Positions 1-64,000 are shown, counted from the stretch's first letter. The stretch is DNA of 64,000 bases from a bacterium (GCA_030431455.1 JAUIJE010000016.1:1-64000); one strand, 5' to 3'. Numbers and translations: made by a program. The notes: generated by a model from the letters alone, not told the origin.

Positions 1-337
1 CGATGGGGTCGTCGGCGCGGACCTTGATGATGCCGCCGCCGTCGTCCTCTTCGCCGACGGCTTCGGTGGTGGCGTGGCCGGGGGGGATGGGATCGTCGGC
101 GCGGACCTTGACGATGCCGCCGCCGTCGTCCTCTTCGCCGATGGCTTCGGTGGTGGCGTGGCCGGGGGGGATGGGATCGTCGGCGCGGACCTTGATGATG
201 CCGCCGCCGTCGTCCTCTTCGCCGACGGCTTCGGTGGTGGCGTGGCCGGGGGGGATGGGATCGTCGGCGCGGACCTTGATGACGCCGCCGTCCTCTTCGC
301 CGACCGCCTCGGTGGTGGCCCCGCCGCCGCTTTCTTC
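1..337. repeat. 84-bp in-frame tandem repeat, about four copies
   Basis: Units start at positions 2, 86, 170 and 254, exactly 84 bp apart, with only a few substitutions between copies. The fourth unit is 6 bp shorter (two Gly/Asp codons lost), and a degenerate partial unit follows to about 337. The array runs off the left edge, so the copy number is a minimum. The near-identity of units and the in-frame length change suggest recent expansion and contraction by slippage or recombination. Confidence 0.9.
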
Positions 338-955
338 ACCGATCGCCTCGGTGGTGGCGGTGAACTCCGCCGCCGCGGTCGCGGGTTGTTGGTACTGGAA
401 CAATCCCGCCCGGGGCCCCTGGGTCATGTCGAGGGGGCCCGCGACGCGCGTCTGGTTGGTGGGGCCGCCTTTGCGCTCCACGAACACTTGGCTTTTGTTG
501 CCGTCCTGGGGCAGCAGCGCGGCGAACTCGAACCCCGCGTCGCCCTTTTGGCGAAACAGCGGAATGCGGTCGAGCTTGGCGTCGGGGAGCGCGGTGTCCG
601 CGTTTTTGAAGGTCAGGCTGGGCAGCTGCGCGGCGACCTCGTTGGTGAGGGCAAAATGTTGCTCCCGGCTGACGTGTTGCGTCTTCGCCGGGGCGGCCCG
701 GCGCGGCATCTGCGCCTTGGTCTTGGGTTGGGCCGCGGCCTGGGCAAAATTCGCCAGTTGGTCGGTGACGCTGGGGCCGAGTCCCAAGGCCTGCATGCGC
801 TGGCTGAGCTCGGGCCCTTGGAGGGTGCCGGCCTGGGTCTGTTGGACCAGGGCTTCCGCGTCGGCTTTGGTGAGTTGTGCACCGTCGGCTTGGGCCTGCT
901 GGCGCAGAGCCTGGACCATTTGGGCGAACGAGGGATTGGCACCAACCTTTTTCAT
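1..955 (-). CDS. Hypothetical protein with C-terminal 28-residue tandem repeats (partial, 3' end outside window)
   Basis: The start is ATG at 955, preceded by GGAGG with good spacing; the frame stays open to the left edge, so the C-terminus is missing. The N-terminal 200 residues are Gln/Ala-rich and helical in character (begins MKKVGANPSFAQMVQALRQQ), with no signal peptide and no domain I recognise. Beyond that lies a repeat block of units beginning ATTEAV/IGEE, then an Asp/Gly run, then KVRADDPIPPGH. At least four units are visible, and one lacks two residues. The units are acidic and Gly/Pro-rich, so an extended or surface-exposed tail is plausible. Function unknown; a structural or ligand-binding tail is only a guess. 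Confidence 0.75.
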   Translation of the reverse strand, partial: MKKVGANPSFAQMVQALRQQAQADGAQLTKADAEALVQQTQAGTLQGPELSQRMQALGLGPSVTDQLANFAQAAAQPKTKAQMPRRAAPAKTQHVSREQHFALTNEVAAQLPSLTFKNADTALPDAKLDRIPLFRQKGDAGFEFAALLPQDGNKSQVFVERKGGPTNQTRVAGPLDMTQGPRAGLFQYQQPATAAAEFTATTEAIGEESGGGATTEAVGEEDGGVIKVRADDPIPPGHATTEAVGEEDDGGGIIKVRADDPIPPGHATTEAIGEEDDGGGIVKVRADDPIPPGHATTEAVGEEDDGGGIIKVRADDPI

Positions 956-1017
956 TGTTTCCTCCGTGTTCCGCGTCTATCGACGAGAAGCACGTTTTGG
1001 CGGGGAAGATCGAGAGC

Positions 1018-2061
1018 TCACAACACGTGGTCCACGAGGGACCGGAGCTCGTCGCGCTGGCTCTGCACGTCGCGCGCCAGGGACAACATCGCCATGCCGC
1101 GGGCGAGGTGGTGGTCCCCCTTTGTGCGGTACCGCTGGGCGTCAAAACCAAAGTAATTCTCGAGCAGTGCGTCGGCGAGGAAGCGCGCCGCGAGCTCGGT
1201 GCTGATCAGCCAAATCGCGGGCACCAGCAGCGCGGATTCTTCCTGGGTGATGCGTCCACGCATCAGGTCGGCGTAGCCACCGATGCCTTCAGCAAACAGG
1301 GTCGCGTCGAATCGCGCCGGCAGTTCGTCCTCCTGGCGAGGATTGCACCAGCTGCGAAATGCATCACCCATCTCGAGGGGCCAGGCCATGCGCGAGAGCG
1401 TGTCGAGGTCGACCAGGCACAGGCCCTGGCCCCGGTCGTCGAACCGCAAGTTGCTGACCTTGAGATCGCCGTGGGCGTTGCGCGGGGGGAGCGCTTCGAT
1501 GGCTTTTTGGGTCGACCGCAACGCGTCGTCGTCGAGGAGCAGGGATCGTGCGGTGGCCTCGACCTTGTTGTACAGGCGGTGGTCACGGTGGGTGGCGAGG
1601 GCGTCCCGCAACGTCTGCAGGTGGTGGGCGGTGTTGTGCACATTGCCGCGGGTGAAGGCGTAGTCGTGCGTCCACCCGTCGAGGGCGGCGTGGAAGCGCC
1701 CGACCAGCTCGCCCGCGGCCCGCGCCACGTCGGGCGAGGGGAGCTTTTCGTGGGTCTTGCCGGGAACAAAACTCTGCGCGCGCCAGACCCCGTCGGCGGC
1801 GACCACGTACAAAGACCCGTCCGAGGTCGGGAGCAGCCGGGGGGTGGGCACGCCTTGTGCGGCCAACCGGTCGGTGACCGCCGCAATGTCATTGTGCACA
1901 CTCGCGTCGAACACCGGGTGCAAGCGCTGCACGATGGCGGCGGTGTCGCCTTTGTCCACGCGAAACGTGCGGTTGATGTTGCCGATCGACACCGGGGTCA
2001 CGGCCCCGCCGGACAACGCCGGCCAGGCCGCGAGCACCTCGACGGGGACCGTCTCGGTCAC
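1018..2061 (-). CDS. APH-fold phosphotransferase (N-acetylhexosamine 1-kinase / aminoglycoside phosphotransferase type)
   Basis: This 347-residue protein has the aminoglycoside-phosphotransferase/choline-kinase fold. Visible motifs are the early GNINRTF nucleotide-loop element (27-33), the Brenner motif HGDLKVSN (His197, Asp199, Asn204) for catalysis, and the metal-binding VDLDT segment (Asp218). The N-terminal GNINRTF and overall length fit the NahK-like sugar 1-kinases better than true drug-resistance enzymes, but the substrate cannot be decided. The GTG start overlaps the TGA of the alanine dehydrogenase gene (GTGA), so translation is probably coupled. No secretion signal is seen; the protein is cytoplasmic. 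Confidence 0.8.
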
Positions 2062-3167
2062 ACCAAGCCTTCGAGGGCGGTGTAGGGCAGGTCGTGGGCC
2101 TCGGCCACGGCTTGGTACGTGACCTTGCCTTTGTAGGTGTTGACCCCGGTGTAGATCGCGCGGCTGTCCCGGGCGGCTTTTTCCACGCCTTTGTTGGCGA
2201 GGTCGAGCATGTAGGGGAGCGTGGCGTGGGCGAGGGCGAAGGTGCTCGTGCGCGCCACCGCGCCGGGCATGTTGGCCACGCCGTAGTGCACGACCCCGTC
2301 GACCATAAACGTGGGGTTGTCGTGGGTGGTGACGCGGCTGGTCTCGACGCAGCCCCCTTGGTCGACGGCCACGTCGACGATGACCGAGCCTTCGCCCATG
2401 GACGCCACGTGTTCTTTGGTGAGCAGCATGGGGGCGCGGGCCCCGGCCACCAGGACCGCGCCCACCACCAGGTCGGCTCGCTCGACGCACTCAGCGACAT
2501 TGTGGGGGGTGGAGTACAGGGTCTGCACCCGGCCCAAGAACACGTCCTCGAGGTACTCGAGCCGGTCCAGGTTGCGGTCGATGATGGTCACCGCCGCCCC
2601 CATGCCCACCGCGATCTTGGCCGCGTTCACGCCGACCACGCCGCCCCCGATGATCACCACCCGGCCCTTCTCGACCCCGGGCACGCCCCCGAGCAGGAGC
2701 CCTTTGCCGCCTTGCTCCTTTTCCAGACACCACGCCCCGACCTGGGTGGCCATCTTGCCCGCGACTTCGCTCATGGGCTTGAGCAAGGGAAGCCGGCCGT
2801 TGACCTCGATGGTCTCGTAGGCCACGCCCGCGACCTCCCGGTCGATGAGGGCTTGGGTGAGCTCGGGCATGGGCGCGAGGTGCAAATAGGTGAATAGCGT
2901 CTGGCCCTGTTTCATCCGGCCGAACTCTGCTTCCAGCGGTTCTTTGACCTTCACCACCATGTCCGCCCGGGCCCAGACCTCCTCGGCGGTGTCGACGATG
3001 GACGCGCCCGCGGTCTCGTAGTCGGCGTCGGTGATGCCGCACCCGACGCCGGCGTCTTTTTGCACCACCACGCTGTGGCCGTTGGCGACGAGGGCGGCGG
3101 CGCTGGCGGGGACGATGCCCACGCGGTTTTCGCGGGTCTTGATTTCGGTGGGACAGCCGATGATCAC
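2058..3167 (-). CDS. ald: Alanine dehydrogenase
   Basis: NAD-dependent alanine dehydrogenase (L-alanine + NAD+ + water to pyruvate + NH4+ + NADH). The 369 residues match the family's usual size of about 370. The N-terminus [20 protein letters not shown] is the family signature carrying substrate-binding Arg and Lys, and a Rossmann motif [11 protein letters not shown] lies in the second half. I chose the GTG start at 3167 because AAGGAG sits 7-8 nt upstream; the frame is open much further, but that part is antisense to the neighbouring CAP gene. It is coupled by a 4-bp overlap to the downstream kinase gene. Divergent from the CAP lipoprotein. Confidence 0.93.
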
Positions 3168-3260
3168 GATGTGCTCCTTGTGCCCGCGTCCATTCTTTGG
3201 GCCTTTGGTTTGGCGCGGGATATCGTTGGGCGCCTCACAAAGAAAGTCCGCAAACCGCCT

Positions 3261-4754
3261 ATGTCTTCGCCGCGAAGCGTCATCCTGATCGGTCTGTTGC
3301 CCCTCTGGGCCATGGCCGCGTGCCAGACCGCGGCCCCCGCCGCCCCCGAGGACAAAGCCCCCGCCGGGTTGCGGTTTGACCACCCCGGCGCGCCCGCCCT
3401 CGACCGGGTCGCGGCGTATTTGTGCGCGCGCGAAACCGACGCGGTCATCGACGACGAAGCGCGGCGCGCGGCGGGGCTCGCCGACGGGCAGGTGGTCGCG
3501 GTGGTGCGCTTCGACGACGACGCGGCCGCCCTCACCCGGTCCGCGGAGGCGCTGTTTGCCCAGCTGTCGGTCAACCGGGTGGGCACCGCCGAGGGCCACA
3601 CGTTGACCGGCCGGCCCTGCCTGGCCGCGGCGGGGGCGCGGCGTTTGGTCGAGGTCGAGAGCGCGCTGCCCGTCGAGGTGGACGCGGGCGAGGCGTTCCC
3701 CCTCGGCTTGTCGCTCGGCGCGGGCGGGCGCCCGGTGTTGTTCACCACGTTGCCCGACGGCCACGTGCGGCGCCGCGTGCTCGAACCCGACGAGGCCGGG
3801 CACATCGCCCACGTCGCCCTCGCCGACGGGGGCGCGGGCCGGTACCGGATGGAACTGCTCGTCGACACCGCCCCGGGGGTGCCCGAGGTCGCGCTGTATT
3901 GGCCCTATTTCTCTGGGCGGGACCGCCCGCCGCCGCACCCCCCGGTGTACTTCGGCGACGCCGGCCACGACGACGTCGCGCTGTCGCACCGGGCCGAAGC
4001 GCTGGTGCAGCGACTGCGCAACGAACTCGACGTGGTCCCCTTCAAGGTGCATCCCCGCCTGGTCGACGCCGCGCGCCTGCGCGGGCAGGAGCTCACCGAT
4101 CACGGCGCCCTCGGCCACGCGCTCCCCTTCGGCGAAACCCCCGATCAAACCCTGGCCCGCACCTCGACGTCGTTTTGGTACGCGCGGCTGTCCGAGGTGC
4201 AAGCCCAGGCCAGCACCCTCGAGGAGGCGTGGCACGTGTTGCTCGACAGCCCCGCCCACCGCTACGAGTTGGTGCGCACCGACATGACCCACTTCGGCAC
4301 GTGGGTGGTGCGCGGAAAAGACGCCGCCGGCCAGATGTTGATCACGGTGGTGGTGCTCATCGCGCGCCGGCCGCCCGCCCGCGACCTCGAGACCGCGCGC
4401 ACCGAGCTCATCGGTCGCATCAACCTCGCGCGCCACCACCGCGAGCGCCCGGTGCTCGTCGTCGACCCCGTGCTCACAGAGCTCGCCGAGCGCCTGGTGC
4501 AACCGGAGCCGGTGGGGTCGGCCACCGACGTCGCCGTCGCCGCGGCCCGCGCCACCGACGACGACACGATCAAAGCCCAGGTCCTGTCCGTCGACGATCC
4601 CCTGCGGCTCGCCCCCTCGGGGGCGGCCACCGACGGGGCGACCACCTCGATGGGCATCGGGTTGCGCCACTCGTCGATCGACGGGCAGACCCGGGTGGTT
4701 CTGCTCTTTTCTGCGCGCGCGCCGCTCACCGGGCGGGCCCCCGCGGTCCCCTGA
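3261..4754 (+). CDS. CAP-domain (SCP/PR-1 family) lipoprotein
   Basis: The 497-residue protein starts with a short signal peptide and a lipobox-like AMAAC, so it is probably a membrane-anchored lipoprotein. Residues about 240-370 resemble a CAP domain: a helix with [14 protein letters not shown], then HGALGH, then the [17 protein letters not shown] stretch typical of bacterial CAP proteins. The flanking N- and C-terminal segments are not recognised. CAP proteins of bacteria are mostly secreted or envelope proteins of unsettled function. A weak TATCGT -10-like hexamer at 3221 lies about 35 bp upstream. Start chosen because the signal peptide begins there. Confidence 0.7.
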
Positions 4755-4761
4755 CTGTGCG

Positions 4762-4790
4762 TTGGCCGGGGCGGGGGGATTGTGTATGTT
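4762..4790 (+). promoter_or_regulatory. Sigma-70-type promoter of fur, leaderless arrangement
   Basis: A -35-like TTGGCC (4762-4767) is followed by a 17-nt spacer and a -10 TATGTT (4785-4790). Six nucleotides later comes GTG at 4797. The expected transcription start would therefore coincide with the start codon, and there is no ribosome binding site. Confidence 0.6.
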
Positions 4791-4796
4791 CGTCCC

Positions 4797-5261
4797 GTGA
4801 CCGACGCCGAAGAAGAACGCGAACCTCTCGAGGTCCTGCGCGATTACATCGCCGAAAACGGCCTGAAGTCGAGCCGCCAACGCGAGCTCATCGCGGAGGT
4901 TTTCTTTAATGCTGGCGGGCACTTACGGGTGGAAGAACTGCTCGAGCGCGTGCGCGAGCAGGACGCCAAGATCGGGCAGGCCACCGTGTACCGCACCATG
5001 AAGCTGCTCACCGAGTGCGGGTTGGCCGACGTCCACCAGTTCGGCGATGGGCACACCCGGTACGAGCCGGTGGACGCGCCTGAAGAGCACCACGACCACA
5101 TCATCTGCCGCGACTGCGGCCGCATCGTGGAGTTTTACAACGCCGACCTCGAGGCGTTGCAGGACAACATCGCCAAGGCCCACGGGTTCCGGCTCACCAG
5201 CCACAAAATGGAACTGTACGGCCGCTGCCAAAAAGAACACTGCGAGCACAAGCCGGGCTGA
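4797..5261 (+). CDS. fur: Fur-family metalloregulator
   Basis: Ferric-uptake-regulator family repressor of 154 residues. An N-terminal winged helix ([15 protein letters not shown], then [14 protein letters not shown] as recognition helix) is followed by the HHDH metal site and two cysteine pairs, CRDC and CQKEHC, which hold the structural zinc in this family. Fur, Zur and PerR cannot be told apart with certainty; the intact HHDH box and both cysteine pairs fit Fur. The start is GTG 4797, placed by the promoter spacing; an in-frame GTG at 4782 lies inside the promoter. The next gene begins 4 nt downstream, so the two are co-transcribed. Confidence 0.88.
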
Positions 5262-5264
5262 CCC

Positions 5265-6959
5265 ATGACGTGGGCCAAGCGTCTTTTGCGCGCGATTCCG
5301 CTGCCCGGCCCGGCGGCGCCACCCTACGACGTGCTCGACTGGGAGACGCGGCCTTGGCCCGAGCGGGTCCAGATGGTGTGCCGGGCCTGGGCCATCCAAG
5401 GCTACGGGGCGCCGCTGTGGGTGTACGCCGCGTACGTGGTCAAGATCGCGCTGGTCTACGTCGGGGGCTGGGCGCTGTGGTGTGTGTGGCCGGTGGCGGA
5501 GTGGTCGCTGTCCAATCCTGCTGCATGGGCGATGAGCGAGGTCGCGTTCCAAAAGGCGGTGCTGTGGTCGCTGCTGTACGAGAGCCTCGGGCTCGGGTGT
5601 GGCAGCGGGCCGCTCACCGGCCGCTACATGCCCCCGGTGGGCGGCCCTCTGTATTGGTTGCGCCCCGGCACGTTGAAGCGGCCGCCGTTCCCCGGGGTGC
5701 CGGGGCTTGGCGGCGATGAGCGCACGGTGTTCGACGTGGGGTTGTACGCCGCGCACATCGGTTGGGCGGGGTTTGTGTTGGCCCAGCCCACCGTCGAGCC
5801 GGCCTACGTCTGGGGCACGGTGGGGCTGCTGCTGGTGATCGGCCTGTCGGACAAGACCATCTTCTTGGCCGCCCGGGCTGAGCACTACGGGACGACCTTG
5901 GTGTGCATCGCGCTGGTGGAGCACTGGATCGCGGCGGCGATGGCGGTGCAGTTGGCCCTGTGGTTCTGGGCCGCGACCTCCAAGCTCAACCGACACTTCC
6001 CCGCGGTGATCGGGGTGATGCTGTCCAACCACCCCCTGATGCGCCTGCAATCGGTGCGCAAGCTCGCCTACAAAAGCTACCCCGACGACCTCCGCCCCTC
6101 GGGGTTGGCCGCGGCCGCCGCGCACTTCGGCACAGTGGTCGAGTACACCTTCCCGGTGCTCATCGTCGTCGGGCAGGGCGGCACCCTGACCTGGGCGGGG
6201 TTGATGGTGATGCTCGCGTTCCACATCTTCATCACCAGCAACTTCCCCATGGCCGTGCCCATCGAGTGGAACGTGATGATGGTGTACAGCGCGTTCTGTC
6301 TGTTCTGGTTTCACTCCCAGGCCCACGTGAGCCAGCTGGTGGACGCTCCTGTGACATTGGTCTTTTTGTTGCTCATGCTCGTGGTGGTGCCGGTGCTGGG
6401 CAACTTCTTCCCCCACCGGTTCTCGTTCCTGTTGAGCATGCGCTACTACGCGGGCAACTGGGCCTACAGCGCGTGGCTGTTCACGCCGGGCACGCGCCAA
6501 AAGCTCGGGGCGGTGAAGGTCAGCGCCCCCGACCTGATGGACCAACTCGACCTGTTCTACGACGAGGCCACCGCCAAAGGCATGGTCAGCAAGGTGCTCG
6601 CGTTTCGCCATATGCATCTGCATGGCCGCGCCCTCCACGAGTTGGTGGGCAAGGCGGTCCCGCGCATCGAAGACGTGGAGTACTTTGACGGCGAGCTCAT
6701 CGCGGGCTGGGCCCTGGGGTGGAACTTCGGCGAGGGCCACCTGCACGATCACGGCCTGCTCCAGGCCATTCAGCGGCGCTGCGACTTTGCCCCCGGGGAG
6801 CTGCGCTGCATTTTTGTGGAGAGCCAACCGCTCTTTTCCGGGCGGCTCCCCTGGCGCATCTGGGACGCGGCGGACGGCGAGATCGAACGCGGGGTGGTCG
6901 AGGTCAAAGACCTGCTCGAACGCCAACCTTGGCCGGGGCCGGTCGTCCCGCCGGCGTGA
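5265..6959 (+). CDS. DUF3556-family polytopic membrane protein
   Basis: A 564-residue membrane protein with about eight to ten hydrophobic segments spread over residues 50-400 and a soluble C-terminal domain (about 410-560). The block ESLGLGCGSGPLTGRYMPP followed by GGPLYWLRPGT is what I recall of the DUF3556 family, best known from actinobacteria; function unknown. The C-terminal part has a GHLHDHGLL stretch with conserved-looking His residues. ATG lies 4 nt after the fur stop, so expression is tied to fur and a metal- or oxidative-stress link is possible, though this is inference from context only. Confidence 0.75.
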   Translation: MTWAKRLLRAIPLPGPAAPPYDVLDWETRPWPERVQMVCRAWAIQGYGAPLWVYAAYVVKIALVYVGGWALWCVWPVAEWSLSNPAAWAMSEVAFQKAVLWSLLYESLGLGCGSGPLTGRYMPPVGGPLYWLRPGTLKRPPFPGVPGLGGDERTVFDVGLYAAHIGWAGFVLAQPTVEPAYVWGTVGLLLVIGLSDKTIFLAARAEHYGTTLVCIALVEHWIAAAMAVQLALWFWAATSKLNRHFPAVIGVMLSNHPLMRLQSVRKLAYKSYPDDLRPSGLAAAAAHFGTVVEYTFPVLIVVGQGGTLTWAGLMVMLAFHIFITSNFPMAVPIEWNVMMVYSAFCLFWFHSQAHVSQLVDAPVTLVFLLLMLVVVPVLGNFFPHRFSFLLSMRYYAGNWAYSAWLFTPGTRQKLGAVKVSAPDLMDQLDLFYDEATAKGMVSKVLAFRHMHLHGRALHELVGKAVPRIEDVEYFDGELIAGWALGWNFGEGHLHDHGLLQAIQRRCDFAPGELRCIFVESQPLFSGRLPWRIWDAADGEIERGVVEVKDLLERQPWPGPVVPPA

Positions 6960-6981
6960 CCCGGGCGCCCGGCGGCGGCGG

Positions 6982-9069
6982 CTATTGGCTCGCGCTGGAC
7001 TTGGGGTCCTGCTCGGTGCGGCCGCCTTCCCCTTCGAACAGCGGCACCACCGAGGTCGTGTCCTCTTCCCAGGGCACTTGGTAGATCACCACCGGTCGGT
7101 CGCGCCCCTTGAGGTTCACCTGTCCTCGGTGCTCGAGGGGTACGTGCTCTTTGACCAGCCCCGCGGTGCTCTCCCCGATGATGATCTCGCCCGCCTGGGC
7201 CACGCCCTCGAGCCGGGCCGCGATGTTCACGGTGTCACCCAATGCCGTGTACTCCATCCGCAACGATGAGCCCACCGTGCCCGCCACCACCGGCCCGGTG
7301 TTGACGCCCATGTGCACCCGCATCGCCTTGCCCAGCTCGCCGGCGTCGCCCCGGTCCATCATCTCCCGGAAGGTGCTGCGCATCTCCACCGCGCACCGCA
7401 CCGCCCGGAGCGCGTCGTCGTGGGCGGCGAAGGGGGCGCCGAAAATGCACATGATGGCGTCGCCGATGTATTTGTCGACGGTGCCTCCGTACGAGAACAC
7501 GATCTCGGTCATGGTCCCGAGGTAGAGGTTGAGCAAACGGCCCACCGCCTCGGGGTCGTTGGACTCGCAAAAGCGGGTGAAGCCCGAGAGGTCGCAGAAC
7601 AGGATGGTCGCTTCCATGGTCTCGAGGAACAGCCCGTGGCCGCGGTTCTGTTCGTCCTGCATCATCAGGCGGCGCACGACGTCGGGGGCGTGAAAACGTT
7701 CGAGGGTGCGGCGCTGTTGCTCCTCGCGGGCGATCTGTTCGCGCAGCTTGGAGCGCTCGAGCCCCATGGCGATGAGGTGGGCGAGGGCGGCCACGAGGTC
7801 GCGCTCGGTGTTGGAAAAGGGCAGGTCGCGGGTGAGGTACACCGCGCCGATCACGTCGTTGCCCCGGGTCAGGGGCACACACAGCACCGCTTTGAGGTCG
7901 AAGCGCAGCACGCTCTCGCCGCTGGCGAAGCGCGCGTCGGCGGCGGCGTCCTCGGTGGCCATGGCCATGCGGGACTGGATCGCTTGGTCGATGATGGTGC
8001 GCGAGATTTGAACGCTCTCGTCGCTGCGGCGGTTCTTCACGATGCGGGGGGCGAGGTCGTCGCCCGCCTCGTTGGGCAGCAGCACCACCACCGCCTTGGC
8101 CCGGGCCGCTTGGTAGAGCTTCTCGACCATCTCGGTCAAAAACGCGTCCATGCTCGTGGCGGTCTGCAACGCCTCGGTCACCTGGAACACCAGCTGCAAT
8201 GCCACTGCGTCAACGTTGAACGCGGTGGCCCCGGGGATGGTGAGCTTGTTGTCGGTGGGCAGCGACTGAATGCCGCGGAAGTCGAGCTGCGCGTTGGTGG
8301 CGGTGAGCCGCTTGACGATGGGATTTTCCACCATCGGGGCGGCCCGCACGTGGTCCGAGCTCACCTCGCTGGACATGCCGCTGTCGTCCCATTGCCAGAC
8401 GTTGCTCATGTCGACGATGCGGGTGTCGAGCTCGGGGGGGCTGCGCACCGCCTCGGCGCTCTCGCTCATGCCCGGCGGCGGGGGCAGGGCCTGGGTCGCG
8501 GGCACTTGGGAGGCGGCCAGCGGGTGGCGCTTGAGGTTGGGGTCGGTGGACGAGTCGAACGGGCTGGGCGCGCCGTCGTCGACGAGGATGGACGAGGAAA
8601 GCGACAGCATGCCCGGGGGGGTGGGGTTGTTGCCGCCCGGGGACGGGAGGCGGGCCATCGAGGCTTCGGTCTCGTCGGAGAAGTCGAGCATCGCGCTGTC
8701 GGCGGCGATGGCGATGGCGGGCATGCTCCCCGGCGAGGTGGCGGTGCGTTTGGCGGTGCCAGCGAAGAGCTCGGCTTTGCCTTCCCATTCGCCCACGGTG
8801 ATGATTTCGCCCCCCTCGAGGACCTTCTCCATCACCCGCACACCGCCGACGTAGGTGCCGTTGTGGCTGGTGTTGTCCTGCAGCAGCACCCGGCCGTCGG
8901 GGCGGAACGAGAGCCGCATGTGGCGGCGCGACACCTTGCGTCCGTCGAGGCGGCAGTCGCAGACCAGGTCGCGGCCCACGAGCACGCTTTCACCCTGGTT
9001 GAGCGTGAGCGATTGGGTCAACCCATCGCTGCGCACGAACATCACCTTGAGGTAGCGCGACCCAACCAT
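6982..9069 (-). CDS. FHA-GAF-class III adenylate cyclase
   Basis: A 695-residue signalling protein. Residues 20-100 form an FHA phosphothreonine-binding domain (GRD at 32-34, SRRH at 47-50, NG at 70-71). A low-complexity linker leads to a GAF domain (about 320-470), and residues 485-670 form a class III cyclase domain. Catalytic residues are all visible: metal-binding Asp493 and Asp537, adenine-selecting Lys533 and Asp612, and transition-state Asn615 and Arg619. The Lys/Asp pair predicts cAMP rather than cGMP. It probably senses a Ser/Thr-kinase phosphorylated partner. ATG 9069 chosen by the nearby -10; divergent from the SUMF1 fusion gene. Confidence 0.9.
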   Translation of the reverse strand: MVGSRYLKVMFVRSDGLTQSLTLNQGESVLVGRDLVCDCRLDGRKVSRRHMRLSFRPDGRVLLQDNTSHNGTYVGGVRVMEKVLEGGEIITVGEWEGKAELFAGTAKRTATSPGSMPAIAIAADSAMLDFSDETEASMARLPSPGGNNPTPPGMLSLSSSILVDDGAPSPFDSSTDPNLKRHPLAASQVPATQALPPPPGMSESAEAVRSPPELDTRIVDMSNVWQWDDSGMSSEVSSDHVRAAPMVENPIVKRLTATNAQLDFRGIQSLPTDNKLTIPGATAFNVDAVALQLVFQVTEALQTATSMDAFLTEMVEKLYQAARAKAVVVLLPNEAGDDLAPRIVKNRRSDESVQISRTIIDQAIQSRMAMATEDAAADARFASGESVLRFDLKAVLCVPLTRGNDVIGAVYLTRDLPFSNTERDLVAALAHLIAMGLERSKLREQIAREEQQRRTLERFHAPDVVRRLMMQDEQNRGHGLFLETMEATILFCDLSGFTRFCESNDPEAVGRLLNLYLGTMTEIVFSYGGTVDKYIGDAIMCIFGAPFAAHDDALRAVRCAVEMRSTFREMMDRGDAGELGKAMRVHMGVNTGPVVAGTVGSSLRMEYTALGDTVNIAARLEGVAQAGEIIIGESTAGLVKEHVPLEHRGQVNLKGRDRPVVIYQVPWEEDTTSVVPLFEGEGGRTEQDPKSSASQ

Positions 9070-9078
9070 CCAGCCGGT

Positions 9079-9084
9079 ACAATA
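9079..9084 (-). promoter_or_regulatory. -10-like hexamer of the FHA-cyclase gene
   Basis: TATTGT on the minus strand with 9 nt to ATG 9069. If transcription starts 6-7 nt downstream, the mRNA would carry only 2-3 nt before the start codon. No ribosome binding site is present. Confidence 0.45.
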
Positions 9085-9116
9085 GCGCCCACCCGGGGGC
9101 TTGTCCCGGAATGCCC

Positions 9117-9136
9117 GGACATGTCGGCGCATGTCC
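9117..9136. promoter_or_regulatory. Perfect 7-bp-arm inverted repeat in a divergent intergenic region
   Basis: GGACATG and CATGTCC separated by six bases lie about midway between the two divergent -10 elements (9079-9084 minus, 9180-9185 plus). A dimeric transcription factor controlling both the cyclase and the SUMF1-fusion genes is a reasonable reading. Confidence 0.5.
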
Positions 9137-9179
9137 TACACGCGGCGGCGACAAAATCGATCCCGGGCTGGTCGTCGGC

Positions 9180-9185
9180 TAACGT
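9180..9185 (+). promoter_or_regulatory. -10 element of the SUMF1-fusion gene, leaderless arrangement
   Basis: TAACGT followed by exactly six nucleotides and ATG at 9192; no ribosome binding site. No clear -35 at the usual distance. Confidence 0.45.
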
Positions 9186-9191
9186 CGCCCG

Positions 9192-10979
9192 ATGCTGGTT
9201 TGGCCCTTCCTGCTCCTGCCCCTCGCCACCCAGCCGGATCTGGCGGCGTTCGACGCGTTGCGCCGGGATCCGCCCCCCGACGCCCTCACCCGCGACACGC
9301 ATTACTGGGTCAGCAACGAGACCCGGCTGGAGCTGTTTCGGCCCGAGGTCGAAGGACGCGGGGGCATCCACGTGGGGGTGGGCACAGATCAGAACTTCAT
9401 CCTCGCGGGCTGGTCGCGGCCCGAGGTCATGGTGTTGATGGACTTCGACCAGGCCATCGTCGATCTCCACCACGCCTACCGCGCGGCGTTCTTGGCCGCG
9501 GACACCAAAGAGGCGTTCATGCGGCTGTGGACCAACCGGGGCCGCAAAGACCTCAAGGCCGCCATCGCCGCCCACACCGACGACCCCCGTCGACAAGCCC
9601 GCGCCCGCCGCGTCGCGGTGCACGCCCGCTGGGTCATCGCCCGCCGGATCGAACGCATCCTCGCGTTTCACAAGGATCACCAAACCTTCCTCACCGACGA
9701 CGAGACCTACGCGTTTGTGCGGTCGCTGTACCAGCAGGGCCGGGTGTTCATGGCCCGGGGGGACCTCACCGCCCGCCGCACCATGCAGGACATCGCCGAG
9801 GCCGCCCAGGCCACGCACAAAGTGGTGCGCGTGTTGTACCTGTCCAACGCCGAGCAGTACTTCGATTACGATAAAGCGTTTCGCAGTAACATTGCGTCGC
9901 TCCCCCTGGACGGCGAGAGCGTCATCGTCCGGACCTCGGGGCTCAAGAACTTCGACCGGGTCCCGGGCACGTACTACCACTACAACGTCCAGACCGGCCC
10001 CAGCTTCCAGAGCTTCGTCGGGGACAAGCCGGCCAAGAACGTGAACTTCATGCTCCGCCACCGGGAGCCCACCCGCCACCTCGGCTTTTCCCGGTTGACC
10101 CGCACCGCGGCCGAGGCCCGCGGGGGCGTGCGCCCGATTCCGCGGGCCAGCGATTTCCCCGACGCCCCGCCGGTGACCCCGTGTCTGGCCGCGCCGCCCC
10201 CGGGCATGGCGTGTGTGCCCGCCGGCCCGTTCATTCGCGGGCGATACCGAAGCGACGACGGGCCGTCCCACCCGCCGGCCGAGAGCAAGGCGGTGGTGTA
10301 CATGTCGACGTTCTACATGGACAAGAACGAGGTCACCTACGAGGCGTTCAAGGCTTGCGAGAAAGCCAAGCAGTGCCTGCCCGGGGGCCCCAACTACCAA
10401 GACTTCGATGCCCCCACCCAGCCGGTCAACGGCGTCAATTGGTACGCGGCCCAAAGCTACTGCAAGGCCCAGGGCAAACAGCTGCCCACCGAGGCCCAAT
10501 GGGAAAAGGCCGCCCGCGGCACCGACGGCCGGCTCTACCCCTGGGGGGACGAACCCGCGGACTGCGCCCGGGCGGTGATCAAAGACAAGACCGGCCGCAG
10601 CTGCGGCATCAAACAAAAGAGCAAGACCTTCGCCAAGGTCGGCCGGCCCGACCCGGTGGGCGCCCGGCCCCCGGCGGTGCACGGCCTGTACGACATGGCC
10701 GGCAACAGCTGGGAATGGACCGCGGACTGGTTCACCAAATCGTGGCGACATTGTGGCAAGCGGTGCCTGGGCATCGACCCGCGCGGTCCCTGTGCAGGCC
10801 AAAAACGCTGCGGCCTCAGCAAACAGAAAGTCGTGCGCGGGGGCAGCTGGTATTGGGACAAGGACTACGCGACCACCACCCACCGGCGGCCGCACTACCC
10901 GCGCAACCGGCCTTTTCACCATTTCGGGTTTCGTTGCGCCGCCACCGCCGAACAGGCCGCGGCCCTCGTCGAGAAGTAG
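9192..10979 (+). CDS. LIC_10091-like domain fused to a SUMF1 (formylglycine-enzyme-type) domain
   Basis: A 595-residue protein with a short hydrophobic N-terminus (MLVWPFLLLPLATQP), likely an export signal. Residues about 20-290 resemble the LIC_10091 family (SNETRLELF, then HVGVGTDQNF and LMDFDQAIVDLH). Residues about 335-585 are a SUMF1/FGE-sulfatase domain: GMACVPAGPFIRGRY, the MDKNEVTYEAFKAC strand, LPTEAQWEKAARG, YDMAGNSWEWTADW, VVRGGSWYWD and the terminal GFRCA. SUMF1 domains of this kind are common in envelope signalling proteins as well as in formylglycine or ergothioneine chemistry; the reaction is not predictable. Divergent from the FHA-cyclase gene. Confidence 0.78.
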   Translation: MLVWPFLLLPLATQPDLAAFDALRRDPPPDALTRDTHYWVSNETRLELFRPEVEGRGGIHVGVGTDQNFILAGWSRPEVMVLMDFDQAIVDLHHAYRAAFLAADTKEAFMRLWTNRGRKDLKAAIAAHTDDPRRQARARRVAVHARWVIARRIERILAFHKDHQTFLTDDETYAFVRSLYQQGRVFMARGDLTARRTMQDIAEAAQATHKVVRVLYLSNAEQYFDYDKAFRSNIASLPLDGESVIVRTSGLKNFDRVPGTYYHYNVQTGPSFQSFVGDKPAKNVNFMLRHREPTRHLGFSRLTRTAAEARGGVRPIPRASDFPDAPPVTPCLAAPPPGMACVPAGPFIRGRYRSDDGPSHPPAESKAVVYMSTFYMDKNEVTYEAFKACEKAKQCLPGGPNYQDFDAPTQPVNGVNWYAAQSYCKAQGKQLPTEAQWEKAARGTDGRLYPWGDEPADCARAVIKDKTGRSCGIKQKSKTFAKVGRPDPVGARPPAVHGLYDMAGNSWEWTADWFTKSWRHCGKRCLGIDPRGPCAGQKRCGLSKQKVVRGGSWYWDKDYATTTHRRPHYPRNRPFHHFGFRCAATAEQAAALVEK

Positions 10980-11005
10980 CGCCCCAGACCGGGCTTGAGA
11001 CGCGC

Positions 11006-12403
11006 TTAGGCTTCCACCCCGAAGCGCTCGCGCAGCCGGGCATGAATCTCGGCCGCGGTTTGGTCATCGGGGGCCAGGGCGTGGGCCCGGCGCCAGGTGA
11101 GGGCGGCTTTGCGCACGAAGCCCAGCTGTTCATAGATGAGCGCGAGGTTCTTGACCGCGGCGAACATCTGGCTCCCAAATGTCGCTGCACGCTCGTAGGC
11201 CACCAGGGCCGCGCCGGGGTTCTGGTTGCGGTGGTGGATGTTGCCGGCGACGAGGAAGGGCAAGGGATCGAACGGGTCGATGGACGCCCAGCGCTCCACC
11301 GCGGCGAGGGCCCGGTTGTCGTCGCCCGCGCGGTAGGCGCCCTCGGCCTCTTGGCGCAGGGCCGCGATCTGCTGTTGGGCCGCGGCGTCGAGGATGCTGC
11401 CTTGGATTTCGCCCCCGAGCATCTGGGCCGCGAGCTTGCGGATGTACGCGACCTCGAAGGGCTTCTCCACGAACGCGTCCGCCTGGTGCATCTCCTGGAC
11501 GTCGCGGGAGAGCTCCCAGCCGCGGTACACTGCCGAGACCATCACCACCTTGGTGTTGTGGAAGGCGGGGGACTGCTTGATGGTCGAACAGATTTCGAAG
11601 CCGTGCACCTCGGGGAGCATGGCGTCGAGGAGCACCAGGTCGGGGCGGTGCGAGCGCAGCAGATCGAGGGCGGCGGTGCCGCTGGCGGCTTCGACCACCT
11701 GGTAGTTGTCGTGCCGCATCACGGTGACGAGCATGTGGCGGATGGAGTCGTCGTCGTCGACGACGAGAACCAGGGGGGCGGCCACCGTGCCCATCGCGGC
11801 GGGGGGGGCGGGCTCGGCGGCCACCGGGGGCGGGGCGGGCGAAGCGGGGGTGGCCCCGGAGTCGGCGAACAGGCTCTCGTCCTCGGGCAGCATCTCGTCG
11901 GCGGGCAACGTCTGCCGGATGACGGTGAGCACGACGTCGTCGGGGGCGGGGCCGTCGCCGAGCCACAGGGTCTTCTCTTTGCGCCGGTAGGCTTCGTAGG
12001 CTTGGTTGGAGTAGCGGCGGATCTCGCCCTGCAGGGCGAGCAGCGTCTCGATGCGCATGCCCGTCGAGAAGCGGATGCGGTCGAGCACCTCGCCGAGGTC
12101 GGCCTGCTCGGTGGCGAGGGTGAGGGTCGCGTCCTGCAGCCGCACCGGGAGGAGGTTGTAGCGGTCGGCGATGACCTTGGGGATGAGGCCGAGCGCGTCG
12201 AGGTCGATGCACGAGCGCGACAGCACGATGCCGGGGTGGCCTTGTTGAATGACCAGGGTCTCGAGCAGAGCGCGCTCGTCGATGCCGAACTCGCACAGCC
12301 GGGAGGCGATGCGACCCGGCCCGCGGGAAAGCTCCTCGATGGTGTGGGCGGGGACGACCCCGCGTTCGACCAGGATGTCGCCCAAGCGCCGGTGTTCGCT
12401 CAC
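11006..12403 (-). CDS. Response regulator with N-terminal MshEN/T2SSE-N-like domain and C-terminal TPR region
   Basis: A 465-residue three-part protein. Residues 5-145 look like the N-terminal domain of type II secretion/MshE ATPases (LGDILVERGVV, then LGLIPKVIADRYNLLPV), a fold that can bind cyclic di-GMP. A Pro/Ala linker (183-208) precedes a receiver domain (210-330) with acidic pocket Asp216-219, phospho-acceptor Asp260 and Lys314. Residues 340-460 form TPR-like helices. No DNA-binding or enzymatic output domain is present, so output is probably by protein interaction. The GTG start overlaps the upstream receiver gene's TGA, indicating coupled translation. Confidence 0.82.
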   Translation of the reverse strand: MSEHRRLGDILVERGVVPAHTIEELSRGPGRIASRLCEFGIDERALLETLVIQQGHPGIVLSRSCIDLDALGLIPKVIADRYNLLPVRLQDATLTLATEQADLGEVLDRIRFSTGMRIETLLALQGEIRRYSNQAYEAYRRKEKTLWLGDGPAPDDVVLTVIRQTLPADEMLPEDESLFADSGATPASPAPPPVAAEPAPPAAMGTVAAPLVLVVDDDDSIRHMLVTVMRHDNYQVVEAASGTAALDLLRSHRPDLVLLDAMLPEVHGFEICSTIKQSPAFHNTKVVMVSAVYRGWELSRDVQEMHQADAFVEKPFEVAYIRKLAAQMLGGEIQGSILDAAAQQQIAALRQEAEGAYRAGDDNRALAAVERWASIDPFDPLPFLVAGNIHHRNQNPGAALVAYERAATFGSQMFAAVKNLALIYEQLGFVRKAALTWRRAHALAPDDQTAAEIHARLRERFGVEA

Positions 12404-12807
12404 GCGTCGTCTCCGTTCGGCGAGGGGCGCTGGGTCCACTGCCGCATGATGTCTTCCATCGCTTCGGCCAAGGCCACAAACTGCAGTGGCTTGGTCAGGT
12501 AGCGCGAGGCGCCCAAATTTTGCCCCCGGCGCACGTCTTCGGCGTGGCCCAGGGTGGTGAGCAGAACAAACGGCACGTCGGCGGTGTCCGCGTGCGACCG
12601 CACCCGGTCGAGCACGGTGAGCCCGCTGATGCCCGGCATGTTGATGTCGCAGAACACCACGTCGGCGGCCCCGTCGAGGATGCGGCGCAGGCCGGTCTCG
12701 CCGTTTTCCGCCTCGGTCACGGAAAACCCGAGTTGCTCGAGCCATGTGCGCAGCAACATGCGCATCACGCGCGCGTCGTCGATCACCAGGATGCGGGGTC
12801 GGTCCAA
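12400..12807 (-). CDS. Single-domain receiver (CheY-like response regulator)
   Basis: A 135-residue lone receiver domain: acidic pair Asp10-Asp11, phospho-acceptor Asp54 in FCDINMPG, Thr84 and Lys106. Start is TTG at 12807, supported by AAGGAG 4 nt upstream and by the domain beginning immediately (LDRPRILVIDDARV). It overlaps the downstream receiver-TPR gene by 4 bp. Together they look like a phosphorelay or CheY-type switch whose cognate kinase is not in the window. Confidence 0.88.
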   Translation of the reverse strand: MDRPRILVIDDARVMRMLLRTWLEQLGFSVTEAENGETGLRRILDGAADVVFCDINMPGISGLTVLDRVRSHADTADVPFVLLTTLGHAEDVRRGQNLGASRYLTKPLQFVALAEAMEDIMRQWTQRPSPNGDDA

Positions 12808-12920
12808 GACGCTCCTTCTCGCCGCCACGCGGGGCGTGGCACAGGCCGCTCGGCAGTTTGCCAGAGTTTGTGGCCGGATGGGGGCCACCGTACCAAAGCG
12901 AGAAGCCGGTCTGGAAGGGG

Positions 12921-13184
12921 TCAGCGCGGGGCGCTTCGTCGACGGAGGAGCTCGAGCGCGGCCCACACCCGGGCGCCGGCCTCGCAGGTCATCAGCCGCG
13001 CGCGGCAGCGCGACAGCGGCAGGTCGAGGGCGGACAGGATGAGCGCGGCTTCCTCCTCGGTGGGCGGTCGCGCGAGCAGGATGGTGAGCAGTCGCTCGTC
13101 GCTGAGCACGGCGGCGCCGATGCCGACGGGGTCGTTGCTCAGGGGGCGGGAGGGGCGGAGGCGGCGGGGTCTTCGTTTGCGCAT
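12921..13184 (-). CDS. Small protein resembling the RadC (UPF0758) N-terminal domain
   Basis: An 87-residue basic protein. The segment AVLSDERLLTILLARPPT resembles the helix-hairpin-helix N-terminal part of RadC (usual motif LSDAELLAILL), but the JAB/MPN metallo-domain that makes up the rest of RadC is absent. The ATG has no ribosome binding site. It may be a small stand-alone DNA-binding domain, a remnant of radC, or a chance resemblance. It lies alone between the receiver gene and the zinc-ribbon gene on the same strand. Confidence 0.45.
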   Translation of the reverse strand: MRKRRPRRLRPSRPLSNDPVGIGAAVLSDERLLTILLARPPTEEEAALILSALDLPLSRCRARLMTCEAGARVWAALELLRRRSAPR

Positions 13185-13284
13185 GCCGCGGACAAAGCAA
13201 GGCGCCGGCCAGTGCGCGGCCGCGATCGAACCGGCGCGAACGCGGCGGGGTTGCGACCTTGGAACGCGCAGGTGAGACGCGGTT

Positions 13285-13312
13285 CAGATTGTGGGGGGTC
13301 GACGACAATCTG
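13285..13312. terminator. Hairpin just after the zinc-ribbon gene
   Basis: CAGATTGT and ACAATCTG form a perfect 8-bp stem around a 12-nt loop, starting one nucleotide past the stop at 13314. There is no T-tract, so it is either a Rho-aided end or an mRNA 3' stabiliser. Confidence 0.4.
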
Positions 13313-13313
13313 C

Positions 13314-14483
13314 TCAGCTGTGGAACAGCCGCAGCTGCATCCAGAGCATTTCTTCTTCGTACGCGGGCATCGGTTGGTTGGCGGGCAGGCGCCGGTGCTC
13401 GACCATCTCTTGGGCCCCGCGGGACAGGAGCGTGGGGCTTTGGGTCTGCGCGGCCTCGAGCAGCTCGGCCATGTACGCGACGCGCTCTTGGCGCGGGCGC
13501 CCGACGTGGTTGATGTCCACGATCGCGAGCCGGGTGGCGGGGTCGTCGAGGATGAAGTCGAAGCGGGTGGTGTCGATGCGCACCGTCTCGATCCGGTCCG
13601 GCGTGTAGCTGGTCGGGGCCCCGTAAAAACCCGTGATGGGATCGCCCCCCGCGACGGGGCCGGGGTCTTGGATGCGGGTGCGGGTGTGGCTCGCGTTGAC
13701 GCGGTTGGCGCCGACCGCGCGCACCCGCGACCACGGCACGGTTTGTTTGCGGTTGTATTGGTCGAGGAACAGAAACGCGCCGTTTTCGTAGGACGCGGGC
13801 CGCACGCTGTAGAGCGACAACGCGGGCACGCCGCGCAGGTCGATGGCGCGGCTGTCGATGCCGGCTTCGCCGAGGTGTTGGGCGAGGTCGGCCGCGTCGT
13901 CGCGCGAGAGCCGGCGGGCGAGGATGCCGCGGCTTTTGGCCGCGCGCTGGCGGGCGTCGACGGCGGTCATGCGGCGGCTCTGGGTGAAGGCGTGGACCAG
14001 CGCGTCTTTGTCGAGCGAATCGCCGCGCAGGGCGAACACCAAGTGGGTGAGCGCCTCGTCGTCGCCCGCGGAGATCGCGCCGAAGGACGGCACCGGCCCG
14101 GCCGCCACGGGCGCGGGGGCGGGCGCGGCGGGGGCCCGGTTGTCGTCGAGGGGCACCACCTCGCGGCGGCGGCCGCCGGTGAGGCGCAGCAGCTCGCCGG
14201 GGTCGCACCACAACCCGCCGCAGGCGAGGCAGACGTCGACGGGGACCGACGAGAGCTGCACCGGGTGCATGCGCTGTTGGCAGGCGGGGCACGGGAGTCG
14301 TTCGCCCCCGAACATCGCGCACAGTTCGCGCAACATGCCCGGGGTGATGCCGAGGTCGCCCTCGAGCACGGTGCGCGCGGCGTCGCCGGGCAAAAAACGC
14401 CCCCCGCACCCCCCGCACACGTCCTCGTGGAGGGCCCCGGCGGCGGGGGAGAGCGCGGTCTGGCATCGCGGGCAGGACGGCAT
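13314..14483 (-). CDS. Zinc-ribbon (zf-TFIIB-type) protein with uncharacterised C-terminal domain
   Basis: A 389-residue protein beginning with two zinc ribbons: CPRC...CGGC (residues 4-26) and CPAC...CLAC (about 65-88), the latter with the VDVCLACGGLWCDPGEL pattern typical of zf-TFIIB domains. After an Ala/Pro linker (about 118-133) comes a 250-residue region I do not recognise, with a helical part (KDALVHAFTQSRRMTAVDAR) and a beta-rich part. No signal peptide or membrane segment. Function unknown; a metal-dependent regulator or assembly factor is possible. TAAGAT lies 5 nt before the ATG, suggesting a leaderless transcript. Divergent from fdhD. Confidence 0.7.
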   Translation of the reverse strand: MPSCPRCQTALSPAAGALHEDVCGGCGGRFLPGDAARTVLEGDLGITPGMLRELCAMFGGERLPCPACQQRMHPVQLSSVPVDVCLACGGLWCDPGELLRLTGGRRREVVPLDDNRAPAAPAPAPVAAGPVPSFGAISAGDDEALTHLVFALRGDSLDKDALVHAFTQSRRMTAVDARQRAAKSRGILARRLSRDDAADLAQHLGEAGIDSRAIDLRGVPALSLYSVRPASYENGAFLFLDQYNRKQTVPWSRVRAVGANRVNASHTRTRIQDPGPVAGGDPITGFYGAPTSYTPDRIETVRIDTTRFDFILDDPATRLAIVDINHVGRPRQERVAYMAELLEAAQTQSPTLLSRGAQEMVEHRRLPANQPMPAYEEEMLWMQLRLFHS

Positions 14484-14548
14484 GCCGCATCTTACGCCAA
14501 CCCGGGGGCGCGGTTGCCGGGGGCGGACAAAGACGCGACAAAGTGGGC

Positions 14549-15358
14549 ATGGATGCCGAACGCACGGTGCGCGTCGAGCGGCGCGGGGACAGCGCGCCCG
14601 GGCCCCACGATGACCTCGTGGCCCACGAGGAGCCGTTGGGCATCCGGGTGCAGGGCGTCGATGTCGCGGTGGTGATGCGCACCCCGGGGCACGACCTCGA
14701 TCTGGTGCGGGGCTTTTTGGTCACCGAGGGGCTCGTGTCCCGATCCGCAGACATTGTGCGGGTGGCCCACTGCGACCAGACCACCGAGGAGGCCGAGGAC
14801 AACATCGTGGACGTGGTCCTGGGGCCCGGGGTCGCGCTCGACCTCGACGGGCTGCGGCGCAATCTCTATGCATCGTCCAGTTGCGGCATTTGTGGCAAGG
14901 CGACGGTGGACAACGCCATGCGCACCGCGCCCCCCCTGACCGGGCGCCCCCAGTGGGACCTCGGCCAGGTGGTGGGCTGGCCTTCGCGGCTTCTGGCCCA
15001 CCAAGAGACATTCCGCCGCACCGGGGGCCTGCACGGGGTGATGCTGGTCGACGACCAAGACCGCACGATCTGCGTCCGCGAAGACGTGGGGCGGCACAAT
15101 GCCGTGGACAAGGCGGTGGGGGCGGCGCTGGCCGCGGGGCGTTTTCCCCTCGAGGGGGCGGCGTTGGTGGTGTCGGGCCGGGTGAGCTTCGAGGTGGTGC
15201 AGAAGGCCGCCTTTGCCCGGGTGGGGACCATCGCGGCGGTGAGCGCGCCGACGTCGTTGGCGGTGCGCACCGCGGACGCGTTGGGGATCACATTGTGTGG
15301 CTTTGTCCGAGATGGCCGCTGCAATGTTTACGCGCACTCGTCGCGCATTCGTTCATAG
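14549..15358 (+). CDS. fdhD: Formate dehydrogenase accessory sulfurtransferase FdhD
   Basis: FdhD moves sulfur from the cysteine desulfurase to the molybdenum cofactor of formate dehydrogenases. The 269-residue protein has the diagnostic SSCGICGK loop whose cysteines carry the persulfide, the early EEPLGIRV strand, the GFLVTEGLV motif and the C-terminal VREDVGRHNAVDK signature. An in-frame GTG at 14543 is an alternative start. No formate dehydrogenase gene is in the window, but mobA lies tail-to-tail with it, overlapping by 31 bp, so the locus is dedicated to molybdo-enzyme maturation. Confidence 0.92.
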   Translation: MDAERTVRVERRGDSAPGPHDDLVAHEEPLGIRVQGVDVAVVMRTPGHDLDLVRGFLVTEGLVSRSADIVRVAHCDQTTEEAEDNIVDVVLGPGVALDLDGLRRNLYASSSCGICGKATVDNAMRTAPPLTGRPQWDLGQVVGWPSRLLAHQETFRRTGGLHGVMLVDDQDRTICVREDVGRHNAVDKAVGAALAAGRFPLEGAALVVSGRVSFEVVQKAAFARVGTIAAVSAPTSLAVRTADALGITLCGFVRDGRCNVYAHSSRIRS

Positions 15359-15909
15359 AGGGCGGCCCACTCCGCGGGGGTGTTGGCCCCCCGCAACCGG
15401 GTCGCGGTGGCCGCGTCGACGGGGATGTGCGCGGTGGGGGCGAGGTCGAGCAGGCGCGACAGGGCGCGGCGGCCGCCGGCGAGCTCGCGTTGCGCCGCGC
15501 CACGGACCGATTGGTGCACGAGCAGGGGGAGCACCAGCGGTCGGCCGTCGTGCACAAACACCGCTTGGTCGGCGGGGGCACCGAGCAGACGCCACAGGTC
15601 GAGGGGGGTCACCGCGGGGGCGTCGGCCGCACACACCAGGTACTGCCGGGCCTGCACCGCGTGCAGCGCATCGGCCACCGCGGCGAGGGGGCCGCGCCCT
15701 CCGGCGCGGTCGGGCACATGGTCCGCGAGCACAAACGGGGCGCGCCCGACCTCGACGACGCGCTGGGTCACGTGCCGCAGCGTGTCGGCCACGCGCTGTG
15801 CCGCAGTGCGTCCATCCGGACAACGCAGCGCGGCTTTGTCCTGTCCCATGCGCGTGCTTTGCCCGCCGGTGAGCAGCAGCCCGGCGACGGGGACGAAGGG
15901 GGGCAACAT
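15328..15909 (-). CDS. mobA: Molybdenum cofactor guanylyltransferase MobA
   Basis: MobA attaches GMP to molybdopterin to give MGD or bis-MGD, used by DMSO-reductase-family enzymes such as formate dehydrogenase. The 193-residue protein opens with the GTP-binding loop LLLTGGQSTRMGQDKAAL, and the middle segment LVCAADAPAVTPLDLW corresponds to the metal-binding DxP region. Length is normal. Its 3' end overlaps that of fdhD in the antisense direction. ATG 15909 chosen from the -10 spacing. Divergent from the multi-enzyme fusion gene. Confidence 0.9.
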   Translation of the reverse strand: MLPPFVPVAGLLLTGGQSTRMGQDKAALRCPDGRTAAQRVADTLRHVTQRVVEVGRAPFVLADHVPDRAGGRGPLAAVADALHAVQARQYLVCAADAPAVTPLDLWRLLGAPADQAVFVHDGRPLVLPLLVHQSVRGAAQRELAGGRRALSRLLDLAPTAHIPVDAATATRLRGANTPAEWAALYERMRDECA

Positions 15910-15915
15910 GTCGCC

Positions 15916-15921
15916 AGTATC
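15916..15921 (-). promoter_or_regulatory. -10 element of mobA, leaderless arrangement
   Basis: GATACT on the minus strand, then six nucleotides and ATG 15909. No ribosome binding site is present. Confidence 0.45.
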
Positions 15922-16003
15922 GCACGGTGGGCGAGGAGAAAGCGTGAGGTCGCCACCGCGCTGGGTATATGCTCGATCGCGTCCACCATCAGGAGGGCAC
16001 GAC

Positions 16004-19000
16004 GTGCGCGAGGGGCAGGGAGATTTTGTTGGCGGGGGGTTCGTTCGGGGCACGGCCGCGCGCCGGTTGACGTCGGAAAATCCCGCCCAAGATTTTGCGC
16101 CGGTGTTCGCCACCGACGTGGTCAGCGGGCACGTGGCCGAAGCCGTGTTCGCCGCTCGCTCTGCCCAAAAGCGGTGGGCGATCCTGTGCGAGGCCGGCCG
16201 CGTCGAGGCGCTCGAGCGGTTGGCCGACGCGTTCACCGCCCGGTGCGAACAGATGGCGGAGGCCATCGTCACCGAGACGGGCAAGCCCTGGCGCGAAGCG
16301 CAGGCCGAAGCACAATCATTGGCGGCCCGGGTCAAGCTCATGACCACCCACGGGCTGCTGCGCATCGCCGACCTCGTCCCCGACGGGGTCACCGGCCGGG
16401 CCCGGGCCCACGCCCAGGGTGTGCTGGCGGTGATCGGGCCGTACAACTACCCCGCCCACCTGGTGAACGCCCACGTCATCCCCGCGTTGCTCACCGGCAA
16501 CGCGGTGATCGTCAAGCCGAGCGAGACGTGTCCCTGGGTGGCCGAGGTCTACGCCCAATGTGTGGCCGACGCCCGCCTGCCCGACGGGGTGTTCAACCTC
16601 GTGCAGGGCGATGGCCAGACCGGGGCCGCGCTGGTGTCGCACCCCGGCATCGACGGGGTCCTGTTCACCGGGAGCTACAACACCGGGCGGCGCATCCTCG
16701 AAGCCACCCTCGATCAGCCCCACAAGATCTGCGCCCTCGAGATGGGGGGCAAAAACTGCGCGGTGGTTCTCGACGACGCGGACCTCAAGCAAGCCCTCGC
16801 CGCGGTGCTGCAGGGCGCGTTCTTGTCCGCGGGCCAGCGCTGCACCGCCACCTCCCGGGTGCTCGTCGACCGGCGCGTGCAAGAGCCATTCATCGAAGCG
16901 TTGTCCCGGGCCGCGCGCATCCTCGAGCCCAAAGACCCGTTTGATCCCACCGCGCCGTTTGGACCGTTGGCCAACCGCCCTGCGTTCGAGCGGTTCGTGG
17001 CCTTGCGGGAGAAAGCAGGTACATTGGGTCTGCGGGTCCTGGTCGAGGGCCGCACCCTCGAAGGGGGCGCGTTTGTGACCCCTTCGGTGCACGTGTTGCC
17101 CGCGGGCAAACGCGAGGCGCCGGGTTACCTCGACGAGGAACTGTTCGGCCCCGATCTCTGCGTCGAGGTGTTCGATGGGCTCGACGCGGCCATCGACCGC
17201 ATCAACGAGAGTCCCTACGGCCTGTCCAACGCCCTGTTCACGTCCGACGACGCCAAGTTCGAGCGGTTCTTCCTCGAGACCCGCTCCGGCCTGTGCAACA
17301 AAAACCGCAGCACCAACGGGGCCAGCGGGCTGCTCCCCTTCGGCGGGGTGGGCAAAAGTGGCAACCAACGCCCCGCGGGCATCGACGCGGTTCGGTACAC
17401 CACCTACCCGGTGGCGGTGCTCGAGGAGCCGCTGGGCAAGGTCGAGCTGCACCCCTCGTTCGCCACCGCCCAGAGCACGGGGGCAGACGCCCTGCAGCTC
17501 AGCCTCGAGCACCTGTGTTGGCGCCAAGAGGTCGAGGCCATGCTCGAGCGGTACCGCATCCCCTGCGACGGCGTGGCCGGGGCGGTGCTGCGCATCCCCA
17601 TGGACGCCTTCTTGCGGTACCGCATCGACGGGCAGAAGGTCGGCCCCCAAGAGATCAAGCGGCGCTTGGGGGGCTTTGTCACCACCGAGCCCGACCACAT
17701 CTTGCTCACCGTGCCGCCCCCGGAGGAGGGCACGATGGGCGAGTTCGCCGCCGGGTTGCGCGCGCTGCTGCAAGCCATCGGCCGACAAAACCCCGACAAG
17801 GTGCTCGAGCTGCGCCGGCTCCGGGTGACGCTGCCCCCGGGGGGCCATCTGCCCCGGTCGGAGCAGTTCTTGTCGCGCCTGTACGACGCAGAGTTTTTGC
17901 CCCGGGAGAAAAAGACCCCCGTCATCGACGCGCACCACACCCGCGGCCCGTTTTTGGCCAGCGTGGACAAGGCCCCGCTCACCATTCTCGACGCGGCCAG
18001 CCAGATCGCGTCGCTGGGCCTCGGCTTTGCCCCCGGGGCGATGCTCGCCCCCTACGACGAGGATCGCTGGACCGATTGCCTGTTGAGCAACCACTGCGCC
18101 GAACAACAAAACCCCAGCGTCCCGTTCGCGCGGTTTTTGACCTCTACCGCCGGGCACGGCCTGGACCAAGCGCAGTTCTGCGCCGGCGGCTCAGAGGCCA
18201 ACGAGCGCGCCTTCGACCTCTGCCGACGCCACGGCCCGGGCGGCCGCACCGTCATCGCCTTCGAGGGGAGTTTTCACGGCCGCACCCTGGTCTCGTTGTT
18301 CGCCACCCACAACCCGGTCAAGCGCGCCCCCTACGAGCTCCCCGGCTACGAAGCCCGCTACGTGCCGTTCCCCCGCTGGGCGGACCCGCGGCGCGAGCCG
18401 GTGGTGACCGATGCCTGGATCCAAAGCTGGTCCAATGGCATTGCGCCGACCGCCACCGACCCCCTGATGAACGCCGAGGTCGCCGCCCTCACCGCCCTGC
18501 GCGCGGCGGTGGACCAAGGCGATGTCTGCGCGGTCATCGTCGAGCCCATGCAGGGGGAGGGCGGGGACAACTTCGGCACCGCCCGCTTCTTCAACGGGCT
18601 GCGGGCCCTGACCCGGTTCCTCAAGGTGCCGCTGATCTTCGACGAGGTCCAGGTCGGCTTCGGCCTGTCCCGCGACTTCTTTTGGCACCACCGCTTCAAG
18701 ATGCGCGACGCCCAAGGCCGGCCCGACGGTCCCGACTGCGTGACCTTGGCCAAGAAGGCCCAGCTCGGGGTGTGCTTGTCCCGGTGGGCCGACGACCGCG
18801 AGGAAGAGCCCCACCAAATCCAAGCCGCCCGAGGCCTGGCCCACGCCGAGGGCATCGTCGCGCTGGGGGTGGCCCACGTCGAGAACGACGTCGCCCACAA
18901 GCTGCTGCAGCTCTCCACAGATTATCCCGAGCTGGTGCTGTTCCCCCGCAGCCGGGGCCACAGCTTCGCGTTCGACTTGCCCGACCAAGCCACCGCCATG

Positions 19001-21136
19001 GCGGTGGTCAACCAGCGCTTCATCCGCGGGTTCATGGTCTACATCGCGGGCGAGCGCACCTTGCGCTTCCGTCTCAACCCGGCGTTCAGCCGGGGCGACA
19101 TCGCGCGCCTGTTCGACGCGATCCGCGCCACCCTCGCCGACATCGCGGGGGCGTTGGCCGCGGGCACCCCCAGCGACCAGATCCCGCTGCCGGCGTGGCC
19201 CACCGAGGTGACCCCCTTCGGCCTCGGCGACCGCGAGCCGGAGCTGCGCCGGGTGCTGCGCCTGCCCGCCCTCGCCCGGGAGCGGGCCTGCGACCGGTGG
19301 CTGCTCGACCTCGAGGAGATGGCCAGCGCCGACCTCGACCAGGCCCTGAGCCGGCTGTGCAAAGACCCCGCGGCCGCGCCCAATCAAATTGTGTCCGCGA
19401 TGCGCGCGGCCCTTGGCGAAGAGGGCTTTGACGCGGTGCAGGCCCGGCTCGGCCAATGTCCCTTGAGCGTGTTGTGCCACGCGCTGGGGGGCAAGGTCCT
19501 CGAGGTCACCAAAGAGGATTGGCCCGAGGTGCGCGAAGGCATTCTCGCCATCGAGAACGTGACCTACGAGGTCGGCCGGCGCGAAACCGAAGAGCAGCTG
19601 TTCGACATGATCGCCCAGCCCGGCGGCCTGGGCCTGGTGTTGTCCCGGCGCACCAACGCCGGGCCCCGCATCCTCGGCTATGCCTTCGGCGGACCGGTGG
19701 AGAACTTCTCCGCCGACGGCCCCAAGCAGGACAGCACCCGCGGCACCGGGGTGACCTTCTATTCGTCCAACATCACCCTCGCCCCCCACGCGCGCGGGGC
19801 CGGGCTCGGGCGCAGGCTCAAAGCCGAGCAGCTCCGCCGCGTGCGCGCCATCGTCGGCGACGACAACGCACCCCGGTACCGGTTCATGACCTCGCGCAAC
19901 CGGGTGGGGCTCGCCGAGCAGATGGGGACCATCAACCGCACCTACCAGGGCTACGTGGCCGCGCGCTACGTCGGCAACCAATACGGTGACCTGTCGGGTC
20001 AGGCCGAGTACGTGCGCGTGCCCCTGGCCCGGCCGGAGTGCCCCCAGCTGATGTTGAAGGCCGCGCCCCCCACCGAGCTCGATTGGTCGAGCTCGGTCCA
20101 GGCCCCGCTCGGTCGTCGTCACCCGGGCTTGGTCAACGCCATGCGGCACGGTGCATTTACATTCCCGGTGGGCACCAAGCTCACGTTGTCCAACTGGACC
20201 ACCCCGAGCATCGTGCGTTACGTCGAGGTGCTGCGGCGGCTGGCCCCCCGCGGGCTCGGCCACGCGTACTTCACGTCGGGGCGCGCGGAGTTGGTGGACA
20301 AGGGGCTGCGCGCGCTCAAGACCAAACGCACCGAAGGGCAGGTGCTCATCGGGCTCGAACAGCAATACCTCGGCGACGTCACCGCCGCGGCCCGCAGCTT
20401 GTCTGACCCCCGGGGCAAAGCCGAGCCTTACGGTTGGTTCGACTGGCCCAAGGTGCCGCACCCGGCGGTGGCGGGCCACGACGCCTCGATGGGGGCGATC
20501 CTCGCCACCGTCGAGCGACTCGGCCCCGCGCGGGTGCTCGGCATCGTCATCGAGCTGGTGGGGGAAAAGAGCGGCCTGGTGGTGCCGGACAGTTTCTTGC
20601 GCGACCTCGACGAGCTGCGCGCGTCATTGGGCATCCCTTTGGTCTACGTCGAGACCGCGTCGTCGCTGGGCCGGACCAGCCCCACCCTGTTCCGCTCCGA
20701 CGTGCTCAGCGTGCGCCCCGACATGGTGTGGTGGTACGCGGGCGGGCAGCTGGGGCACATCTTCGTCAACGACGCCCACTACGTGGACAAGCCGCTCACG
20801 TTGATCTCGACCTGGGACGGGGATGAGATCAGCGTGCTGCGGACCCGCCATCACCTGCTCGAGGGGCGGGCGCTGCTGAAAGAAGGCCGGTCCGAACGCT
20901 TCGAGCTCGCCCTGCGCGATGTCGCGCCCGACGTCACCCGGTACGGCACCGGCCTGTGGCAGGCATTGTCCCTCGGGGATCGGGCGGAAAAGTTCGTACA
21001 CTCTCTGCGGGACCGGGGCCTTCGGGTGGCCGCCGGTCTGCCCGGCCGGGTCGTCCTGTGTCCGCCCCTGTGCGTGACCGACGACGAGGTCCACCGGGGC
21101 ACGGCCATCGTCAAAGACGCGCTCGCCGCCCTCTGA
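16004..21136 (+). CDS. Four-domain fusion: AstD-like aldehyde dehydrogenase, class-III aminotransferase, GNAT acyltransferase, degenerate aminotransferase
   Basis: A 1,710-residue cytoplasmic protein. Residues 1-490: aldehyde dehydrogenase closest in pattern to succinylglutamate-semialdehyde dehydrogenase (GPYNYPAHLVNAHVIPALL), with catalytic Glu246 and Cys280. Residues about 640-1040: class-III PLP aminotransferase with GGSEANERAF, EPMQGEGGDNFG (as in lysine 6-aminotransferases), Asp880 and Lys917/918 as PLP-lysine candidates. Residues about 1165-1340: GNAT fold with the acetyl-CoA loop ARGAGLGRRL. Residues about 1355-1710: a second aminotransferase-like fold whose PLP lysine and DE pair are replaced (GGQLGH; VETAS). 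GTG start has AGGAGG 7 nt upstream and a TATGCT -10 at 15968. It heads an operon with the next two genes. Confidence 0.85.
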   Translation: MREGQGDFVGGGFVRGTAARRLTSENPAQDFAPVFATDVVSGHVAEAVFAARSAQKRWAILCEAGRVEALERLADAFTARCEQMAEAIVTETGKPWREAQAEAQSLAARVKLMTTHGLLRIADLVPDGVTGRARAHAQGVLAVIGPYNYPAHLVNAHVIPALLTGNAVIVKPSETCPWVAEVYAQCVADARLPDGVFNLVQGDGQTGAALVSHPGIDGVLFTGSYNTGRRILEATLDQPHKICALEMGGKNCAVVLDDADLKQALAAVLQGAFLSAGQRCTATSRVLVDRRVQEPFIEALSRAARILEPKDPFDPTAPFGPLANRPAFERFVALREKAGTLGLRVLVEGRTLEGGAFVTPSVHVLPAGKREAPGYLDEELFGPDLCVEVFDGLDAAIDRINESPYGLSNALFTSDDAKFERFFLETRSGLCNKNRSTNGASGLLPFGGVGKSGNQRPAGIDAVRYTTYPVAVLEEPLGKVELHPSFATAQSTGADALQLSLEHLCWRQEVEAMLERYRIPCDGVAGAVLRIPMDAFLRYRIDGQKVGPQEIKRRLGGFVTTEPDHILLTVPPPEEGTMGEFAAGLRALLQAIGRQNPDKVLELRRLRVTLPPGGHLPRSEQFLSRLYDAEFLPREKKTPVIDAHHTRGPFLASVDKAPLTILDAASQIASLGLGFAPGAMLAPYDEDRWTDCLLSNHCAEQQNPSVPFARFLTSTAGHGLDQAQFCAGGSEANERAFDLCRRHGPGGRTVIAFEGSFHGRTLVSLFATHNPVKRAPYELPGYEARYVPFPRWADPRREPVVTDAWIQSWSNGIAPTATDPLMNAEVAALTALRAAVDQGDVCAVIVEPMQGEGGDNFGTARFFNGLRALTRFLKVPLIFDEVQVGFGLSRDFFWHHRFKMRDAQGRPDGPDCVTLAKKAQLGVCLSRWADDREEEPHQIQAARGLAHAEGIVALGVAHVENDVAHKLLQLSTDYPELVLFPRSRGHSFAFDLPDQATAMAVVNQRFIRGFMVYIAGERTLRFRLNPAFSRGDIARLFDAIRATLADIAGALAAGTPSDQIPLPAWPTEVTPFGLGDREPELRRVLRLPALARERACDRWLLDLEEMASADLDQALSRLCKDPAAAPNQIVSAMRAALGEEGFDAVQARLGQCPLSVLCHALGGKVLEVTKEDWPEVREGILAIENVTYEVGRRETEEQLFDMIAQPGGLGLVLSRRTNAGPRILGYAFGGPVENFSADGPKQDSTRGTGVTFYSSNITLAPHARGAGLGRRLKAEQLRRVRAIVGDDNAPRYRFMTSRNRVGLAEQMGTINRTYQGYVAARYVGNQYGDLSGQAEYVRVPLARPECPQLMLKAAPPTELDWSSSVQAPLGRRHPGLVNAMRHGAFTFPVGTKLTLSNWTTPSIVRYVEVLRRLAPRGLGHAYFTSGRAELVDKGLRALKTKRTEGQVLIGLEQQYLGDVTAAARSLSDPRGKAEPYGWFDWPKVPHPAVAGHDASMGAILATVERLGPARVLGIVIELVGEKSGLVVPDSFLRDLDELRASLGIPLVYVETASSLGRTSPTLFRSDVLSVRPDMVWWYAGGQLGHIFVNDAHYVDKPLTLISTWDGDEISVLRTRHHLLEGRALLKEGRSERFELALRDVAPDVTRYGTGLWQALSLGDRAEKFVHSLRDRGLRVAAGLPGRVVLCPPLCVTDDEVHRGTAIVKDALAAL

Positions 21137-21156
21137 CCACCCGCGCGAAGGACCGC

Positions 21157-22209
21157 ATGCAACTGTCGATTCTGGCCCTGGAGGGCGCCACCGCCAAAGC
21201 CCGTGGACAGTGCCACGGCGAGAGCGCCCGGGCCGCGATCCACGAGCTGTACAAGATTCGTCTGGCCTTGACGTTGGAGCGCACCGACCTCGGCGACGAG
21301 GAGACTGCATTGGCATTGCTCAAGCGGCACGTGCCGGTGTTGGCGTCGTTCGACCCCGCTCTGTACGAGGAGATGCAGGGCATCGCCGAGGGGGCGGACC
21401 TTTCTCTGGAGCGGCTGGTGCTGGTCAACCACTACACGGATTTCCGCGACCTGTGCCGGGCCGACCTGCACGGGGGGGACCCCGGGGGATGCTCGGCGCT
21501 GTTCACCCCCACGCCCCAGGGGCCGGTGCTGGGCCAGACCTGGGACATGCACGGCTCGGCCTACGACCACGTGATGTTGCTGCAAGTGCCCGCCACCGAC
21601 GAGGAGCCGGGGCAGCTGCTGTTCACGATTTCCGGTTGCGTGGGCATGACCGGCATCAACCACCACGGCGTGTGCATGACCATCAACAACCTCAACTCCC
21701 TCGACGCCAAGGTGGGCGTGGTCTGGCCGGTGTTGGTCCGTCGCGCCCTGCGCGAAAGCCGCGCCGCCGCGGCCCGGGACGTGGTGTTGCACGCCCCCCT
21801 CGGGTCCGGGCACCACTACATCGTGGCCGACGAGCACGAGGTGTTCGGGATCGAGACCTCGGGGGCCAAGGAGAAGGTCACGCAGCAGGGCGCGGACCGG
21901 TTGCACCTGCACACCAATCACCCGCTCGACGACGACATGGCCGCCACCGCCCACATCCCCGACGACTCGACCTCATTGGTGCGCCTGCAAAAGCTGCAGG
22001 CCATCGATCCCGGCCGCTACCTGTCCGGCCGCGCGGTGTACGACGCCCTCGCCGACGTGAGCATGGCCCTGCCCGGGCCGGAGACGCCCCACAAGGCCGC
22101 GACCTGCGGCGCGTTCGTGATGGAACCGCGCGCCCGCCGGGTGCACGCCGGCCGCGGCCCGGTGGGGGCCACCCCGCCGGTGATCCTGGAGGTGCCCGCG
22201 CATGGATAA
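21157..22209 (+). CDS. C45-family Ntn-hydrolase (acyl-CoA:6-APA acyltransferase-like)
   Basis: A 350-residue member of the C45 peptidase/isopenicillin N acyltransferase family, which hydrolyse or transfer amide-bound acyl groups after self-cleavage before a cysteine. The Gly111-Cys112 pair in GGCSALF is the expected processing and nucleophile site, and GPVLGQTWDMHG and NHHGVCMTINNL are family-typical strands. AAGGA precedes ATG 21157; the gene lies 20 nt after the fusion gene and overlaps the next gene by 8 bp. In this setting a deacylase removing the acyl group placed by the GNAT domain is attractive but unproven. Confidence 0.82.
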   Translation: MQLSILALEGATAKARGQCHGESARAAIHELYKIRLALTLERTDLGDEETALALLKRHVPVLASFDPALYEEMQGIAEGADLSLERLVLVNHYTDFRDLCRADLHGGDPGGCSALFTPTPQGPVLGQTWDMHGSAYDHVMLLQVPATDEEPGQLLFTISGCVGMTGINHHGVCMTINNLNSLDAKVGVVWPVLVRRALRESRAAAARDVVLHAPLGSGHHYIVADEHEVFGIETSGAKEKVTQQGADRLHLHTNHPLDDDMAATAHIPDDSTSLVRLQKLQAIDPGRYLSGRAVYDALADVSMALPGPETPHKAATCGAFVMEPRARRVHAGRGPVGATPPVILEVPAHG

Positions 22210-22912
22210 GATCGTGGCCGACGCCGAAGCCGCCCTCGCCGACCTCGAGGACGGGGCGCGCATCATGGTCGGGGGCTTCGGCCTGTCCGGCAACCCCGAG
22301 CACTGCATCACCGCCATCGCGGCGTCGGGAAAAAAAGACCTCACCATCATCAGCAACAACTGTGGCAACCAGCGGCGCGGTCTCGCGGTCCTGCTGCAGA
22401 ACCACCAGGTGAAGAAAGTCATCTGTTCCTTTGTCGGCGGCAACCCCGACTTGGAAGAGCAAATGCTCGACGGCAGCGTCGAGGTCGAGCTCAACCCCCA
22501 AGGCACATTGGCCGAGCGCATCCGGGCCGGCGGCGCCGGCATCGGGGCGTTCTACACCCCCACCGGGGTGGGCACGGTCATCGCCGAGGGCAAAGACGAG
22601 CGCATCCTCGACGGGCGCCGCATGATCCTGGAGACCGCGCTGCACGCGGACTTCGCCATCGTGCGCGCCCACCAAGCCGACGCCTACGGCAACGTCCGCT
22701 TTTACGGCACGAGCAAGAACTTCGGCCCCGCGATGGCCACCGCCGCCCGCACCACCATCATCGAGGCGGAGGAGATCGTACCCCTGGGGAGCATGCCCCC
22801 CGCGGACGTGCATCTTCCCGGCGTGTTCGTGCAGCGGGTGTTCGCGGCGTCGGAGTTCGCCAACGTGATCGAACACCACACCACCCGGCCGCGGCCGGCC
22901 TCCGGCAGCTAG
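22202..22912 (+). CDS. 3-oxoacid CoA-transferase, subunit A
   Basis: A 236-residue ScoA/AtoD-type subunit of family I CoA-transferases (succinyl-CoA + 3-oxoacid exchange). The CoA-binding GGFGLSGNPE motif (24-33), the FVGGNPDLEEQMLDG segment and ELNPQGTLAERIRAGGAGI are intact, and the length is normal. The catalytic glutamate of these enzymes lies in subunit B, and no B gene follows: the next gene is on the other strand after a terminator. The partner must be elsewhere, or the subunit has another role. Overlaps the C45 gene by 8 bp. Confidence 0.9.
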   Translation: MDKIVADAEAALADLEDGARIMVGGFGLSGNPEHCITAIAASGKKDLTIISNNCGNQRRGLAVLLQNHQVKKVICSFVGGNPDLEEQMLDGSVEVELNPQGTLAERIRAGGAGIGAFYTPTGVGTVIAEGKDERILDGRRMILETALHADFAIVRAHQADAYGNVRFYGTSKNFGPAMATAARTTIIEAEEIVPLGSMPPADVHLPGVFVQRVFAASEFANVIEHHTTRPRPASGS

Positions 22913-22916
22913 GCAC

Positions 22917-22951
22917 AAAAAAAGCGCCACCTTACCGGTGGCGCCTTTTTT
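22917..22951. terminator. Bidirectional intrinsic terminator
   Basis: Seven A, then a perfect 8-bp GC-rich stem (22924-22931 with 22937-22944, 5-nt loop), then six T. It follows the CoA-transferase stop by 4 nt and also serves the convergent lipoprotein gene ending at 22965. It is the only canonical stem-plus-T-tract terminator I found in the window. Confidence 0.93.
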
Positions 22952-22964
22952 GGCTCGAAGCGGC

Positions 22965-23693
22965 TCACTGACCGAGACCACACTCCGTCTGGCACACGCC
23001 CATGTCGAGGGGCAGGCCTTGGCCGGCGAGCTCGACCCCGCAGCACGTCTGGCCGTCGGGGCAGTCGGCGGTGGCGGTGCACACCAGAAGGCCGCCGCCG
23101 CCGGTGCAGGACCCTTCGGCCACGCACATGCTGTTCGCTTGGGGCGGGATGGCGAGGGCGATGGTCGCGCAACACTCTTCGCCGGTGGCGCAATCATTCT
23201 GGGTGTCGTCGCAGGTGAACGGGAAGAGGGTCTCGCACGTGCCCGGGCCGGCGTCGGGGGCGACCCCGCACGCGGCGCTCACGCTGAGGTCGAAGCCGAT
23301 GGTGCCGCAGCACGCCGCGCCCACTTCGCAGGTCGTCTGGTTGGCGGCCGCGCCGCAGACCACGCCGTCTTCCGGCTCGCCCATGTACTCGACGAAGCTC
23401 GCGTCGATGTCGAACGCCGCATCGGGAATGCCCGCGTCACCGTCGCCATCGCCATCCCCGTCACCGTCGCCATCGCCGTCGCCGTCGCCGTCGCCATCCC
23501 CGTCCCCGTCGCCGTCGCCGTCGCCATCCCCGTCGCCATCGCCCGCATCGGCCCCGGTGTCGCCCGCGTCGAGCACGGTGACCCCGGCGTCTTCGGGCCG
23601 GGGGGTGCCGTCGTCGCCGGTGCACGCGGCCCCCAGCGCCCACACCGTCAGGAGGGCAAACACGAACAAGAACATCGACTTGGGCAATGACAT
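22965..23693 (-). CDS. Gly-Asp-repeat Cys-rich lipoprotein
   Basis: A 242-residue lipoprotein: signal peptide with lipobox-like GAAC, a short acidic segment, about 17 Gly-Asp pairs, then a Cys-rich C-terminal domain of roughly 150 residues with repeated CC-containing units (GAACCGT, GEECCAT, GQTCCG) that look like three or four disulfide-bonded modules. Similar layouts occur in surface lipoproteins of myxobacteria and relatives; function unknown. GAGGAG lies 6 nt before the ATG. Monocistronic, ending at the bidirectional terminator. Confidence 0.75.
   Translation of the reverse strand: MSLPKSMFLFVFALLTVWALGAACTGDDGTPRPEDAGVTVLDAGDTGADAGDGDGDGDGDGDGDGDGDGDGDGDGDGDGDGDGDGDAGIPDAAFDIDASFVEYMGEPEDGVVCGAAANQTTCEVGAACCGTIGFDLSVSAACGVAPDAGPGTCETLFPFTCDDTQNDCATGEECCATIALAIPPQANSMCVAEGSCTGGGGLLVCTATADCPDGQTCCGVELAGQGLPLDMGVCQTECGLGQ
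23438..23541. repeat. Hexanucleotide GD-codon repeat in a lipoprotein gene
   Basis: Alternating GGN GAY codons on the minus strand (about 17 Gly-Asp pairs), made of GGCGAC, GGGGAT and GGTGAC hexamers. It encodes an acidic flexible spacer between the lipid anchor and the Cys-rich domain. Confidence 0.9.
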
Positions 23694-23815
23694 GGCAGTC
23701 TCCTCTGCGCGCGCCCGACCCGCGTTGCGCGACGGGCACGATGATGGTCTTGGTGTGCCGAACTGTCCGGAACGACGCAAGGGGGGCCGCAGGCGTGCGG
23801 ACGACATCTCAGCAC

Positions 23816-24844
23816 ATGTCGGTGGCGCAGCGGGCCGCCGTTCTGGGCCTGCTCGTCGGGGCCCTGGTCGCGTGCGCCGGGGTGAAGACCAAGTCGGTGC
23901 CCCCCGGGGTACCGCCCCCCGAGGCCGGGGCCGAGGCCAACGGCGACGAAGAAAACGCCGCCGAGCGGTACCGCTACGCCGAGGAGCAGTACGCGCGGGC
24001 CATGGACATCGCCAAGGCGCGCGGCGCCTCGCAGGACGACATCAACCGCATCTTTCTCAAGTGGCACCTGGCCAAGACGAAAGCGGACACCATCATCAAA
24101 GACCAAATCCCCGTGAGCCGGGTGTTGCGCGAGGCCGCACGCCGGTCTGAAGAGGGCGACCACGCCGCCGCCCGCCGGTTGGTCGAGCTGCGGCTGGCCC
24201 AAGACCAGCCGCGCATGTTGCCCCCCGAGCAACACCAACGCCTCAACGAAGCCTTGTTGCTGTACGCGCGCCTGGCGGACTTGGCCGGCACCGACGCCCC
24301 GGCGGAGCCGGTGGACCCGCGCCGGCGCGGCATCGAACTGCGCATCGCCGAGGTGCGGGCCCAGGACCTCGGCGCGGCGTTGGCCCAAGGGGGGGACACC
24401 GCCGCCCACGCCTCCGCCGAGGCGGAGGGGGTGTGGCACGACGCGCTGGATTTCTCCCCGGATTTTTCCGCCTACGTGGCCCGGGTGCGCCTGGTGGGCT
24501 TGAGCGTGCGCCTGGCCGACTACCGCCCGCGGGGGGCGCCGATCGAGACCGCGGCCATCGCGGACTCAATGCAACAGCATTGTTCACGCTTCGGGCTCAC
24601 CATCGAGCCGGGGGCCGGTCACGGCCACCTCGCGGCGGTGGGCCGGGTCGCCCGGGAAGACGACGGGCGGGTCTCGAGCCAGACCGAGCTGGTGTTCTCC
24701 GCTGACGGCGCCCGCCATGCGTTCGCCGCGTCGTGGACCACCATCGCCCCGGGCCCCACCGAGGCGGCCATCGCCGCCGAGCTCGGCGCCCACTGGTGCG
24801 GCCGGCTGGTGCCGGAGCTGCTCGCGCAGTTCAATCGTTTTTAG
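23816..24844 (+). CDS. Hypothetical lipoprotein with helical-repeat N-terminal half
   Basis: A 342-residue lipoprotein (signal peptide ending LVAC). Residues 45-170 are strongly helical and TPR-like in spacing (ERYRYAEEQYARAMDIAKAR, then SRVLREAARRSEEGDHAAAR). The C-terminal half appears beta-rich and contains no domain I recognise. No ribosome binding site is obvious. Its 3' end overlaps that of larC by 14 bp in the antisense direction. It may belong to an outer-membrane assembly or surface complex, but nothing in the sequence proves this. Confidence 0.65.
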   Translation: MSVAQRAAVLGLLVGALVACAGVKTKSVPPGVPPPEAGAEANGDEENAAERYRYAEEQYARAMDIAKARGASQDDINRIFLKWHLAKTKADTIIKDQIPVSRVLREAARRSEEGDHAAARRLVELRLAQDQPRMLPPEQHQRLNEALLLYARLADLAGTDAPAEPVDPRRRGIELRIAEVRAQDLGAALAQGGDTAAHASAEAEGVWHDALDFSPDFSAYVARVRLVGLSVRLADYRPRGAPIETAAIADSMQQHCSRFGLTIEPGAGHGHLAAVGRVAREDDGRVSSQTELVFSADGARHAFAASWTTIAPGPTEAAIAAELGAHWCGRLVPELLAQFNRF

Positions 24845-25991
24845 CCACCTTGGCCGCGGCCATGACCTCGTCGACGCTGACCCCATGGGTCTCGGCCGCG
24901 GCGCGACAGTCCTCGAACTCGGGAAAGAACCGCCCGTCGGTGACCCGCTTGCCCCCAATGGGACCAAACCGGGTGTGGACGGTCGCGGGCGTGCGGTCCC
25001 GCACCCACCGCTCGAGCTCTTGGCGCCGCACCCCCAATGTGGACGAGTGGCGGAGCAGCTGCTGGACCAAGCCGGCCTCGTCCTCCGGCGCACACAACAC
25101 CTGCACGGTCTGCCCCGGTCGGCCCTTTTTCATCGCCAAGCCCACCACCCCCACGTCGAGGGCGCGGTGCGAACGCAACCGATCCACCAACGCGGCCAAG
25201 GCCTCCGGGCTCATGTCGTCGATGTCGGTGCGCAACTCGACCACGCGCTGGCGCGTCACGTCGAGGAGCGCCGGGGCCGCGGGCCCGACGAACACGCGCA
25301 ACACGTTGGCAAAGGACGGCTCGCGCGTGCCCGCCCCGTGGCCCACCGCGGTGTGCACAAACGCCGGCCGCGGCCCGTGCCCCGCCTCCAGCCCGTGCAA
25401 CAAAGCCGCCCCCGTGGGGGTGCAGAACTCGCCGTCGTCATCGCCGGCAAAACAAGGCACCCCGGCCAGCAACCGGGCGGTGGCCGGCGCCGGCACCGGC
25501 AGCACCCCGTGGGCGCAGGTCACGGTGCCCCGTCCGGTGCGCACCGGGCCGCACCCGACGACCGAGACGTCCAGGGCCTCGAGCAGGGCCGCGGTGCCGA
25601 CCACGTCGACGATGGCGTCCACCGCGCCGACCTCGTGAAAGTGCACGTCCTCGACGGTGACCCCGTGGACCGCGGCCTCGGCCTCGGCCAGGGCCCGGAA
25701 GGTGCGCGCCACCCGGGCCGCCGCGCGGGGGGGCAGCTTGGCCCGGTCCGCGACCGCGAGCACGTCGGACAGGCCCCGGTGGGGGTGGTGTTCGCCGTGG
25801 GCCACGTCGAGGTGCAGGGCGGCGATGCCGCGCTTTTTGACCTCGCGGCGAACCACGCGCACGTCGTCGAGGCCGAGGGCGGCCACCGTGTCGTCGAGGA
25901 CCGCGGGGGGCGCGCCCGCGTCCAGGAGGGCGGCGAGCATCATGTTGCCGGCCACCCCGGCAAAACCGTCGATGTAGAGCTGCTGGGTCAT
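24831..25991 (-). CDS. larC: Nickel-pincer cofactor biosynthesis protein LarC
   Basis: LarC inserts nickel in the last step of nickel-pincer nucleotide synthesis for LarA-type racemases. The 386-residue protein starts MTQQLYIDGFAGVAGNMMLA, the family's opening, then has VHFHEVGAVDAIVDVVG and FCTPTGAALL. The C-terminal half has ELRTDIDDMSPE. Here it is one continuous frame; in lactobacilli larC is expressed through a ribosomal frameshift. ATG lies 1 nt after the HAD gene's stop. larA, larB and larE are not in the window. It is the third gene of the hemL-HAD-larC operon. Confidence 0.9.
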   Translation of the reverse strand: MTQQLYIDGFAGVAGNMMLAALLDAGAPPAVLDDTVAALGLDDVRVVRREVKKRGIAALHLDVAHGEHHPHRGLSDVLAVADRAKLPPRAAARVARTFRALAEAEAAVHGVTVEDVHFHEVGAVDAIVDVVGTAALLEALDVSVVGCGPVRTGRGTVTCAHGVLPVPAPATARLLAGVPCFAGDDDGEFCTPTGAALLHGLEAGHGPRPAFVHTAVGHGAGTREPSFANVLRVFVGPAAPALLDVTRQRVVELRTDIDDMSPEALAALVDRLRSHRALDVGVVGLAMKKGRPGQTVQVLCAPEDEAGLVQQLLRHSSTLGVRRQELERWVRDRTPATVHTRFGPIGGKRVTDGRFFPEFEDCRAAAETHGVSVDEVMAAAKVAKND

Positions 25992-25992
25992 C

Positions 25993-26754
25993 TCATGCCT
26001 CGATGTCGTCTGGGCCGAGGGGCGACAGGGTGCCGCCGGGGCCGACGGCGAACGCGTGCACCGCCGCGGCGAGCATCGCGGCGTCCCCCGCGCGGGGGGT
26101 GTCGCCGGCCGCGACCCACAAGCGGCCCCCGTCGAGCAGCGGCGCGAGCACGTCGACCTTGGCCGGTCCTTGGGGGAGCAGGGCCACGCGTGAGGTCCAG
26201 CGTCCGTCGTCGTCAACCTCGGCCCGGGCCCCGAACACCGCGGTCACCGGGAGCTGCAGGGCGCGGACCGCGGCCTCGACAAAGGGGGCGGGCGAGGCGC
26301 TCACCACGTACGCGCGGGCCCCGCGCTCGACGAGCGCGCACAAAAAGGCGCCCACCGCGGGGTGGGTCCCAGCCGCGATGTGCTCGGCGAACACCGCGCG
26401 CCCCACCGCCCGCAACGCGTCGTCGGTCTGTCCCGCCCAGCACGTGGTCTGGGCCGTGAAGACCTCCAGTGACATGGCGGCGGTGTGGGGCAACCGGTGG
26501 GCGTCGAAGTCCGCGCCCATGGTGCGCGGGCCGTCGGGCCCGAGGTCGACCTCGACCCCGGTGCGGGCGGCGAAGCGGGGGCCGACGACGTCGTGCCACA
26601 CCTGGCGGTTGAGCTCGGGGAGGTCGCGCTGTGCGGCGGTGCCGCCGATGTCCCCGGCCCAGAGGGTGCCGTCCGCGTCGAACGCCACCACCGGCGCAGC
26701 GCCGTCGAGGTCCGCGCGGGCGGCCACGACGTCGAGCACCGCGGCCGCGGTCAT
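25993..26754 (-). CDS. HAD-superfamily phosphatase (phosphoserine-phosphatase-like)
   Basis: A 253-residue HAD hydrolase. Motif I is FDADGTLW (nucleophile Asp and acid/base Asp), motif II lies in YVVSASPAP, and the C-terminal AAGDTPRAGDAAML matches motif IV. The helical cap between motifs I and II and the motif II SAS pattern place it near the SerB/HAD-IB group; the substrate is unknown. ATGA overlap with hemL upstream and 1-nt spacing to larC downstream show co-expression. Confidence 0.8.
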   Translation of the reverse strand: MTAAAVLDVVAARADLDGAAPVVAFDADGTLWAGDIGGTAAQRDLPELNRQVWHDVVGPRFAARTGVEVDLGPDGPRTMGADFDAHRLPHTAAMSLEVFTAQTTCWAGQTDDALRAVGRAVFAEHIAAGTHPAVGAFLCALVERGARAYVVSASPAPFVEAAVRALQLPVTAVFGARAEVDDDGRWTSRVALLPQGPAKVDVLAPLLDGGRLWVAAGDTPRAGDAAMLAAAVHAFAVGPGGTLSPLGPDDIEA

Positions 26755-28046
26755 GCCGATTTCATGGCCGCGAAGGTCTTCTCCGCCGCGGCCAAGGTCT
26801 TGGCGATCTCCTGCTCGCCGTGGGCGAGGGACATGAAGCCGGACTCGAACGCGCTGGGCGCGAGGTACACGCCGTGCTCGAGCATGCCCCAGAAAAACTT
26901 CTTGAACCGCTCGGCGTTGCTCGCCTTCACGTCCTGGAAGTTGTGCGGGACCGCATCGGCGAAGAACACCGAGAACATGCTGCCCACCGACGTGCCCACC
27001 GCGTCAAAGCCAACGTCCTGGGCGCGCTCGACGATGCCCCGCCACAGTTGGGTGGCGTGGGCCGAGAGCTGCTCATAGACGCCGTTGTCGAACAGCGGCT
27101 TGAGGGTGGCGAGACCGGCGGCCATCGCGAGCGGATTGCCGGACAACGTGCCCGCTTGGTAAATCGGACCCTCGGGCGCGAGCTGCGACATCACGTTGGC
27201 CGACGCGCCGAACGCCCCGACGGGCAAGCCCCCGCCGATGACCTTGCCAAAACACGTGATGTCGGGCTTGACGCCAAAATGGGCTTGTGCGCCGCCGAGG
27301 GCGACGCGGAACCCGGTCATCACCTCGTCGAAAATCAACATCACGTCGTGGGCGGTGCACAGCTCGCGCACCTTGCGCAGGTAGTTGTTGGTCGGGGGCA
27401 CGCAGCCCATGTTGCCCGCCACCGGCTCGAGGATGACGCAGGCGATTTTGCCTTGGGCGTCGGCGAGCAGCTTCTCGAGCGCATCGGCGTCGTTGTAGGG
27501 CACGTTGTACGTGTGCTTGGCGAGGTCGGCGGGCACCCCGGGGGAGTCGGGCAGCCCCAGCGTCGAGACCCCGCTGCCGGCCTTGACCAGCAGGCTGTCG
27601 GCGTGGCCGTGGTAGCAGCCTTCGCATTTGACGATGCCGTCTCGACCGGTGACGCCCCGCGCGAGGCGGAGCGCGCTCATGGTGGCCTCGGTCCCCGACG
27701 ACACGAAGCGTACCTTTTCCACCGAGGGCACGGCTTGGGAGACGAGCTCGGCGAGCTCGATCTCGAGGGTGCACGGGGCGCCGAAGCTGGTGCCGCGGCC
27801 CGCTTGCTCGACGATGGCCGCGACCACGTCGGGATGGGCGTGGCCAAGAATGGCCGGGCCCCAGGTCTGGACGTAGTCGATGTACTGGTTGCCGTCGGCG
27901 TCGAACACGTGGGGGCCCTGTGCCCGCTCGATGAACAGTGGGTCTCCGCCCACGCCCCGGAACGCGCGGACCGGCGAATTGACGCCGCCGACGAGCACAT
28001 TCTGCGCGCGGTCAAAGAGCTGTTTCGACTTGTTGTGCGCCAACAT
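26751..28046 (-). CDS. hemL: Glutamate-1-semialdehyde 2,1-aminomutase
   Basis: HemL makes 5-aminolevulinate from glutamate-1-semialdehyde in the C5 route to tetrapyrroles. The 431-residue protein is full length. PLP-binding Lys268 lies in CFGKVIGGGLPVGAFG, Asp240 in LIFDEVMTGFR, and the N-terminal GGVNSPVRAF is diagnostic. It heads the operon hemL-HAD-larC on the minus strand and is divergent from the MFS gene. No strong ribosome binding site is visible. Its presence implies haem or cobalamin/F430-like tetrapyrrole synthesis through the C5 pathway. Confidence 0.95.
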   Translation of the reverse strand: MLAHNKSKQLFDRAQNVLVGGVNSPVRAFRGVGGDPLFIERAQGPHVFDADGNQYIDYVQTWGPAILGHAHPDVVAAIVEQAGRGTSFGAPCTLEIELAELVSQAVPSVEKVRFVSSGTEATMSALRLARGVTGRDGIVKCEGCYHGHADSLLVKAGSGVSTLGLPDSPGVPADLAKHTYNVPYNDADALEKLLADAQGKIACVILEPVAGNMGCVPPTNNYLRKVRELCTAHDVMLIFDEVMTGFRVALGGAQAHFGVKPDITCFGKVIGGGLPVGAFGASANVMSQLAPEGPIYQAGTLSGNPLAMAAGLATLKPLFDNGVYEQLSAHATQLWRGIVERAQDVGFDAVGTSVGSMFSVFFADAVPHNFQDVKASNAERFKKFFWGMLEHGVYLAPSAFESGFMSLAHGEQEIAKTLAAAEKTFAAMKSA

Positions 28047-28121
28047 GATGGATACCCCCGTGTCGCCGGTGACATCGGCCAGCGGGGGCGGTTTTGCAAC
28101 CCACGTTGCGGACATCTTGGC

Positions 28122-28127
28122 TATGGT
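28122..28127 (+). promoter_or_regulatory. -10 element of the MFS gene, leaderless arrangement
   Basis: TATGGT, seven nucleotides, then ATG 28135. An in-frame ATG lies inside the hexamer itself, which supports the downstream start. A TGTC-N6-GACA inverted repeat lies further upstream near 28061-28074. Confidence 0.45.
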
Positions 28128-28134
28128 CGGCGAC

Positions 28135-29469
28135 ATGAACCAGCCCGCTGGCGCGTCGCGCCCCCAGACCGGCCTGTTCGTCATTTTCCTCACGGTGTTC
28201 ATCGACCTCGTGGGGTTCTCGGTCATCTTCCCGCTCTTCCCGCAGCTGCTGCTGTACTACCTGGGCCTCGACGGCCAGGACGGGACGCTCGGCAGCTTCG
28301 TCGGCGTGCTCGAGCAGTTCGCGGGGGGCACCGACGGGGCGGGCGACTTCCGCGTCACGGTGTTGTTCGGGGGCATCCTCGGCAGCCTGTACGCGGTGTT
28401 GAGCTTCGTGTTCGCCCCCTATTGGGGGCGGTTGTCGGACCGGCTGGGACGACGACGGGTGTTGCTCATCACCGTGACCGGCACGGCGCTGTCCTACGTC
28501 CTGTGGTTCTTCGCGGGCAACTTCTGGTTGCTGGTCGCGGCCCGTTTTTTGGGCGGGGTGATGAGCGGCAACATCTCGGTGGCCAACGCGGCGATGGCCG
28601 ACGTCACCACCGCCGAGAATCGGGCCAAGGGGATGGGCGCGATCGGGGCGGCGTTCGGCCTTGGGTTCATTCTCGGGCCGGCGATGGGCGGGCTGCTGTC
28701 GACGATCGACCTGACCACGGTGTTGCCCGGGGTCCCCGGCGTGAACCCCTTCTCCGCGGCTGCGTTGGGCACGTTGTTGCTGTCCGCGGTCAACCTCATC
28801 TGGGTCTGGCGCCGCTTTGCGGAGACATTGGCCCCGGGCAGCCAAAAAAGCGCGCAACATGCCCACCGGCCACGCAATCCCATTGCGGCGATGCTCAAGG
28901 TCGACATCGCGGAAGTCAACCGCGCCAACCTCTTGTTCTTCATCTACACCCTCGCGTTCACGGGCATGGAGTTCACCCTGACGTTCTTGGCCAAAGAGCG
29001 ATTCGCGTACACGTCGCTGAAGAACGCGCTGCTGTTCACCTATGTGGGGTTCATCATCGCCATCGTGCAGGGCGGGGTGGTGCGGCGGGTCGCGCCGCGC
29101 TTCGGCGAAAAGAACCTCACCATCGGGGGCATCGTGTTGATCATCCCCGGGCTTGTCGTGGCGGGGTTCGCGGCGGCGGAGTGGGCGCTGTACTTGGGGT
29201 TGGGCCTGTTGTCGGTGGGCAGCGCCCTGGCCAACCCCTCGCTGACCGCGTTGGTGTCGCTGTACTCCCCCGACGACCGCCAAGGTGAAATCTTGGGGAC
29301 CTTTCGGGCCCTGGGCAGCTTGGCCCGCGCCGTCGGTCCGATCGTGGCCAGTCTCCTGTATTTCCGGTTTGGCTCTGGCTCGCCCTATTTCGTGGCCGCC
29401 TTGGTGATGGTGGTTCCGGCGCTGATTTCGTTGGGTCTCCCCAAGCCAAAACACGGCGCCGGCGGCTGA
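28135..29469 (+). CDS. MFS transporter (TetA/DHA1-like)
   Basis: A 444-residue inner-membrane transporter with about twelve hydrophobic segments. The first helix (FVIFLTVFIDLVGFSVIFP) and the MFS motif A RLSDRLGRRRVLL after helix 2 match the TetA/multidrug DHA1 group. An insertion of about 45 residues between the first two helices (near residues 45-80, including GLDGQDGTLGSFVGVLEQF) is longer than usual. The substrate cannot be predicted. Start chosen from the promoter spacing. It stands alone, divergent from hemL. Confidence 0.85.
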   Translation: MNQPAGASRPQTGLFVIFLTVFIDLVGFSVIFPLFPQLLLYYLGLDGQDGTLGSFVGVLEQFAGGTDGAGDFRVTVLFGGILGSLYAVLSFVFAPYWGRLSDRLGRRRVLLITVTGTALSYVLWFFAGNFWLLVAARFLGGVMSGNISVANAAMADVTTAENRAKGMGAIGAAFGLGFILGPAMGGLLSTIDLTTVLPGVPGVNPFSAAALGTLLLSAVNLIWVWRRFAETLAPGSQKSAQHAHRPRNPIAAMLKVDIAEVNRANLLFFIYTLAFTGMEFTLTFLAKERFAYTSLKNALLFTYVGFIIAIVQGGVVRRVAPRFGEKNLTIGGIVLIIPGLVVAGFAAAEWALYLGLGLLSVGSALANPSLTALVSLYSPDDRQGEILGTFRALGSLARAVGPIVASLLYFRFGSGSPYFVAALVMVVPALISLGLPKPKHGAGG

Positions 29470-29507
29470 CCACGTCACCAAAGGTGGGACACACCCCGCG
29501 GGTGGCT

Positions 29508-29537
29508 TTGTCGTCGACCCGGCGAGCGCGGTACGCT
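29508..29537 (+). promoter_or_regulatory. Sigma-70-type promoter of the large GD-repeat lipoprotein gene, leaderless arrangement
   Basis: TTGTCG (29508-29513), 18-nt spacer, TACGCT (29532-29537), six nucleotides, ATG 29544. No ribosome binding site. Confidence 0.55.
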
Positions 29538-29543
29538 CGAACC

Positions 29544-32500
29544 ATGCGCATTTTGATTGGGGCACTGGCACTGGTTTTTGCGATCGCCATCGCGGGGTGC
29601 ATCGTCGGCGTCGATGTCGAGGGCAAGGCCTGCGACGACGAGCACCGCTGCATCGACGGGTATACCTGCGTGGACAGCGTATGCGTGGTTCGCGGGGACG
29701 GCGATGGGGATGGCGATGGTGACGGGGATGGCGACGGCGACGGTGACGGGGATGGCGACGGGGATGGGGACGGCGACGGTGACGGGGATGGCGACGGGGA
29801 TGGCGACGGCGACGGTGACGGGGATGGCGACGGCGACGGCGACGGTGACGGGGATGGCGACGGCGACGGGGATGGCGACGGCGACGGGGATGGCGACGGC
29901 GACGGGGATGGCGATGGGGACGGCGACCCCGGCGGCCCCTTGCCCCCGGAGGGGGCGGGCACGCTGGTGATCTCGGCGCAGGAGGTCACGGTGTTCTGGC
30001 AAGACAACGTGCCGGACGAGACCAGTTTCATTGTGGAACGGTCGGCGGCGGGCGCCCCGTTCACGGTGGTCGGCACCACCGCGGCCAACACCCTGACCTA
30101 CCGCGACGGGCTCGTGCGGCCGGCGACCGCCTACCGGTACCGCGTGCGGGCCGAGCGCGATGGTCTGGTGTCGACGTCGGCCACGGCCCCCGAGGTACAA
30201 ACCCCGGCCGGCCGGGTGGGGGCGGGGCTGGTGCTCGGGTACACGTTCTCGGCCCTGAGCGGCGACACGGTGGTCGACGTGAGCGGGGAGGACCCGGCCA
30301 TGGACCTGACCATGGGAGGCGGGCCCGGCAACATCCAGTGGCAGACCGATCCCGGCATCGCGGTGGTGGCCGGGCCAGCCGAGCTTCGTGCCCCTGACGC
30401 CACCAAGCTGTGGGAGCGCGGGGTCGCCACCGGCGCGATCACCGTGGAGCTGTGGTACCGCACAAGTTCGTTGTTGCAGGATGGGCCCACCCGCATCATC
30501 ACCTTGTCCGCGAACACCGACAGCGAGCGCAGCTTTACCCTCGGGCAAGAGGACGACGAGCTCGTGTTTCGGCTGAAAACCGAAACCGGGGACACCAACC
30601 AGGGCGCGACATCGTTCGGTTTTTTCACCGACACCAACCTGCACCACATCGTGGCCACCTACGACCGAGAGAGCGGCTTTGGCCTGTACAAGGACGGGGC
30701 GCCGGTGTCCCTCGACGTCATCGACGCCGACTACGGCGGGTTTGACGAGTGGGAGCCGGGCCTGCCGTTCTTGCTCGGCAACGAAGCCACCGGGGGCCGG
30801 CTCGCCCTCGGCACCTACCGGTGGGCGGGCGTGTACGAACGGGCCCTCTCCGTCGATGAAGTCCTGCAGAACCACGCCGCCGGTCTCCCCGCGCGCTTTG
30901 CCGACGAGGACGGCGACGGGCTCAACGACGCCACCGACAACTGCCTCGGCCTGCCCAACGCCGGCCAAGCCGACGCCGACGGCACCGGGCCCGGGGACGC
31001 GTGCACCGACGACGCGGACGGGGACGGGCTCGCCGACGACGTCGACCTCTGCCCGTTCGATGCCGATCCGGGCCAGCCGGACGGGGACACCGACGGGATC
31101 CCGGACGCGTGCGACCCGTGTCCCACCGACACCGGCGATGCCGCTCTGTCCGACCCCGACGGCGACGGCCTCTGCAACAGCGATGACAACTGCGCGCTGG
31201 CCTACAACCCCGGCCAGTCCAATGTGGATGGAGACGGGCTGGGCGATGCCTGTGACCCGGATCCCGACGGGGATGGGCTGTCGGGTCCCGCCGACCCCTG
31301 TCCTCTCGTCCCCGGGGTGCAATGTGACTTGGGCTGCCCGGGGAGCACCACCGACCAGGACGGCGATGGGCTGGCCGATGGCTGCGACAACTGCCCGATG
31401 GTGGCCAACCCCGGCCAAGAGGATGAAGGCGACGGCGACGGCGTGGGCGACGCCTGCGATCCGCGCCCGCTCGACGGGGGCGACAGCATCGCGATTTTTG
31501 ATGGGTTCAGCACCCCGGCCAGCCTCGACGACAACTGGTCGGCGGTGGAGGGCAATTGGCTGGTCGACAACGGCGAGCTTGTGTTCGCCGGCCCCCTCGA
31601 TGGCGGGTTGATCAGCAATGCCAATGCAGGGGCCAACGTGCTGGTGCAGGCCCGGGTGCGCGCGCTGGAGGCGATCCCGTACGATTCCATCGTCGGCCTG
31701 GGGTACCGGGTGGACGTGGGCTTCGACGAGGTCATGACCTGCTCGGTGGGCGTGTCCTGGCCCGGGTTCGTCTCCGTGGCCAACTACAACGACCTCGGCT
31801 ACTCCGACAGTCTCCACGTGTGGATGTCGCAGCCGCCGTTGTTCGCGAACCAAAGCGTGACCATCACCGGCGGGGCCTATGGATCGTTCCACACCTGCGG
31901 GACCGCAAGCGCCAGCCAGGTCGGGTGGCTGTCCAACTACCACGCGGGCGGGGGACCCATCGGGCTGTTCTCCGACGACGGGCGCATGGCGGTGGACTGG
32001 ATCGTGGCTTATTCGCTCGGCGGCCCCTTGGGGCCGGAGTTCGGCAGCGACGACCACTACGACTGGTCGAGCACCCAGGCGCCCCAAGCCCCGGACCGCA
32101 TAGAGACCTTTTCGTTGGGGCCGCCCGGCGACGCGGACTGTTTTTGGGTGAGCACCTCGGGGGCGCTGGTCAGCCGCACCTACGGTCCCGATCCCGGCGC
32201 CGGCTGTGGCGACAGCCGGCACCACCACATCTACATCTTCGACGAGGCCGAGAACGAAATCGACTTCGGACAGCACGAGCGGCTGGGCGCGGACTGCTCC
32301 ACCGCGATCACCCCCAACCTGCCCGGGGGCAACTACCTGGTGTGTGTCGAGTCCGAACGCGAAAACGACGGCGCGCTCATCGACATGATCATCGAATCGG
32401 CCGCCGACGCCCCCGGGGGGGCCGACTGCCTGAGCGCGGTCGACCTTGTGGGGACGAGCGGAAGCCAAGTCGGCACCTTCGTGCCCGGCAACGACCAGGA

Positions 32501-32813
32501 CATGAGCGGCATCGGGGGCTGCCCGCTCTCGCCGGGGAACGAAGCGGTCTATCGCGTGGACCTGCCGGCGGGCGCGACCTTGGACGCGACCTACACCGCG
32601 GAGGACGACGACAGCGACGAGGTGATCTACCTGCTCGCGGACTGCGCGGCGGCCGCGTGCTTGGCCGGCAGCGACACCAGCGGCATCAGCCCGGAGACGG
32701 TGTCCTACACCAACGCGACGGGTGCGGTGCAGTCTGTTTATGTCGTACTCGACGAGTGGGAGCCGAGCGGGGTGACCAGCGATTACCTGCTCGAGTGGAC
32801 GGTGACCCCGTAA
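29544..32813 (+). CDS. Large adhesin-like lipoprotein: GD linker, fibronectin-III, LamG-like and thrombospondin-3 repeats
   Basis: A 1,089-residue surface lipoprotein. Signal peptide with lipobox AIAGC; a short Cys-containing knot; about 39 Gly-Asp pairs (51-128); a fibronectin type III domain (about 135-215); a LamG/concanavalin-like domain (about 225-445, with ITVELWYRT and HHIVATYDRESGFGLYKDG); a run of calcium-binding thrombospondin type 3 repeats (about 455-650, DGDGLxDxxDNC...GDACD units); a second lectin-like beta domain (about 655-825); and two C-terminal domains with pre-peptidase-like features (DADCFWVSTSG, NYLVCVESE). Likely binds calcium and carbohydrate or matrix at the cell surface. 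Confidence 0.85.
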   Translation: MRILIGALALVFAIAIAGCIVGVDVEGKACDDEHRCIDGYTCVDSVCVVRGDGDGDGDGDGDGDGDGDGDGDGDGDGDGDGDGDGDGDGDGDGDGDGDGDGDGDGDGDGDGDGDGDGDGDGDGDGDGDPGGPLPPEGAGTLVISAQEVTVFWQDNVPDETSFIVERSAAGAPFTVVGTTAANTLTYRDGLVRPATAYRYRVRAERDGLVSTSATAPEVQTPAGRVGAGLVLGYTFSALSGDTVVDVSGEDPAMDLTMGGGPGNIQWQTDPGIAVVAGPAELRAPDATKLWERGVATGAITVELWYRTSSLLQDGPTRIITLSANTDSERSFTLGQEDDELVFRLKTETGDTNQGATSFGFFTDTNLHHIVATYDRESGFGLYKDGAPVSLDVIDADYGGFDEWEPGLPFLLGNEATGGRLALGTYRWAGVYERALSVDEVLQNHAAGLPARFADEDGDGLNDATDNCLGLPNAGQADADGTGPGDACTDDADGDGLADDVDLCPFDADPGQPDGDTDGIPDACDPCPTDTGDAALSDPDGDGLCNSDDNCALAYNPGQSNVDGDGLGDACDPDPDGDGLSGPADPCPLVPGVQCDLGCPGSTTDQDGDGLADGCDNCPMVANPGQEDEGDGDGVGDACDPRPLDGGDSIAIFDGFSTPASLDDNWSAVEGNWLVDNGELVFAGPLDGGLISNANAGANVLVQARVRALEAIPYDSIVGLGYRVDVGFDEVMTCSVGVSWPGFVSVANYNDLGYSDSLHVWMSQPPLFANQSVTITGGAYGSFHTCGTASASQVGWLSNYHAGGGPIGLFSDDGRMAVDWIVAYSLGGPLGPEFGSDDHYDWSSTQAPQAPDRIETFSLGPPGDADCFWVSTSGALVSRTYGPDPGAGCGDSRHHHIYIFDEAENEIDFGQHERLGADCSTAITPNLPGGNYLVCVESERENDGALIDMIIESAADAPGGADCLSAVDLVGTSGSQVGTFVPGNDQDMSGIGGCPLSPGNEAVYRVDLPAGATLDATYTAEDDDSDEVIYLLADCAAAACLAGSDTSGISPETVSYTNATGAVQSVYVVLDEWEPSGVTSDYLLEWTVTP
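29694..29927. repeat. Long GD-codon hexanucleotide repeat (about 39 units)
   Basis: 234 bp of GGN GAY codons. Hexamers GGGGAT, GGCGAC and GGTGAC recur in longer periodic blocks (for example GACGGTGACGGGGATGGC), which suggests block duplication rather than simple slippage. The frame is unbroken. Confidence 0.95.
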
Positions 32814-32828
32814 GTTCGGGACAGGGCA

Positions 32829-32841
32829 GCGTCTCAGACGC
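32829..32841. promoter_or_regulatory. Odd palindrome overlapping the -35 position of the kinase promoter
   Basis: GCGTCTCAGACGC has perfect 6-bp arms around one base and lies where the -35 element of the next gene should be; no good -35 hexamer is visible. It may be a regulator site. Confidence 0.4.
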
Positions 32842-32862
32842 GGTTTGGGCCCCGGGTCCGCA

Positions 32863-32868
32863 TATACT
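32863..32868 (+). promoter_or_regulatory. -10 element of the Ser/Thr kinase gene, leaderless arrangement
   Basis: TATACT, six nucleotides, GTG 32875. No ribosome binding site. Confidence 0.55.
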
Positions 32869-32874
32869 GGCCAG

Positions 32875-34800
32875 GTGAGCGACCCCGACGATTTTGAGAT
32901 CGACATGCCCCTGTCCGCGGCGATGGGGCGGGGCTCGTCCTCGTCGGGCAAACAGGCCGCCGCCCCCGGCGCCGGGTTGCGGCTCGGTCGGTACACCACC
33001 GTGCGCTTGTTGGGCAAAGGCGGCATGGCCGAGGTCTACCTCGCCCATCAGGACGGCCCCGCCGGGTTTCAGAAGACCTGCGTGGTCAAGCGCATGCGGC
33101 GCGCCCTCGCCGAGGAGCCGCGCTTTGTGGACATGTTCCTGCGCGAAGCCCGGGTGGCCGCGCGGCTCAACCACGCCAACGTGGTGCAGATTTTCGAACT
33201 CGCCCAGGACGGCGACGAGTACTTCATCGCCATGGAGTACCTCGACGGCATCAGCCTGCACCGCGCCGCCCGTCGTTGCTGGGCCAACGACACGTCCATT
33301 CCCATGGAGGTCGTGCTGCGGGCGGTGGGCGACGCCGCCATGGGACTGCATCACGCCCACACCCAACGCGGCGAGGACGGGAGCTGGGCCCCGTTGGTGC
33401 ACCGCGACGTCAGCCCCGACAACCTCGTCATCACCCGCGACGGCGTGACCAAGGTCCTCGACTTCGGCATCGCCAAGACCGACGCCGACCGCGACGAGGT
33501 CACCAAGACCGGCGAGCTCAAGGGCAAGATTCCGTATATGTCGCCCGAGCAGATCCGCGGCGACGCCCTCGACGGCCGCTCCGATCTCTGGTCGCTGGGG
33601 GTCACGCTGTACTGGCTGCTCACCGGCAAGCGCCCCTTCGACGGCGGCTCCGATCACATGACCATCGACCATGTGCTGCGCGCCGATCCCGTGCCCCCCC
33701 GCGAGCTCAACCCCCTCATCCCCCCGAGCTTGCAGAACATCATCCTCTCCCTCCTGCAAAAGAACCGTGAATACCGGCTCTCCTCGGGGCTGGAGCTGCG
33801 GGACCGGCTCGTGGCCCTGCTCGGTCCCGCGTCGGGACCGGGGGCGGCGAGCTCGTTCTGCAACCGGGTGATGGACATGCCGACCACCGAGTCCAACGTG
33901 GGCCCGTCGTCGGTGCTGACCATTGTGGCCGCGCGGCCCGAGACCCAGTGGCTCAAGCGGGTCAGCGAGAGCGACGACAACGGGGACCTGCTCTCGCTGG
34001 TCCCGGCGCGCGCCACCGGCCGCATCACCACCCCCATCACCGGCGTGCGCCAGACCGCCGACGTCGACACCGGCGAAACTGTGTCAAGCGTGCAGACCCA
34101 CCCGGTGGCGCTGGACGCTTCGCCCGCGCCCGCCGGCCGCTGGGCCGCGGTGGCCGCGGGCATCGGCCTCACCGGGGTCATGCTCGTCGGCGCGGTCTGG
34201 ATGCTGCAAAGCGAAGCACCCGCCGCCCCCCCGCCGGCCGCGGTGGCCGCGGCGCCCGTTCCCGTTCCCTCCGCGCCGCCCCCACCCGCCGAGGCCGCCG
34301 CGCCACCGGTGGAGGCGGTCGCTCCCCCCGCGCCGCCCGCGGCCGAACCCGCGCCCCCCGCGGCGGCCCCCAAAAGCCGGGCCGCGACCCCGCGGCGTTC
34401 CCGTCACGACACCGTGACCGCCAGCGGGCCCCGGGGGATCACGTGGCGGTCGACGTCGGGGCGGCGGCTGGGCAAGGGCAGCGGCAAGCTCAGCGTCGAC
34501 AAAGGCACCGACACGCTCATCGCCGTCGACGGCACCACCGGGGGGGTGATCACGGTGCCGGTCAAGGACGGCCGCGCGGACTTCGGCAAAGTGCCCAAAG
34601 GCCAGCTGGTGCTCCGGGTGCGGCCCTGGGCCAAGGCCGCCCTGCACAAAAAGGCGCTGGGCACGACCCCGCTCGACCCGGTGTCGCTGCCCGCGGGCAA
34701 GTACAAAGTCACATTGTCGTGGAACGACAAAAGCAAGACCGAGACGGTGACGGTTCGGGGGGGGCGGCGCACGGTGCTGAAAGCCGACATGCGGCAATAG
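32875..34800 (+). CDS. Membrane Ser/Thr protein kinase with PEGA-like extracytoplasmic domain
   Basis: A 641-residue Hanks-type kinase. The cytoplasmic kinase domain (about 40-310) has the glycine loop LLGKGGMAEVY, ATP-binding Lys72, catalytic Asp178 in HRDVSPDN, Asp196 in DFG and the MSPEQIRG segment, so it should be active. A single membrane helix (about 423-444) is followed by an Ala/Pro-rich stretch and a C-terminal PEGA-like beta domain (GTTPLDPVSLPAGKYKVTL). This plan is standard for myxobacterial kinases. Convergent, 18 nt away, is a TPR protein. The GTG start is set by promoter spacing. Confidence 0.92.
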   Translation: MSDPDDFEIDMPLSAAMGRGSSSSGKQAAAPGAGLRLGRYTTVRLLGKGGMAEVYLAHQDGPAGFQKTCVVKRMRRALAEEPRFVDMFLREARVAARLNHANVVQIFELAQDGDEYFIAMEYLDGISLHRAARRCWANDTSIPMEVVLRAVGDAAMGLHHAHTQRGEDGSWAPLVHRDVSPDNLVITRDGVTKVLDFGIAKTDADRDEVTKTGELKGKIPYMSPEQIRGDALDGRSDLWSLGVTLYWLLTGKRPFDGGSDHMTIDHVLRADPVPPRELNPLIPPSLQNIILSLLQKNREYRLSSGLELRDRLVALLGPASGPGAASSFCNRVMDMPTTESNVGPSSVLTIVAARPETQWLKRVSESDDNGDLLSLVPARATGRITTPITGVRQTADVDTGETVSSVQTHPVALDASPAPAGRWAAVAAGIGLTGVMLVGAVWMLQSEAPAAPPPAAVAAAPVPVPSAPPPPAEAAAPPVEAVAPPAPPAAEPAPPAAAPKSRAATPRRSRHDTVTASGPRGITWRSTSGRRLGKGSGKLSVDKGTDTLIAVDGTTGGVITVPVKDGRADFGKVPKGQLVLRVRPWAKAALHKKALGTTPLDPVSLPAGKYKVTLSWNDKSKTETVTVRGGRRTVLKADMRQ

Positions 34801-34818
34801 ACCTTCGCCGCCTCGCCG

Positions 34819-35550
34819 TCACTCCACCAACACGCCCACCACCGCGAGCGCGGCCCCACCGAGCAACACCACCGCCCCGACCCCGAGCGCGGCTTGTCCG
34901 CCCACCTGCAGGGCCGCGCTTGGCAATGCATATGCGTTGGCCTGGTCTTGGTAGGTCTGTCCGCTGGCCCAGGACGCCAACCCCACCCCGCCCCCCCAGA
35001 GCCCGGCGCCGACCAGGGCGGCGGCCACCCCCAGCCCGGCGGTGGCCGCGCCCCCGATGAGGAGCAGTGGCATTCCGTCGTCCGCGTCGGCGGCGGGCGT
35101 GGGCCCCGGGCCCTGGGGTTCGTTCATGATCTCGTCGGGGGCGGGGGCGCCGTCGTCCGCGGGCCCCGCAGGGTCGGGCGGCGGGGGGGGCGTGGCCGCT
35201 TCCGCTTGTCGCTTTTGGCGCGCCCGCTGCCGGGCCTCGTCGAGGAGGAGTTGGATCTTGGGGGACGCGTCGAGGGGAAGCGACGCCAGGGGGTCTTTGG
35301 CCACCGCCTGGTCAAACGCCTCGGCCGCGCTCGCGACGTCGCGCAGCTCGGCGTAGGTCATGCCCAACCGGATGAGCACGGTGGCCTGGTCCGCGTCGCT
35401 TCGGTCCGGCACGCGCAACGCGGCCTTGAAGCGGAACACCGCCTTTTCGTACTCAAAGTCCTCGTAGAGCCGGAGGCCTTCCTGGTACGAGACGTCGTCC
35501 GACAGGGGCGCCGCCGACAGCAACATTGTGGTCACCCAAAGTGTGAGCAT
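34819..35550 (-). CDS. TPR protein with signal peptide and two C-terminal membrane segments
   Basis: A 243-residue protein. A probable signal peptide (MLTLWVTTMLLSAAPLS) leads into TPR-like helices (20-110, YQEGLRLYEDFEYEKAVFRF and later IRLGMTYAELRDVASAAEAF). An acidic Pro/Ala linker follows, and two hydrophobic segments with Gly/Ala-rich helices occupy 165-240. Similar proteins often sit next to Ser/Thr kinases in myxobacteria, as this one does. ATG 35550 has GGAGG about 9 nt upstream; the upstream in-frame TTG abuts a TACACT -10 and is rejected as start. Confidence 0.7.
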   Translation of the reverse strand: MLTLWVTTMLLSAAPLSDDVSYQEGLRLYEDFEYEKAVFRFKAALRVPDRSDADQATVLIRLGMTYAELRDVASAAEAFDQAVAKDPLASLPLDASPKIQLLLDEARQRARQKRQAEAATPPPPPDPAGPADDGAPAPDEIMNEPQGPGPTPAADADDGMPLLLIGGAATAGLGVAAALVGAGLWGGGVGLASWASGQTYQDQANAYALPSAALQVGGQAALGVGAVVLLGGAALAVVGVLVE

Positions 35551-35755
35551 CTCTCGCAGCCTCCGGGCCAAAGTGTAGTGCAGGGGACGAAGAGCTGTCG
35601 TCCGCCGCTGCGGTACCGCAAAGCATGTGAGTCGATCTGGCTGCGCCGGTCTAATTGTCTATTGAATACAGCTACTTAAACGGGGCGTGAAGGCGAGCGG
35701 GGCCCGGGGACCAAACGCGGCGGGGGCCCGGTACTTTGAAGCAGGAGAGAGACAC

Positions 35756-37423
35756 ATGCGCATCAAGCCCCAAGCTGCGGCCCGGCCGCGGCCGCCGTCC
35801 CCTGTTGCTTCGTCCCCGGACAAGACCGCGCCCCGCGAGGTGGACGGCCCCGCGTCGGCCGCGCCCCCCTCGTCGGTCCGGTCTGCGCCGCCGCTGCCCG
35901 ACGACGCGGCCCGGGCCACGGTGGGCCACGCGGGGGCCATCGCGCAAGTCCAGGGCAACCCCGCGCTGCGGGCGGTGCCCACCGTCGCCGACCTCGAGGG
36001 GCTGCGCGCGGGCACCGTCGATGTGCAAGACGTGGAGTCCCGACTGCAAGCCGCGTTGCTCTCGAGCGATCCCCGGGTGGTCAAGAAGGCCGCGCGCACC
36101 TTGCAGGTCGCGGAGTCGTACCGGCGCAAGGCCCGGCAAGACGAGAAGAACTACGCGGGCACCGGGTTCAAGCGGTTTGCTTTTCCCAAGCTGCGGGTCA
36201 AGCTCGACGCAAACCAGACCCAACAGGCGGCGCTCAAGCTCGCCCAGACCCGCGACCCGACGTCGGTCAACGTGTTGCTGATGGCGAGCAAACGCGGGCT
36301 GGTCCGCACCGAACCGAAGGACGCGTTTCGGAACCACCCCCAGCTGCGCGCCCTGCGCACCCCGGAGCCCGCCCAACTGCCGGGGAGCGAGGGCAAGGAA
36401 GCCCCCCGGGGCGCGGATTCGTTTCAGGAGGAGTGGACCCACCAGGTGGTCCCCGGCCTCGAGAACATCGAACAGGCGATCATCCAGACCGCGAAAGCCA
36501 ACGGCGCATCTTGTCCCTACGCCCAGGGCAACCATGCCAAGGGGATCGCGTTCGACAACGCCTCGTTCAAGCTGGACGACCAAGCGCCCGACTGGGCCCG
36601 GGACCTGTTCGGTGATTCGCTCACCGGGGGCATGGTCCGCATCAGCGGCAGCCAGACCGATCGCAAACAGTCCGACCAAGCCTCCCACATGCCAGGCATT
36701 CGCATTGCGTTCCCCATCGGGGGCAAGCTCGACGGGAGCGCGCCCCAGCTCATCGACCTCACCGCCAACACCGGGTCGACGACCCACGCCCAGACCGCGC
36801 GCGAGCACACCCAGTTCACCAAGGACATCTCGGTGCCCAAAGGCCCGATCTCCGGGCTCAAACCCGTGCGCGCGGCCAAGCACGCCCTCGGCGCGCTGTT
36901 CGGGCCGGGCAAGGTCAGCGACCGCATCGACGCGATGAAGAACGCGGTAGAGGTCACGGACATGGCGATGGAGCAGCGCTTCCATGAACACAAGTTCTTC
37001 GGGCGCCACGCGTTCTTTGTCGGGGGCCGCTACGTGCAAGTGCGGTTTGAAGTGGTCGAGCCCAAGAACTTCAAAGACCCCAACCAAAACCCCGACGACC
37101 CCAACGCGCGGTTGAATGCCACTGCAGAAGGCATCGCGAAAGGGGGGCTCAAGCTGGCGATGTTCATGACCGAGCTGCCCGACGGGAACCCCGACATGGT
37201 CGAGCAAGAAGGTTGGACCGGGCTCCCCGAGACCCGGTTGGCGACAATTTCATTGCCACCCCAAACCACCGATCCGCACTCCGCGGCGTCGAAATGGTTC
37301 GAGGATGTGCCCCACGTGCCCGGGGGCGACGACAAGGTGTTCAACGCGGTGGGGCTCGGCCGCCACCGCATCGCGGTGTACGAGAAGAGCGGGAAGGTGC
37401 GGCACCGCCCCCGCGCCGACTGA
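35756..37423 (+). CDS. Catalase-superfamily-like protein (tentative)
   Basis: A 555-residue protein with no signal peptide. The first 100 residues are Pro/Ala-rich, then a helical region. From about residue 225 the pattern resembles catalase-related haem proteins: AKGIAFDNASF, SLTGGMVRISGSQTD, GIRIAFPIGG, and late in the protein EQRFHEHKFFGRHAFFVGG followed by RYVQVRFEVVEP, which aligns by eye with the catalase YYS-to-AVKY segment. The axial tyrosine motif is not clear, so haem binding is uncertain. AGGAGA precedes the ATG. The 205-bp upstream region carries an A/T-rich patch around 35653-35680. Convergent with the DUF547 gene, one base apart. Confidence 0.45.
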   Translation: MRIKPQAAARPRPPSPVASSPDKTAPREVDGPASAAPPSSVRSAPPLPDDAARATVGHAGAIAQVQGNPALRAVPTVADLEGLRAGTVDVQDVESRLQAALLSSDPRVVKKAARTLQVAESYRRKARQDEKNYAGTGFKRFAFPKLRVKLDANQTQQAALKLAQTRDPTSVNVLLMASKRGLVRTEPKDAFRNHPQLRALRTPEPAQLPGSEGKEAPRGADSFQEEWTHQVVPGLENIEQAIIQTAKANGASCPYAQGNHAKGIAFDNASFKLDDQAPDWARDLFGDSLTGGMVRISGSQTDRKQSDQASHMPGIRIAFPIGGKLDGSAPQLIDLTANTGSTTHAQTAREHTQFTKDISVPKGPISGLKPVRAAKHALGALFGPGKVSDRIDAMKNAVEVTDMAMEQRFHEHKFFGRHAFFVGGRYVQVRFEVVEPKNFKDPNQNPDDPNARLNATAEGIAKGGLKLAMFMTELPDGNPDMVEQEGWTGLPETRLATISLPPQTTDPHSAASKWFEDVPHVPGGDDKVFNAVGLGRHRIAVYEKSGKVRHRPRAD

Positions 37424-37424
37424 G

Positions 37425-38135
37425 TCAGCGCGCGTTGAGGGCCCAGTCGTACTCGAGGTAGCTCACCGCGTACCCGTTGAGATCGGCGGGGTGGATCTTG
37501 TCGATGTAGGGCAGGACCTTGTCCGCGCCCCCAAAGTCATTGCCGTACCACTCAAAGATCTTGGACAGCCGGGCGGTCTTGGTCTGGGGGTCAAACCGGT
37601 TGCGCTTTCCGTCGGTCACGAAGCGCTTCATGTTGGCGTCGAGCACCCGGTTGACGTTCTTGGCGGTGTAGGCGGTGGCGACCAGCGGGGGGCAGCTCTT
37701 GGCCCCGCACACAAAGCCGACGTGCATGCGGGGGTCTTTGAACGCGTTCCACGTGAGGTTCTTCTCGACGTCGTCCAGGCTGGTGGTGCCGGATTTGAGC
37801 TGTACCACCTTGTCCTTGAACAGCTTGTAGCCGTCCGCGCTCACGCTGTAGCCGGGCTTGAGCCGTTTGGCCACCTCGGACAGCACAGTGGCATTGTAGA
37901 CGTTGAGGTAGAAGGCGAAGCGTTCGTTTTTGGGCAAAGCCGCGTGGTCGACTTGGGCCATCGCGGTGAGGTAGCCGTCGAGGGCCTTGCGGTGTTTGGC
38001 CTGGACCGCCTTGTAGTCGACGAGTTCGTTTTTGACCGTGGCGCGGAGAATCTTGTCAAAGGCGCTGTGGTCGACGGGGGCGGCGGCGGCGGTGGCGGAC
38101 AGCAACAGGGGGGCGAGGGCGAGGGCGCGGAACAT
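37425..38135 (-). CDS. DUF547 protein, secreted
   Basis: A 236-residue exported protein (signal peptide MFRALALAPLLLSATAAAAP). The DUF547 signature is clear: FYLNVYNATVLSEV, DDVEKNLTWNAFKDPRMHVG, FVCGAKSCPPL, and the end ARLSKIFEWYGNDFGG followed by YLEYDWALN. The family has a papain-like fold with a conserved Cys and is of unknown activity. GGAGG lies 4 nt before the ATG, and the gene is 8 nt downstream of the flavoprotein-ferredoxin gene, so they form an operon. A lipoprotein paralogue lies at 48601-49383. Confidence 0.88.
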   Translation of the reverse strand: MFRALALAPLLLSATAAAAPVDHSAFDKILRATVKNELVDYKAVQAKHRKALDGYLTAMAQVDHAALPKNERFAFYLNVYNATVLSEVAKRLKPGYSVSADGYKLFKDKVVQLKSGTTSLDDVEKNLTWNAFKDPRMHVGFVCGAKSCPPLVATAYTAKNVNRVLDANMKRFVTDGKRNRFDPQTKTARLSKIFEWYGNDFGGADKVLPYIDKIHPADLNGYAVSYLEYDWALNAR

Positions 38136-38143
38136 GAGACCTC

Positions 38144-40513
38144 CTACGCGGCTTTGTCGGTTGAGGAAGAACGAAGCTGGACGAGCTCGGTCATTTGCAC
38201 CGGGGACGCGGCGAGGCGGTCTTTGCCCAGGGTCTCGCCGGCTTGGTTGACCCGGCCGAAGCTGAGCACCCCGGTGGGACAGCTCTGCACACACGCGCTG
38301 CACCGCACACACTCGGGGTCCTGCATGGGCAGGCCTTTGTTCGCGAAGTTCATGATGTCGATGCCCTGGTGGCAGACCGAGGTACAGACGTTGCAACTGA
38401 TGCATTTCTTCTTTTCCGAGATGATCGCGAACTGGGAAAAGCGGGTGTAGATGTGCATCAGCGCGGCCAGCGGGCAGGCGAAGCGACACCACACCCGGCC
38501 CGAGAAGTGCCAGTACAGGGCCACCCCGATGATGCCCGCGAACAGCAAGTCGACGAACCAGTTGTAGTTGAGGACGGGGAGGTCCTTGAACAGCAGGTGG
38601 TGCCAGTGCGCAAACGGCCCGTCGGGGAACGCCCAGCCCAGCACCCGGAACACGAGGAGCACGAACGCGAACAGCAAGAACGCCTGCCCGATCATGTTCA
38701 GTTTGTTCACCCCCGGCCCGTGGGGCATCTTGTGCCGGTGCGCGTCGCCCATGGTCTCGGCCAGGGCGCCGCAGCTGCAAATCCAACCGCAGTAGGCGCC
38801 CTTTCCGAAGCGGTAGAGCAGCGCGGGGATGATCACAAACGTCTGCACCACGCTGATGGCCAGCCAACCCCACATCGGCGCGTCGGTGAACACGTTCCAC
38901 ACGAACAGTGGCCAGGCGAGGATGAGCCCGAACGCTCTCCAGTATTCCCGCCCCTGCCCATAGTTGGCGAGCGGGAACAGCTCGTCGCCGATGCTCTTCA
39001 TCACCCCGTCGTCGAACAGTCCGTTGTGGCCCAGCCAGGGCAGCAACACGTAGGGCAACAAGAACAGCGGCACGATCTGCACGCTGGCCAACGCGATGGT
39101 TTGCCATTTGACGTAGGGCGTCTTTCGGCGTCGTACGCGGCGGATGCCAAACACCACGATCGCCGCGCAGTAGGCGGTGGTGTAATAAAACCCCGGCTCG
39201 CCCAGGCTCACCTTCAAGGTGCCGACCAGGGTGCTGGGATCGTTGAACGCCTGGCCCAGCGACGCCCACCACCCAGGGACATTGTAGGGGAACCAGCCCC
39301 GCTCGGCGAACACCTCGCCGATGGGCAGCCACACCCCGGTCTTCTTCCAGTGGTAGACAAATGTGAACAGCAGCACGCTCAGGGCCAGGGTCAGCCAACC
39401 CAGCCCGCGGATTTCGCCCTGGATGTGGACGCCGGCCCGGCGGAAGAAGTCCAACGGGGCCTCGCGGCCGATCATGACAAAGACATTGTCGTTGTCGAGC
39501 GTGCGCTCCTCGCCGTCGGCGGTGCGCACGGTGACCGACTTGGCCTCGATGCGGACCGGGTCCGAGCCCAGCATCAGCCGCACGCTGCCTTGGCCGCGGG
39601 GCACGTTCATGAACGCGCCCGCGGAGGTGGTGACCCGCTCGCTCACCGGCTGGGTGACGTCGACGTCGGCGGCGGGGTCTTTGGCCAGGGCCATCAGCTT
39701 GTCGACGTTCTCTGGTTTGGGGCGTGACAGCTCGGGCTTGCGGTAGCTGAGCACCACGTCGGCCCCGCAGCGGGCCAAGGCGATGGCGGTCTCCACCGCG
39801 CTGTCGCCTCCGCCCACCACCAGGCATTTCTTGCCCGTGAAGTCCTGGGGGTCGTGCAGCCGGTTGCTGACTCTGTCGAGGTCCTCGCCCGAGATCCCGA
39901 GCTTGCGAAAGTTGCCCGACCGCCCGATGGCCGCGATCACCCGGTGGGCCTCGACGGTCTTTCCGTCCGCTTCGAGCACGAAGCGTCCACCTGTGCTCGT
40001 CATCGCGTTGACCCGGCGCGGCTCGATGTGGAGATCCGCGGCGGTGAGGGTCTGCATCAAGTGGTCGACGAGCCCCTCTTTGACCTCGGTGCCCTCGCCG
40101 AACTGCACGTCCCCCGCGGGCACCATGTCGGTGGGGTAAGTGAAGATCGGCTTCCCCTTGGGGAAATTCTGGATGGTCGAGAACGGCTGGGCCGCTTCGA
40201 ACACCACGTACGAAAGCCCCCGCTTCTTCGCCTCCATTGCCGCGGCGAGCCCGGAGACGCCGAGGCCGATGATCGCGATGTCGATGACGTCGTCCGCGGT
40301 CTTGCGCGCCGCGAAGCCGCTGTCTTCGGCGATGTGGGCCACGGCCCGGGTCCCGGTGTCGGCGGAGAACTTCAGCAGCGGGATGCCGGTGAGGTCGCCG
40401 ACGACGTACAATCCATGGACATTGGTCTGTCCGTGTTCGTCCGCCACGGGGAGCTTTTCGACCTTCCCCGCGGGCCAGTGGCCATGTAGCCAATTGTAGT
40501 ATCGTGCAATCAC
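38144..40513 (-). CDS. NAD(P)-binding flavoprotein fused to membrane NosR/NapH-like 4Fe-4S domain
   Basis: A 789-residue membrane redox protein. Residues 1-65 hold a detached flavin-enzyme segment (GLYVVGDLTGIPLLKFSADT). Residues 75-385 form a pyridine-nucleotide disulfide-reductase-like unit with two dinucleotide motifs (IIGLGVSGLAAAMEA and LVVGGGDSAVETA). Then come six or so membrane helices with the NapH/NosR-type motifs GWICSCGAL and CRFACPLAAL, and two ferredoxin-type clusters CISCNVCTSVC and CVRCSACVQSCP. It should carry electrons between NAD(P)H/flavin and Fe-S centres at the membrane. The GTG start is the first in frame. Co-transcribed with the DUF547 gene. Confidence 0.8.
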   Translation of the reverse strand: MIARYYNWLHGHWPAGKVEKLPVADEHGQTNVHGLYVVGDLTGIPLLKFSADTGTRAVAHIAEDSGFAARKTADDVIDIAIIGLGVSGLAAAMEAKKRGLSYVVFEAAQPFSTIQNFPKGKPIFTYPTDMVPAGDVQFGEGTEVKEGLVDHLMQTLTAADLHIEPRRVNAMTSTGGRFVLEADGKTVEAHRVIAAIGRSGNFRKLGISGEDLDRVSNRLHDPQDFTGKKCLVVGGGDSAVETAIALARCGADVVLSYRKPELSRPKPENVDKLMALAKDPAADVDVTQPVSERVTTSAGAFMNVPRGQGSVRLMLGSDPVRIEAKSVTVRTADGEERTLDNDNVFVMIGREAPLDFFRRAGVHIQGEIRGLGWLTLALSVLLFTFVYHWKKTGVWLPIGEVFAERGWFPYNVPGWWASLGQAFNDPSTLVGTLKVSLGEPGFYYTTAYCAAIVVFGIRRVRRRKTPYVKWQTIALASVQIVPLFLLPYVLLPWLGHNGLFDDGVMKSIGDELFPLANYGQGREYWRAFGLILAWPLFVWNVFTDAPMWGWLAISVVQTFVIIPALLYRFGKGAYCGWICSCGALAETMGDAHRHKMPHGPGVNKLNMIGQAFLLFAFVLLVFRVLGWAFPDGPFAHWHHLLFKDLPVLNYNWFVDLLFAGIIGVALYWHFSGRVWCRFACPLAALMHIYTRFSQFAIISEKKKCISCNVCTSVCHQGIDIMNFANKGLPMQDPECVRCSACVQSCPTGVLSFGRVNQAGETLGKDRLAASPVQMTELVQLRSSSTDKAA

Positions 40514-40599
40514 AGTTGTGCCCCCGACGCCCGAGTACCACGGTGAGCGGCCTCGATGTGACTACGGGGGCGCGGCGCGGGACGTTGCCGGGGGAGGTG

Positions 40600-43518
40600 T
40601 CAGGGCGCACAGACCAGTGGGCTTTGGCCCACGCCGGCCTCGGTGAGCAGGTACAGGTCGGGGCCGTCGAAGGCGACGGCCCGCGCGCGGGCGGGGAGGT
40701 CGAGACGCTGGTGTTCGACATAGGACCCGTCGGCGTCGGGCCCGAACACCAAGATCTGTTCGTGGCCGGCGTCGTGGTGCTCGACGTAGATGAGGTCGCC
40801 GTCGATGGCGAGGATGTCCACCGGATCGGAAGGGTGAAAACCGTCTCGCGGGGGCAACGCGATGGTGTCCAGGAGGGCCCCGTCGGCGCGGTCGAAGACA
40901 TGCAGATGCGCGTCCACCCCCACGCGGCTCACGGTGGAGAGCACCCAGAGCTCGTCGCTGAGGGCGGCGTTGCTGGCGATGAAGTTGTCGTCGGTGGCGG
41001 CCGCTCGTTCGACCACCAGCGCTTGGTCTTCGATGGCGACGAGCAGAGCGTCCCCGTAGACGGACAACAACGAGAAGTGGCTGGCATCGTGCATCCGCAC
41101 CGGCTCCCCGTAGAGCACAAAGTCACTGAACCAGTCTTTGCCGTCTATGGTGGCGAGCGCCTGGCTGCAGAGGTCGTAGGCGGTGGCGGTGCCGTCGATG
41201 TTGGTGAACACCAATGTGCACCCGCTTCCCGCGGGCACGCCGTTGGCCTCGAATGTGGCTGGACCGGGAAGTTGGTCGAGGAGGTCGGGGCCCCAATCGT
41301 GGTCGAGCACGGGCGAGCCGGTCTCGAACCACACCCCCAGGCTGGCCTCGGTCAGGCGCGGGGTGAGGTGAAAGAGGTCGGCGGTGCTCCCCCACCGGTC
41401 GGGCGAGGGGTTGAGCAGGCACACCGGGCCGGTGTTGTCGGCGAGAAGATGGGCAAAGCCCCGCGGCAACCGGGTGTGCCGGGGCGCGGGGGGGAGCAGG
41501 GTGTCGGCGAGGGCATCAAAGCCGAGCAAGGCGCCATCGGTGACAAGCCCGACGCCCGCGCCCACCGGGGTGATGTCCGCGAGGGGGGCGCTTTGGGGCG
41601 GGACCAGCAAGGGCTGGCCGAGCTCGAGATGAACGAGGGCGGTGAGCCCCCCGGGCGCCCGGACCAACGCTTGGTGATCGTGCACATCGAGGACCTCAAA
41701 GCGCGGCGAGGGGACCCCGGGGAGGGGTGCGGCCAGGGACGGCACCCAGATGAGCGAGCTCTCGTCGATGCTGATGGACGTGGCATCCGCGCTCAGCGTG
41801 CCCAGCACAATGTGATTGAAGTCGTGGCCGATGAGCACGGTGTCTCCGTCGAGGCCCACGATGGGGCGGCCGCCCAGCCCCGGGGCGTTGCCGTACACGT
41901 TGCCCAGGCCCGTCACGGATGAGAAGAAGTACTTCGTGGGGTGCTCGAGGTCGACGAGCAGCCCGCGGTGGTTGACGAAGCCGGCCTCGATCTCCCCATA
42001 GTTGGACACCCCGTCGGTGGCGAACGACAGCGCGCCGGGTGTGCTCAAGGACGTGCCATCGAAGCGAAAGGCCGCGAAGGAGTCCACCCCGAAGCGGCCC
42101 ACCACGTCCGCGCCGAACGCCCAGCGCGGCGCGTCGGTGGGCCGGCAGAACCCGGCCACGTCCTCGTCGAACGCCACCGTCCCGGTCACGAGGTCGAACT
42201 GAACCGACACCCCGTCGGGCGAACTGGTCGACCCGGCGCAGCCCACCAGCCGGGTGCCGGCCACGGCCAGGGCCGGGGTCGGGCCCGGCCGCAGCGGGAC
42301 GAGAAGCGACTGGTCCACGGTCAGCCCGTGAGGGGGCGCGAAGGTGAGCACCTCGAGCTGCAGCGTCTCGGCCCCCAGCTGGCGCATCCGCGCGTAGCGT
42401 CCGTCGTCGAGCCGCGCGAGGTCGCCGATGCTCTCACCCACCGCCTGTGACGACCGCAGCCGGCCCGACAGGTCGAAATGTGTCTGCACCGCCGGGGCCT
42501 CGGGCCCGGCGCTGAACGAGACGGTCTGCAGGGTGGACCGCTCGCCGAGCACGGCCGCGGTGATCGCCCCGTCCTCGACCAACGTCACCTCCCGGGGCTC
42601 GATCCACCGCGACATGAAGGCGCCGAGACCGGGCGGTGGCCCGTCGAGCCCGACCCCGCCGCACACCCCTTGGGCGCAGACGTCCCCGGTGGTGCACGCG
42701 TCCCCGTCGTCACAAGGCGCGCCCTCGGGCACACCCACCGCCACGCAGGTCTGGTTCAGGCAGACCTCGACCACGTCGCACCCGCCCGCCGCGCCACAAG
42801 GCGTGCCGTCCGCCGCCCCGGGGTGCACGCACCCGGCCGCGGTGCACACGTCGTCCGAACACGGCACCCCGTCGTCGCACCGGCTGTCATCAGGCACCGC
42901 TTGGCACCCTTGTTCGGGATCGCAGACGTCAAGCGTGCACGCCACCCCGTCGTCGCACGCCCGGGCCTCGCCTTGGCACACGCCGGCCACGCAGGTGGTG
43001 TTGACCGTGCAGGCGTCGCCGTCGTCGCAAGGCCCATCGAGCACCTCGTGCACGCAGCCGCCGGTGTCCTCGTCGACGGCATCAAGGGTGCACGGGTTGT
43101 CGTCGTCGCACGACGGTGGCGGCACCTTGCGCAGGGCCGCGTGCACCGGCGTGGGGGCGCCCCCGTCGACGGAGAGCGCCAACCGGAGGTCGGCCAAGCC
43201 GTCCCGGTGCGCCAACACCGCCACCCTCACCCCGAAGCGTTCGTTGGCGTTGATCTGCCAAGGCGCACCCGGTTGCGCGGGCAAAAGAAGCCGCACGTCG
43301 CTGTCGTCATCGGTGGAGAGCGCGCTCGCGGTGACGTTCACCGGGCCGGGACCATCGTGTTCGATCCACATCGTCCGGGTGGCGGGCAGGTCGACCACCA
43401 CCGGGTCGGGACCGCCCCCCACCAAAAACGCCGGGTCGAACCGCACCACGCCCGGGTCGTCCCCACACCCGGTCGACGCCCCCACCAACAGCCACAAAAA
43501 CCAACCACGCGCGCCCAT
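40600..43518 (-). CDS. Cys-rich lipoprotein with beta-propeller-like body
   Basis: A 972-residue lipoprotein (signal peptide and lipobox STGC). Residues about 135-295 carry six or so Cys-rich modules of the CDDGxxCTxDxC...C type common in myxobacterial surface proteins. The remaining 670 residues consist of short beta segments with repeated aspartate turns, compatible with a WD40/YVTN-like beta-propeller, although I cannot count blades. A TACAAC -10-like hexamer and GAGG precede the ATG. Function unknown; surface recognition is plausible. Confidence 0.75.
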   Translation of the reverse strand: MGARGWFLWLLVGASTGCGDDPGVVRFDPAFLVGGGPDPVVVDLPATRTMWIEHDGPGPVNVTASALSTDDDSDVRLLLPAQPGAPWQINANERFGVRVAVLAHRDGLADLRLALSVDGGAPTPVHAALRKVPPPSCDDDNPCTLDAVDEDTGGCVHEVLDGPCDDGDACTVNTTCVAGVCQGEARACDDGVACTLDVCDPEQGCQAVPDDSRCDDGVPCSDDVCTAAGCVHPGAADGTPCGAAGGCDVVEVCLNQTCVAVGVPEGAPCDDGDACTTGDVCAQGVCGGVGLDGPPPGLGAFMSRWIEPREVTLVEDGAITAAVLGERSTLQTVSFSAGPEAPAVQTHFDLSGRLRSSQAVGESIGDLARLDDGRYARMRQLGAETLQLEVLTFAPPHGLTVDQSLLVPLRPGPTPALAVAGTRLVGCAGSTSSPDGVSVQFDLVTGTVAFDEDVAGFCRPTDAPRWAFGADVVGRFGVDSFAAFRFDGTSLSTPGALSFATDGVSNYGEIEAGFVNHRGLLVDLEHPTKYFFSSVTGLGNVYGNAPGLGGRPIVGLDGDTVLIGHDFNHIVLGTLSADATSISIDESSLIWVPSLAAPLPGVPSPRFEVLDVHDHQALVRAPGGLTALVHLELGQPLLVPPQSAPLADITPVGAGVGLVTDGALLGFDALADTLLPPAPRHTRLPRGFAHLLADNTGPVCLLNPSPDRWGSTADLFHLTPRLTEASLGVWFETGSPVLDHDWGPDLLDQLPGPATFEANGVPAGSGCTLVFTNIDGTATAYDLCSQALATIDGKDWFSDFVLYGEPVRMHDASHFSLLSVYGDALLVAIEDQALVVERAAATDDNFIASNAALSDELWVLSTVSRVGVDAHLHVFDRADGALLDTIALPPRDGFHPSDPVDILAIDGDLIYVEHHDAGHEQILVFGPDADGSYVEHQRLDLPARARAVAFDGPDLYLLTEAGVGQSPLVCAP

Positions 43519-43575
43519 CCTGCACCTCGCCTTCGGTTGTACGAGAGCGCGGGCGGGCCCCGATCTTAAACCGCC

Positions 43576-44040
43576 TTAATCCTCGGGGTCGGCCGCCGCA
43601 GGGCCCAGTTGGGCCGCGAGCCGCTCGAGCCCGGATCGCACCCAGCGGGCGTACCCCTCGTCGGGCAAGGCGGCCATCGCCGCGCGACCGGCCACCACGT
43701 GGGCCCGGGCCGCGTCGATGTCTCCCGCGCGCCGGGCCGCGTCCCCCGCGTTGAGGTGGAGCGAGGGCCAAAGCGCGGCCAACCCGCCCGGGAGCCCCAG
43801 CGTGGCCGCCTCTTCGGCCGAGGCCTGGCCCGCCCAGACCAAGGCTTGTTCGTCCCAGTGTCGCTCCTGCGCCAGGTCGTCTGCGACGTCGGCCAAGGCG
43901 TGGGCCAACACACACCGCGCGAGCGGTTGGCGCTCGTCGGTCTGGGCGAACAGGTCCAGGAGCATTTGGCGCCGCGGGTTCGGCTCTTGGGCCAAGGCCC
44001 GCTCAATGGCCGCGGCCAGGCTCTCGAGGGCGACGCTCAC
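43576..44040 (-). CDS. Small helical-repeat protein coupled to the regulator upstream
   Basis: A 154-residue, Ala/Leu-rich, helical protein that looks like degenerate TPRs (GDAARRAGDIDAARAHVVAG near the C-terminus). Its GTG overlaps the stop codon of the ATPase regulator (GTGA), so the two are made together and may bind each other. Alternatively it is a split-off C-terminal extension of that protein. No known domain. Confidence 0.6.
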   Translation of the reverse strand: MSVALESLAAAIERALAQEPNPRRQMLLDLFAQTDERQPLARCVLAHALADVADDLAQERHWDEQALVWAGQASAEEAATLGLPGGLAALWPSLHLNAGDAARRAGDIDAARAHVVAGRAAMAALPDEGYARWVRSGLERLAAQLGPAAADPED

Positions 44041-46295
44041 GCCACCTGCACGTCGTCGGCGAGGTGATAGCCGCCCTTGTCTTTGGCCAGGCCGTCGCCG
44101 AGCCCCAGCTTGCGCAACGTCGAGAGCGCCACGTACACGCGGTTGCGCGCCGCGGCCGCGCTGGCCTTTTCCCCCGGCCACCCCGCGGCGAAAATGTCCG
44201 TCCATTTGGCGCGGCCGTCCTCTCTGCGAAGCTGCGCAAAGTAAGCGACGACCCGGCGGAGGTTGTCGCGCTCGGCGAGGTCGCGGCGCACCCCGTCGGG
44301 GCCGGCGAGCCAGGTGCCGTCCGCGGCCACCGCCCATCCCGCGGGCGCGCCCTGGGCGCGGCGGGCGGCGATGAGGCGGGCGAGCACGCGGGCTTCGTCA
44401 TTCTGCTCGAGCAGGCTGGGGTCCCCGGCCCCGGCCTCGACCAGCGCTTGTTGCGCGGCGTGCGCGACCGCGTCGCGGTGCGGTTCGGGCGCGGCAATGA
44501 GACTGCACAGGGCGTCGGCCAGGGCCAGCGCTTGGGTCCAGGCGGGCAGCTGGTGGCGGGTGAAATACTCGGCCGCTTGGGCCAGCGACAGCCGCGCGTC
44601 GTCGTGTCGCCCCGCGGCGGCGCGCATCGGGGCCAGGCGCAGCTGGGCCACCGCGAGCGAAAAATGATCGCCGGCTTCGGCGATGCCTTGGGCCGCGGCC
44701 TCCATGTCCGCGAGCCCCCCGGCGGCGTCGCCGGCCTCGAACCGCAGCGCAGCGGCATTGCCGCGGGTGATCGCGAGCAGTCGGCGGTCCTCGGCGTGTT
44801 CGAGCTCGGCCAGGGCCGCGTCGTATTTGGCGTGGGCCTCGTCGAACTGGCCGCGCTCGTGCAGCAAGCGCGCGAGGTTGGCGGTGGTGATGCCCCGCAG
44901 CCGGCCCGCGTCGGAGTCCGCGAGCACGGCCAGGGCCCGGTGGTATTTGGCTTCGGCTTCGGTGAAGTCGCCGAGGTCGTGAAAGACGGTGCCGAGGTTC
45001 TGCAGGGCGCGGCCGCGCACCGCGGGCAAGTGATCCGCGGCCTCGTCGGCGGCTTCGTACGCGGCCATCGCCGAGGTGAAGTCGCCGCTTGAATGCAGAA
45101 AGATTCCGCGGGCGAGAAGCATGAGCGGGCCCGGCGCGTCGTCGCCCTCGAAAAGGTAGCGCCGGGCCCGGCGGGTGTCCCCCTGACGGAACGCGGCCTC
45201 GCCCAACACCCGCTGGCGTTCCCGGTCGGACGCGGGCGGCTCACCCCCGAGGGCGGTGCCCAGGCGCGCGGCCTCACCCGGGCGGGACAGGTAAAGCGGC
45301 TCGAGCGAAAAGAACGCCGTACGCCGGGCGTCGTCGTCGAGGGACGCGTCGCCCACGGTCTGGGCCAACGCCGTGCGGTGCCGCAACAACCATTGGGCCG
45401 AACTCGACGCGCCCCGGGCGAGCCACCGTTGGTGTTCGGCCTTGGCCCGGTCCAAAAAAAGCTGGCGCCCGGCCGCGGCTTTGTCGGGGGGCAAGGGGGC
45501 CAACGCGGCGGTGAGCACGGACGTGGGCCGCAGCTCGCCGTCTCCGCGCAACACCGCGCCGTGGGCGAGCAACTGGGACAAGGGGCCGGCCCCCTCGGCG
45601 AGCGCGAACAGCGCGGCGCTGTCGCGTTCGTCCACGACGGTGGCGGCGGCGATCAGGGCCAGGGTATGGCGGGCGTGGTCGTCGAGCCGGGCCCAGGCGT
45701 CCTCCCCCAGCGCGGCCAGGGATTTGTGCCGGGGGCGGGCGCCCTTGTGGTGGGCCGCGCGGTGCCAGTCCTCGAGCCCCGCGGCCACGGTGGCGGCCGC
45801 GCCCAGGCTCTGGACGCGCCCGACGAGAATGTCCAATGCCATGGCATTGTCGTGGTGTTGGCGCGCGAACCCCAGCAAAGCCTCGCCCTCAGGCCCCCCG
45901 AGCCCGGCGAGCACCGGGCCCAGGGCGGTCCCCAACAGCCCCTCTCGCTCGGCCGCGGTGCACAGCAGCGGGTGGTGGTGGTCGGCAAAGGAGAGCGGCC
46001 CCCGGGTCCCGAGCAGGGTCGGCCCGGTCCGGGCCGCCAACGGACCCGCCCAGTCGTCGTGGTGCGCGGGGTGGAGGTGGTCGACGACCAGCAACCCCGG
46101 GTGGGCGAGGGCGTCGTCGGTGAGGGGGGCGCGGTCGAGGTCCACCAACCGCGCATGCTCGCCGCGGGCCGCGACCTGGCCGAGCACGGTGGAGACACCG
46201 GCTCCGGGGCCGCCGTGCACGACGTGTAGACCGGGCGCCGACAAGGCGTCGGCCACCGAGTCGATGCGGGCGCGGTGCCAATCAGGTCCGGTCAT
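44037..46295 (-). CDS. P-loop ATPase / TPR / C-terminal winged-helix transcription regulator
   Basis: A 752-residue protein of the STAND/LuxR-MalT/AfsR type. A degenerate Walker A (GGPGAGVST, about 29-37) and Walker-B-like LLVVDHLHP open an ATPase region (to about 300). TPR-like repeats follow (about 330-600), several very regular (GRALQNLGTVFHDLGDFTEA; ANLARLLHERGQFDEAHAKY). The C-terminal 90 residues have an OmpR-like winged helix (KWTDIFAAGWPGE, then RNRVYVALSTLRKLGL). Domain order is the reverse of AfsR, where the winged helix is N-terminal. Probably an ATP-gated activator; target unknown. Confidence 0.75.
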   Translation of the reverse strand: MTGPDWHRARIDSVADALSAPGLHVVHGGPGAGVSTVLGQVAARGEHARLVDLDRAPLTDDALAHPGLLVVDHLHPAHHDDWAGPLAARTGPTLLGTRGPLSFADHHHPLLCTAAEREGLLGTALGPVLAGLGGPEGEALLGFARQHHDNAMALDILVGRVQSLGAAATVAAGLEDWHRAAHHKGARPRHKSLAALGEDAWARLDDHARHTLALIAAATVVDERDSAALFALAEGAGPLSQLLAHGAVLRGDGELRPTSVLTAALAPLPPDKAAAGRQLFLDRAKAEHQRWLARGASSSAQWLLRHRTALAQTVGDASLDDDARRTAFFSLEPLYLSRPGEAARLGTALGGEPPASDRERQRVLGEAAFRQGDTRRARRYLFEGDDAPGPLMLLARGIFLHSSGDFTSAMAAYEAADEAADHLPAVRGRALQNLGTVFHDLGDFTEAEAKYHRALAVLADSDAGRLRGITTANLARLLHERGQFDEAHAKYDAALAELEHAEDRRLLAITRGNAAALRFEAGDAAGGLADMEAAAQGIAEAGDHFSLAVAQLRLAPMRAAAGRHDDARLSLAQAAEYFTRHQLPAWTQALALADALCSLIAAPEPHRDAVAHAAQQALVEAGAGDPSLLEQNDEARVLARLIAARRAQGAPAGWAVAADGTWLAGPDGVRRDLAERDNLRRVVAYFAQLRREDGRAKWTDIFAAGWPGEKASAAAARNRVYVALSTLRKLGLGDGLAKDKGGYHLADDVQVA

Positions 46296-46301
46296 GGCCG
46301 G

Positions 46302-46310
46302 ACGATAGCA
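46302..46310 (-). promoter_or_regulatory. Extended -10 promoter of the ATPase regulator gene, leaderless arrangement
   Basis: Minus strand TGCTATCGT (TGn plus TATCGT), then six nucleotides and ATG 46295. The TGn extension explains the lack of a -35 hexamer. Confidence 0.55.
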
Positions 46311-46331
46311 AGGGCCCGGCGCGGGCGGCGC

Positions 46332-48092
46332 TCAGAATTCTTCGTCGGCGAACGCCATCATGTTGTCTTTGCCGACCTCGATGAGCCGGTCGTAGGCGTG
46401 GCGTTCGACGAGGATCTGTTCCATGTAGTACTTGGCGAGCTTGCGCTTGGTGTCATACGCGGCGCCGGCCTTGCCTTCGATGCCGGCGATGACCATGCAC
46501 CAGGCGTATCCCACCGCGACCAGCCCGAACAAGGTGAGGTAGTTGGACGCCACCGCCGCGCCGTATTCCATGTCCTGGATCCCGCGCATGCCCATGGCCA
46601 TCGTCACCTCGTGGAGACGTTCGACCGCTTCTTTGAACGGACCGATGATGTCCTTCATGTCGTCCCGGCCTTCGTTCTTCTCCAAGAACACCCCGACGTT
46701 CTTGGCGAAGGTCCGGTACAGTTGGCCATTTTTGCGCGCGAGTTTGCGCCCCACGAGGTCGAGGGCCTGCACGTGGTTGGTGCCCTCGTAGATCATCGCG
46801 ATGCGCTCGTCGCGCATGTACTGCTCGACGCACCAGTCGGTGGTGTAGCCCGCGCCCCCCATCACCTGCATCGCGTCGGAGATGTTGGCGAACCCACGCT
46901 CGGTGCAGAACCCCTTGATCACCGGGGTCATCAGCGAGACGAGGTCGTTGGCCCAGCCCGCTTCCTTTTCGTCGTCGGACTTGTGCGCGATGTCGATCTG
47001 CATCGCGATCCAAGTCGCCAACGCCCGCATGCCCTCGTTGGTCGAGCGTACGTTGAGCAGCTGTCGCCGCACGTCGGGGTGCACCAGGATGTTGTCCGCC
47101 TTTTCGTTCGGCTCGGTCCGCTCGCTGTTGAGCGAACGTCCCTGTCGGCGGTCGCGGCAGAACGCCACCGAGGTCTGGTACGCGATGTCCGCGAGGGCAA
47201 ACCCCTCGATGCCGACCATGAGCCGGGCGTTGTTCATCATGGTGAACATCGCCCGCATGCCCTTGTGCGGCACCCCCACGAGGTAGCCGGTGGCGTCCTC
47301 CATGTTCATCACGCAGGTGGGCGAGGCGTGGATGCCGAGCTTGTGTTCGAGTCCGCCGCACACAATGCCGTTGCGCTTTCCGTCGGGGGTGAACTTCGGG
47401 ACCACAAAGGTGCTGATGCCCTTGATGCCCTCGGGGGCGTCGGGGAGCCGGGCGAGCACGAGGTGGATGATGTTGTCGGTGAAATCGTGCTCGCCGAAGG
47501 TGATCCAAATCTTGGTCCCGGTGAGCTTGTAGGCGTCCCCGTCGGGCACTGCCTTGGTGGTGAGCAACCCGAGATCGGTGCCACATTGCGGCTCGGTGAG
47601 GCACATGGTGCCCGTCCACTCCCCGGAGATGAGCTTGGGCAGGTACCGTTGCTTGAGCTCGTCGTCGGCGTGGGCTTCGAGGGCCTCGATGAGGCCGAAG
47701 CTCAGGCCGGAGGCCATGGTGAACGATTTGTTGGCCGCGCAGAAAAACTCATTGAACGGGGCGGCCAACGTGTGCGGCGCGCCCCCCCCGCCGAACTCCG
47801 TGCTGTGGCCCAATGATGGATAGCCCTGGGCGCAGAAGTCCTTGTACAGCGCGGTGAACCCCTTGGGGGTCTTGACCTCACCGGTGGCGGGGTCGAACTG
47901 CAGCCCCTTTTGGTCCCCGATCTGGTTCATGGGGAGCATGCGCTCTTTGGCGAAGACCCCGCCCTGTTCGATCAGGGCCATGGTGGTCTCGAGGTCGTAG
48001 TCCTCGTGCCCTTTGAGCTGGGCCACACGGTCGTAGCCGAGGGCTTCGAGGAGGATGCGGTAGTCGCCGACGGGGGGGTTGTAGGTCTGCAT
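46332..48092 (-). CDS. Acyl-CoA dehydrogenase (DmdC/FadE-like, long form)
   Basis: A 586-residue flavin-dependent acyl-CoA dehydrogenase catalysing alpha,beta-dehydrogenation of an acyl-CoA. The FAD-contact segments CLTEPQCGTDLG and KIWITFGEHD and the catalytic-base region MIYEGTNHVQALDLVGRKL are present. Length and the extra C-terminal helical part (about 490-586) fit the long DmdC-type family, whose members act on 3-methylmercaptopropionyl-CoA or other medium/long acyl-CoAs; the real substrate is open. GGAGA is properly placed before the ATG. A -35/-10 promoter with an overlapping palindrome lies about 120 bp upstream. Confidence 0.92.
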   Translation of the reverse strand: MQTYNPPVGDYRILLEALGYDRVAQLKGHEDYDLETTMALIEQGGVFAKERMLPMNQIGDQKGLQFDPATGEVKTPKGFTALYKDFCAQGYPSLGHSTEFGGGGAPHTLAAPFNEFFCAANKSFTMASGLSFGLIEALEAHADDELKQRYLPKLISGEWTGTMCLTEPQCGTDLGLLTTKAVPDGDAYKLTGTKIWITFGEHDFTDNIIHLVLARLPDAPEGIKGISTFVVPKFTPDGKRNGIVCGGLEHKLGIHASPTCVMNMEDATGYLVGVPHKGMRAMFTMMNNARLMVGIEGFALADIAYQTSVAFCRDRRQGRSLNSERTEPNEKADNILVHPDVRRQLLNVRSTNEGMRALATWIAMQIDIAHKSDDEKEAGWANDLVSLMTPVIKGFCTERGFANISDAMQVMGGAGYTTDWCVEQYMRDERIAMIYEGTNHVQALDLVGRKLARKNGQLYRTFAKNVGVFLEKNEGRDDMKDIIGPFKEAVERLHEVTMAMGMRGIQDMEYGAAVASNYLTLFGLVAVGYAWCMVIAGIEGKAGAAYDTKRKLAKYYMEQILVERHAYDRLIEVGKDNMMAFADEEF

Positions 48093-48133
48093 GCGGTCTC
48101 CTGGGGGCGCGAATGCCGAACCCGTTGGTATTA

Positions 48134-48167
48134 GAGCGCATCTCAAAATCAAAGATGCAGGGCGCTC
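48134..48167 (-). promoter_or_regulatory. Hairpin in the 5' leader of the acyl-CoA dehydrogenase mRNA
   Basis: GCATCT (48138-48143) pairs with AGATGC (48153-48158) around a 9-nt loop, extended by GAGC/GCTC outside a small bulge. The core GCGCATCTCAAAATC also occurs, with one or two changes, in the hairpin at 54192-54241. Confidence 0.5.
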
Positions 48168-48210
48168 GGCAGGGCCACGACGAGCGCCCCATCGGGCGTC
48201 TCGTCGCTGG

Positions 48211-48239
48211 ACACTAGTCAGACGCCAACGGATTGACAA
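48211..48239 (-). promoter_or_regulatory. Promoter of the acyl-CoA dehydrogenase gene
   Basis: Minus strand TTGTCA (48239-48234), 17-nt spacer, TAGTGT (48216-48211). Transcription would start near 48204, giving a leader of about 110 nt. Confidence 0.6.
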
Positions 48240-48247
48240 ACGTGTCA
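48234..48247. promoter_or_regulatory. Palindromic operator overlapping the -35 element
   Basis: TGACAAACGTGTCA: perfect 5-bp arms around four bases, covering the -35 hexamer of the acyl-CoA dehydrogenase promoter. Position and shape suit a TetR- or GntR-type repressor of fatty-acid genes. Confidence 0.5.
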
Positions 48248-48600
48248 GCTTTTTGGGGTGGGTGATCTGGTGCGCACGTGGTGCTTTAAGTGTATGAAAA
48301 ATTGAGGGTTTTTGGTCGGTGCCGCAACCGCTGGCGGCGGCGTCCGGATGACAGAAGAGGGCGAGAGCGGCGCGACCAGGGGCGCGGCTCTTGTTGCCGA
48401 CACCAGGCAGGCCGCCGACGAGGCGGCACGACGAGGGTGCGTCTTCCGGCGCATCTGGAGGTGGAGGCGGGGGCGGGCCCTCGGGGTTGTTGCGAATCTC
48501 TTTCGCTCGTTCCCATCCGATCCGCTCGATGCATTCTCCATCGTTCGATCACATCGGCCCGCCGCGTCCGGCCCCGAAGCGCGCGGACCCCGCGGCGCCG

Positions 48601-49383
48601 CTACCGGTCCTGGTCGTTCAGCTTCCAGTCGTAAGGCGTGTACTCGACCGCGACCCCCTCGGGGATGCCCAAGTCGGGCGCGGTGGCCCGAATCCAAGCC
48701 ACGTTCCCCCCCGGGAAGTCGTCCGCGTACCACTCAAAAATCTGTGACAAGCGGAGCGCGCCCCCGTCCAGCCGAACATTGCGTGGGTCGTGCACAAACT
48801 CGTGCGCTTCGCGGGCGAGGTCCTCCTCGAGCGCCTCGGGCCGAAACACCACGTTGGGCAGCCGTGGACACGACTCACTCGCGCAGTTGAGCGCAAAGTG
48901 AATGCGCGGCTCGCCAAACTTCTTGCGCACGATCTCGTGCTCCAAGTCGTACAGGTTGATGGACGCGCCGTCCACAATGAAACTGGTTCCGTAAAAGAAG
49001 GCGAACCCTTGCCCATCGTAGACGGTGCCGATCTCGGGGTAGTTCTGCAGCACTTGGTACATCACCAGCGCGTTGTAGGCGTTGATGTAGTAGGCGAGCT
49101 GGTCATCCCGTTGGGGGAACAGGGCGGGGCGGGTGGTGGGACCCACCTTGGCCACGGTGGCCACAAACCGGGCCAGAGGTTGGTCGTCGGCGGCGAGGGC
49201 CGCGTACTTTACCTTGCCGTGGTCGTCGACGTAGGTTCGCAATGTGTATGCCCAATCCGCGTAGTCGAACGCGGTCAGGGCCGCGAGGGCCGCGTCGTCG
49301 ACCTGGGCCGAGCTTTCGACGGTCTTGCAGGCGGGGGCAAAGACGAACGCGACGAGAGCCAAGAGCGCGCGTTTCAAGGTCAT
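48601..49383 (-). CDS. DUF547 lipoprotein
   Basis: A 260-residue lipoprotein (signal peptide ending FAPAC). The DUF547 landmarks are present: YYINAYNALVMYQVL, INLYDLEHEIVRKKFGEPR, FALNCASESCPRLP and ALRLSQIFEWYADDFPGG, ending in the EYTPYDWKLN tail. It is a paralogue of the secreted DUF547 protein at 37425-38135 but is lipid-anchored and has a longer N-terminus. Last gene of the START-MauE-barrel-DUF547 operon, 13 nt after the barrel-like protein. Confidence 0.88.
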   Translation of the reverse strand: MTLKRALLALVAFVFAPACKTVESSAQVDDAALAALTAFDYADWAYTLRTYVDDHGKVKYAALAADDQPLARFVATVAKVGPTTRPALFPQRDDQLAYYINAYNALVMYQVLQNYPEIGTVYDGQGFAFFYGTSFIVDGASINLYDLEHEIVRKKFGEPRIHFALNCASESCPRLPNVVFRPEALEEDLAREAHEFVHDPRNVRLDGGALRLSQIFEWYADDFPGGNVAWIRATAPDLGIPEGVAVEYTPYDWKLNDQDR

Positions 49384-49396
49384 GGGGGGCCTTTTC

Positions 49397-50248
49397 TCAG
49401 AGCCGTCGGTAGTCGAACAGCTGTTGGAAGGTGAAGCCGAACAACAGGATGACGCCGAGTCCGTCCTGGGGTTCGCGGGCAAAGCTGTAGAACACGTCGA
49501 GGTTGAACCCGTACCCGGTGATGGGGAAGTTCTCGGTGAGCACGCCCATGCTCACCCGGTTGGGCATGACCCCGCCGGGGTAGATGTAACCCACGGTGTA
49601 CTCGCCGTAGAGCCAGAGGTGCGCGTCGGGCCGGTCTTTGCGCCCCCAGCTCGGGGGGTCGAAAATGTTGAACATCAGGGCTTGGGCTTGCTCGATGCCG
49701 ATCTCGTGTCGGTCGTAGGCGAACTCGAAGCGGAAGTCCCACTCTCGAAATGGGCGATAGCGGTACCACAGGGTGTTGCGGGTGTAGATCCAAAAGCCGC
49801 CGTAGCGCAGGTTGCCGTTGGTCACCAACCGGCCGACGTAGCGCGCCCCCGCCCGGCGGGTGAGCTGGCTCTTCTCGTCCACCGGCCGGTCCAGGTCGTC
49901 GTCGTCCAGAATGATGAAACGGCCGGGCTCGATCCCCAGGTCGAGACCAAACCGCAAAAACGCCGGATCGAATTCCCAGACCGCGCTCAGGCCCATTTCG
50001 TCGGAGAACACGTAGTAGGCATTGTATCCGCCCACCGCGACGTCCCCGAGCACGGGCAGATCGAAAGCGGACGGGAGCGCGCCGGTGATGAGCAGGATGT
50101 CGTGGCGCAGGCTGTACCCGCCGGGGTTGCTGATGAACGCGCTGCCCGAATAGTGCACCAAGCGTGGCCGCTCCTCGGTGCCGTCGTAGGCCCCGGCCGA
50201 CCCCGCCAGGCCCCACGCGACGAGCAGCAGACCCCACCACCGCGTCAC
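49397..50248 (-). CDS. Probable outer-membrane beta-barrel protein
   Basis: A 283-residue exported protein (signal peptide ending GLAGSAGAYDG). The body consists of alternating hydrophobic and polar residues rich in Tyr, Trp and Phe (YGGFWIYTRNTLWYRYRPFR; DFRFEFAYDRHEIGIEQ) and ends with aromatic strands, the usual look of an outer-membrane barrel of about ten to twelve strands. No family recognised. The GTG start overlaps the stop of the MauE-like gene (GTGA). Confidence 0.65.
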   Translation of the reverse strand: MTRWWGLLLVAWGLAGSAGAYDGTEERPRLVHYSGSAFISNPGGYSLRHDILLITGALPSAFDLPVLGDVAVGGYNAYYVFSDEMGLSAVWEFDPAFLRFGLDLGIEPGRFIILDDDDLDRPVDEKSQLTRRAGARYVGRLVTNGNLRYGGFWIYTRNTLWYRYRPFREWDFRFEFAYDRHEIGIEQAQALMFNIFDPPSWGRKDRPDAHLWLYGEYTVGYIYPGGVMPNRVSMGVLTENFPITGYGFNLDVFYSFAREPQDGLGVILLFGFTFQQLFDYRRL

Positions 50249-50658
50249 CGATCCGCTTCGAGCCGCGCCAGGGCCAGGCACAGGCCGAGCAACACGCCGT
50301 CCTCGACGAGCGTCCAGACCGTGAGCGGCCGCGCCCAGAACACGCCGAAACACCCGCAGTTGTCGATGGACAACCCGCGCAACAGCGCCAGCGAGGCCCA
50401 CAGAAGGAACACGCAATGCAATAACGTGGCGAAGACCGCGGCCAACCATCGACGACGGCCTGACACTAGCCACAACCCCAGGCCGAACTCAAACAGCGAC
50501 AGCCCCGCCGCGGCCGGCCCCCACAAGACCCGGGGCAACACCTCGTAGGTGCCGACCACCGCCGCGAACCCAGCGAGGTCGAGGCCCTTGCCCACCCCGG
50601 TGGCGATGAGCACCACCCCCAAGAACCCGCGCAGGACGAGGGCCCCGCGCCGCTTCAT
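50245..50658 (-). CDS. MauE/DoxX-family membrane protein
   Basis: A 137-residue four-helix membrane protein. The NCGCFGVFW segment followed by RPLTVWTLVEDGVLLGL is the hallmark of the MauE/DoxX redox-associated family, which supports disulfide formation or quinone-linked thiol chemistry in the envelope. ATGA overlap with the START gene upstream and GTGA overlap with the barrel gene downstream show strict co-translation. Confidence 0.82.
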   Translation of the reverse strand: MKRRGALVLRGFLGVVLIATGVGKGLDLAGFAAVVGTYEVLPRVLWGPAAAGLSLFEFGLGLWLVSGRRRWLAAVFATLLHCVFLLWASLALLRGLSIDNCGCFGVFWARPLTVWTLVEDGVLLGLCLALARLEADR

Positions 50659-51293
50659 CGGGCGACGCCGGGGCGGGTCTGGTGATGGGACTGGGCCCGC
50701 TCCTCCAGGGCGAACAAAAGCCCGGCGGCCTCCTCGGCGAAACTCTTTTCGACCATCCAGTCGGGGACCATGCCGCCGATGGCGCTTCGCTCCCAATAGC
50801 GCACCAAGCACCCGGGGGCGTCGTCGCGCTCGGTGGTCCATTGTGAAAACACATCGGTCATACGCACCGCGGACGCGGTTGGTTCGGGCCCGGCGCGCAC
50901 GCTTTGCGCGGTGATGGCCACGCCCTGCGGTCCCGCGCGCTTGTCATAGCGGACCACGTAGTCCCGGTCCGAAAACGGGAACGGGAGCTCAATGCGGCTG
51001 TAGTAGATCTCGCGCCCCCGCGCGTCGGGGATCCGCCGCCAGACATGAACCCCGGGCATCCATTGATCGTAGCTCTGGATGTCCCGCAGGACCGCTTCGG
51101 CATCCGCGCAGGGGGCGGTGATTCGGCCGCTCACCCGCAGCTCGGTGCGGCCCTGCTCGTCTTTCTGGTGTTCGATGCGTGTGCCCGCTTTTTCTGCCAA
51201 CAGCTTCCACGCCCCGGCGGGCGCCGCGACGAGGACCGTCAACCCGACGAGGACGACAAAAGGGGCCCGGGAATCCGTGCTTTTCAACACCAC
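50655..51293 (-). CDS. START/SRPBCC-domain exported protein
   Basis: A 212-residue protein with an N-terminal hydrophobic segment (FVVLVGLTVLVAAPAGAW) and a START-like lipid-binding domain (about 35-200: DIQSYDQWMPGVHVWRRI, IELPFPFSDRDYVVRYD, GGMVPDWMVEKSF). Bacterial START proteins of this type carry or sense a hydrophobic ligand in the periplasm. Two adjacent GTG codons (51293, 51290) can start; the second lies six nucleotides after a weak CAAACT. First gene of a four-gene envelope operon; divergent from the radical SAM gene. Confidence 0.78.
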   Translation of the reverse strand: MVLKSTDSRAPFVVLVGLTVLVAAPAGAWKLLAEKAGTRIEHQKDEQGRTELRVSGRITAPCADAEAVLRDIQSYDQWMPGVHVWRRIPDARGREIYYSRIELPFPFSDRDYVVRYDKRAGPQGVAITAQSVRAGPEPTASAVRMTDVFSQWTTERDDAPGCLVRYWERSAIGGMVPDWMVEKSFAEEAAGLLFALEERAQSHHQTRPGVAR

Positions 51294-51356
51294 CCCAGTT
51301 TGTCACAGAACCCGCGGGGGCGTCTCGGCCGTCGTCGAGACCAGGGGGGACCGTCG

Positions 51357-52742
51357 ATGACCGGACGTTTGTCGCGCGCTGTGTCCGCCGTGCGTGAGGC
51401 CGCCGCCGCCGCCTACCACCTCGGGCGCGACGCCGAGCGCACCGCCAAACACCAGGCCCGGTGGGACGCGCTGCCCGACGCGTGGAAGCAAGGCCACCAA
51501 TGGCTGGGCAGCCAGACCGCGGGGTGTTTCGCCACCCACAATGTCATGGAGGCGTGCGATTTTTCCTGCACCGCCTGCTACCTCGGCAAGGAGGCCAACC
51601 AGACCCCGCCGCTGCCGTTCGTCGAGGTCAAAAAGCAGCTCGACGAGATCCGGGCCTACGCGGGACCGGGCGCGAATCTTCAGATCACCGCGGGGGAAGT
51701 GACATTGTTGCCGGTGGAGGACCTCGTCCGCATCGTGCGCTATGCCCGGCGCGACCTCCAGCTCGACCCCATGGTCATGACCCACGGCCAGACCTTCATG
51801 ACCGACCCATCGTATCTGCACCGTCTGATGACGGACGCGGACCTGCAGAAGGTGTCCATTCACATGGACACGACCCAACGCGGGCGCATCGGACAGGACA
51901 AGACCTGGACCGAGCGCGACGTGAACCGCATCCGCGACCGGTTCGCCGACCTGGTGCGCGACGCCCGCCGCATCACCGGCCGGCCGCTCTACGCCGCCAC
52001 CACCTACACCGTCACCGAATCCAACCTCGACGAGATCCCCACGGTGATGCACTGGATGCTGCGCCACGTGGACGCGTTCCGCATGATCTCGTTCCAGCCC
52101 ACCGCCGACGTGGGCCGGACCCGCGAGTCCGAGCAGATCAACAAACGGGACCTCATCTGGGGGCGCATCAGTGACGCATTGGGCGAACGCATCAACCCCA
52201 ACACGTTCTTGATGGGCCACGAAAAGTGCAACCAGACCGCGCTCATCTGGGTCATCACCTACGGCGAGACCCGCCGGGTGGTGCAGGTGACGAGACCGGA
52301 CAAGCCCGTCGACAAATGGTTCTTCGAGCAGCTCATGGCCGGTGCATTCCGGGGCTTTTACACCGACGGGACCAGCGACGCCGAGCTCGCGGGCATGTAC
52401 CTCGGCATGTTCCTGCGTTCGCCGAAGTACTTCTGGCAGTGGCCGGGCTACGTGCTCTACCGCGTGTTGTCCGAGTACGCGTGGCTGCCCGAGATGTTGC
52501 GCGCCATCGGTCGCGGGGAGGCTTGGTCGGTGAAGCCCCTCGTGGTCGTCGCCCACAACTTCATGAGCGCCCACGAGCTCGACACCCCCGAGGGACAAGA
52601 GCGCCTGGACGCCTGTGTGTTCAAGCTGCCCGTCGACGGTCGCATGGTCCCGATGTGCGAGATGAACGGCACGGACTTGCGCAAAAAGACCAACCGCGAC
52701 ACCCAACTTCTGACATTGCGAAAAAACCCCCAAGCGGCTTGA
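51357..52742 (+). CDS. Radical SAM protein of unknown specificity
   Basis: A 461-residue radical SAM enzyme: CDFSCTAC gives the CxxxCxxC cluster (Cys67, Cys71, Cys74), preceded by the HNVMEA strand, with ITAGEVTLLPVEDL as the GGE-like SAM contact. The C-terminal 150 residues (from about GAFRGFYTDGT) are helical and contain a late MCEMNG. Not MoaA, PqqE or another family I can name. GGGGGGA lies 6 nt before the ATG. It is followed after 16 nt by the AhpD-like gene of an arsenosugar-type cluster, so a role in that pathway is possible. Confidence 0.75.
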   Translation: MTGRLSRAVSAVREAAAAAYHLGRDAERTAKHQARWDALPDAWKQGHQWLGSQTAGCFATHNVMEACDFSCTACYLGKEANQTPPLPFVEVKKQLDEIRAYAGPGANLQITAGEVTLLPVEDLVRIVRYARRDLQLDPMVMTHGQTFMTDPSYLHRLMTDADLQKVSIHMDTTQRGRIGQDKTWTERDVNRIRDRFADLVRDARRITGRPLYAATTYTVTESNLDEIPTVMHWMLRHVDAFRMISFQPTADVGRTRESEQINKRDLIWGRISDALGERINPNTFLMGHEKCNQTALIWVITYGETRRVVQVTRPDKPVDKWFFEQLMAGAFRGFYTDGTSDAELAGMYLGMFLRSPKYFWQWPGYVLYRVLSEYAWLPEMLRAIGRGEAWSVKPLVVVAHNFMSAHELDTPEGQERLDACVFKLPVDGRMVPMCEMNGTDLRKKTNRDTQLLTLRKNPQAA

Positions 52743-52758
52743 CCGCACGGAGCTTCCC

Positions 52759-53103
52759 ATGGCCAAAGACCGGCAGCACTACTACCACGCAGACGACCTC
52801 GGCGCCTTCGGCGACATCGGCAAGAACGCGCCTGACCTCGCCAAGAAGTTCTTTGATTGGTACGGCGCGGTGTTCGCGGAGGGCGCCCTCAGCGAACGCG
52901 AAAAGTCCCTCATCGCCCTCGCGGTCGCCCACGCGGTGCAATGCCCGTACTGCATCGACGCGTACTCGACCGACTGCCTCCAAAAGGGCGCCGACGCCGA
53001 CCAGATGACCGAAGCGGTGCACGTCGCCGCGGCCATTCGCGGGGGCGCGTCCCTCGTGCACGGCACCCAGATGCGCAATCACATCCACGCCAAGACCATG
53101 TGA
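52759..53103 (+). CDS. Arsenosugar-biosynthesis-associated AhpD/CMD-like protein
   Basis: A 114-residue carboxymuconolactone-decarboxylase/AhpD-fold protein. The redox pair lies in QCPYCIDAYS (Cys62, Cys65) and the sequence around HYYHADDLGAFGDIG and AEGALSEREKSLIALAVAHA matches my memory of the peroxidase-like family that accompanies ArsS. Its function in arsenosugar formation is unknown; thiol-disulfide chemistry is likely. It shares a transcript with the radical SAM gene upstream; arsS follows after 49 bp and has its own promoter. Confidence 0.82.
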   Translation: MAKDRQHYYHADDLGAFGDIGKNAPDLAKKFFDWYGAVFAEGALSEREKSLIALAVAHAVQCPYCIDAYSTDCLQKGADADQMTEAVHVAAAIRGGASLVHGTQMRNHIHAKTM

Positions 53104-53118
53104 TCACCCAGGTGATCA
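53101..53118. promoter_or_regulatory. Perfect 8-bp-arm palindrome upstream of arsS
   Basis: TGATCACCCAGGTGATCA begins at the stop codon of the AhpD-like gene and ends 22 bp before the -10 of arsS, just upstream of the -35 position. No consensus -35 is present, so an activator binding here is one option. It could also fold as a short 3' hairpin. Confidence 0.55.
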
Positions 53119-53140
53119 GCCCCCGTCCGCCCTCAGACGC

Positions 53141-53146
53141 TAGGAT
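53141..53146 (+). promoter_or_regulatory. -10 element of arsS, leaderless arrangement
   Basis: TAGGAT, six nucleotides, ATG 53153. No ribosome binding site. Confidence 0.5.
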
Positions 53147-53152
53147 GCCTTC

Positions 53153-54190
53153 ATGGCTTTGACCCTTCTGTCGCAACGTCACCCCTTGGCCTCGGCCGCG
53201 AGCCAGCGCCGCACCCTCGACCAGGTGCCGGTGCCGGTCACGTTCGACCAGGCCATCGCCGACACCCCGCTCAAGGTGCTCCGCGCCACCGGCATCGACA
53301 TCCTGCAAATCAACGTGGGCAAGCAGTGCAACCAGGCCTGCGCCCACTGTCACGTCGACGCCGGGCCCGACCGCAAAGAGGTCATGCCCGACGACGTGAT
53401 GGACGCGGTGTTGCGCGTCCTCGAGGGCGGACGGTTCTCGACCTTGGACATCACCGGGGGGGCGCCCGAGATGCACCCCCGGTTCAAGGATTTGGTCCAG
53501 GCCGGGCGCCAACAGGGCGTGCGCGTCATCGACCGCTGCAACCTCACCATCCTCACCACCAACAAACACGCCCAGCTCCACGAGTTCCTCGCCGCGCAGG
53601 GCGTGGACGTGGTGGCCTCGCTGCCCCATCACGGGCAGGACTTCACCGATCGCCAGCGGGGCGGCGGGGTGTACGAAAAATCCATCGAGGCCCTGAAGAA
53701 GCTCAACGCGGTGGGCTACGGGCGGCCCGGCAGTGGGCTTTCATTGACATTGGTGACCAACCCCGTCGGGGCGTTCTTGCCCGCGAGCCAGGCTGCCCTC
53801 GAGGCGGACTTCCGGCGCAACCTCAAACGCAAACACGACATCGAGTTCACCGACCTCATCTGCATCACCAACCTCCCCATCAGCCGCTACCTCGAGTGGC
53901 TGCAACAAAGCGGCAACCTCGAGACGTACATGGAAAAGCTCGTGGGGGCGTTCAACCCCGCCGCGGCCGAGGGGGTCATGTGCCGCAACACCATCAGCGT
54001 GGGCTGGGACGGCACCCTGTTCGACTGTGACTTCAACCAGATGCTTGAAATGCCATTGCACGACGAGTACCCGCAGACGGTGTTCGACTTCGAGCAGGCG
54101 GTGCTCGACGACCGCCGCATCGTGGTCGGCCCCCACTGCTTCGGGTGCACCGCGGGGCAGGGCAGCTCCTGCGGGGGCGCCACCGCCTAG
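53153..54190 (+). CDS. arsS: Arsenosugar biosynthesis radical SAM protein ArsS
   Basis: ArsS-type radical SAM enzyme, which adds the SAM-derived adenosyl group to dimethylarsenic on the route to arsenosugars. The 345-residue protein has LQINVGKQCNQACAHCHVDA (cluster Cys59, Cys63, Cys66), DITGGAPEMHP, DRCNLTIL and the C-terminal Cys-rich CFGCTAGQGSSCGG, all typical of the family. arsM, the arsenite methyltransferase that supplies the substrate, is not in the window. Own promoter, with a palindrome upstream; a two-part hairpin follows the stop codon. Confidence 0.9.
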   Translation: MALTLLSQRHPLASAASQRRTLDQVPVPVTFDQAIADTPLKVLRATGIDILQINVGKQCNQACAHCHVDAGPDRKEVMPDDVMDAVLRVLEGGRFSTLDITGGAPEMHPRFKDLVQAGRQQGVRVIDRCNLTILTTNKHAQLHEFLAAQGVDVVASLPHHGQDFTDRQRGGGVYEKSIEALKKLNAVGYGRPGSGLSLTLVTNPVGAFLPASQAALEADFRRNLKRKHDIEFTDLICITNLPISRYLEWLQQSGNLETYMEKLVGAFNPAAAEGVMCRNTISVGWDGTLFDCDFNQMLEMPLHDEYPQTVFDFEQAVLDDRRIVVGPHCFGCTAGQGSSCGGATA

Positions 54191-54191
54191 A

Positions 54192-54241
54192 GCACGTCTC
54201 AAAATCCCCGCGGAATACAAGGTCCGCGTTTTGAGATGCGC
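54192..54241. terminator. Two-part hairpin between convergent genes
   Basis: Outer stem GCACGTCTCAAAA (54192-54204) with TTTTGAGATGCGC (54229-54241), one mismatch and one G-T pair; inner stem CGCGGA/TCCGCG (54209-54214, 54223-54228) with an 8-nt loop. It fills the gap between the arsS stop and the nucleotidyltransferase stop. No T-tract follows, so termination is inferred from position. Confidence 0.5.
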
Positions 54242-54248
54242 GAGGTGC

Positions 54249-55223
54249 CTAGCCGGCCGAACGGTGGCGCAGAGCGGCCAGGGCCTGGACCCCCGCGGCG
54301 GCTTCTGCCGCGGCCACCCCCCACCCCTCCGGGCGCGCGCACCAGGTCAGAACGTCGTTGGCCAGGACCGATTCCATCAGCCAACCGGGGTGCTCGTCGT
54401 CGTGCGGCCGCCGCCGTTGGGCCGGGAGCCAAATCACCCGGTAGAACCACGTCCGGGCCGCCGCCGCCGCGTCCAGGTCTTCGCCTGCGTCGAGCTTGCG
54501 CGCCCATGCGGTGGGGCGCGCGGGGTCAAACGCACCGATCACGTCGCGCAGACCAGCCTCGACCGACCGCGCGAGGACGGCCGCCCGTTCCCCCAGACGC
54601 GCCGTCGCCCATTCACGCACGTCCACATCGGCCCACCCATGGACGCGGCGATGCGCGGCCATGCCCTCGGGTCCGAGGATGTCCGCGCCTTCCCGCCACT
54701 TCATCGACCGGCGCGCACCGCGGGCCAACATCGTATCCAATGCCCATGCATCTGTCGCTGCCCGCCAGGCCAGGGTGCGGGCCAGGTCTGAACCGGCGGC
54801 GTCGGCCGCGGCCAAGTGCGCCTGGACGCGCGGTTGCGTTTCGGTTCGGGCCGCGGTCAAGAGCGTGCGCTGTTTGGCCTGGGCCAGGGCCTGGGCGTCG
54901 GCCAAGACCCCGGTGGGGTCGTCGAGGACCACCAGGTGTTCGGCCTCGATGGTGGCGAGGTGGGTCAGGTCGAGCAGGAGATGGCCCGACTCAAAAAAGC
55001 ACGTCGCGGGCACGCCCTCGAGGACAAAGTCGAGCGGGGCCCGGGACCGGGGGACCAGGGCGAGCAGGTCGAGGTCTGACCCCGGGGTGGCATCCCCCCG
55101 CGCGGCCGAGCCGGTGACGGCCAACCCCTGCACGTCGTCGCCGAGGAGGGGGCGGGCCTTTTCGGCCAGCGCCCGCAGCGCGAGGGCGGAGGTGCTGGTG
55201 GGCTCAGCTCTGGGGCGGGACAA
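54249..55223 (-). CDS. Nucleotidyltransferase-domain protein
   Basis: About 324 residues. The N-terminal domain has the Pol-beta-type signature GSAARGD followed by GSDLDLLALV, giving the metal-binding DxD. The remaining 200 residues are helical (WRAATDAWALDTMLARGARR), as in the kanamycin-nucleotidyltransferase/HEPN-containing families. Substrate unknown: antibiotic, nucleic acid or protein. The start is uncertain; TTG 55223 is the most plausible codon and gives a 20-bp overlap with the EF-hand gene upstream, suggesting coupling. Confidence 0.65.
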   Translation of the reverse strand: MSRPRAEPTSTSALALRALAEKARPLLGDDVQGLAVTGSAARGDATPGSDLDLLALVPRSRAPLDFVLEGVPATCFFESGHLLLDLTHLATIEAEHLVVLDDPTGVLADAQALAQAKQRTLLTAARTETQPRVQAHLAAADAAGSDLARTLAWRAATDAWALDTMLARGARRSMKWREGADILGPEGMAAHRRVHGWADVDVREWATARLGERAAVLARSVEAGLRDVIGAFDPARPTAWARKLDAGEDLDAAAAARTWFYRVIWLPAQRRRPHDDEHPGWLMESVLANDVLTWCARPEGWGVAAAEAAAGVQALAALRHRSAG

Positions 55224-56106
55224 AGCGATAGCCCTGTCCGCGGGATTGGGACGGGTCCGCGAGGTCGCCCCCGTCGAGCCAGGCCTCGAGGAACGACTGG
55301 CCGAGCTTGGCTTCGAGCCTTTGGGCGGTCTGCGCGGCGTACCCCGCGAGGTCGGCCGTGCCCACCAACCGGGCGATCTCGCCGTCGTCGAGATGGTTGG
55401 CTTTGCCGCCGAACAGGCGCGTCCAGAAGCTGTCGTCGGCCTTGTCGAGGATGCGCGCGGCATCGCCCCGGTCGTCGATGCGGGCCTCGACGAGGGCGTC
55501 GCGCAAAAACCACAGGGCGGCGGCTTGGCCCTCGGCGCTCTGCACTTGGCGCGACACCGCAGACTTCACCGTGGCGTGGAGCGCGCGGCGGGTGGACATC
55601 TCGTGTTCGGCCCGCGGGCTTTGGGAAAGCCAGGTGGACAACGCCTTCTCGAAGTCCGCGCGGCTGCCGAGAACGATCGCGTCGGCCAGACCCGCGGCCT
55701 GGCTGGCGCCGATTTGGTCACGAGCGGACAAGACCTCCGCCCGGTCGAGGCGGCCGTCCTGGTTGGTGTCCGCCGCGGACAACGCCGCCTTGGCGTCGAT
55801 GAGCGCGCCCATCACGCTCTTGACCTCGTGGGCGGCGAGAGCGTCGGGGGCGGCGTGCGTCGGTTCGTACGAGCTCCCGTCCGCGCTCAGGCGCTGGCCG
55901 ACGACGCGGCGGTAGTCGTGCTGCACCCGCTCGAACGCGGCCGCGAGGGCCGGGTCATCGGCGGCGGCCACGGATTGCTCGAGCGTGGCGGTGTCCACCG
56001 AGCCGTCGGCGGATTTGTTCTCGTCGACCATCTTGGCCAGTTGGTCGAGCTTGGCCTGGAGCTGGGTGACGTTGAGCTGTTGAAACTGTGGCTTCTGGAT
56101 CGGCAT
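55204..56106 (-). CDS. EF-hand-containing hypothetical protein
   Basis: A 300-residue helical protein without signal peptide. DTNQDGRLDRAE (about 145-156) is a canonical EF-hand calcium loop, and DENKSADGSVDTATLEQ near residue 40 may be a second, weaker one. The rest is alpha-helical and unfamiliar. The short N-terminus MPIQKPQFQQLN resembles the start of other proteins in this window that lack signal peptides. GAGGAG lies 6 nt before the ATG. Confidence 0.65.
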   Translation of the reverse strand: MPIQKPQFQQLNVTQLQAKLDQLAKMVDENKSADGSVDTATLEQSVAAADDPALAAAFERVQHDYRRVVGQRLSADGSSYEPTHAAPDALAAHEVKSVMGALIDAKAALSAADTNQDGRLDRAEVLSARDQIGASQAAGLADAIVLGSRADFEKALSTWLSQSPRAEHEMSTRRALHATVKSAVSRQVQSAEGQAAALWFLRDALVEARIDDRGDAARILDKADDSFWTRLFGGKANHLDDGEIARLVGTADLAGYAAQTAQRLEAKLGQSFLEAWLDGGDLADPSQSRGQGYRFVPPQS

Positions 56107-56282
56107 GAACGGCTCCTCACCGGGGATGTCCTCTGTGTAGCGCGGTGGGCGCGGTTTTGGCATCGGGCGGCGCGGGTGAGGCCCGGTTGGCGCCAGAGGG
56201 CGCGGATCGGATCCCGGTCTGAATCCTCCCCCGCGCGGTTTGGCTCTCCCGGGTGAGCGCAACCAGCGCCCAGGAGGACGTC

Positions 56283-56489
56283 ATGAACCTGTTTCCCCGC
56301 AACGAACACACCGTCGACCGCGCGCTCCGCGTCGTGGTTGGTCTGGTCGCCTTGTCCTTGGTATTCGTCGGGCCGCAAACCCTGTGGGGGCTGGTCGGCA
56401 TCGTGCCCTTGGCCACCGGGCTGCTCGGCAGCTGCCCCATCTACACCTTGCTCGGGACGGGGACATGTCCGGTGAAGGCCAAGAGCTGA
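56283..56489 (+). CDS. DUF2892 (YgaP-like) small membrane protein
   Basis: A 68-residue two-helix membrane protein. NEHTVDRALRVVVG, the first helix, and GLLGSCPIYTLLG before the end are the DUF2892 hallmarks. In other bacteria the domain is often linked to rhodanese or sulfur metabolism. AGGAGG lies 3-4 nt before the ATG. Overlaps the ECF sigma gene by 25 bp, so it leads the sigma/anti-sigma operon. Confidence 0.85.
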   Translation: MNLFPRNEHTVDRALRVVVGLVALSLVFVGPQTLWGLVGIVPLATGLLGSCPIYTLLGTGTCPVKAKS

Positions 56490-57055
56490 CCGACGAGACC
56501 TTGCTCGAGCGCGTGGCGGCACGAGACCGTCACGCGTTCGACGTGTTGGTCGCGCGGCACCAGGCGTCGTTGTTTCGCTTCGTGCGCGGCCTGTGCCGGA
56601 GCGAGGCCGACGCCGAGGACAGCCTGCAAGAGACGTTCGTGACCCTGTGGCGCCGTGGCACGCGTGACGACGCCGCGCCCATCGAACACGCGCGCGGCTA
56701 TCTCTTTCAGGTGGCGCGCCACGCCGCGTTTCGGCGGGGCCGGCGGCGGGCGGCCGAGCCCGCGACGTTCGAGGGTGAGCGCACCCTGGCCCAGTTGGGG
56801 GCCGAGGCGGGGTGGGGGCAGGCCGAGGTCAATCCCGAACGCTATGCACAATATCGCGAGTCCGCGGATGCGTTGGCGCGGGCCTTGGCCCGCCTGCGCG
56901 AGGACGAGCGGGAGGTGCTGGTGTTGCGCGACGTCGAGGGCCTGAGCGGCGATGAGACCGCGGAAGCCCTGGGCCTGTCCCGGGCCGCGATGAAAAGCCG
57001 GCTGCACCGCGCGCGGTTGCGGTTGATGGCAGAACTTCGGGAGGTGGCGCCATGA
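56465..57055 (+). CDS. ECF-type RNA polymerase sigma factor
   Basis: A 196-residue sigma-70 family ECF factor. Region 2 (about 25-90) has HQASLFRFVRGLCRSEADAE and DSLQETFVTLWR, which bind the core and -10; region 4 (about 135-190) has LREDEREVLVLRDVEGLSGD and AEALGLSRAAMKSRLHRARL, the -35 helix-turn-helix. Translation is coupled to the next gene, which encodes its anti-sigma factor. It likely responds to an envelope or redox signal; target promoters are not evident in the window. Confidence 0.92.
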   Translation: MSGEGQELTDETLLERVAARDRHAFDVLVARHQASLFRFVRGLCRSEADAEDSLQETFVTLWRRGTRDDAAPIEHARGYLFQVARHAAFRRGRRRAAEPATFEGERTLAQLGAEAGWGQAEVNPERYAQYRESADALARALARLREDEREVLVLRDVEGLSGDETAEALGLSRAAMKSRLHRARLRLMAELREVAP

Positions 57056-57303
57056 AAAACGATCGGCAGGAGGGCGGTTTGTGGTGTCACGAGGTGCTCG
57101 CCGACCTCGCGGACTACGTCGACGGGGAGCTGGACGACGCCCGGCGGGCGCAGGTCGAGGCCCACGTGGCCGCGTGTGACAACTGCGCCCGGTTCGGCGG
57201 GGCCTACGGCGAAATGGTGGCGAGCGTGTCGCGGGCAGCACCCGATGTGCCCGACCAGGTCGCGGACCGGTTGCGGCGCGCCCTCGACGAGCAGCTCGGC
57301 TGA
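57052..57303 (+). CDS. Zinc-binding anti-sigma factor (ZAS type)
   Basis: An 83-residue soluble anti-sigma factor with the HxxxCxxC zinc motif (His38, Cys42, Cys45 in HVAACDNC) plus Cys12/His13 near the N-terminus (WCHEVL). No membrane segment, so it would act in the cytoplasm, and redox release of zinc is possible as in RsrA. ATGA overlap with the sigma gene. Its stop abuts that of the convergent lipoprotein gene with no gap. Confidence 0.85.
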   Translation: MKNDRQEGGLWCHEVLADLADYVDGELDDARRAQVEAHVAACDNCARFGGAYGEMVASVSRAAPDVPDQVADRLRRALDEQLG

Positions 57304-59031
57304 TCAGCCGCCGACGTTCACACAGGTGCCTTCGTAGCAGAGCAAGGGCGCGCAGCAGTCGGCGTTGACGGTGCAGGCCCCACATGCGCCGTCGACGCAG
57401 GCTTGGTTGCCACAGTCCTGACACGTGTCGCAGGTCTCGTCCCCGTCGCCGTCCCCGTCGCCATCGCCGTCCCCGTCGCCGTCGCCGTCCCCGTCCCCGT
57501 CCCCGGGCCCGGGCTCGTCGCAGCTGTCCCCGGCGGAGAGCACGGCCCCGTCGTAATGCACGGTGAGGTCCCCGCTGGTCTGTACGCTTCGGGCAAAAAG
57601 ACCACCGAACAGTTCGACGTCCCCGGACGTGGTCAGCCCCCCTTCGCCCACGTACAGAAAGGCCCCGACGTGAACGTCGTCCGATAGCCCAATGCCACTG
57701 TTCGCGCCGGCATAGAAACGCACCGCGGCGGGGGCGAGGGGGCTGCCGATGGTCACCGAGCCCGAGGTCCCGATGGTCCCCGACACGAACACATCCAGCT
57801 CCGCGCCCGGGGCGGCGGTGAAGCTCAGGTTGGCCGAGGTCCCGATGTTGCCATCCACGATCAACACCACCCGCTCGGTGGCGACGATGGCCACCTCCTC
57901 TGACCCGTCGATCCCGCTCAGGCGGTAGACCCCGCAAGGCAGCTGGAGCAGGGTGGGGCTGCTCACCGCCCGCAGGGCGTCCGCGTCGAGCCCGATGGCT
58001 GCGTTGTCATTGTTCGGGTCGGCGTGGCTCTGCACGATCGCCTGGGTCGGCACCCGTTGCTCGTCTTCGCAATCGCAGGGGGGCGGGACGTTCACCGGCC
58101 CGCGCGCCACTTGGTTCTCGTCGATGCCGATCACGGTGGCCCCATCGGGCACGTGCAGGGTGCCCCCCACCGCCATCGGACTGGCCACCACGTTGCCATC
58201 GACAAACGCATCGAGCCCCACCTGCACCGCATCCGAGGACTGCAGCGCCCCGCCGCATTGCAGCTCGAGCCCCACGTCGAGCAGGGCGCTGGTGGACAGG
58301 CCCCCGGCCCCCGCGGTCCAGAGCGACCCGGACACCAGCACATCGTCGCTGGTCCCGATGAAGCCATTGCAGCCGACCCCGCCCCCGGCGCCCCCGGGGG
58401 CGTACGCCCCCGCTGCGCTGTCGAACGCGTCGACGTCGATGAGCCCGCTGGTGGTGATCTGGTCGCACGCGCACACCCCCCACCGGAACGCGACCTGCGC
58501 GATGTCGCCGGTGCACGCGCCCTCGGCCGCGCCGCCGCCCCCGAGGTCGATGAGCGGGCCGCCGGCGGGACATTGCGCGGGCCCGGGCCCGACCACCACC
58601 GCGGGCACACACGCGCCCTCGACGCATCCTTCGCCCATGTCGCAGGCGAGCCCGCAGCCGCTGCAGTGGTTGGCGTCGTGGGCGAGGTCGACGCAGGCCC
58701 CGTCGCAGGCGGTCAACGTGCCGGGGCAGGCATCGGCGCACCCGGTGCCGGCGCAGACCTGGTCCCCGCCACAGCTCACCCCACACCCGCCACAGTTGTC
58801 GGGGTCTCCGGCGATCGGCGTACACACCCCGCCGCACAATGCTTCATAGAGGCCGCACCCGTCGCCATCGCCATCCCCGTCGCCATCCCCGTCACCATCC
58901 CCATCCCCATCGCCATCGCCATCGCCATCGCCATCCCCATCGCCATCCCCGACGGGGTTGCCGCAGCTGCACCCGGGCAGGGCGCTCGAAGCCAAAAACA
59001 TCGCGAACAAGAACAGGCCAGGTCGGGTCAT
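57304..59031 (-). CDS. Surface lipoprotein with two Gly-Asp blocks and a beta-solenoid-like body
   Basis: A 575-residue lipoprotein. Signal peptide with lipobox (ALPGC), a Gly-Asp run of about 15 pairs, a Cys-rich region (about 60-125, C...GCGxxC units), then about 370 residues of short beta segments with repeating TSG/SGD turns (VSGTIGTSGSVTIGS; GEGGLTTSGDVELFGG; QTSGDLTVHYDG) that look like a beta-solenoid. A second Gly-Asp run precedes a final Cys-rich knot. ATG 59031 lies five nucleotides after TACGAT. Probably a surface or matrix protein. Confidence 0.78.
   Translation of the reverse strand: MTRPGLFLFAMFLASSALPGCSCGNPVGDGDGDGDGDGDGDGDGDGDGDGDGDGDGDGCGLYEALCGGVCTPIAGDPDNCGGCGVSCGGDQVCAGTGCADACPGTLTACDGACVDLAHDANHCSGCGLACDMGEGCVEGACVPAVVVGPGPAQCPAGGPLIDLGGGGAAEGACTGDIAQVAFRWGVCACDQITTSGLIDVDAFDSAAGAYAPGGAGGGVGCNGFIGTSDDVLVSGSLWTAGAGGLSTSALLDVGLELQCGGALQSSDAVQVGLDAFVDGNVVASPMAVGGTLHVPDGATVIGIDENQVARGPVNVPPPCDCEDEQRVPTQAIVQSHADPNNDNAAIGLDADALRAVSSPTLLQLPCGVYRLSGIDGSEEVAIVATERVVLIVDGNIGTSANLSFTAAPGAELDVFVSGTIGTSGSVTIGSPLAPAAVRFYAGANSGIGLSDDVHVGAFLYVGEGGLTTSGDVELFGGLFARSVQTSGDLTVHYDGAVLSAGDSCDEPGPGDGDGDGDGDGDGDGDGDGDGDETCDTCQDCGNQACVDGACGACTVNADCCAPLLCYEGTCVNVGG
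57437..57504. repeat. C-terminal GD-codon repeat
   Basis: Short run of GGN GAY codons on the minus strand, separating the solenoid-like body from the terminal Cys-rich knot. Confidence 0.85.
58859..58951. repeat. N-terminal GD-codon repeat
   Basis: About 15 Gly-Asp pairs (minus strand) right after the lipidated cysteine region; the hexamers are mostly GGCGAT and GGGGAT, a different mix from the block in the 29544 gene. Confidence 0.85.
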
Positions 59032-59036
59032 GACCC

Positions 59037-59042
59037 ATCGTA
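59037..59042 (-). promoter_or_regulatory. -10 element of the beta-solenoid lipoprotein gene, leaderless arrangement
   Basis: TACGAT on the minus strand, five nucleotides, ATG 59031; no ribosome binding site. Confidence 0.4.
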
Positions 59043-59139
59043 GCGGCAATGAAACTTCACAATCCACCAACACCCCCACAGCAGACCGGTTGCACAGTGA
59101 ATCCTGTTGGCCCCTCACAACCCGCCAACGGAGGACCCG

Positions 59140-59613
59140 ATGAAAAACACGCTCCGCAACAAACGTTCGCTGGCCATCTTGGCCGTCTTGGCCGTCTCCG
59201 CCGTCACCGCCACCGCCGCATTGGCCCGCCCCTTCTTCATGGGGGGCCACGGCGATCACTCGCCCGAAAAAATGCAAAAGCGCGTGCTCTGGATGGTCGA
59301 GGACACCCTGGACGACCTCGACGCCACCGACGCGCAGCAGGCCGAGGTCGAGGGCATTGTCAAACGCGCCATGGCCGACCTCGCGCCGCTTCACCAGGGC
59401 AAAGAGAAAGCCCACGAGGTGCTCAAGGCCGAGTGGCAAAAAGACCAGCCCGACGAGCGGGTGATCGCCGCCCTGCTCGACGAGCAGGCCGCCACCCACC
59501 GCCAAGTTGCCGATCGCATCGCCGACGCCGCCCTGGAGATCCACGCGGTGCTCGACGCCGGGCAACGCACCCAGCTGCTCGAGCGGTTCGAACGCCACCG
59601 CGGCATGCACTGA
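59140..59613 (+). CDS. Spy/CpxP-family periplasmic protein
   Basis: A 157-residue exported protein (signal peptide ending AALARP). The mature part is all helical: ALWMVEDTLDDLDATD-type first helix, then QQAEVEGIVKRAMADLAPLH and DAGQRTQLLERFERH, the LTxxQ-like pattern of Spy/CpxP/ZraP chaperones and metal sensors. GGAGG is well placed. It opens a cluster with a His-rich protein, response regulator and kinase; in enterobacteria the related proteins inhibit the CpxA kinase or buffer unfolded proteins and metals. Confidence 0.78.
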   Translation: MKNTLRNKRSLAILAVLAVSAVTATAALARPFFMGGHGDHSPEKMQKRVLWMVEDTLDDLDATDAQQAEVEGIVKRAMADLAPLHQGKEKAHEVLKAEWQKDQPDERVIAALLDEQAATHRQVADRIADAALEIHAVLDAGQRTQLLERFERHRGMH

Positions 59614-59618
59614 CCCCC

Positions 59619-59654
59619 GAAGCGGTCCTGGGCCCGCCGGTCCAGGGCCGCTTC
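59619..59654 (+). terminator. Strong hairpin after the Spy-like gene
   Basis: GAAGCGG (59619-59625) pairs with CCGCTTC (59648-59654) and CCTGG with CCAGG inside, separated by one mismatch; loop of ten bases. No T-tract. It may act as a partial terminator that makes more Spy than downstream proteins, or protect the spy mRNA end. Confidence 0.55.
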
Positions 59655-59736
59655 ACACTTCTTCACCAAAGCGCACGAGCGTCTTGAAGATCCGTGACCA
59701 CGTTTTGGACACCACCCAAAAGAAAGGAACCACATC

Positions 59737-60258
59737 ATGATTGGACTCTTCATCGGCCTCGGCGTCGGCGTGCTCATCGGCAAAGCGGCCATGCGCCACC
59801 GGCAGGTTGCGGGCTTCGGCGGTTGGGGCCGCCGTCACCACGGCTGGCGTCGCCACCATGGCGGCTGTCACCACGGCCACCGCGGCCACCACGGGTTCGA
59901 TGGCCCGCCTCCGCCCCCGTTCGGCCGGCCCCCGTTTGACGACGACGGGCCCCGGTTTGGCTTCGGCCCGTTTGGCTTTTGGCGCGACGCGCCCCCCGCG
60001 GTGCGCACCGCGTTCAAAGACGCGGCCTACGAGGTCAAGCGGAACGCGCGGGACGCGCGTGGGGTGTTCGGCGACCTCGCCAACGCCTTCGAGCAGGAGA
60101 ACTTCAGCGTCGAGGAGATGGGCGAGAGCATCGAAACCGTGCGCAGCGCGGCGGAAGAGGCCGCGTCCGCGTTCGTGGGGGCCTTGGCCAAGGTGCACCC
60201 CGACCTGTCCCGGCGCGAGCGCGCGGAAATCGCAGATCTCCTGCGCCGGATGCGGTGA
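59737..60258 (+). CDS. His-rich membrane-anchored protein of the Cpx-like cluster
   Basis: A 173-residue protein with an N-terminal hydrophobic helix (MIGLFIGLGVGVLIGKAAM), a His/Gly-rich segment (HHGWRRHHGGCHHGHRGHHG) likely to bind metal ions, a Pro/Phe-rich stretch, and a helical C-terminal domain (about 80-173) with Spy-like character. AAAGGA precedes the ATG. Placed between the Spy homologue and the two-component pair, it may be a metal-sensing accessory of that system. Confidence 0.65.
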   Translation: MIGLFIGLGVGVLIGKAAMRHRQVAGFGGWGRRHHGWRRHHGGCHHGHRGHHGFDGPPPPPFGRPPFDDDGPRFGFGPFGFWRDAPPAVRTAFKDAAYEVKRNARDARGVFGDLANAFEQENFSVEEMGESIETVRSAAEEAASAFVGALAKVHPDLSRRERAEIADLLRRMR

Positions 60259-60300
60259 GGCATGCCCGGGGTCGCGGCCGACCTTGATAACGTCGGGAGC

Positions 60301-60966
60301 ATGACCCTGCGGGCGTTGCTCATCGATGACGACGAGCGGCTCTTCGAGCTGCTCTCGTCTTATTTGCGCGACAACGGCTTTGCCCTGGACCACGCGGTCG
60401 ACGGCGGCCACGGCTTGTCCCAATTGTCCCGCACCGCGTACGACGTGGTGTTGCTGGACGTGATGATGCCCGGGCTCAACGGTCTCGAGGTGTTGCAGCG
60501 CATGCGCGGCAAGAGCCGGGTCCCGGTCATCATGCTCACCGCCAAGGGCGACGAGGCCGATCGCGTGGTCGGCCTCGAGCTCGGCGCGGACGACTATTTG
60601 CCCAAGCCCTTCGGCCCCCGCGAGCTGCTCGCGCGCATGCGCGCCTTGGTGCGCCGGGCCCAACCCAGTGGCCAGAGCGAAATGCTAGGGGCCGGACCGG
60701 TCAGCGTCGACCTCGGCCGGCGACTGGCCAGCGTGGACGGGGCGGTGGTGGACTTGACCGGGCTCGAGTTCGACCTGCTCGTGGCCTTGCTGCGCCGCAA
60801 AGGGCGCGTCATCAGCCGCGACCAGCTGCTCGAGGAGGCCGGCCGGGACGATGTCGTGGTGTCCGAACGCACCGTCGACGTGCACGTGTCCCATCTGCGC
60901 AAGAAGCTGGGCGCCAAGCACTGGATCAAGACCGTGCGTGGCGTGGGCTACGTCTGGGCCGAATGA
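60301..60966 (+). CDS. OmpR-family response regulator (CpxR-like)
   Basis: A 221-residue regulator. Receiver with acidic Asp pair near residue 9, phospho-acceptor Asp53 in VVLLDVMMPG and Lys in LPKPFG; C-terminal winged helix (about 125-221) with SERTVDVHVSHLRKKLG and TVRGVGYVW. ATG 60301 fits the domain start; an in-frame ATG at 60262 is less likely because a TAACGT -10-like hexamer lies between them, 7 nt before 60301. The kinase gene overlaps its stop by 4 bp. Confidence 0.9.
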   Translation: MTLRALLIDDDERLFELLSSYLRDNGFALDHAVDGGHGLSQLSRTAYDVVLLDVMMPGLNGLEVLQRMRGKSRVPVIMLTAKGDEADRVVGLELGADDYLPKPFGPRELLARMRALVRRAQPSGQSEMLGAGPVSVDLGRRLASVDGAVVDLTGLEFDLLVALLRRKGRVISRDQLLEEAGRDDVVVSERTVDVHVSHLRKKLGAKHWIKTVRGVGYVWAE

Positions 60967-62297
60967 TGAACCGCCGCCACCGCCGCCATCGTCATCGTCA
61001 GCGCCATCGCGACCGCCGCCCCGAGGCCCCGCCCTGGCGGGGGGGACCGCACGCCCACCGTCGTCGTCTGCGCCGCTTTCGCGGCCGGCTGCACATCAAG
61101 CTCGCGATGGGTTTTTTCATCACCCTGGTCGTCACCGCCCTCACGGTGATGGCCTACCACCGCTTGGTGGCCGACCGGTTGAGCTTCTCGGATTGGGAGC
61201 AGCGCATTGCCCAGTTTGTCGGCAACCGGTTCGCCGAGGTGTGGGACGACCCAGGGGCCCGGAACGCGTTGGTCGACGAAATGAACCGAACGTTCCCGTT
61301 CGAGGTCAGCCTCCGGGACGCCGCGGGGCAGGCGCTGACCCCGGTGCGCCCGCCGTGCGAACACCACGAACACCAACACGTCGTGCGGCGCGATGGTGTG
61401 ACATTGGGCGAAATCACGGTGTGCGTGGGCCCGCCCCCCGGTCGGCCCCCGGGCGCGGGTCTCGGGGCGATGCTGGTCGCGTTGTTGGCGGTGGTGTTCG
61501 CCACCGGCTTTTTGGCCCGGCGCTTGGCCCGGCCCATCTACCAGGTCGCGGACGTGGCCGATCGCATCGGGGGCGGCGACCTCGACGCCCGGGTGCACCT
61601 GCGCGGCAACCACGGCGAGGTCGGGCTCATGGCGGAGTCGGTCAACGACATGGCCGAGCGCATCCAGCGCGAGCTCGGCCGCCAAAAAGAACTGCTGGCG
61701 ATGGTCAGCCACGAGATGCGCACCCCCCTCGGTCACCTCCGCCTGCTGATCGAGATGGCCCGCGACGGCAACGAGGCCGCGCAGGCCAAGGCCCATGACG
61801 AGATGGAGCGCGAGCTGGTGCACATGGACCAGCTGGTGGGCGCGCTCTTGTCCCAATCGCGGCTCGCGTTCGACGTGGTGCAAAAACAACCGGTCGAACT
61901 GCCCGACCTGTTGCGCCGCGAGCTCGAGCGCCACGGGGCCTCAGGCGAGGTCTTGCACGTCGAGGGCGCGGTGCGTTCGGTGTCGGTGGACCCGACCTTG
62001 CTCGGCCACGCGGTGGGCAACCTGGTGCGCAACGCCGAGAGCCACGGGGGCGGGCTGACCCGGCTGGTGCTCACCTTCGACGACGACGGGGTCGAGGTCG
62101 CGGCGTACGACCGTGGGCCGGGCATCGACCCGCGCATCCGGGAAAAGATGTTCGAAGCGTTCGAGAAGGTGGGCCAGGGCAAGGGCCTCGGCCTCGGGCT
62201 CAACCTCGTGGCCCGGGTGGCCGAAGCGCACGGGGGCGAGGTGTTCGCCGACGACACCGAGGACGGGACCCGGGTGGGCTTTACCCTGCGCGCCTGA
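60963..62297 (+). CDS. CpxA-like sensor histidine kinase
   Basis: A 444-residue membrane kinase. The first 40 residues are extremely His/Arg-rich and cytoplasmic. First membrane helix near 45-65, a periplasmic sensor of about 100 residues ending in CEHHEHQHVV, second helix near 165-185, HAMP linker (RPIYQVADVADRIGGGDLDA), phospho-acceptor His250 in MVSHEMRTPLG, N box VGNLVRNAESH and G boxes YDRGPGIDP and GKGLGLGLNL. The His clusters on both sides of the membrane suggest metal sensing. Co-translated with the regulator gene. Confidence 0.9.
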   Translation: MMNRRHRRHRHRQRHRDRRPEAPPWRGGPHAHRRRLRRFRGRLHIKLAMGFFITLVVTALTVMAYHRLVADRLSFSDWEQRIAQFVGNRFAEVWDDPGARNALVDEMNRTFPFEVSLRDAAGQALTPVRPPCEHHEHQHVVRRDGVTLGEITVCVGPPPGRPPGAGLGAMLVALLAVVFATGFLARRLARPIYQVADVADRIGGGDLDARVHLRGNHGEVGLMAESVNDMAERIQRELGRQKELLAMVSHEMRTPLGHLRLLIEMARDGNEAAQAKAHDEMERELVHMDQLVGALLSQSRLAFDVVQKQPVELPDLLRRELERHGASGEVLHVEGAVRSVSVDPTLLGHAVGNLVRNAESHGGGLTRLVLTFDDDGVEVAAYDRGPGIDPRIREKMFEAFEKVGQGKGLGLGLNLVARVAEAHGGEVFADDTEDGTRVGFTLRA

Positions 62298-62309
62298 GGC
62301 CGGGCGGTC

Positions 62310-63641
62310 TCAGCGGGCCGCGCGCTTGACGAACGCGGCGATGTCGTCGAGGACCACCGTCGAGATGCTGGTGGGCTGTTCGTACTCCGCGGGGGTGGAC
62401 TTGCCTTGGCCCTCGGCGAACAGGTGGTTGAGGTTTTCGTACCGCTTGAACATCGCGCCCTTCTTTTTGGCCAGGGCCGCTTGCCACCGTTTGAAGTCCT
62501 CGTCGGTGACCTGGTAGTCGCGGCCCCCTTGCAGGGCGAACACGGGTTTGTCGACGGCCTTGATCGCCTCGGCCGGATCATAACCGCGCAGGTCGAGCCA
62601 ATACGACGCGGGAATGCCAAACGGCAGCTTGCCCGGCTCGGCCCCGGCCTTGTCCGCGGGGGTGAGCGCCTTGACCTCGTCGGCTTGGGCGATGAGCTCG
62701 GCCTTTTGCGCGGGGGTGAGCGGCGAGTCTTTCAGGCTCGCCACGTAGCTGACCTGCTCGACGATGACCTCGGCGAGCGGGCGTGTGGTCCCGGCGAGGA
62801 TGACAAACCCCCGCGCGTCGGGCGCGGCCTGCGCGATGCGGGGGATGAGCATGCCCCCGAGGCTGTGGCCGAGCACGAACACCTTGTCTTTCGCCACGCG
62901 CTCGTCGCTCGCGCAGGTTCGCACCGCCGCGGCCGCGTCGGCCACGGTCTCGTCGTCGACGGTGAAGTCGAGCTTGGCCGCGAGCTTTTGGGCGTGGGCC
63001 TTGGTGCGCTTGTCGTAGCGGTAGGTGGCGATGCCCCGCGCGGCCAAGCCTTTGGCCAGGTCCCAAAACGGTTTGTTCGGCCCGATGGTCTCGTCCATGT
63101 CGTGGGGGCCGGAGCCGTGCACGAGGACCACGCACGCGAACGGGCCGTCGCCGTCGGGGAGCGTGAGTTTGCCCGGCAGGGGCCAGCCCTCGGCCCCGGT
63201 CTCGAGCGCGACCTGGCGGGGGCCGGTCTGGGGGGCCTCGACGGGGGGGGGCACGCTGCCGTCTTTGTTGCGGGCCGCGTCGAACCACAGGCCGCTGACC
63301 CGGCTTTGCCCGTCGAGCACCACGCGGATGCCGCCGATGGCGTCCGCGTACTCGACCTCGTATTCGGCCACCCAGTTTTTGTCCTGCAGCGTCATGCTCG
63401 GGGGGCTGACCTTGACGATGCCCCCATGTTTTTGGGTCACGGTCTCGAAGGCTTTTTGCAGCTGGGCCGGCGGCATCGCTTGGGCCATTTTCTCGTCGTA
63501 GCGGGCCGCGGCTTGGGCCCATTCGCCCGCTTGCAGGTCGGCCATGAACGACTCCGCCACCTGCTTGGGGCCGCCGCCTTTGTCCTCGGTACAGCCCGCG
63601 CTCAGCATCAAAAGCCCCACGCCCCAGCACAAAAATCTCAT
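62310..63641 (-). CDS. Alpha/beta-hydrolase lipoprotein with N-terminal DUF3887-like domain
   Basis: A 443-residue lipoprotein (LSAGC lipobox, Cys17). Residues 25-120 form a small NTF2/DUF3887-like domain (VAESFMADLQAGEWAQAAAR). Residues 150-440 are an alpha/beta-hydrolase: oxyanion region VVLVHGSGPHDMDET, nucleophile Ser260 in GHSLGGM, acid in LQGGRDYQV and His in ENLNHLF. Such exported enzymes are esterases or peptidases acting on small envelope substrates. GAGGAG is correctly placed before the ATG. Convergent with the histidine kinase gene. Confidence 0.85.
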   Translation of the reverse strand: MRFLCWGVGLLMLSAGCTEDKGGGPKQVAESFMADLQAGEWAQAAARYDEKMAQAMPPAQLQKAFETVTQKHGGIVKVSPPSMTLQDKNWVAEYEVEYADAIGGIRVVLDGQSRVSGLWFDAARNKDGSVPPPVEAPQTGPRQVALETGAEGWPLPGKLTLPDGDGPFACVVLVHGSGPHDMDETIGPNKPFWDLAKGLAARGIATYRYDKRTKAHAQKLAAKLDFTVDDETVADAAAAVRTCASDERVAKDKVFVLGHSLGGMLIPRIAQAAPDARGFVILAGTTRPLAEVIVEQVSYVASLKDSPLTPAQKAELIAQADEVKALTPADKAGAEPGKLPFGIPASYWLDLRGYDPAEAIKAVDKPVFALQGGRDYQVTDEDFKRWQAALAKKKGAMFKRYENLNHLFAEGQGKSTPAEYEQPTSISTVVLDDIAAFVKRAAR

Positions 63642-63759
63642 GTCCACTCCTCGGGGGCCGAGCCTAGCAGCAATCCCGCGCGGGCCCGCTTCCCCAGTGG
63701 ACAACCCCACGGCACCGGGCCAAACCGGCGGCGTCAGCGACTTCCCGAAAGGACCGATC

Positions 63760-64000
63760 ATGATCGAGCGCATCTCCGAGATCCTGGGCGAACACAAATC
63801 GCTCCTCACCCACGAATGCAAGACCATCGACAAGAGCCGCATCCACGCGCCCGGCCCGGACTTCATCGATCGCGTCCTCAGCCAAAGCGACCGCAGCCCC
63901 CAAGTTCTGCGCAACCTGCAGTGTATGCTCGACCACGGCCGCCTCGGCGGCACCGGCTACACCAGCATCCTCCCCGTCGACCAAGGCATCGAACACACCG
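63760..64000 (+). CDS. Class I fructose-bisphosphate aldolase (FbaB/DhnA type), N-terminal part
   Basis: The first 80 residues are visible before the window ends. The segment TSILPVDQGIEH is the conserved substrate-phosphate/beta-strand region of DhnA-type class I aldolases, which use a Schiff-base lysine located further on. AAAGGA precedes ATG 63760. The enzyme splits or forms fructose 1,6-bisphosphate. Nothing can be said of the C-terminal part. Confidence 0.8.
   Translation, partial: MIERISEILGEHKSLLTHECKTIDKSRIHAPGPDFIDRVLSQSDRSPQVLRNLQCMLDHGRLGGTGYTSILPVDQGIEHT

Follow-up and report, generated by a model that had tools for sequence, protein, structure and literature searches.

What does a bacterium gain from joining an aldehyde dehydrogenase, two aminotransferase folds and an acyltransferase in one polypeptide, encoded directly ahead of an Ntn-type hydrolase and a CoA-transferase subunit? 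This question is raised by an operon in a stretch of 64,000 nucleotides (hereafter the window) from a 7.7 Mb Myxococcota genome. A preliminary description of the locus had read it as an acyl-protected amine pathway, in which an amine is acylated, a distal amine transaminated to an aldehyde, the aldehyde oxidized, the product deacylated and the resulting acid activated with CoA. Here we consider which of these activities the chain is likely to carry, how its two aminotransferase domains relate to each other and which substrate best accounts for the genes that accompany them.

A single reading frame at the head of a compact operon

The frame stays open from 15380 to 21136 on the + strand, and the gene for the megaenzyme (16004..21136, +; 1710 aa) runs within it from a GTG at 16004 to a TGA at 21136. 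An AGGAGG at 15991-15996 lies ahead of this GTG, and the start originally given at 16004 is therefore good. GC content by codon position indicates coding at 15380-21136, 20956-22209 and 22202-22912. The second gene, which encodes a C45-family Ntn acyltransferase/hydrolase (21157..22209, +; 350 aa), begins with an ATG at 21157, 20 bp past the TGA of the fusion, and the ATG of the third (22202..22912, +) lies within the end of the C45 gene, with an overlap of 8 bp; the spacings first reported thus hold. The operon is closed by a terminator-like hairpin read from the sequence, GCGCCACC-TTACC-GGTGGCGC, followed by a T-run (22924..22951, +). No riboswitch was found at the four loci scanned against Rfam, the sole match being one tRNA.

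The two small genes have clear family assignments. The C45 protein scores 180.2 bits against NF040521 (cut-off 85) and 54.5 against PF03417, and the column of its predicted nucleophile, Cys112, is Cys in 31/33 sequences. It therefore shares with the C45 family both the score and the conserved nucleophile, and differs in belonging to a lineage that sits next to the fusion. The third gene encodes subunit A of a 3-oxoacid CoA-transferase (pcaI/scoA family; TIGR02429, 267.9 bits, above the cut-off of 128.5), and both CoA-transferase subunits belong to the 3-oxoacid family. In the lineage of the window no subunit B adjoins subunit A. The window genome, G000, carries a lone subunit B with no A beside it (G000:C18:495677-496297) and also a complete A+B pair elsewhere, while its relative G001 has a single B gene only, likewise with no adjoining A. 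At locus L066, subunit B does adjoin.

The flanks hold several other genes. Upstream of the operon (14543-15355 and 15353-15925) an FdhD sulfurtransferase gene adjoins a probable MobA-like gene, the latter called by eye and giving no Pfam match; FdhD is also found upstream of the fusion in L033. Just past the operon, at 22965-23807 on the - strand, lies a lipoprotein-like gene with a long acidic (DG)n repeat, and genes resembling it, several of them in tandem, occur near the operon in L032. Farther downstream (29484-32813, +) a 1109-aa protein is partly similar to the MYXO-CTERM thrombospondin-type protein MtsC.

Domain composition of the chain

Family matches and a structural model bear out the four domains originally listed for the 1,710-codon frame, namely an AstD-type aldehyde dehydrogenase (ALDH), a class-III aminotransferase (AT3), a GNAT domain and a second aminotransferase fold. 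Along the chain these occupy residues ~5-480 (ALDH), ~632-1044 (AT3), ~1162-1378 (GNAT) and ~1390-1702 (second fold). To the original list our analysis adds a small unassigned domain at ~500-630, a helical spacer ahead of GNAT and the loss of catalytic residues in the last domain. The small domain (17501..17884, +) is common to most ALDH-fused relatives and absent in Bacteriovoracales.

The ALDH domain (16016..17443, +) matches PF00171 with E=1e-106, and its catalytic Cys280, Glu246 and Asn251 are in place in 21/21 sequences, being invariant in 20 relatives. Its top subfamily is succinylglutamate-semialdehyde dehydrogenase (NF006992, 389.4 bits, below the cut-off of 514), and it falls short of the AstD equivalog TIGR03240 (367.8; cut-off 579.3). 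The GNAT domain (19487..20137, +) was recognized by fold. This region gave zero matches in Pfam and NCBIfam at E up to 1, AstA and AblB-like families included, and its AlphaFold2 model (pLDDT 90) adopts a GNAT fold that superimposes on RimI/Ard1 with a Z of 19.1 and an rmsd of 1.9-2.4 across 146-149 residues. The acyl-CoA motif Q/R-x-x-G-x-G/A is present as ARGAGLG, and its first position is Arg or Gln in 42/48 sequences, while the next motif Gly is kept in 44/48 and the last in 48/48.

A class-III aminotransferase probably divided over two domains

The AT3 domain (17897..19135, +) matches PF00202, and its best equivalog is L-lysine 6-transaminase (TIGR03251), at 108.6 bits against a cut-off of 520.8; against the AstC model TIGR03246 it reaches 80.3 of the required 609.95. 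The likeness to lysine 6-aminotransferase (LAT, Rv3290c) that had been noticed at the outset is upheld by both profile and fold, LAT being the nearest structure (Z 40.5, rmsd 2.3-2.4) and GABA aminotransferases the next. The second aminotransferase fold (20171..21109, +), here called pseudo-AT, barely passes PF00202 (30.8 bits; cut-off 30.5). Its reading as a second active enzyme does not survive alignment with intact class-III enzymes, in which the Asp and Lys that serve pyridoxal phosphate (PLP) are kept in AT3 in 24/24 sequences and gone from pseudo-AT in 24/24. A 48-row alignment gives the same picture, with Asp880 and Lys917 of AT3 (256 and 293 in the numbering of the AT3-to-end construct) unchanged in 48/48 and the corresponding columns of the last domain lost. 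Two active aminotransferases in the chain are thus ruled out, since pseudo-AT lacks the PLP Asp/Lys in every relative checked. The catalytic residues checked elsewhere in the operon, which an alignment might have found missing, are kept in ALDH, in AT3 (Asp/Lys) and in C45 (31/33), and the loss of Asp and Lys is that of the last domain.

What pseudo-AT retains is what AT3 lacks. Ordinary class-III aminotransferases use a Thr of one subunit to bind the PLP phosphate in its neighbor, so that the Ser-Thr-Trp loop is supplied by the other subunit. The invariant I-S-T-W-D-G of pseudo-AT (48/48) aligns with N328-S-T330-W-G-G-N of LAT, at which point the AT3 sequence is either deleted or unrelated and so lacks the STWGGN phosphate motif. 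The Thr equivalent to LAT T330, of which the PDB contains a T330S mutant, is present in pseudo-AT in 24/24 sequences and in AT3 in 1/24. For ordinary enzymes in the same alignment, Asp, Lys and Thr all stand in one domain (12/12 for the third aminotransferase of these operons, 3/3 for AstC-like proteins and 2/2 for HemL). LAT (PDB 2CIN, 2JJE) thus shares with AT3 its fold, the PLP Asp and Lys and an EGGD motif, and with pseudo-AT the STW of N328-S329-T330-W331. It differs in that every LAT subunit has all these residues, which here are split over two domains of one chain with GNAT between them, and AT3 both scores far below the LAT cut-off and is missing the N-S-T-W motif.

Because the losses in AT3 and pseudo-AT are complementary, the simplest reading of these alignments is that the two domains probably pair within the chain as an internal pseudo-dimer, whose single active site is composite and complete, pseudo-AT supplying what the site of AT3 lacks; the contact between the two domains is part of this reading. 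The AlphaFold2 model of the AT3-to-end construct is confident (pLDDT 92, pTM 0.90). AT3 and pseudo-AT fall into separate clades, and the split is therefore ancient.

Conservation of the fusion and its gene neighborhood

Seven further genomes from the order of the window carry the same one-frame four-domain fusion, 47-54% identical over the full length, and a shorter one-frame version occurs in three more genomes of family f5 in the same order. The fusion is therefore neither a product of chance nor an assembly join of separate genes, the possibility that had initially been named against it. A profile of the AT3-to-end region recovered 53 loci from genome contigs, nearly all of them Myxococcota/deltaproteobacterial or Bdellovibrionota (mostly Bacteriovoracales) by record title; the remainder is made up of unplaced MAGs and a single record that bears the title Candidatus Hydrogenedens. 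Across these loci, in diverse Myxococcota and in Bacteriovoracales, the AT3-GNAT-AT core is constant, and the architecture of the fusion is well supported. The lineage of the window and several more have the ALDH fused; in L058 it is a separate gene, and in Bacteriovoracales it is unlinked. Two genomes of the same order as the 7.7 Mb window genome, G009 (~0.5 Mb) and G012 (~0.3 Mb, a single contig), have completeness estimates of 91% and 87%, sizes that represent extreme genome reduction within Myxococcota.

The core is usually found near C45, a third class-III aminotransferase and CoA-transferase A/B. C45 adjoins it at most loci, convergent cases included (L037-L039 of family f14). In L058 the fusion, the separate ALDH, a CoA-transferase A whose ORF is long enough for A+B, C45 and the third aminotransferase share one contig. 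Bacteriovoracales have the order D-Ala-D-Ala-ligase homologue, AT3-GNAT-AT, C45, third aminotransferase, CoA-transferase A and CoA-transferase B, the ligase homologue lying directly upstream of the fusion in most of them (e.g., L061, L066 and L076). At the Polyangia loci an AraC-type gene, assigned by eye, is divergent from the operon, as in regulated catabolism. In one Polyangia MAG (L093:15485-18477) the fusion is followed by a 1-pyrroline-5-carboxylate dehydrogenase-like ALDH (by eye) and another class-III aminotransferase. The preliminary logic of acylation, transamination, oxidation, deacylation and CoA activation is borne out in part, in that C45 and the CoA-transferase stay with the core across Myxococcota and Bacteriovoracales. 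The view that the operon does not degrade lysine but makes or modifies a product derived from a beta-amino acid has a slim chance of being correct: GNAT, aminotransferase and C45 proteins are known from specialized metabolism as well, but CoA-transferase A/B and ALDH are present here, and the operon is conserved over two phyla with further biosynthetic genes absent.

The arginine succinyltransferase (Ast) pathway, on which the locus had been modeled, offers the same logic of acyl protection and an AstD to which the ALDH is nearest. We nevertheless reject membership in this pathway, as no AstA model is matched by GNAT, AT3 falls short of the AstC cut-off and the ALDH of that for AstD, and the deacylase is a C45 protein, not AstE. 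Moreover, related Bacteriovorax-type genomes hold separate clusters of an AstA-like gene (by eye) and an AstD-like gene (L181:5432-9370, L182:2627-6569, L183:5411-7956 and L185:5005-8946), three of the four with an AstC-like gene as well. These are probably the true arginine succinyltransferase route, distinct from the fusion operon. An Ast-like path acting on N2-acyl-alpha-lysine, leading to 2-aminoadipate and, through the third aminotransferase, to 2-oxoadipate, would suit a LAT-like AT3 and an AstD-like ALDH, and its parent enzymes exist in relatives as the probable Ast clusters; it would, however, have no need of a 3-oxoacid CoA-transferase or of the KamA-type gene described below, and we hold it to be improbable.

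Co-occurrence with a KamA-like gene

KamA in general is nearly universal in the phylum and does not discriminate, for which reason its mere presence was dropped as a marker. Only a KamA-like class of ~450 aa discriminates. In Myxococcota this class is found in 9/14 fusion genomes and in 1/181 others (Fisher p 2e-11, shared ancestry ignored), and in Bdellovibrionota in 19/22 fusion genomes and 0/122 others (Fisher p 6e-21, again ignoring shared ancestry). The co-occurrence is in part due to shared ancestry. The pairing is found in at least three lineages, i.e., the order of the window, family f14 and Bacteriovoracales, and KamA matches of similar size and score suggest the Polyangia-type fusion genomes as a fourth. 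Several fusion genomes without the KamA-like class carry a stronger-scoring KamA (e.g., 505 and 499 bits). The only sampled Myxococcota genome that has the KamA-like class and lacks the fusion is G019 (L131:3548-4912), where a stand-alone ALDH (L146) shares 44% identity with the fused domain.

The KamA-like gene of the window genome scores 259.9 against the lysine 2,3-aminomutase equivalog TIGR03820, below the cut-off of 525.4. Three residues of lysine 2,3-aminomutase, R134, D293 and D330, are those that we take to contact lysine. All three are kept by the KamA-like class when it is aligned to 2A5H, the Arg in all rows and both Asp in 15/16, with only the divergent row L132 deviating.

Together with the 3-oxoacid type of the CoA-transferase, this co-occurrence points to beta-lysine as the substrate. 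It also bears on the diamine substrate that had been suggested at first; in a route of this type N-acylated cadaverine, putrescine or a similar compound would be transaminated, oxidized, deacylated, transaminated again and activated with CoA. Such a route finds all its parts (GNAT, aminotransferase, ALDH, C45 and CoA-transferase) present and linked, but leaves both the KamA-like gene and the 3-oxoacid type of the CoA-transferase unexplained, which makes it distinctly unlikely. meso-DAP was considered as a substrate too and rejected, because its transamination would give a keto acid and not an aldehyde.

A candidate route from beta-lysine to 3-oxoadipate

The reading that we favor, with a probability of roughly 0.4, is that the operon serves a route from beta-lysine to 3-oxoadipate in which AT3 and pseudo-AT form the composite site. 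Here the domains, the complementary losses, the conserved operon and the KamA co-occurrence are read from sequence, and from them we infer the route, its substrate, the acyl donor, the order of the steps and the thiolase. In this proposal, lysine would be converted to L-beta-lysine by the KamA-like aminomutase encoded elsewhere, and the GNAT domain would acylate the 3-amino group to give N3-acyl-beta-lysine. With this group acylated, the later 3-amino-6-aldehyde would be kept from cyclizing to a pyrroline, a protection also seen in the Ast route. The AT3/pseudo-AT pair would then remove the 6-amino group at a single site composed of the PLP Lys and Asp from AT3 and the phosphate-binding Ser-Thr-Trp loop from pseudo-AT, leaving a 6-aldehyde that the AstD-like ALDH would oxidize to N3-acyl-3-aminoadipate. 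The C45 enzyme would strip the acyl group, and the resulting 3-aminoadipate would be converted to 3-oxoadipate by the separate class-III aminotransferase, which is operonic in many relatives. CoA-transferase A/B would form 3-oxoadipyl-CoA, and a thiolase, none of which was seen in the operon flanks, would yield succinyl-CoA and acetyl-CoA.

The three fused activities would thus be consecutive steps; in Bacteriovoracales the genes that come after the fusion (C45, third aminotransferase, CoA-transferase A and B) track the remaining ones in order. An N-acylamino aldehyde is also favored by the proximity of the ALDH to AstD, which acts on an N-acylamino semialdehyde. Some observations speak against the proposal. 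The KamA-like gene is not linked to the operon, no such link having been found in the KamA-like gene neighborhoods. The Bacteriovoracales operon is without an ALDH, so that an unlinked one would have to serve, and the nearest AstD-like ALDH in these bacteria mostly adjoins AstA-like and AstC-like genes (by eye).

The same parts can be arranged in another order, which constitutes the main alternative. The catabolism of N6-acetyl-beta-lysine in Pseudomonas B4 (EC 2.6.1.65 and 3.5.1.63) likewise starts from beta-lysine and combines an acetyltransferase, an aminotransferase, CoA activation and a deacetylase. In a Barker-type route of this kind, GNAT would acetylate N6 of beta-lysine, an aminotransferase would give 3-oxo-6-acetamidohexanoate, CoA-transferase and thiolase would produce 4-acetamidobutyrate, C45 would release GABA, and AT3 and ALDH would convert this to succinate. 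Every part would be employed, the 3-oxoacid CoA-transferase and the KamA-like gene included, and GABA aminotransferases do rank after LAT among the matches of AT3. However, the ALDH is AstD-like and not SSADH-like (389 bits against 241 and 202), the fused activities would correspond to the opening step and the final two, not to a consecutive series, and the gene order is fitted less well. ALDH class and fusion order are better suited to transamination of the 6-amino group, and we regard the N6-acetyl order as unlikely. No gene set for it was found in the open-access literature.

Fermentation of lysine through 3,5-diaminohexanoate with the 3-aminobutyryl-CoA aminotransferase Kat (PMC3149608) provides a further comparison. 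It shares with the beta-lysine to 3-oxoadipate route a lysine 2,3-aminomutase as the first enzyme and the combination of a class-III beta-aminotransferase with CoA-transferase A/B, and differs in proceeding without acyl protection, GNAT, C45 or ALDH.

Concluding remarks

No description of the proposed route was found in the open-access literature. Our tentative view is that the operon gives predatory-type bacteria an undescribed form of lysine catabolism, which passes through N-acyl-beta-lysine and 3-oxoadipate and depends on an internal pseudo-dimer megaenzyme with GNAT between its halves. The taxa that break down lysine in this way would probably be the myxobacteria and Bacteriovorax-type bacteria. 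One Lys of AT3 and one Thr of pseudo-AT, more than 600 residues apart in the chain, are expected both to be essential to a single active site. If so, the megaenzyme would be a clear example of a symmetric homodimeric enzyme turned into an asymmetric single chain through complementary loss. If the route is correct, it would place the aerobic breakdown of beta-lysine on a genetic footing, and such a capacity would suit the protein-rich prey diet of these bacteria.
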